NCBI RefSeq assembly: GCF_030378065.1
Contig: NZ_JAUCGJ010000042.1
Location: forward strand, 1 to 39,425
Direction of reading: 5' to 3'
Source of the DNA: Candidatus Venteria ishoeyi
Lineage (GTDB): Bacteria; Pseudomonadota; Gammaproteobacteria; Beggiatoales; Beggiatoaceae
Length of the DNA stretch: 39,425 nt
Below are positions 1-39,425 of the stretch, piece by piece (positions within the stretch are counted from its first letter, which is position 1; every line of letters starts with the position of its first letter). Made by a program: the position numbers and the translations under genes. The notes under the pieces are model-generated. The model did no database searches. It saw only the letters and a list, made by a program, of their open reading frames with translations, and had not been told where the DNA came from.

Positions 1-127
1 GCCCCAGGCTATATTAAAATACCCCTTTGGGGTGTTAGCGCTAAAACCCATATTTTAAGTTTTACCGTTAAACATTAGAGATAAATCTGTTCGCCTGAAA
101 GGCGAAGGTTTTAACCTTGTGCATGGA
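1..127. repeat. Dispersed repeat, left copy (inverted partner at 39145-39271)
   Basis: This sequence is the reverse complement of 39145-39271, with one difference by eye: the stretch reading TTCGCCTG here corresponds to TTCACCTG in the partner. It contains small palindromes, such as ACCCCtttGGGGT near 21-33 and CGCCtgaaaGGCG near 92-104. The right copy continues into a CCTGGGGCaacGCCCCAGG hairpin, and the window begins in what would be the second arm of that hairpin. The element therefore probably extends past the left edge. No coding function is apparent. Confidence 0.9.
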
Positions 128-130
128 CAA

Positions 131-162
131 TAAAAAAGGCAGATAAATATCTGCCTTTTTTA
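131..162. terminator. Bidirectional rho-independent terminator
   Basis: A hairpin with arms GGCAGAT/ATCTGCC around a short AT loop is flanked by an A-run on the left and a T-run on the right, so it can terminate in either direction. It lies just downstream of the DsrC-like gene, which reads leftward. A second small hairpin, CAGCACTataAGTGCTG at 167-183, sits between it and the stop codon. Confidence 0.75.
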
Positions 163-191
163 TTTCAGCACTATAAGTGCTGCGAGTTACC

Positions 192-530
192 TTAATACCC
201 GCCTTTACGACGGCTTTCTGGAACTCCGGCAATACGACCACCCTGCTTGGAAGGATCTTTTGGGAACAGGATATACAGCGCTTTGGCATCCACTTTTTCA
301 CCCCATTTCTCTTTCATGGCTTTCTGGAGGTTGCGGGTGTTAGGCTGGTTGCCATTGTTTTCCAGGTATTCGCTGCGTAGATAGTTGATTAAATCCCAAT
401 GTCTTTCTGTCAAAGCGACATCTTCTTCAGCGGCAATTATTTCGGCTAAGCCCTCGCTCCAATCCTGTGGTTCGACCAGGTAACCGTTAGCAGTGGTTTC
501 TATGGTTTTACCGTCAAGTTCATAGGACAT
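192..530 (-). CDS. TusE/DsrC family protein lacking the functional cysteines (RspA-like)
   Basis: A 112-residue protein of the TusE/DsrC/DsvC family. The family core is clear: MSYELDGKTIETTANGYL at the start, LTERHWDLINYLRSEY in the middle, GNQPNTR, and LFPKDPSKQGGRIAG near the end. Canonical DsrC ends in a flexible arm with two conserved cysteines that carry sulfur as a trisulfide, and TusE keeps only the last. Here the tail reads VPESRRKGGY and the protein has no cysteine at all, so it cannot act as a thiol carrier. Such cysteine-less homologues have been called RspA and are suspected to be regulatory; that role is inference. I chose the ATG at 530 because AAGGAGTT precedes it by about 6 bases; an upstream in-frame ATG at 593 would add 21 residues not typical of the family. 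It reads alone, followed by a terminator. Confidence 0.88.
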   Translation of the reverse strand: MSYELDGKTIETTANGYLVEPQDWSEGLAEIIAAEEDVALTERHWDLINYLRSEYLENNGNQPNTRNLQKAMKEKWGEKVDAKALYILFPKDPSKQGGRIAGVPESRRKGGY

Positions 531-608
531 ATATAACTCCTTGTAATTGTTTAAGTCCACCGGAAAAGCTTGTTTTTTGTCCAGGGACTTCATGTATGGA
601 AATTGATA

Positions 609-637
609 ATCATCGGATATGTTGCGGTTCAGGTCAA
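609..637 (-). promoter_or_regulatory. Possible sigma70 promoter for the DsrC-like gene
   Basis: On the minus strand TTGACC (632-637) is followed after 17 bases by GATGAT (609-614). The -35 box is good and the -10 box is moderate. It would give a leader of about 70 bases before the ATG at 530. Read by eye only. Confidence 0.3.
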
Positions 638-677
638 GTACCTGTTAGCAACAACTTTTTATCCGTTCTCTGCTTCA

Positions 678-1745
678 TTACTGCCGTTTAGGTAAAACAT
701 CCACCAGTTTGTCACGTAAATGGCGTAATAATTCTTCTGTCGTTGCCCAGTTAATGCAGGCATCAGTAATTGATACACCGTATTTTAATGCGCTCAAATC
801 GTCAGTGATTGGTTGATTGCCTTCATTCAGATGGCTCTCCAGCATAATGCCGATAATGGATTGGTTGCCATCAGCGATCTGATGCACAATATCTTCAGTG
901 ACCAAGGGCTGTAATTCAGGGTTTTTGCGGGAATTACCATGACTGCAATCAATAACGATATTGGCAGGCAGGCTGGCCTTATGCAGTGCTTGCTCACACA
1001 AAGCAATGCTGACAGAATCATAATTGGCTTTTTTACCGCCCCGTAAAATAATGTGACCGTATTGATTACCCTGGGTTTGAATCACAGTCACCTGGCCTTC
1101 CTGGTTAATACCCAAAAAGTGATGTGAAGCGGAGGCGGAATGCAAGGCATTAATCGCCATACCCAGATTGCCATCCGTACCATTTTTAAATCCAACCGGT
1201 GTTGACAGACCACTGGCTAATTCACGGTGAGTTTGAGATTCCGTGGTGCGTGCGCCAATAGCCGTCCAGGAGAATAAGTCTGACAGATACTGTGGCGTAA
1301 TCGGATCCAGTGCTTCAGTGCCTGCCGGTAAACCTAATTCCGCCAGCCAGACCAGCAATTCGCGGGCTTTTTCCAGGCCTTCTTCAATGCGGAAAGAACC
1401 ATCCAGGCGTGGATCATTAACTAAACCTTTCCAGCCAATAGTCGTACGGGGTTTTTCAAAATACACCCGCATCACGATATATAAGCTATCTTTACAGGTA
1501 TCATGCAGCCGTTTCAGACGCGAAGCATAGACCTTGGCCGCTTCAATATCATGAATGGAACAAGGGCCAACCACAACTAATAAACGATGATCGCGACGAT
1601 CCAGGATCGCTTCTATAGTTTTACGGCCTTCCAGCACCGTTGCCTGGGCTTTTTCGCTGGCAGGGATTTTCTGTTTCAGCGTTTGCGGGGGAATCAGTAC
1701 CCGTTCGGAGGTAATCCGAACATTCTCAAGTGCATTATGTTCCAT
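678..1745 (-). CDS. aroF: 3-deoxy-7-phosphoheptulonate synthase (DAHP synthase, class I alpha)
   Basis: This enzyme condenses phosphoenolpyruvate with erythrose-4-phosphate, the committed step of the shikimate pathway to aromatic amino acids, in the cytoplasm. At 355 residues it has the normal length. Family motifs visible are VVVGPCSIHD (metal and substrate binding), EKPRTTIGWKGL, GARTTESQTHRELASGLS, GFKNGTDG and VIDCSHGNSRK. The N-terminus (HNALENVRIT) and the DCSHGNS segment resemble E. coli AroF more than AroG, so AroF-like is my best assignment, but which aromatic acid inhibits it cannot be read from sequence alone. No strong Shine-Dalgarno precedes the ATG (AGGACAAG lies about 16 bases upstream). 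It lies 78 bases downstream of ggt on the same strand and may be cotranscribed. Confidence 0.95.
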   Translation of the reverse strand: MEHNALENVRITSERVLIPPQTLKQKIPASEKAQATVLEGRKTIEAILDRRDHRLLVVVGPCSIHDIEAAKVYASRLKRLHDTCKDSLYIVMRVYFEKPRTTIGWKGLVNDPRLDGSFRIEEGLEKARELLVWLAELGLPAGTEALDPITPQYLSDLFSWTAIGARTTESQTHRELASGLSTPVGFKNGTDGNLGMAINALHSASASHHFLGINQEGQVTVIQTQGNQYGHIILRGGKKANYDSVSIALCEQALHKASLPANIVIDCSHGNSRKNPELQPLVTEDIVHQIADGNQSIIGIMLESHLNEGNQPITDDLSALKYGVSITDACINWATTEELLRHLRDKLVDVLPKRQ

Positions 1746-1823
1746 AACGGGTGTTATCTTGTCCTGTGAGCATTAAAAAATAATCTATTTTACTGTTTTT
1801 TTAATTTTCTATCATAATAAATA

Positions 1824-3545
1824 TCACCAACGACTCACGCTGTCGCGTTGACGTGGATCAGCCGCGCCATATTTAATGCCGGTTTCCGGGTCAATCAAAA
1901 TACTGTTGGCGGCTCCCATGACACGTTTTTCTACCAGTTTATGACCTTTTGCCTTTAATAATTGACGTGTGTCCACACTCAGGCCACGTTCAAGCCGCAG
2001 TTCATCAGGCAGCCATTGATGGTGAATACGGGGTGCATTCACTGCTTCCTGGATATTCATGCCATGTTCGATCACATTGAGTAAAATTTGCAAGGTGGTG
2101 GTGATAATGCGCGAGCCGCCAGGGCTGCCAGTAATGAGATAGGGTTTTTTGCCCTTTAATACAATGGTTGGGGACATGGAACTGAGCATCCGTTTTCCCG
2201 GCTCAATGGCGTTGGCTTCGCCGCCAATTAAACCATAAGCATTGGGCACGCCTGATTTGGCACTGAAATCATCCATTTCATTATTCAGCAGAAAACCGGT
2301 GCCGGGAGCCATGATACCACTGCCAAAGCTAAAATTCAGTGTGTAGGTATTGGCAACTGCGTTCCCAATTTTATCAACAACCGAAAAATGCGTGGTTTCC
2401 CGACTTTCGTAACCCGGCACTTTACCGGCATGAATTTCCACGCTGGGACGGGTTTTATCACTGTAAATCTGGGTGCTGAGTTGCTGCGCATACGCGGGAG
2501 AAATCAAACCCGCAACCGGTACCTTGATAAAATCCGTATCACCCAGATATTTTGCACGATCAGCATAGGCCAGTTTCATTACTTCCGCCAAAATATGAAT
2601 ACTGGCAGCGCTGTTATGCCCCGAAGCCTTAAGATCAAAGTCTTTTAGCATATTCAGCATTTGCACGATATGAATGCCACCGGAACTGGGGGGTGGCATG
2701 GAAAAAATATCAAAACCACGGAATTTACCCTGAATAGGGGTTCGCATCGCCGGACGATAGGTAGCAAGATCAGCATGGTCAATAATACCGCCATGGGCCA
2801 GCATTTCCTTGACCAGCGCATCGGCAACCGGGCCTTGATAAAAACCGGTTGCGCCTTGCTCGGCAATTGCTTGTAAGGTATTGGCTAAATCTGCCTGCAC
2901 TAAGCGTTCACCAATAGCCGGTGGCGTACCATCCGGTTTCAGAAAAGCCTGTTGCGCTGTTGTATTGAGTTGTGAGCCGCGTGTTTTTAAGGCTTCATGC
3001 AAGGCCGGAGAGACGATGATCCCTTTTTGTGCCAATCTAATGGCAGGTTGCAACACCGCTTTTAACGGCAGGCTGCCGTATTTTTCCAGCGCCAGTATTA
3101 AACCGGCAACTGTACCGGGTACGCCTACCGCCAGATGCGAGAAGCGACTGCGTTGCTTGTCAACATCGCCCTTGGCATCCAGGAACAAATCCCGATGGGC
3201 TTTGGCGGGTGCGGTTTCACGATAATCCAAGGCAATGACCTTGCTGGTTTTTTGCTCATAGATCAGCATAAAACCACCGCCGCCAATGTTACCGGCGCGT
3301 GGCAGGGTAACCGCCAAAGCGAAGGCGGTTGCAACAGCGGCATCCACAGCGTTACCACCTTGGTTTAATAGTGCCAGACCCACATTTGCCGCCTGTGCTT
3401 CGCTGGCGACCAGCATCTGCCGCCCCTGCGCTGGCGCATGAATGGCGCGTTCGCTGAGTATTGCAGGTTGCGCGAAAGTCATTGCTGTGTGGCTAAGCAG
3501 GGATAAAAAAGTACCAAAAGCAAGGTATTGAATAATAGTTTTCAT
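1824..3545 (-). CDS. ggt: Gamma-glutamyltransferase (Ggt), periplasmic
   Basis: Ggt cleaves or transfers the gamma-glutamyl group of glutathione in the periplasm. The 573-residue precursor starts with a typical signal peptide (hydrophobic residues about 5-24, cleavage likely after TFA). It is an Ntn-hydrolase that self-cleaves into large and small subunits. The nucleophile is the first threonine of TTHFSVVD, about residue 384, followed by GNAVANTYTLNFSFGSG and LLNNEMDDFSAKSGVPN, and by the substrate-binding MLSSMSPTIV, as in the E. coli enzyme. Length and motifs indicate a complete, active protein. AGGA lies about 6 bases before the ATG. Its start codon directly abuts the -35 box of the divergent yceD promoter, so expression of the two may interfere. 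Confidence 0.97.
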   Translation of the reverse strand: MKTIIQYLAFGTFLSLLSHTAMTFAQPAILSERAIHAPAQGRQMLVASEAQAANVGLALLNQGGNAVDAAVATAFALAVTLPRAGNIGGGGFMLIYEQKTSKVIALDYRETAPAKAHRDLFLDAKGDVDKQRSRFSHLAVGVPGTVAGLILALEKYGSLPLKAVLQPAIRLAQKGIIVSPALHEALKTRGSQLNTTAQQAFLKPDGTPPAIGERLVQADLANTLQAIAEQGATGFYQGPVADALVKEMLAHGGIIDHADLATYRPAMRTPIQGKFRGFDIFSMPPPSSGGIHIVQMLNMLKDFDLKASGHNSAASIHILAEVMKLAYADRAKYLGDTDFIKVPVAGLISPAYAQQLSTQIYSDKTRPSVEIHAGKVPGYESRETTHFSVVDKIGNAVANTYTLNFSFGSGIMAPGTGFLLNNEMDDFSAKSGVPNAYGLIGGEANAIEPGKRMLSSMSPTIVLKGKKPYLITGSPGGSRIITTTLQILLNVIEHGMNIQEAVNAPRIHHQWLPDELRLERGLSVDTRQLLKAKGHKLVEKRVMGAANSILIDPETGIKYGAADPRQRDSVSRW

Positions 3546-3573
3546 TTGACATCCTGTGTATATGTCATATAAT
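3546..3573 (+). promoter_or_regulatory. Consensus sigma70 promoter of the yceD-rpmF-plsX-fabH cluster
   Basis: TTGACA (3546-3551) and TATAAT (3568-3573) are both exact consensus boxes, separated by 16 bases. Transcription would start near 3580, about 70 bases before the GTG of yceD. The -35 box begins one base after the start codon of the divergent ggt, and the ggt ribosome binding site lies inside the spacer. Confidence 0.85.
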
Positions 3574-3651
3574 TTCCGGTTTTATTTTTTGTAGCGGCTA
3601 TCATTTTGCCATGAATTTTTCAATCTGATAGCAACACAGGAAACAAACACC

Positions 3652-4194
3652 GTGCCTCAAAAAATATTGCCTAAGAAAATATTAAATATTCAGCAATGGT
3701 TTGACCCGTTAAAGTTTGCGGAACGCAATGCTGCGATCCAAGAAACAATTATACTCGATAGTTTGCCACGTTTTCAGCCACTGGTCACGGAAAGCGGTGG
3801 AAAAATTGAACTGGATTGGCAATTTGGCCTGTTAAAACGCCATATTGTGGTGACAGGGCGTTGGTCTGCGCGCATACCGATGTCATGCCAACGCTGTTTG
3901 CAGACTGTCTGGCTGGATTTGCAGCAGGAAAGCAAATTATGTTTGTTAAGACCTGAAGAATCTGAAGAATATGTGCCGGAAGGTTTTGAGCCGATAATGC
4001 TGGAAGGTGAGCGCATCAAGCTGGCGCAACTGCTGGAAGATGAATTGTTGTTAGCACTGCCCGTTGCGCCCGTGCATCAACAATGTCCAGACAATCAGTA
4101 TCAGCCAATTGCCGAGCCAGAGGCCGATATACCTGAGACGGAAGCTAAAGCAAATCCATTTCAGATATTGGAAAGTTTGAAAAAATCGCATTAA
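3652..4194 (+). CDS. yceD: YceD family protein (DUF177), ribosome-related
   Basis: YceD-family proteins are encoded almost universally next to rpmF and have been linked to 23S rRNA accumulation and large-subunit assembly. This 180-residue copy carries the family core: CQRCL at about residues 83-87, a later cysteine in HQQCPDN, and an acidic stretch with EDELLLALPVAPVH. The start is GTG at 3652, preceded by AGGAAAC about 10 bases upstream. It is the first gene after the consensus promoter. The gap to rpmF (294 bases) is unusually long for this pair and is filled by tandem repeats. Confidence 0.88.
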   Translation: MPQKILPKKILNIQQWFDPLKFAERNAAIQETIILDSLPRFQPLVTESGGKIELDWQFGLLKRHIVVTGRWSARIPMSCQRCLQTVWLDLQQESKLCLLRPEESEEYVPEGFEPIMLEGERIKLAQLLEDELLLALPVAPVHQQCPDNQYQPIAEPEADIPETEAKANPFQILESLKKSH

Positions 4195-4220
4195 GTTTTG
4201 TGCTTTAATTAAGCACAAAA

Positions 4221-4425
4221 AAGAAGCTTTTGCGTAATACCCGATGTTAGCAAGATAAGCGTGGAGAAAAAGTGGTTTTTTCGCGTTTCTAAAACTTCAA
4301 AAGCTATGAAAAAGAAGTTTTTGCGTAACACCCGATGTTAGCAAAATAAGCGTGGAGAAAAAGCGGTTTTTTCGCATTTCTAAGGCTGCAAAGCCTGCGA
4401 AAAAGAAGCTTTTGCGTAACACTAA
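4221..4425 (+). repeat. 91-bp tandem repeat, about 2.2 units, between yceD and rpmF
   Basis: The motif AAGAAGCTTTTGCGTAA begins at 4221, recurs as AAGAAGTTTTTGCGTAA at 4312 and again at 4403, giving a 91-base period. Units share CCCGATGTTAGCAA, AAGCGTGGAGAAAAAG and GGTTTTTTCGC. The same family is found in opposite orientation at 38982-39120. No reading frame of note runs through it. Confidence 0.85.
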
Positions 4426-4488
4426 TTTATATTTTATTCATTAAGCCGGGATAGCACTATTGCCATCCCATTGTTACAGGAGTCTGAT

Positions 4489-4671
4489 ATGGCTGTTCAA
4501 CAAAACCGTAAAACCCCTTCCAAGCGTGGTATGCGCCGCGCACATGACGCACTGGGTAAACCCACCTTATCCATTGAGCCTTTAAGTGGTGAATTGCATC
4601 GCCGTCATCATGTCAGCCCGGATGGTTATTATCGTGGTCGTCAGGTTGTTTTTGATAAAAACAACGACTAA
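4489..4671 (+). CDS. rpmF: 50S ribosomal protein bL32
   Basis: A 60-residue basic protein with the bL32 signature [20 protein letters not shown], then [20 protein letters not shown]. It has no cysteines, so it is the non-zinc form usual in gammaproteobacteria. The ATG at 4489 is preceded by AGGAG with a 6-base spacer; an in-frame codon 18 bases earlier can be ignored. It sits between yceD and plsX as expected. Confidence 0.97.
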
Positions 4672-4677
4672 GCAGCA

Positions 4678-5688
4678 GTGGATGCCACGATTGCTTTAGA
4701 TGCAATGGGCGGCGATCATGGGCCTCAGGTCGTGGTGCCCGCCGCATTGCGGATGTTAAAAAAACATCCCGAATTAAAATTAATACTGGTTGGTGATAGC
4801 GCCCAGATTGCGTCTTTTATCGGTAACCAGGATGCGCCTGTTCAGCAGCGACTGTCGGTGCATCATGCCAGTCAGGTGGTGGCGATGAACGAGTCGCCGG
4901 CAAAAGCCTTGCGCCTGAAAAAAGACTCTTCCATGCGGGTCGCTATTAATCTGGTGAAATCCGGTGATGCACAAGCCTGTGTCAGTGCTGGTAATACCGG
5001 CGCATTGATGGCAACAGCGCGTTTTGTACTAAAAACCCTGCCACATATTGATCGCCCAGCCATTTGTACCGCCCTGCCGACCAAAACCGGTCACACCCAT
5101 ATGCTGGATTTGGGTGCCAATGTTGATTCCACTGCTGAACATTTATTACAGTTTTCAGTGATGGGTTCAGTCTTAACCGAAGCGGTGGATAACCTGCCAA
5201 ATCCGCGTGTGGGTTTGCTGAACATCGGCGAAGAAGACATGAAAGGTAATGAGCAGGTAAAAAAAGCAGCTTTATTACTGGAAGAGGCGGCGATTAATTA
5301 TATCGGCTTTGTGGAAGGCGATGATATTTTCAAAGGTACGGTGGATGTAATTGTTTGTGATGGCTTTGTTGGCAACGTCGCATTGAAAACCAGCGAAGGC
5401 GTGGCGCAAATGATTACCCATTATGTCAAACAAGCATTTAAGCGTAATCTTTTAACCAAGATAGCCGCTTTATTTGCCTTGCCGGTGATTAAAACACTGC
5501 GCAGGCAGATTGATCCCAGACGTTATAACGGTGCCAGCTTATTGGGCTTACAGGGCATTGTGATCAAAAGTCACGGCGGCGCAGATGAACTTGCATTTAC
5601 CTATGCCATCAGCGAAGCCATACGTGAAGTTGAAAAAAGCGTACCCACTCAAATCAGTCATCAACTGGATGCCATTTTAGGCAACTGA
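4678..5688 (+). CDS. plsX: Phosphate acyltransferase PlsX
   Basis: PlsX converts acyl-ACP to acyl-phosphate for the PlsY step of phospholipid synthesis. The 336-residue protein shows the family landmarks [11 protein letters not shown] near the N-terminus, [56 protein letters not shown], and [18 protein letters not shown] near the C-terminus. The start is a GTG six bases after the rpmF stop with no clear Shine-Dalgarno, so translation is probably coupled to rpmF. Compared with E. coli PlsX the N-terminus is about three residues shorter. A promoter for plsX was not recognised. Confidence 0.95.
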
Positions 5689-5832
5689 CTTGACTTCGAT
5701 GTAAGCTTCATTCAACGCTACGCGTAGAAAGCCGCTTACATCTCAGGCTAAAATTTTACTGGGTTCGATCAGCGCTGCCGCAGAAAATCTGCTTATATTT
5801 CACGCTAATTTTTTACACTGGAAAAAAACTGG

Positions 5833-6795
5833 ATGAACTACGCACGGATTATTGGCACTGGCAGCCACTTACCTGAACGGGTATTAAGCAATGCCGACCT
5901 GGAAAAAATGGTTGATACCAGTGATGAATGGATCGTCACCCGTACCGGCATCCGGGAACGACATATTGCCGCCAACGGTGAAGGCGTGGTTGATCTGGCA
6001 TTACAAGCGGCAACCCATGCTTTGCAAGCAGCTGAAGTTGCAGCCGACAGCATTGATTTAATCATTTTTGCCACCACCACCCCGGATCGGGTATTTCCCA
6101 GTTCTGCCTGTTTATTGCAGCAAAAACTCGGGGCAACCCAATGTGCGGCATTTGATATACAAGCGGTATGCACAGGCTTTCTTTATGCCCTGGGTACGGC
6201 TGAAAAATTTATTCGCAGCGGCTCCCATAAACGTGCGCTGGTGATTGGCGCGGAAGTTTTCTCGCGTCTGGTGGATTGGAATGATCGTGGCACTTGCGTG
6301 TTGTTTGGTGATGGTGCAGGGGCGGTGGTGCTGGAAGCCAGTGAAGAACCAGGTATTTACTCCAGTCATTTATATGCCGATGGTCAATACAGCAACAGTC
6401 TGACAGTGAACAGTTATGTTGCTCAAGGACAATTGCAGGGGGAATCACAGTTCACCCGGATGCAGGGTGGGGAAGTGTTTAAAGCTGCCGTGAATAATAT
6501 GGCCAGTTCCGCACTGGAAGCACTGCGCAGTAATGAGTTTAACGTCAGTGATCTGGACTGGGTGATACCGCATCAAGCGAATACCCGTATTATTCAGGCA
6601 GTTTCCAAAAAACTTAAACTGCCGCAGGAAAAAGTCATCAGCACGGTTGCCATGCATGGTAATACTTCCGCAGCCTCTGTACCCTTGGCCCTGGATACCG
6701 CAGTCAGAGATGGACGTATCCAGCCTGAGCAGCATTTATTATTGACCGCAATGGGTGGCGGGTTTACCTGGGGTTCGGCTTTACTGCGCTTTTAA
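5833..6795 (+). CDS. fabH: 3-oxoacyl-ACP synthase III (FabH)
   Basis: FabH starts type II fatty-acid synthesis by condensing acetyl-CoA with malonyl-ACP. The 320-residue protein carries the complete catalytic triad: Cys113 in [10 protein letters not shown], His247 in VIPHQAN and Asn277 in HGNTSAAS. Other family marks are [14 protein letters not shown] near residues 33-46 and the C-terminal [15 protein letters not shown]. The 144-base gap after plsX contains an imperfect repetition of about 60 bases but no gene. The stop lies only 20 bases before the AAA ATPase gene that separates fabH from its usual partner fabD. Confidence 0.97.
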
Positions 6796-6815
6796 AAAAC
6801 GAGGTTTACAGGATC

Positions 6816-8051
6816 ATGGCACAGATAGAAGGATTGCGCATTCAAAATTATCGTACCTTAAATGATATAGCGATGGGCTGCATTGCTACGGATCTCAAAT
6901 TAAGATTCGCTAAACCTTTAACACCATTGACGGCGGTCATTGGAAAAAATGGTTCAGGAAAAAGTTCAATATTTGATGCTTTTGGTTTTTTAGCAGATTG
7001 CATGGATTCAGATCTGGAAACTGCCTGTAATGCCAAAGGGCGTGGTGGTTATGACAAGCTGGTTACAAATGGCAGGGAAAATGATCCGATAAGAATAACA
7101 ATTAATTATCGAGAATCACACAATGATCGCCCTATTACTTATGAAGTTGCCATTGGCAAAGATAAACACGGCTTACCCATTGTAAAATCAGAAAGGCTGA
7201 GACAACGGGAAAAAAACCAGCGGCATGGCTTGCCCAAATCATTTCTTAACCTGGAAAATGGTAAAGGGATGGTCTGGGTTGGTGATGATGCGTTAGAGGG
7301 GGATGAATTACAACGTAAGGCAGTTGAACTTTCTCAGCAAAAACTCGCTATCGTTTCACTTGCTGAGCAGTTTTCAGAAAACCCCCGCATTGCCGAGTTT
7401 AAGTCTTTTATCAAAGCATGGTATTTGAGCTATTTCTATCCAGACGCTGCCAGACAGATACCCCAGGCAGGCATACAAAAACACCTTAACCTGCATGGTG
7501 ATAATGTCGGCAATGTCGTTCAATATCTGGAACGAAATCATCCTGTTATTATTAAACGTATCTTTGACGATATTTCAAAAAAAATTCCCGGAATAGGCAC
7601 TATTAAAACCTATAAAGATGAGATTACCAATAATCTCTATCTTTTATTTGAAGATAAAGGTTTTGCCAAGCCGTTTACGCAGCAGCAAATGTCAGATGGA
7701 ACACTGAAGATGTTTTGTTATATGCTGCTATTACAAGATCCTGAGCCAACACCTTTTATTTGTATCGAAGAGCCGGAAAATGGCTTATATCATAAGCTAC
7801 TGGAGACGCTTGCATTTGAATTCAAATCTCATGCAACGGGACGCAAAGGCGGCTCCCAGGTATTTATTACAACGCATCAACCTTATTTTGTTGATGCGCT
7901 TGCACCTGATGAGGTCTGGGTGCTGGAAAAAAATGATGACGGCACCGCAATGATTAAACGCGCCAGTGAATACCCTTATGTTCAGGAAATGGCTGATGAG
8001 GGACAGCCGTTGGGTGCGCTTTGGTATAGTGACTACCTGGATGCAAGGTAG
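6816..8051 (+). CDS. AAA family ATPase (AAA_21/OLD-like), probable defence component
   Basis: A 411-residue ABC-like ATPase of the AAA_21 / OLD / RecF-like group. The N-terminus IEGLRIQNYRTL is typical of that group; Walker A is GKNGSGKSS at 43-51; the ABC-like signature is MSDGT at about 292-296; Walker B is FICIEEPENGLY at about 314-325 with the paired glutamates; the switch histidine lies in ITTHQPYF (about 354). Such ATPases are paired with a nuclease or TOPRIM partner in OLD-type and PARIS-type anti-phage systems, and the next gene, five bases on, fits that partner. The role in defence is inference. The gene lies inside the fab cluster, between fabH and fabD, which is not its usual place. 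Confidence 0.85.
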   Translation: MAQIEGLRIQNYRTLNDIAMGCIATDLKLRFAKPLTPLTAVIGKNGSGKSSIFDAFGFLADCMDSDLETACNAKGRGGYDKLVTNGRENDPIRITINYRESHNDRPITYEVAIGKDKHGLPIVKSERLRQREKNQRHGLPKSFLNLENGKGMVWVGDDALEGDELQRKAVELSQQKLAIVSLAEQFSENPRIAEFKSFIKAWYLSYFYPDAARQIPQAGIQKHLNLHGDNVGNVVQYLERNHPVIIKRIFDDISKKIPGIGTIKTYKDEITNNLYLLFEDKGFAKPFTQQQMSDGTLKMFCYMLLLQDPEPTPFICIEEPENGLYHKLLETLAFEFKSHATGRKGGSQVFITTHQPYFVDALAPDEVWVLEKNDDGTAMIKRASEYPYVQEMADEGQPLGALWYSDYLDAR

Positions 8052-8056
8052 AAGCG

Positions 8057-8722
8057 ATGCACTTTGAAATTTTAGTAGAAGGGCAAACAGAATTAACGAC
8101 TCTCTCCATATTAATGGATAAAATTGTGGGTCAATATAATGTGCCTCATACCTGGAAAATCCATAAGCATCAGGGCATTGGGCGTTTGCCGGGTAATCTT
8201 GTTGGCCAGCCTCAAAAAAATGATAGAACACTGTTACACAACCTGCCTTCAAGGTTAAGAGCTTATGGAAATCGTATGGGAGATCAGGAAATTGTAGTAC
8301 TTTTGCTTGACCTTGATGATAGGAAGGATTGCGTCGCATTTAAAAATGAACTGTGGTTGGTATTAGATTCATGTGAAAAAAAACCTAATTTTCTGATCCG
8401 AATTGCGATTGAAGAATTGGAAGCATGGTATTTTGGTGATCAACATGCGATAGAAAAAGCTTATCCAGACTATAATAAAAAAGTATTAGCTGATTATATT
8501 CAGGATGCACAGTGCGGCACATGGGAGCAATTAGCGGAAGCAATTCATCCAGGTGGATTGAAATCCCTGCAACATTACGGCAAACGCTCAATACGCATAC
8601 TTGAAGAAAAACGAAAATGGGCGGCTAAAATTGCACCACACATGAATGTTGAGAAAAATAAGTCACCAAGTTTTTGCTGTTTCCGTGATGGTTTACGACG
8701 TTTTACCTTGAATTCTCATTGA
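8057..8722 (+). CDS. DUF4276 family protein, TOPRIM-like partner of the upstream ATPase
   Basis: A 221-residue protein with the DUF4276 layout: LVEGQTE at residues 6-12, LLLDLDD at 82-88, a central EELEAWYFGD at 119-128, and a C-terminal KSPSFCCFRDGLRRF. The glutamate of VEGQTE and the aspartates of DLDD match the metal-binding acidic positions of TOPRIM folds, so a metal-dependent nuclease-like activity is plausible but not shown. It starts five bases after the ATPase stop, so the two are cotranscribed and probably form one functional unit. The DNA looks AT-richer than the fab genes: 8281-8340 has 24 G/C of 60, while 9121-9180 in fabD has 38 of 60 (spot counts). Confidence 0.8.
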   Translation: MHFEILVEGQTELTTLSILMDKIVGQYNVPHTWKIHKHQGIGRLPGNLVGQPQKNDRTLLHNLPSRLRAYGNRMGDQEIVVLLLDLDDRKDCVAFKNELWLVLDSCEKKPNFLIRIAIEELEAWYFGDQHAIEKAYPDYNKKVLADYIQDAQCGTWEQLAEAIHPGGLKSLQHYGKRSIRILEEKRKWAAKIAPHMNVEKNKSPSFCCFRDGLRRFTLNSH

Positions 8723-8801
8723 AATCCTTTTTGTAGAGAAATTGCAATATGTCTCTACATTATTTGAATCTCTTTATTTTCACCAGGAATCTAAAACATC
8801 C

Positions 8802-9734
8802 ATGTCATACACATTTATTTTCCCCGGACAGGGTTCGCAAGCCATTGCTATGCTGGCTGATTTGGCTGCAAACTACCCTTTGGTTAAACAAACTTTTGAA
8901 GAAGCCTCAGAAGCACTACAACAAGATCTCTGGAAATTAAGCCAGGAAGGCCCGAAAGAAGCACTTAACCAAACTGATAACACCCAGCCTGCGATGTTAA
9001 GCGCAGGCATTGCCGTGACGCGGGTCTGGGCTTCGCAAAATGGCGCGCCAGCCAGTTTATGTGCTGGTCACAGTCTGGGCGAATACAGCGCGCTGGTTCA
9101 TGCAGGTAGTCTGGCATTTACTGACGCGGTAAAGCTGGTGGCTTTACGCGGGCGCTTGATGCAGGAAGCAGTGCCTGCCGGACAGGGGGCAATGGCGGCA
9201 ATACTGGGGCTGGACGATGCCCAGGTAAAAGAAGCCTGTAGCAGCGCGGCGCAGGGTGAAGTGGTTGCCGCAGTGAATTTTAATGCGCCGGGTCAGGTGG
9301 TGATTGCCGGACAAAAAACGGCTGTTGAGCGTGCCGCAGAAGCTGCCAAGCAGGCAGGGGCAAAACGTGCTTTATTATTACCGGTCAGCGTACCTTCGCA
9401 TTGTGACTTGATGCGCCCTGCTGCGGACAAATTAGCAGAAGCTTTAGCGCAGATAAACCTGGAAAGTCCGGCAATACCCATCATTCATAATGTGGATGTG
9501 ACACAAAAAACCGACCCGGATACAATCCGTGAGGCTTTAGTCGGTCAATTATTCCAGCCGGTGCGCTGGGTGGAAACCATACAGGCCATTGCTGAGCAGC
9601 AACCGGAAGTGGTGCTGGAAATGGGGCCGGGTAAAGTCCTGACGGGGTTAAATAAACGTATTAATAAAAACTTACAAAGCTTAGCGGTGTTTGATCCGGC
9701 AAGTCTGGACAAGGCGCTGGCGATAGGGAATTAA
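8802..9734 (+). CDS. fabD: Malonyl-CoA:ACP transacylase (FabD)
   Basis: FabD loads malonyl groups onto acyl carrier protein. From the ATG at 8802 the protein has 310 residues, the usual length. It opens with SYTFIFPGQGSQ, has the nucleophile Ser91 in GHSLGEYSAL, the partner His200 in VPSHCDLM, and ends with the expected EMGPGKVLTGLNKRI region. A longer in-frame start at 8742 exists but adds 20 residues outside the family; CAGGAA lies about 12 bases before the chosen ATG. The 79 bases between the DUF4276 gene and this start hold a small GTAGAGA/TCTCTAC inverted repeat. The gene is followed two bases later by fabG. Confidence 0.96.
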   Translation: MSYTFIFPGQGSQAIAMLADLAANYPLVKQTFEEASEALQQDLWKLSQEGPKEALNQTDNTQPAMLSAGIAVTRVWASQNGAPASLCAGHSLGEYSALVHAGSLAFTDAVKLVALRGRLMQEAVPAGQGAMAAILGLDDAQVKEACSSAAQGEVVAAVNFNAPGQVVIAGQKTAVERAAEAAKQAGAKRALLLPVSVPSHCDLMRPAADKLAEALAQINLESPAIPIIHNVDVTQKTDPDTIREALVGQLFQPVRWVETIQAIAEQQPEVVLEMGPGKVLTGLNKRINKNLQSLAVFDPASLDKALAIGN

Positions 9735-9736
9735 AT

Positions 9737-10474
9737 ATGATCTTAGACAATCAAACCGCGCTGGTGACTGGTGCGAGTCGTGGTATTGGTAAAGCCATTG
9801 CTTTAACTTTGGGTAATGCGGGTGCAACCGTGATAGGCACTGCCACCTCTGCAAATGGCGTGGACAATATCAGCCAAATGTTAGAGGAAGCAGGCATCAA
9901 AGGCCGGGGTGCAGTTTATAACACAACTGAAGCTGAGTCTCAGGAAGCTTTACTGGAAAGCTTAAAAGCACAAATGCCGACTATCTTAGTTAATAACGCG
10001 GGTATTACCCGTGATGGTCTGATGATGCGCATGAAGGAAGAAGATTGGGATGCGGTGATTGATACCAATCTCAGCGCAGTGTTCCGTTTGACTAAAGCCT
10101 GTCTGCGCAGCATGATGAAAGCACGTAGCGGACGCATTGTGCATATCAGTTCCGTGGTGGGGCTGACGGGTAATCCCGGTCAGGCCAATTATGCGGCAGC
10201 AAAAGCGGGGTTAATCGGTTTTGCTAAATCTCTGGCGCGTGAAGTCAGTAGTCGCGGCGTTACTGTGAATACGGTTGCACCGGGCTATATTGCAACGGAT
10301 ATGACACATGGCTTGAATGATGAACAACAAAATGCCATTTTAAGTCAGATTCCCGCAGGTCGTATGGGCAGCGCGGAAGATATTGCGCAAGCCGTATTAT
10401 TCCTGGCCTCACCGACAGCCGCTTATATTACCGGCGAAACATTGAATGTGAATGGCGGCATGTATATGCCTTAG
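9737..10474 (+). CDS. fabG: 3-oxoacyl-ACP reductase (FabG)
   Basis: FabG is the NADPH-dependent short-chain dehydrogenase that reduces 3-ketoacyl-ACP. The 245-residue protein shows the cofactor motif TGASRGIG at 11-18, NNAG at 86-89, and the catalytic Ser139, Tyr152 and Lys156 (ISSVVG and NYAAAK). The C-terminal ITGETLNVNGGMYMP is characteristic. It starts two bases after the fabD stop with AGGGAA overlapping the end of fabD. Its stop codon lies inside a hairpin, and the following 377 bases before acpP contain a MITE-like element. Confidence 0.97.
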   Translation: MILDNQTALVTGASRGIGKAIALTLGNAGATVIGTATSANGVDNISQMLEEAGIKGRGAVYNTTEAESQEALLESLKAQMPTILVNNAGITRDGLMMRMKEEDWDAVIDTNLSAVFRLTKACLRSMMKARSGRIVHISSVVGLTGNPGQANYAAAKAGLIGFAKSLAREVSSRGVTVNTVAPGYIATDMTHGLNDEQQNAILSQIPAGRMGSAEDIAQAVLFLASPTAAYITGETLNVNGGMYMP

Positions 10475-10497
10475 AAGGCTGCTATACAGCCTTCTAA
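10471..10497 (+). terminator. Hairpin overlapping the fabG stop codon
   Basis: TTAGAAGGCTG and CAGCCTTCTAA form a perfect 11-base stem around CTATA. It is not followed by a T-run, so it may be a weak terminator or an mRNA-stabilising or processing hairpin rather than a classical rho-independent terminator. Confidence 0.5.
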
Positions 10498-10851
10498 AAT
10501 TACATTATAATCACGCATTTTATTCATTGCGATACTGAAATTTTTGCGATACTGAAATTTGGCATAAGTTTCATTCAGCACTAAGGAGTGAGAATTTTAT
10601 AACTTCAGCAACTTGGCTGGTCTTTTTCTCCATTTTCTACGTTGTGAAAACAGTTACATAGCTTGCTATGCGCCTGTTTTCACGCCTTGAAAATAAATAA
10701 AAATCCTGCGCCCAGTTTCTGTATTTATTTCATCTTCACTCCTAAAGACGCTGAAATACGTCAAATTCAGATTGAATAATGTCTGGTTTTATTTATTTTT
10801 CTCCGGGTTTTTATGGCCTGGACCTGAATTATCCGGGAGGATATTAAGATT
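10498..10851. other. fabG-acpP intergenic region
   Basis: This gap holds a direct repetition of TGCGATACTGAAATTT near 10528-10560, a full MITE-like element (10582-10745), and then about 105 AT-rich bases leading to acpP. A promoter for acpP is expected here, since acpP is normally highly expressed, but I found no convincing -35/-10 pair. In E. coli the same gap is short. Confidence 0.6.
10582..10745 (-). mobile_element. MITE-like element, copy 1 (upstream of acpP)
   Basis: About 164 bases with imperfect terminal inverted repeats: TAAGGAGTGAG at one end, and TTAGGAGTGAAGATGAAATAA when read from the other. In reverse orientation it matches 30084-30259 nearly throughout, including ACTGGGCGCAGGATTTTTAT, AAGGCGTGAAAACAGGCGCA and AATGGAGAAAAAGACCAGCC. 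It has an internal palindromic segment (CATAGCaagCTATG) and no coding capacity. Confidence 0.85.
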
Positions 10852-11082
10852 ATGAGTAATGAAGAACGCGTCAAAAAAATCGTTATGGAACAATTGGGTG
10901 TTAAAGAAGACGAAGTCAAGAATGATGCCTCTTTTGTCGATGATCTGGGTGCCGATTCCCTGGATACGGTCGAGTTGGTAATGGCTTTAGAAGAAGAATT
11001 TGGTTGCGAAATCCCTGATGAAGAAGCGGAAACAATCACTACCGTACAACAAGCAATTGACTACGTGAATACGCATCAGTAA
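10852..11082 (+). CDS. acpP: Acyl carrier protein
   Basis: A 76-residue acidic protein that carries the growing acyl chain on phosphopantetheine. The prosthetic-group serine is Ser36 in [20 protein letters not shown], and the rest of the sequence fits AcpP end to end. A strong GGGAGGA lies about 12 bases before the ATG. The gene is bracketed by two copies of the same MITE-like element, one upstream (10582-10745) and one starting four bases after the stop (11087-11143). Confidence 0.98.
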
Positions 11083-11086
11083 TTTT

Positions 11087-11143
11087 TAAGGAGTGAGGAT
11101 GAAATAAGTCCAGTTTCTGAAGTTATAAAATTCTCACTCCTAA
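11087..11143 (+). mobile_element. MITE-like element, copy 3 (57-bp deletion derivative)
   Basis: It starts with TAAGGAGTGAGGATGAAATA and ends with TTATAAAATTCTCACTCCTAA, the same two ends as the full copies, but the interior is reduced to a few bases plus CAGTTTCTGAAG. It is therefore an internally deleted member of the family, located just after the acpP stop. Its ends can pair and may fold as a hairpin in the acpP transcript. Confidence 0.8.
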
Positions 11144-11161
11144 GTAGTAACATTCAAACAT

Positions 11162-11188
11162 AAAAGGCCGGTTTATCCGGCCTTTTGC
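11162..11188 (+). terminator. Rho-independent terminator between acpP and fabF
   Basis: AAAAGGCCGG (11162-11171), loop TTTAT, and CCGGCCTTTT (11177-11186) form a perfect 10-base stem with a T-run. It ends shortly before the Shine-Dalgarno of fabF, so it can reduce acpP readthrough into fabF, consistent with acpP being expressed more highly. Confidence 0.8.
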
Positions 11189-11208
11189 TTTTCCCCAAGG
11201 AGGTTTTT

Positions 11209-12465
11209 ATGAGCCAACAAAATAATCAACGCCGAATTGTGGTAACCGGCATGGGCATCGTATCACCCGTCGGTTCGACCTTGGATACAGCCTGGGGTAA
11301 TCTGCTGGCTGGACACAGTGGCATCACCCCAATCACCTTGTTTGATGCCAGTCAATTCAACAGTCGAATCAGTGGAGTGGTACAGGGTTTTGATGTTGAA
11401 CAGTATCTGAATAAAAAAGAAATGCGCAAAATGGATGAATTTATTCATTATGCGATTGCCGCCAGCGATGATGCCTTAAAAGACGCGGGTCTGGAAATTA
11501 CTGAAGCAAATGCCGAGCGTATTGGTGCCTGCATTGGCTCTGGTATTGGTGGCCTGCCCGGTATCAGTAAGAATTATCAAAGTTATATTGATGGTGGTGC
11601 ACGTAAAATTTCCCCATTTTTTGTCCCCGGCAGTATTGTCAATATGGCCGCAGGGCAGGTTTCAATTCGCCACGGCCTGAAAGGCCCGAATTATTCCATT
11701 GTGACTGCCTGTACTTCCGGCACCCACAGTATTGCTGACGCTGCGCGTATGATTGTTTATGGTGATGCCGATGTGATGATTGCTGGTGGCGCAGAAATGG
11801 CAACCTGTCCTTTGGGGATAGGTGGTTTTTCTGCGGCACGCGCCTTGTCTAAAAATAATGATAACCCAGCCGCAGCCAGCCGCCCCTGGGACACTGAGCG
11901 CGATGGTTTTGTATTGGCTGACGGTGCTGGCGTGCTGGTATTGGAAAGCCTGGAACATGCAACACAACGCGGCGCACAGATTTATGCAGAATTAGTGGGC
12001 AGTGGTATGAGCAGTGATGCCTATCATATGACCGCCCCTCCCGCAGATGGCAGTGGCGCAGCTTTATGTATGCGTAACGCCCTGCGTAACGCAGGCATTA
12101 ATGCGGAAAGTATTGATTATATCAATGCCCACGGTACCTCTACGCTGGTTGGCGATAAGGCGGAAACTGCCGCAATTAAGCTGGTTTTTGGCGAACGCGC
12201 TTACCAAATCGCTGTCAGTTCCAGCAAATCCATGACTGGACACTTATTGGGCGCGGCGGGTGGCATTGAAGCAATTTTCAGTATTTTAGCCTTGCGTGAT
12301 CAGGTTGCCCCGCCTACCATTAACCTGGATAACCCTGATCCTGCTTGTGATCTGGATTATGTGCCTCATACTGCGCGGGAAATGAAACTGGACGTGGTAA
12401 TGTCCAATTCCTTTGGCTTTGGTGGTACCAATGGCACATTGATTTTTAAAAAGTTTAGTGATTAA
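11209..12465 (+). CDS. fabF: 3-oxoacyl-ACP synthase II (FabF)
   Basis: FabF elongates acyl-ACP with malonyl-ACP. The 418-residue protein has the Cys-His-His condensing-enzyme centre: Cys168 in [11 protein letters not shown], His308 in NAHGTST, and Lys340/His345 in [14 protein letters not shown]. The C-terminal [14 protein letters not shown] is typical. I chose the ATG at 11209 because AAGGAGG precedes it by five bases; an in-frame start 24 bases earlier lies in the terminator tail and lacks a binding site. The stop codon sits at the base of a 22-base perfect hairpin that closes the fatty-acid cluster. Confidence 0.97.
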
Positions 12466-12519
12466 TTTTATCTGTTTCGGGAATGAGTAATGGCGATTTC
12501 CCGAAACAGATAAAATTAA
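12462..12519 (+). terminator. Long perfect hairpin ending the fab cluster
   Basis: The left arm (12462-12483) and the right arm (12498-12519) are 22 bases each, perfectly complementary, with a 14-base loop. The core is CTGTTTCGGGAA / TTCCCGAAACAG. It contains the fabF stop codon in its left arm, and the flanks are AT-rich, so it can act as a terminator. The Shine-Dalgarno of the next gene follows immediately. Confidence 0.75.
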
Positions 12520-12533
12520 AATGGAGCTGTCTC

Positions 12534-13358
12534 ATGCATTTTTCGACTTCTAGTGTTGTTCTAAGCCTCTGTACTCTAATGCTTTATTCATTAACGGGTT
12601 TTGCCAAAGAAAAAAATCAGCCCGTACCATTGTGCGATGACGCGCTCAGCTGTGAAAAAAAACAGTCTTGCGCGCAAACCCCGATTACAAAACTAGACTA
12701 CCAACAGCGTGGTTCATTTTGTGAAGGTGTCTATTTACGCAATCTTGCCGCGTCAGAATTTGAAGTCGTCGGTTTAGCGTATTATCCATTGCGTTATCAA
12801 GTTGAAAATAAAGAAAATCTTGATATTTTTTGGCAACAACCGCAACCAAGCTCAGCAAAGACGCTGTTGAAAATTCGCGCTACAGCCCTGGATAATAAAC
12901 GCTATCGCATGGATACCCACCTGCCTTTGGCAAAACAAATGTTTTCCCTGCCAGTTAAAGTTTTACAGGCATTACACCAGAAAAAAGTGCAGCACATCAG
13001 CGATATTGGCATTACCACCTGGTTTTTACGCAGCAGTCCACGGGGATTGAAGGAAAAAGTGTATCTGCCAGTACATGCGCACCAGGGGAAAACCCAGCAA
13101 GCAGAAAATTTAACCCTGAAAATCCGCTTTAATAGCGAGCTGACTGATTTATATTACCGTATTACCCAGGAAAATGAGCGTAGATGGAAAGTGGTACAAT
13201 CTTACCAGCCGCTGCAATTAGGTTATTATCCGGCAAAAAACGCATTTTCCATTCCATTGCAGGGATTAAATGAAGCGGGTTTATACCGTATTGATATCCG
13301 GGTGAAACAAGAGTCCCGCCGCCCTGCCGCCCATCGTGTATTGGTGTTAATTCCATAA
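12534..13358 (+). CDS. Secreted hypothetical protein with an N-terminal cysteine cluster
   Basis: I do not recognise this 274-residue protein. Residues 1-24 form a signal peptide (hydrophobic core about 7-22, likely cleavage after GFA). The mature N-terminus has four cysteines at about 34, 40, 46 and 63, which could form two disulfides in the periplasm. The remainder looks like mixed beta-rich sequence with LTLKIRFNSELTDLYYRI and a basic C-terminus. The ATG at 12534 is preceded by GGAG about 8 bases upstream; a longer frame beginning at 12483 lies inside the fab terminator. It is followed four bases later by a lipoprotein gene, and the pair precedes the Gld-type exporter, so a link to cell-envelope function is possible but unproven. 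Confidence 0.7.
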   Translation: MHFSTSSVVLSLCTLMLYSLTGFAKEKNQPVPLCDDALSCEKKQSCAQTPITKLDYQQRGSFCEGVYLRNLAASEFEVVGLAYYPLRYQVENKENLDIFWQQPQPSSAKTLLKIRATALDNKRYRMDTHLPLAKQMFSLPVKVLQALHQKKVQHISDIGITTWFLRSSPRGLKEKVYLPVHAHQGKTQQAENLTLKIRFNSELTDLYYRITQENERRWKVVQSYQPLQLGYYPAKNAFSIPLQGLNEAGLYRIDIRVKQESRRPAAHRVLVLIP

Positions 13359-13362
13359 ATTT

Positions 13363-13869
13363 ATGAAAAAGTTAAACAATATTGTAAGACATGCTTTGTT
13401 TCTGCTGTTGCTTGGCATGACAGCCTGTTCCTCAGATGGCTTCAAACCCTTGCCGGTTTTCATGCCACTCTCACAAACAGCGCACCCAGGGCGCATTATT
13501 CCCAAACCCGATGCCAAAGCGATAATAAGTGCGGAAACACCCTCTATCTGGTTGGAAGATCTGGAAATCCTGTTACATCGCGCTTATCCCTTACAGGTAA
13601 ATGTCATTGCCAAAGGTTATATCAACCGCAACTGTGAAACTGTCACTGCGCTGACCCATTTTTATCAACAGGATCATTTCCAGGTTGAGGTATTCTCCAC
13701 CCCATTGCAAGCCACAAAGCCTTGTCAAGCAGCCCATGAATACTTTGAACTGATTATCCCGCTGGAAACCCGTAATCTTGCTGCGGGTATTTATCAGGTG
13801 GAAGTCAATGAACTCAGCACCGAATTTGAATTGCCGGTAGATAATTTTATTGATAAAGCTGCAAACTGA
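13363..13869 (+). CDS. Putative lipoprotein, unknown function
   Basis: A 168-residue protein with a lipoprotein signal: basic start MKKLNNIVRH, a leucine-rich core, and a lipobox-like MTAC with the lipidated cysteine at 22. The mature part has two further cysteines (in NRNCETVT and KPCQAAHE) that may pair. The segment LEILLHRAYPLQVNVIAKGYI and the C-terminal LAAGIYQVEVNELSTEFELP suggest a beta-sandwich, but no family is recognised. It starts four bases after the preceding secreted protein without a clear binding site, so the two are probably translated together and work together. Confidence 0.7.
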   Translation: MKKLNNIVRHALFLLLLGMTACSSDGFKPLPVFMPLSQTAHPGRIIPKPDAKAIISAETPSIWLEDLEILLHRAYPLQVNVIAKGYINRNCETVTALTHFYQQDHFQVEVFSTPLQATKPCQAAHEYFELIIPLETRNLAAGIYQVEVNELSTEFELPVDNFIDKAAN

Positions 13870-14039
13870 ATGTGGTCATAAAACAATAGGGAAGATGCGG
13901 AGCTTTATCATTTTTCCCTGACAATTTAGTAAATCGCTGTTGCCCATCTTCTCCCCTTCTGCAAAACATGAACAAAAGGTAAGTTGCAAAAATTTGCCTG
14001 ATCCTCAAAAATTCCAGGTTTTTAGTTATTCATTTATAG

Positions 14040-14058
14040 ATTTTCAGATTCTGAAAAT
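14040..14058. promoter_or_regulatory. Palindrome upstream of the Gld-type operon (possible operator)
   Basis: ATTTTCAGattCTGAAAAT is a perfect eight-base inverted repeat with a three-base centre, about 35 bases before the ABC ATPase start. A weak -35/-10 pair (TTCCAG, 17 bases, TATAGA) lies just upstream, so a bound regulator could block it. The 223-base gap 13870-14092 holds no gene. Confidence 0.25.
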
Positions 14059-14092
14059 TTATAACTTCGCTCAAATTATGATGGAGCACACT

Positions 14093-15028
14093 ATGGTTGA
14101 GGTAAAAAACTTATCCCGGCAGTTCGGGACATTTACCGCAGTGGATAATATTTCATTCCAGGTTCAGCAAGGTGAAGTGCTGGGCTTTTTAGGCCCAAAT
14201 GGTGCTGGCAAATCCACCAGCATGAAAATGATCACCGGCTTTCTGGCACCCAGCGCGGGTACTGCGATTATTAATGGTTTTGACATCATTAACAAACCTT
14301 TGCAGGCCAAGCGTGAAATCGGTTATTTACCGGAAGGTGCACCAGCCTACCCGGATATGACGGTGGTGGATTTTCTGGAATTTATTGCGGAAATTCGCAA
14401 TTTTAGCGGTACAGAGAAAAGCAAACGCGTCGATAGCGTGATTGAACGGGTTTCCCTGGAGTCGGTGCGTTATCAACTGATAGATACCTTGTCAAAAGGC
14501 TTTAAGCGCCGGGTCGGGCTGGCACAGGCAATTTTGCATGATCCTAAAGTGCTGATTATGGATGAGCCGACTGATGGCCTGGATCCCAATCAAAAACATG
14601 AAGTGCGTAGCCTGATTCAAGATATGGCGCAGGAGAAAGTGATTATCCTGTCCACCCATATTCTCGAAGAAGTCCATGCGGTGTGCTCGCGCGCAATTAT
14701 TATTGCCAACGGCAGATTGATTGCCGACGATACTCCTGCCGCGTTGGAAGCGCGCGCGCCGAATCATAATGCCGTGACCCTGACCTTGCCTGCCGAACAA
14801 CAAAACGCGGCGAGTATTCGCGAGTCTTTGCAGGGCATCGCTCACATCAAGGAATTAAAAGTCCTGGAAGAAAATGACGACTGGTTCAGTTATCTGCTGC
14901 TGCCGAAGCGGGATCAATCCATTGTCAACCAGATCAGCCAGATTGCGCACCAGCAACAGTGGACGATTAAAGAATTATCCGTTGCGCGTGGTCAACTGGA
15001 TGAAGTATTCCGTCAATTAACGGTATAA
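14093..15028 (+). CDS. ABC transporter ATP-binding protein, GldA-like
   Basis: The nucleotide-binding subunit of an ABC-2 type exporter. From the ATG at 14093 it has 311 residues, with Walker A GPNGAGKST at 34-42, the signature LSKGFKRR at 133-140 and Walker B VLIMDEPT at 153-160. GGAG seven bases upstream supports this start over the longer in-frame options at 14078 and further upstream. It is followed by a permease, a GldG-like protein and a DUF4340 protein, an arrangement known from the Gld exporter of gliding Bacteroidetes and widespread in non-gliding gammaproteobacteria, where the cargo is not known. Confidence 0.9.
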   Translation: MVEVKNLSRQFGTFTAVDNISFQVQQGEVLGFLGPNGAGKSTSMKMITGFLAPSAGTAIINGFDIINKPLQAKREIGYLPEGAPAYPDMTVVDFLEFIAEIRNFSGTEKSKRVDSVIERVSLESVRYQLIDTLSKGFKRRVGLAQAILHDPKVLIMDEPTDGLDPNQKHEVRSLIQDMAQEKVIILSTHILEEVHAVCSRAIIIANGRLIADDTPAALEARAPNHNAVTLTLPAEQQNAASIRESLQGIAHIKELKVLEENDDWFSYLLLPKRDQSIVNQISQIAHQQQWTIKELSVARGQLDEVFRQLTV

Positions 15029-15043
15029 AAGGAGTTATTGTCC

Positions 15044-15781
15044 GTGAATAACAGCATTGGCATTATTTTCAGGCGGGAACTTAATGGGTATTTCTCTACC
15101 CCCGTCGCTTATGTATTTATTGTAATTTTCTTGTTTCTCAGTGGCGTGTTCAGCTTTTATCTGGGTAACTTTTTTGGTCGGGGGCAGGCAGATTTACAAC
15201 CGTTTTTCACCTTCCACCCCTGGCTGTATCTGTTTCTGATTCCCGCGCTGTCCATGCGCCTGTGGGCGGAAGAGCGCAAAGCGGGCAGCATCGAATTGCT
15301 GCTGACCTTGCCGATTAAACCCAGCGATGCGGTACTGGGCAAATTTCTGGCAACCTGGGCATTTACTGCCATTGCCCTGGCTCTGACCTTCCCCATGTGG
15401 ATTACGGTCAATTATCTGGGTAGCCCGGATAATTCTGTGATTTTTGCCGGTTACCTGGGCAGCCTGCTGATGGCAGGTGCGTTTATCGCCATTGGTGCGT
15501 GTATTTCCGCCTTGACCAAAAATCAGGTGGTGGCATTTATTGTCAGCGTGGTGGTGTGCCTGCTGTTTATTCTCAGCGGTCTGCCACTGGTGCTGGACTT
15601 TTTCACCGGCTGGGCACCGCACATGGTGGTTGAACTGATACGCTCTTTTAGCTTTTTAAGTCATTTTAATGACATCAGCAAAGGCGTGATTGACTTGCGT
15701 GATTTGGTGTATTTCTTTTCTCTGATGGTGCTGTGGCTGTTTGCCAATGTCATTGTTATTGAGATGAAAAAGGCGGATTAA
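15044..15781 (+). CDS. ABC-2 type permease, GldF-like
   Basis: The membrane subunit of the exporter, with about 245 residues and six hydrophobic segments. It shows the typical ABC-2 start IIFRRELNGYFSTPVAYVFI, then the loop RLWAEERKAGSIELLLTLPI and a C-terminal membrane segment. The start is uncertain: GTG at 15044 lies nine bases after AAAAGGAG, while TTG at 15038 lies only three bases after it, so I prefer GTG. It follows the ATPase by 15 bases and precedes the GldG-like gene by three. In the Gld system this protein pairs with the GldG-type protein as the transmembrane part. Confidence 0.88.
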   Translation: MNNSIGIIFRRELNGYFSTPVAYVFIVIFLFLSGVFSFYLGNFFGRGQADLQPFFTFHPWLYLFLIPALSMRLWAEERKAGSIELLLTLPIKPSDAVLGKFLATWAFTAIALALTFPMWITVNYLGSPDNSVIFAGYLGSLLMAGAFIAIGACISALTKNQVVAFIVSVVVCLLFILSGLPLVLDFFTGWAPHMVVELIRSFSFLSHFNDISKGVIDLRDLVYFFSLMVLWLFANVIVIEMKKAD

Positions 15782-15784
15782 TTA

Positions 15785-17716
15785 ATGAATATCAATAAAA
15801 AATGGTTACTCAGCAGCGCGGGACTCGGGCTGGCTGTGGTTTTATTTCTGGCGGCAAATATCGTCAGCAACGCTGCGTTTTCTTCAGCGCGGCTGGATTT
15901 GACGGATAACGGTTTATACACCCTCAGTCAGGGCAGTAAAAACATTCTGGGTGGACTGGAAGAGCCTGTCAGCCTGAAATTTTATCTGTCACAGAAACTC
16001 TTGCCAGAACTGCCCGGTGTGAATGCTTACGCGGTGCGGGTTAAGGAATTGCTGCAAGAATATCAGCGCCATGCGGATGGCAAACTTGATTTGCAAATCA
16101 TTGAGCCGGAAGCCTTTTCCGAAGCGGAAGATACTGCCGTGGCGTATGGCATGAAAGGTGTGCCGCTGGATAATAGCAATACCACGTTTTATTTTGGCCT
16201 CATGGGTAGCAACTCCACTGACGGTGAAGAAAGCATTCCATTTTTTAACCCCAATCGTGAAGAATTTCTGGAATACGACATTACCCAGTTGGTTTATCGC
16301 TTGGCGCACCCGGATAAAAAAGTCGTGGGTCTGATGAGCAGCCTGCCGATTGAAGGCAAACCCGGTGGCGGTCTGCCCTTTATGCAAAGCAAAGGCGGTG
16401 ATGAAAGCTGGATGATAGTTGAGCAAATGCAGCAATTATTTGAAACCCGCACCATTGCTACCGATGTCACGGAAATTCCCGGTAATATTGATGTCTTGAT
16501 GCTGGTGCATCCAAAAAATCTCAGCGAGCAAACCTTATACGCTTTGGATCAGTTTGTACTCAAGGGTGGGCGTTTACTGGCATTTCTCGACCCTTACGCG
16601 GAAACTGATGAACCACCAAGCGATCCGAAAAACCCGCTGGCAGGCATGAACGCGCCGCGTAATTCAGATTTGAGTAAATTACTCGATGCCTGGGGCGTGG
16701 AACTGGTTGCCGATAAAGTCGTGGGGGATATGAGTCTGGCGAAAAAAGTGCAAATGCAAAAAGGCTCACGCGGTATCGTGATCCGCTATCCCATCTGGAT
16801 GGATCTGGATACTGCCAATCTGAATCCTGATGACATCATCACCGGCAAGCTGGGGAATATCACGCTTGCCAGTGCCGGTGCATTAAAACTTAAAGAAGGT
16901 TCGGAAACCAAACTGACACCTTTAGTACAATCCAGTGACCAGGCCATGTTGATTGAAACCAGCAAGCTGGGTATGTTCAGCAACCCTGAAGACATGGTAC
17001 GCAACTTCAAACCCGAAGGTCAGTTTATCCTGGCAGCACGGATTACCGGCACTCTGAATACCGCCTTTCCTGACGGCGCACCGCAAGACGCAGAAGCCAA
17101 AGACGATGCTCAGGATGCGACAGATAGCGACAACAGCCTGAAAACCTCTAAAGAAGAAACCAATCTGGTGATTGTTGCGGATACTGATTTACTCGATGAT
17201 CAATTCTGGGTGCAGGTGCAAAACTTCCTCGGCAACCGGATTGCAATTCCACAGGCATCCAACAACAAACTGCTGACCAATGCACTGGATAACCTCACTG
17301 GCAGCAATGATTTAATCAGCGTGCGTAACCGTGGCAGCTTTACCCGTGAATTTACCAAAGTCGAAGAAATTCGTCAGGTTGCAGAAAATCGTTTCCGCGA
17401 AAAGGAAAAAGAACTGCTGGCGCGTTTGCAGCAAACCGAGCAGCAACTGCGTGATTTACAAAGCAATCGTAAAAATGGCAATGCGGCTTTGCTGACCGCG
17501 AAACAACAACAGGCCATTACCGGTTTTCGTGATGAGAAAATCAAAATCCGTAAAGAACTGCGCGCGGTGCAACATGAGTTGCAAAAAGACATCGAACGCC
17601 TGGAAGCACGGGTGAAATTTATCAATATCGGTTTGATTCCCTTGTTATTCGGCATTGGCGGTATTGCGCTCAGCACCTACCGCACCCGCCGCCGTCAGCA
17701 ACGTCAACGCGCATAA
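15785..17716 (+). CDS. GldG-like ABC transporter auxiliary protein
   Basis: A 643-residue protein of the GldG / ABC-type uncharacterised transport family. It has one N-terminal membrane segment (about residues 9-29), followed by SARLDLTDNGLYTLSQGSK, a hallmark of this family. A large extracytoplasmic domain follows, with FILKGGRLLAFLDPYAETD-like features (here QFVLKGGRLLAFLDPYAE). Residues about 535-605 are strongly charged and rich in Gln and Glu, and look like a coiled coil. A second membrane segment at about 610-630 anchors the C-terminus. The topology places the domain in the periplasm, where it may act on exported substrate or on the envelope. It overlaps neither neighbour but is tightly spaced. 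Confidence 0.88.
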   Translation: MNINKKWLLSSAGLGLAVVLFLAANIVSNAAFSSARLDLTDNGLYTLSQGSKNILGGLEEPVSLKFYLSQKLLPELPGVNAYAVRVKELLQEYQRHADGKLDLQIIEPEAFSEAEDTAVAYGMKGVPLDNSNTTFYFGLMGSNSTDGEESIPFFNPNREEFLEYDITQLVYRLAHPDKKVVGLMSSLPIEGKPGGGLPFMQSKGGDESWMIVEQMQQLFETRTIATDVTEIPGNIDVLMLVHPKNLSEQTLYALDQFVLKGGRLLAFLDPYAETDEPPSDPKNPLAGMNAPRNSDLSKLLDAWGVELVADKVVGDMSLAKKVQMQKGSRGIVIRYPIWMDLDTANLNPDDIITGKLGNITLASAGALKLKEGSETKLTPLVQSSDQAMLIETSKLGMFSNPEDMVRNFKPEGQFILAARITGTLNTAFPDGAPQDAEAKDDAQDATDSDNSLKTSKEETNLVIVADTDLLDDQFWVQVQNFLGNRIAIPQASNNKLLTNALDNLTGSNDLISVRNRGSFTREFTKVEEIRQVAENRFREKEKELLARLQQTEQQLRDLQSNRKNGNAALLTAKQQQAITGFRDEKIKIRKELRAVQHELQKDIERLEARVKFINIGLIPLLFGIGGIALSTYRTRRRQQRQRA

Positions 17717-17728
17717 AGAAGGATGCTC

Positions 17729-19087
17729 ATGAACGCAAAAACTATTTCTATACTGGCGGTCGTCACCTTATTGGTGCTGTTTTTCGCCATACAATCGGGG
17801 CAGCCAACCCGCACGAATGCCGCGCAGACAGAAACCCCCGCGCTGTTTCCGGATTTAGCCAAGCAGTTTAATATGCTTGATGAAATTCATATCCAGACAG
17901 CTAAGCAGAACTTTGCCATCCAGCGCGAAGGCGAAGATCAGCAATGGACATTGGCAGGTTATCCCGTGCCCAACGGACATGTGGCGGGTTTACTCAATGG
18001 TCTGGTGAGCTTGCAGAAAAAGGAGCCAAAAACCAGCAGTGCCGCGCTGTATGCACGTTTGCATGTGGAAGACATAGGCGAAAATGCTCAGTCTTTACAG
18101 GTGGCTTTAAAACGCGGCGCGGACACCGTTGCCACCTTGATTATCGGCAAAAACCACCCGGCAAAAACCCAGGGCGATGGCACGGAATATTATGTGCGTA
18201 AGCCAGGTGAAAAGCAAAGCTGGCTGGTTGCCGGACATCTGCGCCCGGTACAGCGTAAATCACTGGACTGGCTGGATAAGGAAATTGTGAACCTTGACAG
18301 TAAGCAGATAAAAACTGTGAAAGTAACACAAAAAGACGCTGAAGCGGTGTCTATTTTTAAGGATAAAGTTGAAGACGGTGACTATCAGCTTGAAGGCCTG
18401 CCCGCAGACAATAAGCTATTGTCATCTAAGCTGAATAACCTGGCGCAGGCACTGAGTAATTTACGTCTGGAAGATGTTAAACCATTGGCTGAAGTACAGT
18501 TCCCGGAAGATGCTGACAGTGTAGCATTCACCCGCTTTGACGGTCTGGAAGTCACTGCAAGACTGAGCAAACAGGATGAAAAATCCTGGCTGCATCTTAG
18601 CGCTGCGGTGAATGAAAGTGTGCTGGCAGCAGCTAAAGCAGCAGCAGAAGCCAAGGCGGCAACGGATGCAAAAGCAGCGGAAAAAGCCAAGCAGGAAAAT
18701 GCTGAAGCAAGCGCAGAGGCCAAACCACCGATACTCAACGTGGCAGAGAAAGTAGACATCAATCCCGCAACAGAAGCAGAAACGCTGAATCAGCGTCTGG
18801 CAAAATGGGCCTATGCCGTGCCGCAGTATAAAGCGGATGGATTTTTGCCGAAAAAAGACAGCCTGTATGAAGCGATTAAAGCAGAATCTGCCGCTGAAGC
18901 AGCGGGGGCAACGCCTCCCATTGCACCTACTGCGCCTGGCGGTACAGCCAATCAGGACTTTGCGACTTTGCTAAGACAGGCAGCGGAAAAAGCCAAACAA
19001 CAGAAAGCTGCACCTAAAACGGGTGACAGCGCACCAACGCCACCAGGACCGTCTCCGGTTGAAGTAATCAAAAATCTGGGGCAGTAA
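17729..19087 (+). CDS. DUF4340 domain-containing membrane-anchored protein
   Basis: The last gene of the exporter operon, 452 residues. It has one N-terminal membrane anchor (about residues 4-22) and a periplasmic body that fits DUF4340: FAIQREGEDQQWTLAGYPV, ATLIIGKNHP and YYVRKPGEKQSWLV, followed by LDWLDKEIVNLDSKQIKTV. A low-complexity stretch rich in Ala, Lys and Glu lies at about 290-340, and the C-terminal tail is rich in Ala and Pro. AAGGA precedes the ATG at 17729 by five bases; the ATG at 17723 overlaps that site. DUF4340 proteins routinely follow GldG-like genes, so it is probably an accessory part of the same complex. Confidence 0.87.
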   Translation: MNAKTISILAVVTLLVLFFAIQSGQPTRTNAAQTETPALFPDLAKQFNMLDEIHIQTAKQNFAIQREGEDQQWTLAGYPVPNGHVAGLLNGLVSLQKKEPKTSSAALYARLHVEDIGENAQSLQVALKRGADTVATLIIGKNHPAKTQGDGTEYYVRKPGEKQSWLVAGHLRPVQRKSLDWLDKEIVNLDSKQIKTVKVTQKDAEAVSIFKDKVEDGDYQLEGLPADNKLLSSKLNNLAQALSNLRLEDVKPLAEVQFPEDADSVAFTRFDGLEVTARLSKQDEKSWLHLSAAVNESVLAAAKAAAEAKAATDAKAAEKAKQENAEASAEAKPPILNVAEKVDINPATEAETLNQRLAKWAYAVPQYKADGFLPKKDSLYEAIKAESAAEAAGATPPIAPTAPGGTANQDFATLLRQAAEKAKQQKAAPKTGDSAPTPPGPSPVEVIKNLGQ

Positions 19088-19098
19088 CGCAACTAGCC

Positions 19099-19140
19099 TT
19101 TTGTTTTGGGAATATGCTGATGCATATTCCCAAAACAAAA
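19099..19140 (+). terminator. Terminator of the Gld-type operon
   Basis: Arms 19099-19117 and 19122-19140 are 19 bases each and perfectly complementary, with a TGAT loop; the core is TTTTGGGAATATGC. Poly-T and poly-A ends make it potentially bidirectional. It begins 12 bases after the DUF4340 stop codon. Confidence 0.75.
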
Positions 19141-19360
19141 TACCCACCTCACGTCTATTGGCTTGATTGCCTCATCAAGGTAGAACAGGCCGTTAGCCTC
19201 ACAAATCCCCGCGTACAGAATTAGCACACAGGGCATTTCAAAACTGCTCGCTTTGCACACAGTTTTTGTTGTTTGCTTACCATTCATGACAGATACTGAC
19301 CACCCAGTTTAGAAAACTATTTTCGTAAACACCCCCATGAATTAATGTAGCTGTTAAAAA

Positions 19361-19389
19361 TTGCAGGCAACAGGTTTTCAGCGTATGAT
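19361..19389 (+). promoter_or_regulatory. Probable sigma70 promoter of the V-ATPase operon
   Basis: TTGCAG (19361-19366) and TATGAT (19384-19389) are separated by 17 bases. Each box has one or two departures from consensus. Transcription would begin near 19396, giving a leader of about 98 bases before ntpB. Confidence 0.5.
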
Positions 19390-19493
19390 TTATCTTAATC
19401 ACGCTAAGTTATTGATAGTAAGTAGCAGATTTAGCCATTTTTTCTTCAAAAACCTTATGTTAAATTCAGACTGTCTTAACAGGTGAAAGATTG

Positions 19494-20825
19494 ATGCACA
19501 CCATGGCGCGTTACTCAAAAATTCTTGAGATTATTGGCGATATCGTCAAGGTCTGGGTTCCTCTGGAGGCACAGAACAAAGGTATCGGCGCGCGTTATGG
19601 CGATCTTGCACTGGTGGAAAACCGTTTCGGTGAGACTTCGCTGGCCCAGGTCATTAATATCAACCGCGAAACCGTGGCCTTGCAGGTATTTACCGGCACC
19701 AAGGGACTCTCAACAGATGCCAGCGTGCGCTTTCTTGGTCATCCCATGCAGGCGACCTATTCCGCTAATATTCTTGGACGTATTTTTTGTGGCACTGGCG
19801 AAGCTATAGACGGTGGCCCTTCATTAGAGCATGATCCGCGCGTTGATCTGGGTGGGCCATCAGTTAATCCCATGCGCCGGGTGCTGGCATCAAAAATGAT
19901 CCGCACCGGCGTACCGATGATAGACGTGTTCAATTGTCTGGTCGAAAGTCAGAAAATTCCGATTTTTTCCGTCTCTGGCGAACCTTATAATCGTTTTTTA
20001 GCACGTATCGGCATTCAGGCCGACGCTGATGTGGTGGTATTTGGCGGCATGGGGCTGATTTTCGATGATTATCATTTTTTTCGCTCCGCTTTTGAAAATG
20101 CCGGTGTGTTTTCGCGCACTGTCATGTATGTAAACCTGGCTTCCGATCCCATTGTTGAGCGCCTGCTGGTACCTGATATGGCACTGGCGGTGGCGGAAAA
20201 ATTTGCGGTGGAAGAAGGCAAGCGGGTATTGGTGCTGCTGACCGATATGACCGCTTTTGCCGATGCACTCAAGGAAGTGGCAATTGCCATGGATCAAGTG
20301 CCTTCCAATCGCGGTTACATGGGTGATTTATACTCACAGTTAGCGCGCCGTTATGAAAAAGCCTGTGATTTTATGCAGGGCGGCTCGGTTACGATACTCA
20401 GCGTCACCACCATGCCCGGCGATGATGTGACCCATCCGGTGCCGGATAACACCGGTTATATTACCGAAGGCCAGTTTTATCTACACGATGGCCTCATAGA
20501 TCCTTTTGGCTCCTTGTCACGCTTGAAACAGCATGTAGTCGGTAAGGTCACCCGCGACGATCACAGTCAGATTATGAATACCATGATTCGTTTTTATTCC
20601 AGTGCCTGTGATGCTGAACAAAAACAAGCTATGGCTTTTGACTTATCTGATTTTGACCAGCAGTTGCTCAAATTTGGCAAATTATTCCGTGAGCGTTTCA
20701 TGGACATCCATGTTTCCATGCCACTGGAAGAAGCGCTGGATTTGTCCTGGCAGACCTTAGCTGAATGTTTTAAGCCGGAGCAGTTATTGATGAAACAGCA
20801 TTTAATTGAAAAATACTTCCCATAG
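19494..20825 (+). CDS. ntpB: V-type ATPase subunit B (non-catalytic)
   Basis: The regulatory nucleotide-binding subunit of the V1 head, which alternates with subunit A. The 443-residue protein has the B-type features: in place of a P-loop it reads [10 protein letters not shown] at 159-168, as expected for the non-catalytic subunit. It also has [18 protein letters not shown] and the C-terminal domain with [14 protein letters not shown]. The ATG at 19494 follows AGGTGA by seven bases; another in-frame ATG at 19503 is less well placed. It is the first gene of the operon here, whereas in the usual bacterial order it follows subunit A. A 12-base hairpin overlaps its stop codon. Confidence 0.93.
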
Positions 20826-20854
20826 ATTTCCAGGAAAAAAATTGGAAATCTATG
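20821..20854 (+). other. Hairpin between ntpB and ntpD
   Basis: CATAGATTTCCA and TGGAAATCTATG form a perfect 12-base stem with a ten-base loop that includes the ntpB stop codon. No T-run follows. It could protect or process the mRNA and so raise subunit B over the single-copy subunits D and I, which is inference. Confidence 0.5.
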
Positions 20855-20940
20855 CAGTGTTTGGAAGTTGTTAAATCTGGGGAAGTGTAAGTTAATGAAA
20901 ATACTTGTGTGGATGCCCGTTCTTATTATGGATAACAGAA

Positions 20941-21531
20941 ATGGCCCGCCTCGCGCTTAACAAATCCTCCCTCAGCCATCAAAGCAAACAGCTTGATCGC
21001 TATCGGGAATATCTGCCAGCTTTGGATCTCAAACGTCGTCAGTTGATGATGGAATTGAACAAAGCACGCCGCGCTTTGGCTGAACTGGAAAAAAAACTGG
21101 CTGATTTTACGCCACGGGTGGCGGAAACCCTACCGATGCTGGCCAATGAGCATGTGGAAGTGAAGGGTATCGCCCAGGTTGCTGAAGTTTTTACAGAACA
21201 GGAAAACATCATGGGTACCTGGTTGCCTAAGGTTACGGATGTACGCATTGAGGTGCGTGACTATGCCCTGCTTGGCAAGCCGCACTGGGTGGATCGGTTG
21301 GTGGTGTATCTGCGTCAGGCGTTGCGGCTTAAAGTTGAAATTGAAATTGCCAAACGCCGCGTAGCATTACTGGCACAGGCAGTGCGTACCATCACCCAGC
21401 GCGTTAATTTGTTTGACAAGGTGCTGATTCCCAAAACCATCGCCAATATTAAAAAAATCCGTATTTATTTATCTGATGCTGAACGCGCGGCGGTGGTGAC
21501 GGCAAAAATAGCCAAGCAGAAAAAATCATGA
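20941..21531 (+). CDS. ntpD: V-type ATPase subunit D (central stalk)
   Basis: Subunit D forms the rotating coiled-coil axle inside the A3B3 head. From the ATG at 20941 it has 196 residues beginning MARLALNKSSLSHQ, the expected family start. It has long charged helices at both ends (LKRRQLMMELNKARRALAELEKK and the C-terminal ITQRVNLFDKVLIPKTIANIKKI). A longer frame starting at 20905 adds unrelated residues. No strong binding site is visible. The stop overlaps the start of ntpI by ATGA, so the two are translationally coupled. Confidence 0.92.
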   Translation: MARLALNKSSLSHQSKQLDRYREYLPALDLKRRQLMMELNKARRALAELEKKLADFTPRVAETLPMLANEHVEVKGIAQVAEVFTEQENIMGTWLPKVTDVRIEVRDYALLGKPHWVDRLVVYLRQALRLKVEIEIAKRRVALLAQAVRTITQRVNLFDKVLIPKTIANIKKIRIYLSDAERAAVVTAKIAKQKKS

Positions 21532-23309
21532 GTATTGTTGCTTTACACAAAATTACCTTGTGTGGTCTGAGTATTGACCGCGAGGCCATGCTGGCTGATT
21601 TACAGACATTAGGCTTGATGCACATCATCGCCTTGCAAACACCGCCAGCGGAGCGTGAACCCTCACCATTTACACCCGATGAAGAAGCCTACAAAGCCCT
21701 GCATTATCTGCTGGATGCCAAACATAAACGCCGTCAGATTACGGAACCGGTAGATTTTGACTTTGGCACGGTAGTGTCTCAAACATTGGAGAATAAACAA
21801 CGCCGCCGTGATACTGAAGATCGCATCGCATTTCTTGAGCGCCACATTGAAGCGTTGACACCGTGGGGTGATTTCACCTTGCCGCCATTGGCAGAACTGG
21901 CAGGGCAGCGTTTATGGTTCTACCAGGTGCCACATGCGCAGAAAACCTGTTTCAGCACTTTGGATTTGCCCTGGCAGCAGGTACATCGTGATAACCGTTA
22001 TGCCTATATTGTTGTTATTGCGCGTGACAAACCCTCACATGAGGTGCTGCCCTTGCCGCGCAGCCATACCGGTTATGTCCCCTTGCATACCTTAAAACGC
22101 CAATTGGCTCAGGCGGAAATTAAGCTGGAGGACATTCGGGACGAGCGCAACAGCCTCACCCATTGGATATTCCTGCTCAGCCGGAATCTGGCCCATGCCG
22201 AAGATCAAACGGCGCTGCACCAGGTTCAACAACAAACATTAGAACGTGATGGCGTGTGCGTGGTACAAGGCTGGGCTGCGCAACATGATTTGAAAAAACT
22301 GCAAGCCTTTACTGAGCGCCATAGGCTGGCGCTGCTGGCGGAAACGCCGGATATAAAGGATAAGCCGCCCACCCTGCTGGACAACCCGGATCAGCTCAGT
22401 GGTGGTGAAGCGTTGGTGGGCTTTTATCAAACGCCGGGGTATAACACCTGGGATCCTTCGCGCATGGTGTTTTTCTCTTTTGCCTTATTTTTTGCCATGA
22501 TTCTGGCGGATGCCGCTTATGCCGTCGTACTCATGGTCATTGTCGGCTATTTCTGGAAATCACTGGGGGGGAGTGCAAACAAACGCCGTTTACGCACACT
22601 TGCCGTGGCGGTCTTGGGCATGTCACTGCTCTATGGCATCTTGGTGGGCAGTTATTTCGGCTGGACGCCGCCGCCGGACTCCCTGCCGGGTATGCTGAAA
22701 GTCCTGGACTTAAATAATTTCGACAGCATGATGCAGCTTTCCATCGGTATCGGTTGCCTGCATCTTATCGCCAGCAATGCCATGATGGCCTGGCAGCGTG
22801 GCGCTTTTCCCGACAATGCCATTCCTATCGGCTGGATCGCGGCTATTGTTGGCGGTTTTTTATGGTGGCAGGCATGGAATCTCAGTGGAGGCTTGATATT
22901 TGGTGGCGGTATCATACTCATTTTATTATTCGGTGGGAACTGCAAAGTCAATTCCATGTCCAGCGGTCTGTTAGCCGTTTTGGAAAGATTGACTGAATTA
23001 ACCAATATCACCAAACTGTTCGGCGATATACTCAGTTATTTACGTCTGTTTGCACTGGGTCTGGCAAGTTCCTCTTTGGCGGTGACGTTTAACCAGCTTG
23101 CCGACCAGGTTTATGACGCGGTTCCCGGTCTGGGTCTGCTGCTGGCAATTTTAATTTTAATTCTGGGCCACAGCATTAATCTGGCATTAGGCATTATCAG
23201 CGGTTTTGTCCACGGCCTGCGCTTGAATTTTATCGAATTTTTTAATTGGAGCATTTCTGCGGAAGGCTATCCATTCCGCCCATTTGCCAAAAAGGAGCTT
23301 GAACCATGA
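21528..23309 (+). CDS. ntpI: V-type ATPase subunit I (a-type membrane stator)
   Basis: Subunit I is the membrane stator that carries ions past the c-ring. The 593-residue protein has a soluble N-terminal half of about 300 residues and a C-terminal half with about seven membrane segments beginning near residue 312. The essential arginine is seen in LSYLRLFALGLASSSLA (Arg506). The PGYNTWDPSRMVFFSFALFF junction and the LNFIEFFNW segment near the end are typical. At 593 residues it is somewhat shorter than many homologues. It overlaps ntpD upstream and ntpK downstream by ATGA at both ends. Confidence 0.93.
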   Translation: MSIVALHKITLCGLSIDREAMLADLQTLGLMHIIALQTPPAEREPSPFTPDEEAYKALHYLLDAKHKRRQITEPVDFDFGTVVSQTLENKQRRRDTEDRIAFLERHIEALTPWGDFTLPPLAELAGQRLWFYQVPHAQKTCFSTLDLPWQQVHRDNRYAYIVVIARDKPSHEVLPLPRSHTGYVPLHTLKRQLAQAEIKLEDIRDERNSLTHWIFLLSRNLAHAEDQTALHQVQQQTLERDGVCVVQGWAAQHDLKKLQAFTERHRLALLAETPDIKDKPPTLLDNPDQLSGGEALVGFYQTPGYNTWDPSRMVFFSFALFFAMILADAAYAVVLMVIVGYFWKSLGGSANKRRLRTLAVAVLGMSLLYGILVGSYFGWTPPPDSLPGMLKVLDLNNFDSMMQLSIGIGCLHLIASNAMMAWQRGAFPDNAIPIGWIAAIVGGFLWWQAWNLSGGLIFGGGIILILLFGGNCKVNSMSSGLLAVLERLTELTNITKLFGDILSYLRLFALGLASSSLAVTFNQLADQVYDAVPGLGLLLAILILILGHSINLALGIISGFVHGLRLNFIEFFNWSISAEGYPFRPFAKKELEP

Positions 23310-23752
23310 ATGAATTTGTATTGGCCCTGGGCTGGTTAGGTATTTACGCGCCTATGGCGCTAGGCGCAATCGGCAGCATGATGGGCTGCGCGATTGCCGG
23401 TCAGGCCGCTATCGGTGCCATGCTCGAAACCGAAAGCGGTCACGGACGTTATATCGGTATTTCCGCCATGCCCTCATCCCAGGTGATTTACGGTATTGTG
23501 GTGATGTTTACCCTCAACCGTCCATTGAGCGCAGAAAGCGCCGCCGGTGCTTTTGGCATTGGTCTGCTTGCAGGCTTGGCGCTGCTTGCCAGCGCGGTGT
23601 ATCAGGGACGCTGCTGTGCCTCAGCGATTAATGCCGCCAAGGCCAAACCGGAAATTTTCGGGCTTTCCTTAGCACCTGCCGCGATTGTAGAAGGCTTTGC
23701 GGTGTTTGCGTTTATTTTTGCACTGGTGTTAAGTGCGGGTTTGCCAGCATAG
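23306..23752 (+). CDS. ntpK: V-type ATPase subunit K (c-ring proteolipid)
   Basis: The duplicated 16-kDa rotor-ring proteolipid, with 148 residues and four membrane segments. The ion-carrying carboxylate is Glu129 in AAIVEGFAVFAF. Gln59 (MPSSQVIYG) and Gln100 (VYQGR) sit where Gln65 and Gln110 sit in Enterococcus hirae NtpK; Gln100 to Glu129 has the same 29-residue spacing. Ser58 replaces Thr64. The first hairpin lacks its own carboxylate, as in NtpK. These are the known sodium ligands, so sodium coupling is plausible but not certain. It overlaps ntpI by ATGA. Confidence 0.92.
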   Translation: MNEFVLALGWLGIYAPMALGAIGSMMGCAIAGQAAIGAMLETESGHGRYIGISAMPSSQVIYGIVVMFTLNRPLSAESAAGAFGIGLLAGLALLASAVYQGRCCASAINAAKAKPEIFGLSLAPAAIVEGFAVFAFIFALVLSAGLPA

Positions 23753-23764
23753 GAGATTGACACC

Positions 23765-24445
23765 ATGAGCAATACCACCACCCAGATTTCCTCCGGTGTA
23801 GAAGAATTATTGCAACGTCTGCGTGATGAAGGCGTGGCTAATGGTCGTGCACAAGCTGAACGTATTGTGCAGGATGCCGAGGCGCGTGCAGCCTGGATTC
23901 TGGAACAGGCCAAGGATGAAGCCGAGCGTATGCGCCGTGAAGCGCACGAAGAAGCGGAGCATCTCAAACACGCAGGTCAGGAAGCGCTGAAGATCGCAAT
24001 GCGCGATGCCATGCTCAGCCTCAAATCCGAATTGGAAAAACGTTTTGCACATGAAGTGCATCGTCTGGTGGGAGGCGAAACCCGTAAGATTGAACTGCTG
24101 GATCAGTTAATTCTGGAAATCGCAGGACACACCAGAGAACAGGTAGCGGATGCCAAGCGCGTGGAAATCATGTTGCCACATAACGTGGTCGGTCTGGAAG
24201 AAATCAGCCATAACTCTGAAGAAGAAGAATGCGACGTGCTGACCGAATGCGTGCGTCATTTCAGCCAGAACATTGCGCGTGAAGGCGTGACTTTTAAGGT
24301 CAACGAAGAAGATGAAGGGGGGATTCGTCTTTATCTTGCCGAGCAAAGCCTGTATCTGGATCTCACTGACAAGGCTATCGCGGAATTACTGCTGCGCCAT
24401 TTGCAACCGCGTTTCCGCGCCCTGCTTGATGGTGTTGTGCGATGA
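23765..24445 (+). CDS. ntpE: V-type ATPase subunit E (peripheral stalk)
   Basis: Subunit E forms the peripheral stalk that holds the catalytic head still. The 226-residue protein has the usual layout: a long charged helix in the first half (GRAQAERIVQDAEARAAWIL, followed by QAKDEAERMRREAHEEAEHL), then a globular C-terminal domain ending in LLRHLQPRFRALLDG. It starts 12 bases after ntpK, with AGGAGA before the ATG, and overlaps the DUF2764 gene by ATGA. In the usual bacterial order E opens the operon; here it follows K. Confidence 0.88.
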   Translation: MSNTTTQISSGVEELLQRLRDEGVANGRAQAERIVQDAEARAAWILEQAKDEAERMRREAHEEAEHLKHAGQEALKIAMRDAMLSLKSELEKRFAHEVHRLVGGETRKIELLDQLILEIAGHTREQVADAKRVEIMLPHNVVGLEEISHNSEEEECDVLTECVRHFSQNIAREGVTFKVNEEDEGGIRLYLAEQSLYLDLTDKAIAELLLRHLQPRFRALLDGVVR

Positions 24446-25119
24446 GTGGTGAAGCCTATCTCACCCTGATGAGCGCGCTGCCACACCTGGGGGATTTGTT
24501 TACCGCCAAAGAATCGCCCTGCTCAGGTTATAAACTGGCAACCCGCCTGAAAATGCTGAGTCAGGAAGATGCTGAATTATTAAGTGAAATCGAAAACCTG
24601 CTGCAATGGTCGCACAACCCTATTACACTGCGTGATGCAGAAATTTTAAGCCGTGCAAAAAAACTATTGCCGCGCTTGCAGGAAAAAAGTGAATTATTGG
24701 CGGAAACTGTGGATAACCGCCTGGAACAGCGTACCGTACTTGCCGCCATGCGCCGCCGTCAGCGTGGCGATATTGCGCCACCCACCGACAGCCTCTGGGG
24801 TTATGGTCGCTGGCTTAAACACATAGCACGTTACTGGAACGAACCGACATTTCGCCTGGAAGGTGTTTATCCCTGGCTGTCGGAAGCGGAACAGCTATTG
24901 CGCGAAGATGCCACGGTGGAACTGGATCATCTGCTGTTGCGCAGTAAATGGGAATATCTGGGTTATATCGGAGAAGGCCACTATTTTGATTTTGAAGCGG
25001 TGGTTATCTATGTCCTGCGCTGGAATATTATCAACCGCTGGACGGGGTATTCTGGCAAGGCTGCCGCAGTACGTTTTACGAATTTGGTAGCAGATGGGTT
25101 TATGGGTTTGCCAAAATAA
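24442..25119 (+). CDS. DUF2764 family V-ATPase-associated protein
   Basis: In chlamydiae, spirochaetes and similar V-ATPase operons, a DUF2764 gene sits between subunits E and A, and is thought to replace the C (d-type) subunit that links the central stalk to the c-ring. This 225-residue protein starts with YLTLMSALPHLGDLF, the family opening, and has a helical body with LLLRSKWEYLGYIGEGHYFDFEA toward the end and a basic C-terminus. It overlaps ntpE by ATGA. No separate F, G or C subunit gene is present in the window, which agrees with this type of reduced V-ATPase. Function is inferred from context. Confidence 0.82.
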   Translation: MSGEAYLTLMSALPHLGDLFTAKESPCSGYKLATRLKMLSQEDAELLSEIENLLQWSHNPITLRDAEILSRAKKLLPRLQEKSELLAETVDNRLEQRTVLAAMRRRQRGDIAPPTDSLWGYGRWLKHIARYWNEPTFRLEGVYPWLSEAEQLLREDATVELDHLLLRSKWEYLGYIGEGHYFDFEAVVIYVLRWNIINRWTGYSGKAAAVRFTNLVADGFMGLPK

Positions 25120-25206
25120 GATGTTAATTTAGTACTACAGCATTAAAGAAATAAAAAACACCATGTATTCAATGACCTTGAATCGATTGGGTTATGGAGA
25201 AAACTT

Positions 25207-25446
25207 ATGCACTTGAATACTCAAATTGCCTCACGAATCACCATAGATCCCACCATCTGCCACGGCAAGCCCTGCATTCGTGGAATGCGCTGGCCTGTGG
25301 AAGTGCTATTGGACATGCTGGCGGCTGGCATGAGCAGTGCTGAAATTCTGGCAGATCACCCGGAACTGGAAAATGAGGATATTCGCGCTGCATTACAATA
25401 TGCCTGTCAACTGACATCAGGACAGACGCTAAGACAGGTGGCATGA
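25207..25446 (+). CDS. DUF433 antitoxin-like protein
   Basis: A 79-residue DUF433 protein with the family signature ITIDPTICHGKPCIRGMRWP, then VEVLLDMLAAGMSSAEILADHP and LENEDIRAALQYA. This forms a small winged-helix-like DNA-binding fold and typically acts as the antitoxin to a neighbouring PIN-like protein. GGAG lies about eight bases before the ATG. It is separated from DUF2764 by 87 non-coding bases and overlaps the next gene by four. Together they interrupt the V-ATPase operon just before subunit A. Confidence 0.85.
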   Translation: MHLNTQIASRITIDPTICHGKPCIRGMRWPVEVLLDMLAAGMSSAEILADHPELENEDIRAALQYACQLTSGQTLRQVA

Positions 25447-25832
25447 TGAAGTTTTTATGTGACGTGCATATCCCGTATCGGCTTGTGAAATGGCTTGAAC
25501 AACAAGGAATGGAGGCTCTGCATGTCAATCGTTTGCCAGATAAGTGGCATACTACGGATCAAGATATTTGCCAATACGCAGACAAGCATGATTGTATTGT
25601 CATCAGCAAAGATGCAGATTTTCGTGCGACATATTTTGTGCGGAAAACGCCACGCAAATTGATTCGTATTGAGCTGGGAAATCTCAGTAATGCACAACTA
25701 CTGGCACTATTTACGCAGCATCTCGATTTAATACAGGATTACTTTACCCGCCAAACTGGTTATCTTGAACTTGGCAATGAGGGCGTTACGCTGTATCCCG
25801 CCGCTCATGATAGTGAGGAACATATTCCATGA
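25443..25832 (+). CDS. DUF5615 PIN-like toxin-like protein
   Basis: A 129-residue DUF5615 (Mut7-C-like PIN) protein. Acidic residues that could bind metal are seen in FLCDVHIP (Asp7), TTDQDI (about 39-42) and ISKDADF (Asp57, Asp59), the pattern expected for a PIN-type ribonuclease. It usually pairs with DUF433 as a VapBC-like module. Toxicity is inference. Translation starts at ATGATG overlapping the DUF433 stop, and its own stop overlaps the ATG of ntpA by four bases, so it is embedded by translational coupling in an otherwise housekeeping operon. Confidence 0.83.
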   Translation: MMKFLCDVHIPYRLVKWLEQQGMEALHVNRLPDKWHTTDQDICQYADKHDCIVISKDADFRATYFVRKTPRKLIRIELGNLSNAQLLALFTQHLDLIQDYFTRQTGYLELGNEGVTLYPAAHDSEEHIP

Positions 25833-27628
25833 CCCCAACAACCACCCATGTCATTGCTGTGCAGGAAGACATCGTAACGCTTGAGGTGCCAGAAAACGCA
25901 ACTCAGGCCTTGATGAAAAATGAAGTGGTCTATATCTGCCCGCCGCCGGAATCCGGTCAGCGCCAGGAAAAACTTAAAGCCGAAGTATTGCGCGTGGAGG
26001 GCAATACTGCCGTGGCGCAGGTCTTTGAGAGTACTAAAGGCGTGGGCGTGGGCGATCCGGTGGAGCACAGCGGTGAAATGCTTTCAGTAACACTGGGGCC
26101 AGGGCTGCTGGGTCAGGTTTACGATGGCCTGCAAAACCCGCTGGAACTGCTGGGCGCATCCTTTGGCAGCTTTTTACCGCGCGGCGCGGCAATGCCTGCC
26201 ATCAATCCACAAGCGAAATGGTCATTTGTGCCCAGTGTCAGTATCGGTGCGCAGTTACACGCGGGTGATACATTGGGTACAGTGCGCGAAGGCCATTTTG
26301 ATCACAAAATTATGGTACCGTTTAATCAGACTGGCAAAGTTGAACTGAGTTGGATTCAGGAAGGCAGTTTTACCGTGGATGTGCCGGTGGCGCGCATTCG
26401 CAGCGCAGACGGACATGAACAAAACCTGACACTGGCTCAGCAATGGCCGGTGCGGCGCGCCTTGCCGGATTTTTTACTGCGCAAGCGTTTTTCTGAGCGT
26501 TTATATCCAGATACACCCATGATTACCACGCAACGCTTGATTGATACCTTTTTTCCCATTGCGCTGGGTGGCACCGCCTGCATCCCCGGCCCGTTCGGTG
26601 CGGGTAAAACCGTATTGCAAAGCCTGATCTCGCGTTTTTCCACAGTTGATATTGTCATCGTTGTTGCCTGTGGTGAACGCGCCGGGGAAGTGGTGGAAAC
26701 CATCAGTGAATTCCCCAAACTACCCGACCCGCGTGGTACAGGTTCTTTGATGGAGCGCACCATTATCATCTGCAACACCTCCTCAATGCCGGTGGCAGCG
26801 CGTGAAGCGTCTATTTATACCGGCATCACTCTGGGTGAATACTATCGCCAGATGGGTTACAAGGTGTTGCTACTGGCAGATTCCACTTCGCGCTGGGCGC
26901 AGGCGATGCGTGAAACCTCCGGGCGCATGGAAGAAATCCCCGGTGAAGAAGCCTTTCCCGCCTATCTGGACTCCTCGGTTCGCACAGTCTACGAACGCGC
27001 CGGGGTCATTCGCACGAATGACGGCGCACAAGGCAGTCTCACCTTAATCGGAACAGTGTCACCGGCAGGTGGCAACTTTGAAGAACCCGTCACCCAGTCC
27101 ACCCTGGGCACGGTCAAGACTTTCCTGGGCCTCAGCGCCGAACGCGCTTATAAACGCTTTTACCCGGCAGTGGATCCGCTGTTATCCTGGTCACGCTATC
27201 TGGAACAACTCAAACCCTGGTTTGAGCGCGAGCTGGCACCCGATTGGACCACGCAGGTGGAAACCATGCTCAAGCTGCTGAAACGTGGTGACGCAGTGTA
27301 TCAAATGATGCAAGTCACCGGCGAGGAGGGCATTACTATGGAAGATTTCCTCACTTATCATAAAGCCTTGTTTCTCGATATGGTGTATTTACAGCAGGAT
27401 GCCTTTGACCCGGTTGATTCCAGCGCAGCTCTGCCCCGGCAAAAGAAAATTTTTGATTTGGTTTACCGCGCCGCGCAAACTTCTTACGAATTTACCGATA
27501 AAAACGCCGCGCGTGACTTTTTTACCCGCCTCACTGGCGTGTTTAAAAACCTGAATTACACGGCTGAAGACAGCCCGGATTACAAAAAATATCTGAAAGA
27601 TATTGAACAGATGATAGTGAACAGATGA
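25829..27628 (+). CDS. ntpA: V-type ATPase subunit A (catalytic)
   Basis: The catalytic ATP-hydrolysing subunit, 599 residues. The P-loop GPFGAGKT lies at 254-261, the catalytic glutamate is Glu283 in CGERAGE, and LLADSTSRWAQAMRE follows. The long insert between the N-terminal barrel and the P-loop (about residues 110-190) is typical of A rather than B. GAGGA lies nine bases before the ATG, which overlaps the stop of the DUF5615 gene. It is the last gene of the operon rather than third. A 14-base tandem duplication at the very end sets the C-terminus (IVNR followed by TGA). Confidence 0.95.
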   Translation: MTPTTTHVIAVQEDIVTLEVPENATQALMKNEVVYICPPPESGQRQEKLKAEVLRVEGNTAVAQVFESTKGVGVGDPVEHSGEMLSVTLGPGLLGQVYDGLQNPLELLGASFGSFLPRGAAMPAINPQAKWSFVPSVSIGAQLHAGDTLGTVREGHFDHKIMVPFNQTGKVELSWIQEGSFTVDVPVARIRSADGHEQNLTLAQQWPVRRALPDFLLRKRFSERLYPDTPMITTQRLIDTFFPIALGGTACIPGPFGAGKTVLQSLISRFSTVDIVIVVACGERAGEVVETISEFPKLPDPRGTGSLMERTIIICNTSSMPVAAREASIYTGITLGEYYRQMGYKVLLLADSTSRWAQAMRETSGRMEEIPGEEAFPAYLDSSVRTVYERAGVIRTNDGAQGSLTLIGTVSPAGGNFEEPVTQSTLGTVKTFLGLSAERAYKRFYPAVDPLLSWSRYLEQLKPWFERELAPDWTTQVETMLKLLKRGDAVYQMMQVTGEEGITMEDFLTYHKALFLDMVYLQQDAFDPVDSSAALPRQKKIFDLVYRAAQTSYEFTDKNAARDFFTRLTGVFKNLNYTAEDSPDYKKYLKDIEQMIVNR

Positions 27629-27636
27629 TAGTGAAT
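27606..27636 (+). repeat. 14-bp tandem duplication at the end of ntpA
   Basis: ACAGATGATAGTGA occurs twice in direct succession across the ntpA stop codon. Because 14 is not a multiple of three, the second copy shifts the frame and provides the TGA stop. With one copy removed, the reading frame would run on several codons to a TAA near 27660. Confidence 0.7.
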
Positions 27637-27659
27637 GCCAACTTGTTCCGTGTATGTTC

Positions 27660-28307
27660 CTAACGAATATTTCCCGGCTCATCCTTTTCCAAATAGGCCT
27701 CTTCTTCACTGGATAATTCCACCTTGTCAAAACCATTAATCATTGGCATGACATGCGCCTTGAAAGAATGCCCGGTGGTCAGCAGATAAACATGTATTAT
27801 CACAAAAGCCAGAATGGCAAAAGCAATCACTGTATGAAAAATAGCAACCCAGATCAGTTGTCCACCAGATGTTTCTGCCCAAAGCGGATATAACAAATAG
27901 GCGATACCGCTAATCCAAATGGCAGGGAATAAAAATAATTTAAGCGCCAAATAGGATATTGCCTGCAAAGGGTTATGTTTACGCCAATAAGCCTTGTGAT
28001 AAGGATGGCGTTCACCTTTGAAAATGCCAAAGGCATAAAACTTTGCAACCTTCCACAAACCATTGGTTGTTGGCACATAATGTCGCCATGTGCCCGTTGT
28101 TAAATGCCAGAATATAGCAAATATCCACAGGATCAATAAGCTGGCGGCACATACCGTATGCAGTTCAACTGCGGTTTGAAAGTCCAGTAGCTGATGAAAC
28201 CCATGAATAGCAAAACCCGTAAACAGTAAGATCATAATGAGTAGCATTTGAGACCAGTGCCAAAACCGCTCAAAGCGTGTAAAAAGCATAATGTAACGTT
28301 GTGACAT
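27660..28307 (-). CDS. Membrane cytochrome b, partner of the octaheme cytochrome
   Basis: A 215-residue membrane cytochrome b of the hydrogenase/thiosulfate-reductase b-type family. It has four hydrophobic segments with histidines placed for two haems: His17 in FERFWHWSQ, His50 and His68 in the second segment region, and His158 and His172 in the third and fourth. The sequence FTRFERFWHWSQMLLIMILLF is characteristic. It begins three bases after the octaheme cytochrome stop on the same strand, so the two form one transcriptional unit. It probably transfers electrons between the quinone pool and the multihaem protein; direction is not known. Confidence 0.87.
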   Translation of the reverse strand: MSQRYIMLFTRFERFWHWSQMLLIMILLFTGFAIHGFHQLLDFQTAVELHTVCAASLLILWIFAIFWHLTTGTWRHYVPTTNGLWKVAKFYAFGIFKGERHPYHKAYWRKHNPLQAISYLALKLFLFPAIWISGIAYLLYPLWAETSGGQLIWVAIFHTVIAFAILAFVIIHVYLLTTGHSFKAHVMPMINGFDKVELSSEEEAYLEKDEPGNIR

Positions 28308-28310
28308 GAT

Positions 28311-30005
28311 TTAAGCCCTCTTTTTATTCATTACGACCCGAATCAGGCCATGTGCCAAAACCCCGAAAACAGTTCCAATGATTGCCAGGATACCCAGCAG
28401 ATCAAGCCAGTAATTGGAATCCCTGCCAGGCATATAAAACCCCTTCAGGTTTTCCATACGTCCTTTTCTGGCATGACATTCGTTACAAGTCAGTGCATCT
28501 TCTTTAGGGGCGACCATGTGAGTAATGGGCCAATAAGAATAAGTTTCGACAAAATCATACTCACCACTATAAGGTAAGTTGTTTTTTTCCATGCCCGCTT
28601 TAATGGCTTTGCCAAAATCATAATTGCCCCAATAAGCATTTTCGTCATTCCCCCACAGGTGCATATAAACCAGGGTATTATTACCTTTGTCATAAGGCTG
28701 CACCGTGCGCATTTGTTTAAAAGGCCAGATGCGTGATTGTCCATCTGAGGCTGAGCCGACATAGCGATTAATATTAACCGACTCTTTAGCAGGATCAAAT
28801 TTCGTATCAATGGTAGTGTAGTCCATTTGTCCATTAAACCAGGCATAATGCGGGACAAGGTTTTCAGCATACTTAAAATCACCTTTGATGGATTTATAGG
28901 TGGCTCGATGTTCTCCATTACCCTGGGTATAGTTTTTTTCTTTATAACCTTCCCCATTTTTAGTTTTCCCCGCAGTGCGCCAGTCCCAATCTGTTTTGGT
29001 TGCGACACCGCCGCGTGCAATGGTCGGAATATGGCAGGTTTGGCAGGCAATTCTGTCGGTATGGTTATTAAGTTTAATACTGCTCAAGCTGTTATTGGGG
29101 TGAGGTTGTAAACCGTGACAGGATTCACAAGTTGCTACGTCACGACGTTGTCCCGGCTTGCCTGTGCCTTCTGTGTCTTTGGCAAGCACATCATAACGGC
29201 TGCCTGCCCAGATATGCTTCTTGGTAACATGGCAGTTGGTACAAGTAAAATTAAGTCCTGCCTCGTCCATGTGGACATCCAGTTTTTTATCAGGATGAAT
29301 CAATGAAGAGTCGAGATCGCCATGTTTAACACCATCGCCGCCGCCACCATAAAAGTGACAGCCGCCGCAGTTTTCACGCGCAGGCAAACCTGAGCTTTGA
29401 GCGACTTTTGACCACTGAATCGGCTGCTTGCCTTCAAACATAATGGAACAGGCTTTATTGCCTTTGCTTGGTGGTGTTTTGTAATAGGTTCCGCTGCGGT
29501 CATGGCAAACGACGCAGTCAATGTTCTCTTGATTGGTAAAGTCAAAGGTCTCATCTTTCCAGCCATAACCGGCATGACACTGGGCGCACATACCTTCATT
29601 ACCACGCGCATTCGTACAAAAGGTATTGACGAGATGTTTTTTACCAAGAAGCTGGCCTGTTTTTTCATTCTGGTAATTCCAGGTCCAGTGAATATTTTTC
29701 ATGAACTGGTGCCCTGCTTCAGTATGGCATTTCAAGCAAGCTTTGGTTACTTCCGGCCCGGAAGAGAAGGGCTGTTTTAGTTCCTCAAATTTACTATGAT
29801 CGGCAGTGGAATTGGAGTCAACAGCTACCGTCGGTTTGTCAACTACGGTATCCTGGCGAAAGTTCATATCCACATCTGATGGTGGCTTGGAAGTCTCTGC
29901 CATACTTGTTGCACAGGTGCCCATTATTACAAAACACATGGACAACATGACAATTAATCTTGGTACATCCCTAAGTCGTAATATAAAATTATGTTGGTAC
30001 ATCAT
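28311..30005 (-). CDS. Octaheme c-type cytochrome, tetrathionate reductase (OTR) family
   Basis: A 564-residue periplasmic multihaem cytochrome. It has exactly eight CXXCH motifs, beginning at about residues 90, 140, 164, 213, 255, 293, 321 and 507. The N-terminal signal peptide spans about residues 15-36 (cleavage after SMA). After the last haem a single membrane segment (about 534-556) anchors the protein, a feature absent from the soluble Shewanella OTR. The long stretch between haems 7 and 8 agrees with the OTR family, which reduces tetrathionate, nitrite and hydroxylamine in vitro; the physiological substrate is not established. GAGG lies five bases before the first of two ATGs. It precedes a cytochrome b gene. 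Confidence 0.88.
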   Translation of the reverse strand: MMYQHNFILRLRDVPRLIVMLSMCFVIMGTCATSMAETSKPPSDVDMNFRQDTVVDKPTVAVDSNSTADHSKFEELKQPFSSGPEVTKACLKCHTEAGHQFMKNIHWTWNYQNEKTGQLLGKKHLVNTFCTNARGNEGMCAQCHAGYGWKDETFDFTNQENIDCVVCHDRSGTYYKTPPSKGNKACSIMFEGKQPIQWSKVAQSSGLPARENCGGCHFYGGGGDGVKHGDLDSSLIHPDKKLDVHMDEAGLNFTCTNCHVTKKHIWAGSRYDVLAKDTEGTGKPGQRRDVATCESCHGLQPHPNNSLSSIKLNNHTDRIACQTCHIPTIARGGVATKTDWDWRTAGKTKNGEGYKEKNYTQGNGEHRATYKSIKGDFKYAENLVPHYAWFNGQMDYTTIDTKFDPAKESVNINRYVGSASDGQSRIWPFKQMRTVQPYDKGNNTLVYMHLWGNDENAYWGNYDFGKAIKAGMEKNNLPYSGEYDFVETYSYWPITHMVAPKEDALTCNECHARKGRMENLKGFYMPGRDSNYWLDLLGILAIIGTVFGVLAHGLIRVVMNKKRA

Positions 30006-30083
30006 GATTTCCTCTTTGATATATCCTTTGATTTTATTTTACAGTAAATATTTGTCTTATTGCTGATAATTTTCATTATTCGC

Positions 30084-30259
30084 TAAGGAGTGAGGATGAA
30101 ATAAGTGCAGGAACTGGGCGCAGGATTTTTATTCATTTTCAAGGCGTGAAAACAGGCGCATAGCAAGCTATGTAACTGCCTAAGTCCAAACCGGCGCAAC
30201 GCAGAAAATGGAGAAAAAGACCAGCCAGGTTGCTGAAGTTATAAAATTCTCACTCCTTA
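30084..30259 (+). mobile_element. MITE-like element, copy 2 (upstream of the octaheme gene)
   Basis: A 176-base element with ends TAAGGAGTGAGGATGAAATAA and, at the other end, TTATAAAATTCTCACTCCTTA; these ends are inverted repeats of each other over about the outer 11 bases and more loosely beyond. It matches copy 1 in reverse orientation, with an insertion near CTAAGTCCAAACCGGCGCAA. It lies between the methyltransferase and octaheme genes and carries no gene. Confidence 0.85.
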
Positions 30260-30267
30260 CATCGAAT

Positions 30268-31017
30268 TCAGCTTAAATACTTCAGCACTGCGCAACCCCG
30301 GTCAGTTTTAATATAAGTCAGTTGCAAGGCTGGATAAGCTGCCTGCCACAGCCGGATAATTTCCTGCTCATCGTCTCTGGCAGCATCATCGAGAAAAATT
30401 ACACAATTAGCGGATAATTTTTCAAACAACAAAGGCACTGCTGGATAACGGGAATGTTTTTGAATAAACCCTGGTGGGCCGTCGATTACCAGCATATCAA
30501 TAGGCTCATCAGGAATGGCATTGATGGCGTACCAGTCATAATCCACGCCGTTGACAGCCGTTTTTTCCAGTGGTGCATGGCGAATTTCGGCGTAGTCTTC
30601 CAGTTGATAACGTTGAATATGCTCACGGGTTGCCAAGGCGTATTGCTCGCCATTTTCCAGACTGTAGACCCGGCCTTGCTGATTCATTTGACAGCATCTT
30701 GCCAGCATCAGGCTGGTCAGGCCGCTGCTACATTCCAGCACCACGGATGGCTTGGCCTCAAGACAATGCTCCACGATCATTTTGAGAAAATCAGGACTCG
30801 CAGACCAGTCGCGGGTATAAGGCAGACCTGCGCGTAAATCCAGGCGATCCCGTAAGGATAAATAGGCTTCCAGTTGGCTGAACAGCGCGTTGCTTTCCTT
30901 GCGCAATAAAGCCGGTAGCTGCACTGTATTGGGTTTTTTCTGAATTTGATATAACAGATAAAATTGAATGGCAACAATTAATAATAAAAGAACAATTATT
31001 CCTGTTTCAATTTGCAT
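30268..31017 (-). CDS. Membrane-anchored class I SAM-dependent methyltransferase
   Basis: A 249-residue protein with an N-terminal membrane segment (about residues 6-25) followed by a class I methyltransferase fold. The SAM-binding region is seen in SVVLECSSGLTSLMLAR, the acidic strand in VYSLENGEQYA, and the following VIDGPPG resembles the family of class I methyltransferases found near surface-polysaccharide genes. The C-terminus ends CAVLKYLS. The substrate is unknown. It lies alone on the minus strand; a MITE-like element follows its stop by eight bases. Confidence 0.8.
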   Translation of the reverse strand: MQIETGIIVLLLLIVAIQFYLLYQIQKKPNTVQLPALLRKESNALFSQLEAYLSLRDRLDLRAGLPYTRDWSASPDFLKMIVEHCLEAKPSVVLECSSGLTSLMLARCCQMNQQGRVYSLENGEQYALATREHIQRYQLEDYAEIRHAPLEKTAVNGVDYDWYAINAIPDEPIDMLVIDGPPGFIQKHSRYPAVPLLFEKLSANCVIFLDDAARDDEQEIIRLWQAAYPALQLTYIKTDRGCAVLKYLS

Positions 31018-31076
31018 GAATCGTCCCTAATAAGATTTTTTTATCAAAAAATCTTATATTTTAGTAAAGAAAGGGC

Positions 31077-31631
31077 TTATTTTTTGGCTGCTGCTTTACG
31101 ATCATAAAAGATGCTTTTACCACTGATACTAATCGGTATGCCCATCGCCACTTCACAATTGATATAACCCAGCGCGCGCGCAGCCGCACCCACACGCTGC
31201 TGTACGCGGTTGTCGATATTAAGCAGGCTGGCGGATTTTGCAGCGGATGACAGTGCAACGCCGATATCCATCATACGCATAATGCAGTGCGGCCCGGAAT
31301 AACCCATTTCAAAATCTTTTAACTCACGCTGTTTTTCAAATTCATTGCAGGTTTGGTAGCCACAACCGCCGCAGTTATAACCCGCAGTGACGGGGCTTGC
31401 CAGACCAATCAATAACAAACCCTGCGCATTTTCAGTGTTCGCCGCATCGCGATGCCAATAATTTTCTTTAGAGCTTTTATGCGCATATTTACGCATCTCA
31501 TCAGCAATATGTTGCAAATCCTCAGTTTCAGTCAGGGCAACAATTTCCAGACAATCTTTGCCGCCTGCCTTAGGTGCGGTCATTGCTGAGGCTGCCATTA
31601 AATTAATGACTGTTTCGATGGTTTGTTTCAT
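31077..31631 (-). CDS. DUF2148 ferredoxin-domain protein
   Basis: From the ATG at 31631 the protein has 184 residues. It opens with MKQTIETVINLMAASAMTAPKAGG, the family start, and carries a cluster of cysteines in YNCGGCGYQTCNEF, followed by GPHCIMRMMDIGVA. This resembles an iron-sulfur-binding DUF2148 domain. The function is unknown. A GTG start at 31661 would add 10 residues that are not family-like, so I prefer the ATG. No clear binding site is visible. The gene is downstream of a hairpin-rich region and upstream of the methyltransferase on the same strand. Confidence 0.8.
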   Translation of the reverse strand: MKQTIETVINLMAASAMTAPKAGGKDCLEIVALTETEDLQHIADEMRKYAHKSSKENYWHRDAANTENAQGLLLIGLASPVTAGYNCGGCGYQTCNEFEKQRELKDFEMGYSGPHCIMRMMDIGVALSSAAKSASLLNIDNRVQQRVGAAARALGYINCEVAMGIPISISGKSIFYDRKAAAKK

Positions 31632-31760
31632 GTGGGTTAAAACCTGATTGCAGTAGGGCACATAAGCCTAGGAGGCTGTCCTAGAATCATGCGCCGCATG
31701 GTATATGGAAATGGCGGATGGTGCTATTGCTAATCCGCCTTACGAGTTAGAAACGATAAA

Positions 31761-31792
31761 CGGATAACACCCCTCCGAAGGGGTGTTATCCG
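31761..31792. terminator. Strong perfect hairpin upstream of the DUF2148 gene
   Basis: CGGATAACACCCC (31761-31773), a six-base loop, and GGGGTGTTATCCG (31780-31792) form a perfect 13-base stem. There is no obvious T-run. It could be a terminator-type or REP-type element. Confidence 0.5.
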
Positions 31793-31810
31793 TACAACAT
31801 TTATCTGATA

Positions 31811-31842
31811 GACTTAAAAGCCTGTTTTTATTCACAACAGGC
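31811..31842 (-). terminator. Rho-independent terminator of the glycine-zipper lipoprotein gene
   Basis: Read on the minus strand, GCCTGTT, a nine-base loop, and AACAGGC are followed by TTTTAAG. The hairpin lies about 50 bases after the lipoprotein stop codon. Confidence 0.6.
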
Positions 31843-31891
31843 ACATTAAATTGTAGTCACCAAGCCGCTCATCTGAGCCGCGTACAGGCTT

Positions 31892-32566
31892 TTAAAGGGC
31901 AATGGTTTTACTGACAGCCTGTAACTGATTGGTATTAGTTTCCAGTTTAACTTTCTGGGTTTTCAAGGCAGAGATTTTTTTCTGCCATTGTTTCAAGTTA
32001 GCAGCATTTTTCTTGCCTGAATCTTTTTTGGTTTCATCATACAAGGTTTGTGAGACTTTTAGTTCCTGGTTAATAGCATCCAGGGCTTTTTTGGCATTTT
32101 TATGGCTTTTTTGTACAGCAGCCTGCTGTTTTTTCAGCGTTGCGCGTTTGCTGGAATCCTTGGCAATCTGTTTATTCAGACGACTGATAGATTTCTTGTA
32201 TTTTCTGATGTCACCACTTAACTGGGTATTCAGACTCTGGGTTTCCTGTAACATTTTTGTGGTATAACGTGTTTCTCCCGCAATCAAAGCCTCTTTATTC
32301 GCATATTGTTTTTTGCGCTCGGCAACTTCATTACCTACCAGATAACCCACACCGCCGCCAATAGCTGCCCCAATCGCCGCGCTTTTGGCATCGCCGCCCA
32401 GCAAACCACCGGCTAACGCGCCTAATAATGCGCCACCGATAGCACCTTCGGTTTTGGTTTGCGTGGCATCATCACCTTTAGCACCACCCATGCCTGAGCA
32501 ACCTGTCAATGATGTACTCAGCAGTACTGCTAATAAGGCAGGTTTTAAATAATGTGTATTCATCAT
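31892..32566 (-). CDS. Glycine-zipper lipoprotein with a coiled-coil tail
   Basis: A 224-residue lipoprotein. The signal ends in a good lipobox, SLTGC, with the lipidated cysteine at about 23. Residues about 41-78 form a glycine zipper (GAIGGALLGALAGGLLGGD and IGAAIGGGVGYLVG), which often inserts in membranes. Residues about 100-220 are rich in Lys, Gln and Leu and look like a long coiled coil. AAAGGA lies before the first of two ATGs. It follows the large CHAT protein gene on the same strand and is separated from it by a hairpin, so the two may be separately expressed. Confidence 0.8.
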   Translation of the reverse strand: MMNTHYLKPALLAVLLSTSLTGCSGMGGAKGDDATQTKTEGAIGGALLGALAGGLLGGDAKSAAIGAAIGGGVGYLVGNEVAERKKQYANKEALIAGETRYTTKMLQETQSLNTQLSGDIRKYKKSISRLNKQIAKDSSKRATLKKQQAAVQKSHKNAKKALDAINQELKVSQTLYDETKKDSGKKNAANLKQWQKKISALKTQKVKLETNTNQLQAVSKTIAL

Positions 32567-32605
32567 AATATCCTTTAATTAAAGTTGTGGCAGTTCTTAA
32601 AAGAC

Positions 32606-32631
32606 TTTCCAGGTTTTAAAAACCTGGAAGC
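32606..32631 (-). terminator. Terminator between the CHAT protein and lipoprotein genes
   Basis: CTTCCAGGTTT and AAACCTGGAAG pair around a short AT loop, followed on the minus strand by TCTTTT. It sits about 35 bases after the CHAT gene stop. Confidence 0.65.
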
Positions 32632-32663
32632 TCTGGAAGTGAAAAAATAAGCAAAATATCAGC

Positions 32664-35600
32664 CTATAACCAATTTCCCATTAAGATAAACGGCCCCCAA
32701 TAATAAGGGTGGGAAAAATCTTTGGGATACTTGGCTTGTTCCGGTTGTTCTTTTGCCATTCTGCGCGCATCAATAAAGGCTTTTTGCGCCTGCTGCATGG
32801 CATCGACCTTAGTCAGACTGCTGTCTGCGGTATGTGACAAATAAAAGTGTTCCATAAATGCACCCGTACCCTGGTCATCAACCGGCCACAAGGTCGCCAT
32901 CACACTTTTTGCGCCTTGTTTTTGTGCCATTGCACCAAAACCTTCGATTTCCTGGCCTTTAGTCATACTGCCTACCGCTGTCTGACAAGCCGATAAGGTT
33001 AATAAATCCACGCCATTAAAATCATATTCAGAACGCACCTGAGACAAAGGCAGGATTTCACCGTTACCCAGCAATAAATAGGTATCCTGATCGGTATTTG
33101 GCTGGAATACAAAATGGCTGGCGATATGAATTACCGGATAACCGCGATCCAACACGGTTTGCAGTGTGTCCTGATCAAACCCTTCATTTAGTTCCACCAT
33201 GCCGGGAATCACACCTTGCGGATCTTGATCGTGTTCTTTGACAATATCATTAAGCTCCTTGCTGACAGAAGGCAGGGCATTAAAATCGCGCAGTGCCTTG
33301 GTGACGCCAAGACCCGCTAAACTCCAATTGCTTGTCGGCGCATCCTTGAGCTTGTCGCGGGCGGCTTCGGTAAACATCACCACAGCATATTTTTCCGCGA
33401 GAAATTGTTTGCCATCAAATAAGGTGGAAATTGGCAGATAACGTAAACGCCCATCCAGTGATAACATTAAGGTTTTTGCACCGGCTTGTTTTAGATCTTC
33501 AGCAATCGGTGCGATAAGCCATTTATTTAATTCTCTGGATGCCTTATAGACAAAACGCACCAGATGACGGCGGCGAGGATCGGGTTTGGCTTTTACCAGA
33601 TTTCGGTATTGCTTGATTTTTTCATTCAGCACTTCTGCGCTGACAGGGCTTTCCCTGCACACCTGCACATCCGGTGTGGTTAATAAAATACGCAGTTTTT
33701 CCGGGGTGATCAGATAATGTACCAGCACCACGCCATGACCTAAGTCACGTAATGTACCTTGCAGCGCACGTAAGGTGTCGAGATTTTTATCGGCAAATTG
33801 TTTTGCCTGTTTATACTCGCCGATACAGGCATTAAATTCAATTCGTGCCTGGTTAATGAGTTTGCGTAACTGGGTTTTACGCTGCTGCTCTGCATCACTT
33901 AAATCAGTTTTTATACGCAGTTGCTGAAATTCTTTCGCTTGCGTCACCAGGTTTTTATCTTCACTGGCGAGCAGGCGCGCAACAGCAATTTGTTCTTCTT
34001 CCACCTGCATCGCAGTTTTTAAATCTTTTAAGTGGCCCTGAAACTCACTCAGAGTCTTTTTCAGCCGCCCTCTGACCTTAAGCTGCGCTTGTTGTTCCTG
34101 TTTTTCCAGTTTGGGTTTCAGGCGGAATTTACGTAACTGGCTGCCCACCTTGCCAAAACGCTTATAAAAGCGTCCGGCCTTATCTGTCCAGTTTTGTTCG
34201 CTGGGCGTGTAGCTGGCTTTGATCACCCGCGCTTTTTCCTGCTGCTGTTCCCGGCGCACAAAATCAAAATACTCTTCTTCTTTAAGCATACGCTGTATCT
34301 GGCTGGCTTCCGTATGCCGCCCCTGATCCAGCAACCAACCAGCGACGCGGCGGTAAACATCGGCCTTATCTTCCAGAAAACTGCGTTGCAGTTCTTTATC
34401 CATTTGCGCCAGGTTGCTGCGCAAGGCTTGCAGGCTGTTCACCGCGTGTTTACCGATTAAAATCGCAGCATTTTTTTGTTGGCGGGCAGCGAGGGTTTGC
34501 GCCAGTCTATCCTGAATCGTCCACAATACAGTGGCTTCTCCAGCGGTGTTGGCAATGCCTAAGGCTTGCTGCAACAACGTTTCCGCCTGATCATATTGTG
34601 CCAGTCCAAAATGTGCCTTGGCACGATTATGCAAGGCAATGGCCATTTTTGCATGGGCCTTGCCAAAATGCTGTTCCCAGATTGCCTGAGCCTGTTTCAG
34701 CAACGGCAATGCTGTTTGATACTGCTGTTGCTCAATCGCTAACAAGGCCAGATTATTGAGATTGATCGCAACATCGGGGTGTTTATCACCAAAAGCCGCT
34801 TTAAGAATTTTTCCGGCAGCCACATAATCTGCTTCTGCCTGCTCAGGCTGTCCCAGTGCTTGCGCAATCCAACCGCGATTATTTAAGCCGGTAGCATATA
34901 AGACGGAATCTTTGCCGGGATCTTTTGCCCAGATGCCCAGGGCTTGTTGATAATAGTTTTCGGCTTTCTGGAATTGTCCGAGGGTACGGTATAGCTGGCC
35001 CAGGTTATTTAAGCGAATACCCAGGTTAATCGCGTTGCCTTCCTGCTTTTCCAGTAGCTTCTGTTCAATGCCCAGGGCTTTTTTCAACAATACCAGCGCT
35101 TCTGCATATTGTCCCTGCTGCCGATAAATTTCCGCCAGATTACTGAAACGCAAAGCAATGCGAGAACTGTCCAGGCCAAATGCCTGCTTATCAATTTCCA
35201 GCGCCTGTTTCAGATAGCTTTCTGCGGTAGAGAAATCCCCCAGCTCACGGGCAACTTCTGCCAGATTATTCAGATCCACCGCCAGTTTACGATGCTTATC
35301 ACCAAAAGCCTGGGTATCAATGTGTAAGGCTTGTTCATAGGTTTTTTTGGCCTGCTGAAAATCACCCAATGCGGCATACACCCCGCCCAAGCCGTTGAGA
35401 CTCACTGCAACTGCACCATGCTGTGCGCCATAATGCTGTTTACGCAAGCTCACGGAGTCTTTATACGCAGCAATTGCCGCCGCCCAGTTTTGCTGTTGCA
35501 GATGGATGCCACCCATTAAATATAAAATTGCCGCACTGTCTTTAGGCCAATGTTCGCGGCTTTTTTCCAGTGCCTGTTGATAGCCTGCCAATGCCTGGGT

Positions 35601-35744
35601 CGGTTGATTGTTTAGTTCCGCCTGTCGCGCTTGTTTATACAGCGCGCGATGGATTTCCCGATCCGGCTGCGCGGCAAACAGTGTTATAGACAAACTCAGC
35701 AATAGCAGCGATAGCAGTATGTGCACATAAGATTGATTATTCAT
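32664..35744 (-). CDS. Exported TPR-CHAT protein (caspase-like protease domain)
   Basis: A 1026-residue protein. It begins with a signal peptide (hydrophobic core about 8-22, cleavage after FAA), so it is exported. Residues about 35-430 contain around nine tetratricopeptide repeats (for example VAVSLNGLGGVYAALGDFQQ, LAVDLNNLAEVARELGDFS). A charged, probably coiled-coil region follows (about 500-660), then a CHAT domain at about 680-1026. The caspase-type catalytic pair is visible: His877 in IHIASHF and Cys920 in TLSACQTAVG, so the protease is probably active. Such proteins cleave or sense other proteins; the partner here is unknown. The ATG at 35744 is preceded by GGTGA; the GTG at 35753 is the alternative. 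Confidence 0.88.
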   Translation of the reverse strand: MNNQSYVHILLSLLLLSLSITLFAAQPDREIHRALYKQARQAELNNQPTQALAGYQQALEKSREHWPKDSAAILYLMGGIHLQQQNWAAAIAAYKDSVSLRKQHYGAQHGAVAVSLNGLGGVYAALGDFQQAKKTYEQALHIDTQAFGDKHRKLAVDLNNLAEVARELGDFSTAESYLKQALEIDKQAFGLDSSRIALRFSNLAEIYRQQGQYAEALVLLKKALGIEQKLLEKQEGNAINLGIRLNNLGQLYRTLGQFQKAENYYQQALGIWAKDPGKDSVLYATGLNNRGWIAQALGQPEQAEADYVAAGKILKAAFGDKHPDVAINLNNLALLAIEQQQYQTALPLLKQAQAIWEQHFGKAHAKMAIALHNRAKAHFGLAQYDQAETLLQQALGIANTAGEATVLWTIQDRLAQTLAARQQKNAAILIGKHAVNSLQALRSNLAQMDKELQRSFLEDKADVYRRVAGWLLDQGRHTEASQIQRMLKEEEYFDFVRREQQQEKARVIKASYTPSEQNWTDKAGRFYKRFGKVGSQLRKFRLKPKLEKQEQQAQLKVRGRLKKTLSEFQGHLKDLKTAMQVEEEQIAVARLLASEDKNLVTQAKEFQQLRIKTDLSDAEQQRKTQLRKLINQARIEFNACIGEYKQAKQFADKNLDTLRALQGTLRDLGHGVVLVHYLITPEKLRILLTTPDVQVCRESPVSAEVLNEKIKQYRNLVKAKPDPRRRHLVRFVYKASRELNKWLIAPIAEDLKQAGAKTLMLSLDGRLRYLPISTLFDGKQFLAEKYAVVMFTEAARDKLKDAPTSNWSLAGLGVTKALRDFNALPSVSKELNDIVKEHDQDPQGVIPGMVELNEGFDQDTLQTVLDRGYPVIHIASHFVFQPNTDQDTYLLLGNGEILPLSQVRSEYDFNGVDLLTLSACQTAVGSMTKGQEIEGFGAMAQKQGAKSVMATLWPVDDQGTGAFMEHFYLSHTADSSLTKVDAMQQAQKAFIDARRMAKEQPEQAKYPKDFSHPYYWGPFILMGNWL

Positions 35745-35838
35745 TACTTTCACCCGCCCGAATTAGGGAATCGTAAAACCTTTGTTTTTTGTTGTTTGGT
35801 TTTGTCGATACACAAACACATTATCCTTACTCATTAGT

Positions 35839-35867
35839 ATAATAGGTTTTCTTCTGAAACAGGTCAA
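35839..35867 (-). promoter_or_regulatory. Probable sigma70 promoter of the TPR-CHAT gene
   Basis: On the minus strand TTGACC (35862-35867) is followed after 17 bases by TATTAT (35839-35844). Each box departs from consensus at one position. It gives a leader of about 88 bases before the ATG at 35744. Confidence 0.6.
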
Positions 35868-35912
35868 AACAGCAACGATATAAATGGCTGCCCTGTAAAA
35901 TGCCCCGTAATG

Positions 35913-36536
35913 TCAGACCGTCAGTATTCCCAACAGCTTTAGTCCATCAATAAAAAGCGCGAATGCTAAAATACCCAATACCAATCCAAGAAAACGTATC
36001 GTGTATCGGTATATATTGCCACTTAAGAAAGTTTTTGATTTGCCAACGAATATCGCCAATAGCACTTTAGAACCCACCAGGAACGTATAAAATCCACTCA
36101 TAAATAATAAGGGCGCGAAAATATTTAAACTCAGTGCCTTAGCCATCGTTGGTGCACCGACACTCAGCCAGAACAAATAAGGGTGTGGACTTAACGCATT
36201 GGCTAATATGCCTTTGCTTAAGGACTTGGGCGTTGCCGCCTGAAGATTGAGTACATTTCCTTTTTCGCGAATGCTGTCATAAGCCATCAATAGAACAAAG
36301 CAGCCACCGATTAATGAAACAGTACCGAGTAGCTTATGAAAACGGGATAGCTGCGCAAAAACGTATAAGGTTAAGATAATGATGGGCAAATCAGTGATGA
36401 TTGGCGCGAGCGCAACTTTAATACCGGCTTTAGTGTCATGCTCAAGCGTTTCAGAAATCACCAGCGTTAAAAGGGGACCCGGTGCAAAACCGGCAGATAA
36501 GCCTAAAATGATGCCAAAGGTCAAGTAATAAAACAT
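35913..36536 (-). CDS. LysE family translocator
   Basis: A 207-residue integral membrane protein with about six hydrophobic segments. The LysE/RhtB start FYYLTFGIILGLSAGFAPGPLLTLVISETL and the ALSPHPYLFWLSVGAPT segment place it in the amino-acid exporter superfamily. The transported substrate is not known. The ATG at 36536 has no clear binding site. It stands alone between the CHAT gene and a repeat-rich gap. Confidence 0.85.
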   Translation of the reverse strand: MFYYLTFGIILGLSAGFAPGPLLTLVISETLEHDTKAGIKVALAPIITDLPIIILTLYVFAQLSRFHKLLGTVSLIGGCFVLLMAYDSIREKGNVLNLQAATPKSLSKGILANALSPHPYLFWLSVGAPTMAKALSLNIFAPLLFMSGFYTFLVGSKVLLAIFVGKSKTFLSGNIYRYTIRFLGLVLGILAFALFIDGLKLLGILTV

Positions 36537-36874
36537 TGCTTAGTTGTTTTAGCCCTGAAAGGGCGTTATATACCAGCCTAGGGCAACGCCCTGGGAATTG
36601 TATTGTTTGGAATTTAAGCCCTGAAGGGGCGTAACATAAAAGTCAGCAGCAATGGCGATAAATATGTTTAGCCCCTTCAGGGCTTGGTTAAAATATAATT
36701 CCAACCCAGGGCACTACCCCACTGCCATTAACTTAAGGAGTCCAATCCTCGGATTGGGAGTCTAAAAAACACGCCCAAGCCGAGGCTTGGCCTCCTTTAA
36801 AGTTTGCGCCAGCATAAGCTTAGTGCTTAGTGCTTAAGTTAATGGCAGTTATGAATAACTTACCGGTCGCTGTA
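36537..36874. other. Repeat-rich gap between the LysE and trpA genes
   Basis: No gene. It holds several short palindromic repeats: AGCCCTGAAAGGGCG near 36551, CCTAGGGCAACGCCCTGGG near 36578, AGCCCTGAAGGGGCG near 36617, the inverted AGCCCCTTCAGGGCT near 36670 and CCAACCCAGGGC near 36703. These resemble the repeat around 39262. The element with 17-bp terminal repeats (36721-36849) follows. Confidence 0.7.
36721..36849. mobile_element. Small element with 17-bp perfect terminal inverted repeats
   Basis: ACTGCCATTAACTTAAG (36721-36737) is the exact reverse complement of 36833-36849. The 129-base element contains two internal palindromes, CCAATCCtcGGATTGG and CCAAGCCgagGCTTGG. It is MITE-like or REP-like with no coding capacity and sits just downstream of trpA. 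No clear target duplication was seen. Confidence 0.65.
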
Positions 36875-37675
36875 CTAGACGGCATCCATCGCCGCACGCA
36901 TTTTGCCAACCAAAGCCGGTAATTCAACCAGCACCGCTTCAGGGCTTAGGGTTTCAATTTTCTGTACCAGCGCACTGCCAACGATGACGGCATCTGCCAC
37001 GCTGGCAACCTGTGCCGCCGTTTCCGGGTCACGAATGCCAAAACCCACGCCCAGCGGTAATTGAATATGCTCGCGGATTTCCGCTAGTTTATTCGCCACT
37101 GCATCCACATCCACGGCTTTACTGCCAGTTACGCCTTTAACTGAGACGTAATAGACAAAGCCGCTGGCATGGCTACTGATGCGTTCAATGCGCCGGATGT
37201 CGCTGGTGGGGGCGAGCAGGAAAATCGGATCAATGTGCTGCGGGTGCAGGGCTTTTATCAAATCATCGGATTCTTCCGGGGGCAGATCCACGGTCAATAC
37301 GCCGTCCACGCCCGCTTGCGCGGCGCGTTTGGCAAAGTTGTCATAGCCCATGACTTCCACAGGATTGAGATAACCCATTAAGATTACAGGCGTATCCGGG
37401 TCATTCTGGCGAAATTCAGTCACCATGTTCAGCACATCAGATAAGCTCACGCCGTTTTCCAAAGCACGTTCACTGGCGAGTTGAATCACCGGGCCATCAG
37501 CCATGGGATCAGAAAATGGTACGCCCAGCTCTAATAAGTTCGCCCCGGCTTTGACCAGATTATGCATGAGTTCCACGGTAATGCCGGGGTTGGGATCGCC
37601 TGCGGTGACAAAGGGAATCAGGGCGGTTTTTTGATTATTTTTTAATTGTGCAAAACGACTTTGAATGCGGCTCAT
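36875..37675 (-). CDS. trpA: Tryptophan synthase alpha subunit
   Basis: TrpA cleaves indole-3-glycerol phosphate and passes indole to TrpB. The 266-residue protein has the catalytic Glu49 in [11 protein letters not shown] and Asp60 in MADGP at the standard positions, with [11 protein letters not shown] and the phosphate-binding [10 protein letters not shown] and IVGSALV regions intact. Its start overlaps the stop of trpB by ATGA, giving tight coupling. It is followed by a repeat-rich gap. Confidence 0.97.
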
Positions 37676-38889
37676 ACTTCGATTCCTTCTAAAGCGGCAA
37701 CCGTGTGAATATCTTTATCACCACGTCCGGACAGGTTGACGATAATAATTTTATCCGGTTCCATAGTGGGGGCCAGTTTTTTACAATAAGCCAGGGCGTG
37801 ACTGCTTTCCAGTGCTGGTAAAATACCTTCCAGGCGGGTGAGTTCATGAAATGCATCCAGCGCTTCTTTGTCATCAATCGCCACGTAATTAGCGCGTCCG
37901 CTATCTTTTAACCAGGCGTGTTCCGGGCCGACACCCGGATAATCCAAACCCGCAGAAATGGAATGGGTGCCGATAATCTGACCATCGTTATCTTCCATCA
38001 AATAGGTACGGTTGCCATGCAGTACGCCGGGGCGACCCGCGCATAAAGGCGCAGCATGACGACCAGTTTCCAGTCCGTCACCTGCCGCTTCCACACCATA
38101 AAAAGCCACGGATTTGTCTTCCAGGAAGGGATGAAATAAACCAATGGCATTAGAGCCGCCACCCACGCAGGCAACCAAAGCATCGGGCAGTTTGCCGGTC
38201 TGAGCATGTAATTGTTGTTTAGCCTCGCGCCCAATCACTGTCTGAAAATCCCTGACCATCATTGGGTAGGGATGTGGCCCGGCAACCGTGCCGATAATAT
38301 AAAATGTGTCATCCACATTGGTGACCCAATCACGCATGGCTTCGTTTAAGGCATCTTTTAAGGTTTTAGTGCCGGAACTGACACCGCGCACTTCTGCGCC
38401 CAGCAAGCGCATACGATAGACATTCAGTGACTGGCGTTTAATATCTTCGGTGCCCATATAGACCACGCATTCCAAGCCCAGCCGCGCCGCGACCGTTGCT
38501 GTTGCCACACCATGCTGGCCTGCGCCGGTTTCGGCGATAATCCGGGTTTTACCCATGCGTTTTGCCAGTAGCGCCTGCCCGATGGTGTTGTTGACCTTAT
38601 GCGCGCCGGTATGATTTAAATCTTCACGCTTAAGATAAATACGCGCACCACCCAGGCGTTTGGTCCAGCGTTGTGCGTAATACAAAGGTGAAGGGCGGCC
38701 TACATAGTGGTGCAGATCATCATCCATTTCTGCAATAAAAGTGGAGTCTTCACGATATTTCTCATAGGCTTGGCGTAAAGCGGTTAGAGGGGCCATCAGG
38801 GTTTCTGAAGCAAAAATACCACCATAAGGGCCAAAGTGCCCGCGATCATCAGGCAAATGCTCATTGCCGGTATGTAATGGGTTTAACAC
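37672..38889 (-). CDS. trpB: Tryptophan synthase beta subunit
   Basis: TrpB condenses indole with serine using pyridoxal phosphate. The 405-residue protein has the cofactor lysine Lys98 in HTGAHKVNN, the GGGSNAIG phosphate loop, and the AETGAGQHG motif, all intact. The start is GTG at 38889 with AAGGAA about 11 bases upstream. It heads a trpB-trpA pair; trpF, its usual upstream neighbour in many gammaproteobacteria, is not in the window, and a repeat cluster lies upstream instead. No trp leader peptide was seen. Confidence 0.97.
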
Positions 38890-38981
38890 GCTGTCTTGTT
38901 CCTTGTAATTAAGTCTTGGAGGGTAAAATAATATCCTCTATTATTAGTATTTTTACCAGAAAATTTCCAGATTAAATTACT

Positions 38982-39120
38982 GGTGTTACGCAAAAGCTTC
39001 TTTTTCGCAGGTTTTGCAGTTTTGAAACACGAAAAAACCGCTTTCACTTCATGCGGGTATTATTTCGCCTGGTGTTATACAAAGGCTTATTTTTTGCACT
39101 TTAGGCTACAAAAAACGACC
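38982..39120 (-). repeat. Inverted copies of the yceD-rpmF tandem repeat family
   Basis: Read on the minus strand, GCGAAAAAGAAGCTTTTGCG followed by TAACACC, preceded by GCGGTTTTTTCGTGTTTC, matches the units at 4221-4425. A second, more diverged unit begins about 89 bases further right (GGTGTTATACAAAGGCTTAT on the plus strand at 39071), so this is also a two-unit array with nearly the same period. Confidence 0.75.
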
Positions 39121-39144
39121 ATTGCTTTATGTTCAATTTTATTT

Positions 39145-39271
39145 TCCATGCACAAGGTTAAAACCTTCGCCTTTCAGGTGAACAGATTTATCTCTAATGT
39201 TTAACGGTAAAACTTAAAATATGGGTTTTAGCGCTAACACCCCAAAGGGGTATTTTAATATAGCCTGGGGC
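39145..39271. repeat. Dispersed repeat, right copy (inverted partner of 1-127)
   Basis: This is the reverse complement of 1-127 over 127 bases with a single mismatch by eye. It continues rightward into a GGGGCaacGCCCC hairpin, suggesting the element is longer than the matched part. It lies next to the 91-bp repeat units. Confidence 0.9.
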
Positions 39272-39425
39272 AACGCCCCAGGGTAGAGAATGACACGTTT
39301 ACAGTGGGTAGGACAGTGGAAACCCACTGCCCCCCCGTTACCGCAATAGGGTTAATTCCCTATATTTACCGTCGTGCCCCTTTCGGGCAACGGGCGGTTT
39401 CCCGAAGAGTACCCCTTGCGGGGAG

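Follow-up and report, generated by a model that had tools for sequence, protein, structure and literature searches.

The question raised by this locus is why the genes of an ATPase and a DUF4276 protein lie between fabH and fabD, and what the pair does there. The window, i.e. the whole stretch of 39,425 nucleotides analysed here, comes from Candidatus Venteria ishoeyi. The original prediction had placed the ATPase gene 5 bases upstream of the DUF4276 gene, both between fabH and fabD, and these coordinates were borne out to the base (Table 1). Both open reading frames were intact, on the plus strand and 5 bases apart, the ATPase frame beginning 20 bases after the end of fabH at 6795 and the DUF4276 stop codon lying 79 bases before the likely fabD ATG at 8802, for which the program-made ORF list gave a longer alternative starting with a TTG at 8742. 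A Pfam search matched AAA_21, DUF4276 and the FabH and FabD flanks, and the motifs quoted earlier for the two proteins were present, with key residues invariant in alignments of seven sequences.

Table 1. Features of the ATPase-DUF4276 pair and its flanks in the window
Feature	Position	Strand	Evidence
fabH (3-oxoacyl-ACP synthase III), upstream flank	5833..6795	+	ACP_syn_III and ACP_syn_III_C matches
HEC-01A ATPase, 411 aa, SMC/ABC-type head	6816..8051	+	AAA_21 8.5e-39; PADLOC HEC-01A PDLC04182 1.8e-169
Walker A, residues 43-50 (GKNGSGKS)	6942..6965	+	G43, N45, G46, G48, K49, S50 invariant 7/7
SDGTLK, residues 293-298, ABC-signature-like	7692..7709	+	invariant 7/7
Walker B region, residues 314-322 (FICIEEPEN)	7755..7781	+	F314, I317-N322 invariant 7/7
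HEC-01B, DUF4276 protein, predicted TOPRIM-type nuclease, 221 aa	8057..8722	+	DUF4276 2.9e-13; PADLOC HEC-01B PDLC04205 3.5e-86
Glu8, predicted TOPRIM glutamate	8078..8080	+	invariant 7/7; strand 2-7 ends just before
Asp85-Leu-Asp87, predicted TOPRIM DxD at strand 3 end	8309..8317	+	D85, D87 invariant 7/7; strand 78-85
EELE, residues 119-122, conserved acidic cluster	8411..8422	+	E119, E120, E122 invariant 7/7
Inverted repeat, short, 7-base arms, between DUF4276 gene and fabD	8733..8758	+	sequence inspection
fabD (malonyl-CoA:ACP transacylase), downstream flank	8802..9734	+	Acyl_transf_1 7.6e-43

The ATPase scored 134.8 bits against AAA_21 (cut-off 27) and 61.8 bits against AAA_15 (cut-off 32.1), and between its Walker motifs it carries SDGTLK, which we take to have an ABC-signature-like role. 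Its structural model (pLDDT 74) matched SMC/Rad50 heads with a Z of about 20, and also PtuA (Z 17.5), retron Eco8 (Z 17.2) and the OLD protein of T. scotoductus (Z 17.0). For the DUF4276 protein, an AlphaFold2 model built from seven sequences (pLDDT 81, pTM 0.81) had alternating strands and helices, in which the predicted TOPRIM glutamate follows strand 1 and the DxD follows strand 3; E8, D85, D87, E119, E120 and E122 were invariant in two alignments of 7 sequences each. Foldseek returned no match to this model at E <= 0.001. Re-alignment of the Foldseek list placed 6nk8, the TOPRIM region of a Burkholderia OLD protein, first (Z 9.4, rmsd 4.2, 171 residues), with PH0156 (2p62) level with it at Z 9.3 and the TOPRIM effector of retron Eco2 at Z 6.0; unrelated structures began at Z 7.6, which was counted against the fold argument. 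The margin of 6nk8 is modest, and the placement of the motifs in the model is the stronger argument for a TOPRIM fold. On this basis the DUF4276 protein is predicted to be a nuclease of the TOPRIM type, similar to that of OLD proteins. The TOPRIM-like fold proposed for it was thus recovered in the AlphaFold2 model and the 6nk8 match, and the outcome named beforehand as contrary, a structure prediction lacking that fold, was not what the model showed. Searches of solved structures by sequence, at E <= 0.001 and at E <= 1, gave no match for either protein.

Both proteins had their best PADLOC matches in one family, HEC-01, the ATPase to HEC-01A over residues 1-410 and its neighbour 5 bases downstream to HEC-01B, in agreement with the defence-type family suspected at the outset. 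The assignment consists of these model matches, to an ATPase and an adjacent partner, and not of PADLOC's system-calling rule. NCBIfam gave sub-cut-off matches only, the best to MAD3. HEC stands for Hma-embedded candidate; the accessible part of one paper ascribes antiviral activity to several HECs, including HEC-06, and does not name HEC-01 (PMC12988326), which is recorded in a Desulfovibrio strain in an excerpt of another paper (PMC12724379). Within the literature searched, bioRxiv preprints not being covered, no published antiphage test of HEC-01 was found, nor was any literature on DUF4276. Judged from its sequence, the window pair is an additional HEC-01 member, a candidate defence system that is ordinary in kind and interestingly placed; it adds fold, gene order, and plasmid, prophage and restriction context to a catalogued candidate system.

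The distribution of the pair was followed from both genes. A set of 43 DUF4276 rows, 30 of them phylum-wide (own genome included) and 13 others, contained two duplicate pairs and therefore represented 41 distinct loci, in all of which an ATPase homologue was directly upstream of the DUF4276 gene; the gap was -1 to 8 bases in 37 of the 43 rows. When the best ATPase loci of 24 relatives were searched by tblastn, 15 had a DUF4276 match and nine had none; the pairing is looser in this direction, which was counted against the defence reading. By eye, the small partner ORF was missing beside the ATPase at three of these nine (L006, L008 and L020), and one of the 24 loci (L013) looked broken. HEC-01B was found in 27 of 398 genomes of the phylum, and ATPase homologues with at least 50% identity over most of their length in 4 of 57 genomes, the own genome being included in each count. 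An ATPase of 81% identity, together with its partner, was located on a contig of 3.1 kb that bears the label Candidatus Aminicenantes, for which mis-binning is possible and on which no FabH or FabD was matched.

Examination of the neighbours of other copies revealed that the pair was 1) next to mobF and genes of type IV secretion on the conjugative plasmid pGLE121P3, 2) within the prophage region of a Rahnella plasmid, 3) on a Meiothermus plasmid (30% identity), with DUF4433/macro-domain genes on one side and a type I restriction subunit on the other, and 4) by eye, within an apparent run of hsdM, hsdS, the pair and hsdR. Five viral contigs of IMG/VR were found via DUF4276 alignment, one DUF4276 sequence being identical to that of the Rahnella copy, and none was matched with the ATPase as query. 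Several copies elsewhere adjoined ordinary chromosomal genes (by eye), which was counted against a defence reading, and one relative carried a HEC-01 pair between cysG and trxB (trxB named by eye). The GC3 of the ATPase and DUF4276 genes was 35.4 and 30.2, respectively, versus 43.7-48.6 for plsX, fabH, fabD, fabG and fabF; relative to the copy in L060, pN was 0.127 for the ATPase and 0.236 for the DUF4276 gene, with pS values (0.95 and 0.93) near saturation. The HEC-01 pair is AT-rich, patchy in distribution and under purifying selection. Constant pairing, mobile company, patchiness, low GC3 and a pN below pS together point to an acquired pair that has been kept under selection. It was also noticed that the identities of the two halves to the window were discordant, the ATPase and DUF4276 values being 73% and 47% in L246 and 55% and 62% in L258, with L259 also compared; such discordant halves in L246, L258 and L259 hint at partner exchange between HEC-01 pairs.

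To place the insertion, fabD loci were compared in 38 of the 41 other genomes of the family, the remaining three having no true FabD match. As had been assumed, fabH and fabD were normally adjacent: they lay within 351 bp of each other in 22 of the 38 relatives and side by side at a contig edge in one more. One relative had a gap of 523 bp without a clear gene, three had other genes in the gap, seven had no fabH in the 7.6-8.2 kb examined upstream of fabD, and in four the contig end was reached. The inserts in the three relatives were a Transposase_31 (YhgA-like) protein, presumably kin to the Rpn nucleases, an HSDR_N protein and an N6_N4 DNA methylase; restriction- or transposase-type genes of different kinds have thus entered the fabH-fabD junction independently. 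Neither the ATPase nor the DUF4276 gene was matched in the stretches around fabD of the 38 relatives, so that relatives all carrying the pair at the same place, a finding named beforehand as refuting the original prediction if there was also no link to phage, were not seen. Likewise, no FabD was found downstream of the 40 other distinct DUF4276 loci (at least 264 bp examined, mostly 1.5 kb or more), and no FabH upstream of the 11 distinct loci (12 rows) having at least 500 bp of upstream DNA; because few loci have that much, it is chiefly on the downstream side, for FabD, that absence can be taken as firm. The suggested link to fatty-acid synthesis found no support in these comparisons, sister modules adjoining unrelated genes as described below, and a fatty-acid role of the pair was rejected, fab company being seen only in the window's own copy.

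Between positions 6400 and 9000, 3 promoter-like sites were found versus 6.3 in shuffles, and 2 terminator-like sites versus 2.0, both of the latter on the opposite strand; the inverted repeat downstream of the DUF4276 gene was absent from the terminator-like hits. As neither kind of site exceeded the shuffles, we infer that read-through from fabH is likely, and the shared direction and short gaps suggest that the pair and the fab genes probably lie on one transcript.

The own genome had 41 AAA_21 rows, and the surroundings of the 21 strongest were examined. With three near contig ends (C94, C19 and C7) left out, there were 18 ATPase modules, their genes called by a simple ORF rule, that lay mostly among housekeeping genes and, where typed, belonged to six known or candidate defence types. 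NCBIfam confirmed the flanks rpoB and rpoC, ilvH and ilvC, metG before one module and xseA after another, as well as hom and thrC on the two sides of an ATPase for which no partner was found. Other neighbours were named by eye (gspI/gspJ-like pseudopilins, leuS, murG, argH and serS), the two pseudopilins having no NCBIfam match at E <= 1e-10. Ten partners were compared with PADLOC: one each matched HEC-01B, PDC-M31B, PtuB (Septu), HEC-02B, PDC-M38B and PDC-M25B, and the remaining ones gave HEC-01 models (a 100-aa protein), a weak PDC-M38B match, a weak AbiLii/HEC-01B match and no match, again one each. Some modules had an opposing neighbour, and at least two sat in apparent larger defence loci.

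In each of the 16 modules tested, GC3 of the ATPase gene was below the flank mean, the median difference being -16 points (Wilcoxon p 3e-5). This test left out C46, which by eye lies inside a larger multi-gene locus, and C40, with its uncertain ATPase start; C108 was represented by a single flank, and the downstream gene used for C45 lay some 2.8 kb from it. Thirteen of the 18 modules were co-directional with both neighbours versus 73 of 124 background triples drawn from the same stretches (p 0.31); where both flanks were on one strand, the module shared it in 13 of 13 cases, and native genes may do likewise. Since co-direction was not above background, direction alone is no proof of targeting, and it was rejected as proof that operons are targeted. 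The placement is compatible with having been selected and with having been merely tolerated. Completeness of the genome is 98.8% and contamination 0.35%; its junctions are those of the assembly, in which error is possible.

Two kinds of repeat were noticed along the way. A MITE-like dispersed repeat of ~160 bp, at about 10582-10740 in the window and also in L099-L121, has terminal inverted repeats near TTAGGAGTGAG; its core had 18 matches in 304,059 bases of the own genome, one of them within the window's fab cluster, on the downstream side of fabG, and no association with module edges was found, the nearest copies being 225 and 249 bp off. The other, palindromic and intergenic, was located upstream of fabH (about 5698-5810) and again between rpoB and the module that follows it (L112, about 6960-7040), with nine loose matches in the own-genome DNA examined, some of them probably due to chance.

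The rpoB-rpoC junction is among the most conserved gene junctions of bacteria; in the own genome it contains an AAA_21 ATPase and a PDC-M31B-like partner (L112, 7187-9150), while an ATPase with a PtuB-type partner is located between ilvH and ilvC (L113, 6840-8782). Counts were made from 30 loci for each of rpoC and ilvC, own included, out of 38 genomes with a match. Among the 29 relatives, rpoB was within 373 bp of rpoC in 20, separated by 669 bp in one and in another by about 1.7 kb in which no ORF reached 80 aa, absent from the stretch examined in five (one close to a contig end) and cut by a contig edge in two. ilvH was within 394 bp of ilvC in 13 of 29 relatives and further off in three, G002, G030 and G061; four genes including one for a PIN protein lay between the two in G030 and about 2.9 kb of short ORFs in G061, and at the remaining ilvC loci ilvH was unlinked, cut by the contig or not followed. 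Both junctions thus look ancestral and their inserts derived. By contrast, hom-thrC was rejected as an ancestral junction: no hom match was found upstream of thrC (up to 1.5 kb, less at contig ends) in 29 of 29 relatives, and among three relatives followed further upstream hom appeared only in G015, about 1.6 kb above thrC, with none within 3.2 and 2.2 kb of thrC in G013 and G014, respectively. Three further loci were recorded: in G001 (L230, 3-3998) the rpoB matches are in overlapping pieces around residues 1200-1290, suggestive of partial duplication or interruption of the gene, a possible insert or assembly fault; in G002 (L241, 452-2118) a different, AAA_15 ATPase and a 108-aa ORF lie between ilvH and ilvC, a junction filled independently; and in G015 (L231, 154-1211) an Mrr_cat gene and a DUF3226-like gene (below cut-off) lie between hom and thrC.

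According to the available part of one study (PMC10121019), islands and mobile elements at integration hotspots are where defence systems cluster. Unlike that picture, many AT-rich ATPase modules here lie singly among housekeeping genes, and in the literature searched no report was found of a defence module between rpoB and rpoC or in housekeeping operons. If the arrangement is general, island-based searches would miss such modules, and new defence genes could be sought at junctions within essential operons. We offer only as a tentative idea, and a rather doubtful one, that the family keeps ATPase-nuclease modules as promoterless single cassettes in essential operons (rpoB-rpoC, fabH-fabD, ilvH-ilvC and others) and not in islands, where they would in this way be always expressed and hard to lose, would perhaps report a shut-off of host transcription, and would have been inserted without leaving mobile genes.

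As to what the pair does, we consider it probable that it is a horizontally acquired HEC-01 module, composed of a split ABC-type ATPase and a TOPRIM nuclease, that most likely acts against phage or other mobile DNA in a manner similar to PARIS. According to the portions of the reports available, a TOPRIM tRNase is kept bound by the hexameric ATPase of PARIS and is set free by a phage trigger (PMC12409363, PMC9122126), and an alternative mode is the nucleotide-gated DNA cutting of GajA (PMC10568477, PMC12796447). For co-transcription, sensing, nuclease activity, substrate and defence outcome, we infer the following course. Having inserted between fabH and fabD in their direction, the pair would probably be read from the fab transcript, its neighbours supplying steady expression and not a biochemical partner. 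By analogy with PARIS, in which a sensor ATPase is combined with a nuclease effector, the ATPase may assemble, hold or gate the TOPRIM protein until a phage-borne trigger frees or activates it. Cleavage of tRNA, other RNA or DNA by the TOPRIM protein, via a metal site of Glu8, Asp85 and Asp87, would follow and would halt phage growth, perhaps at a cost to the cell.

A two-gene unit with short gaps, AT-rich, patchy and set in line between fab genes, could also be a selfish addiction-type module, in which a TOPRIM toxin is held by the ATPase, deletion from an essential operon is difficult and any antiphage effect is secondary. However, PARIS, the nearest studied split system, was non-toxic upon deletion of either gene as far as the accessible part of the report goes (PMC9122126), and copies of the pair occur in restriction loci and prophages, and we regard this possibility as unlikely. 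Nor do we think it likely that the pair is a passive passenger that entered insertion-tolerant operons by chance and is no longer functional. The dispersed repeat downstream of fabG, a co-direction of modules that does not exceed background, and the sometimes broken copies of relatives (L013) would fit such an origin, but both frames and their motifs are intact and pN is far below pS; since a module that arrived there by chance could well be a working one, only the non-functional half of this explanation is disfavoured. Less probable still is a role in housekeeping, linked to lipid synthesis or the cell cycle, in which co-expression with fab would be meaningful. It would account for the location between fabH and fabD, and there is a cell-cycle precedent in Cran1, an OLD-family ATPase with no antiviral role in the part of the source available, which was itself counted against the defence reading (PMC12796447). 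Against it stand the lack of FabD in the downstream DNA examined at the 40 other distinct loci and of FabH upstream at any of the 11 with at least 500 bp of such DNA, the fabD loci of 38 relatives, from which the pair is missing, and the related modules that adjoin rpoB/rpoC, ilvH/ilvC and metG.

The acquired defence module that we favour can be set beside the known systems. Septu has a similar ATPase head, as judged by the PtuA match, but its partner is the HNH nuclease PtuB, whereas the partner in the window is predicted to be of the TOPRIM type and had no PtuB among its 15 matched PADLOC families; membership in Septu was rejected for lack of the HNH partner. With the HEC-01 entry of PADLOC-DB the pair shares the best models, and the same gene order holds throughout the 41 distinct loci; despite the name of that family, the copy here is not Hma-embedded but in line within the fab operon. 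OLD class 1 and class 2 proteins, among them 6nk8 (class 2) and GajA of Gabija, share the combination of ABC ATPase and TOPRIM but in a single chain, GajA being encoded beside a UvrD-like helicase, and the sources, as far as available, place the split form, PARIS, in OLD class 4 (PMC10568477). The window has two genes, flanked by fabH and fabD with no helicase adjoining, and strict membership in OLD class 2 or Gabija was rejected. Of the architecture originally proposed, OLD class 2 or PARIS, the split ATPase-TOPRIM pair therefore stands and the label OLD class 2 does not, the split form being class 4. PARIS consists of an AAA_15/AAA_21-type ATPase and a TOPRIM nuclease on two adjacent genes, as given in the excerpts at hand (PMC9122126, PMC10568477), and here likewise an AAA_15/AAA_21 ATPase has its own gene beside a partner predicted to be of the TOPRIM type. 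The partner in PARIS is DUF4435 (AriB), whereas that in the window was identified by Pfam as DUF4276, the difference already pointed out in the original prediction, and had no AriB match in PADLOC; strict membership in PARIS was rejected on the partner, the ATPase being of the right type. The insert in the fab operon is, in sum, an ATPase-TOPRIM module of split form, similar to PARIS (OLD class 4).
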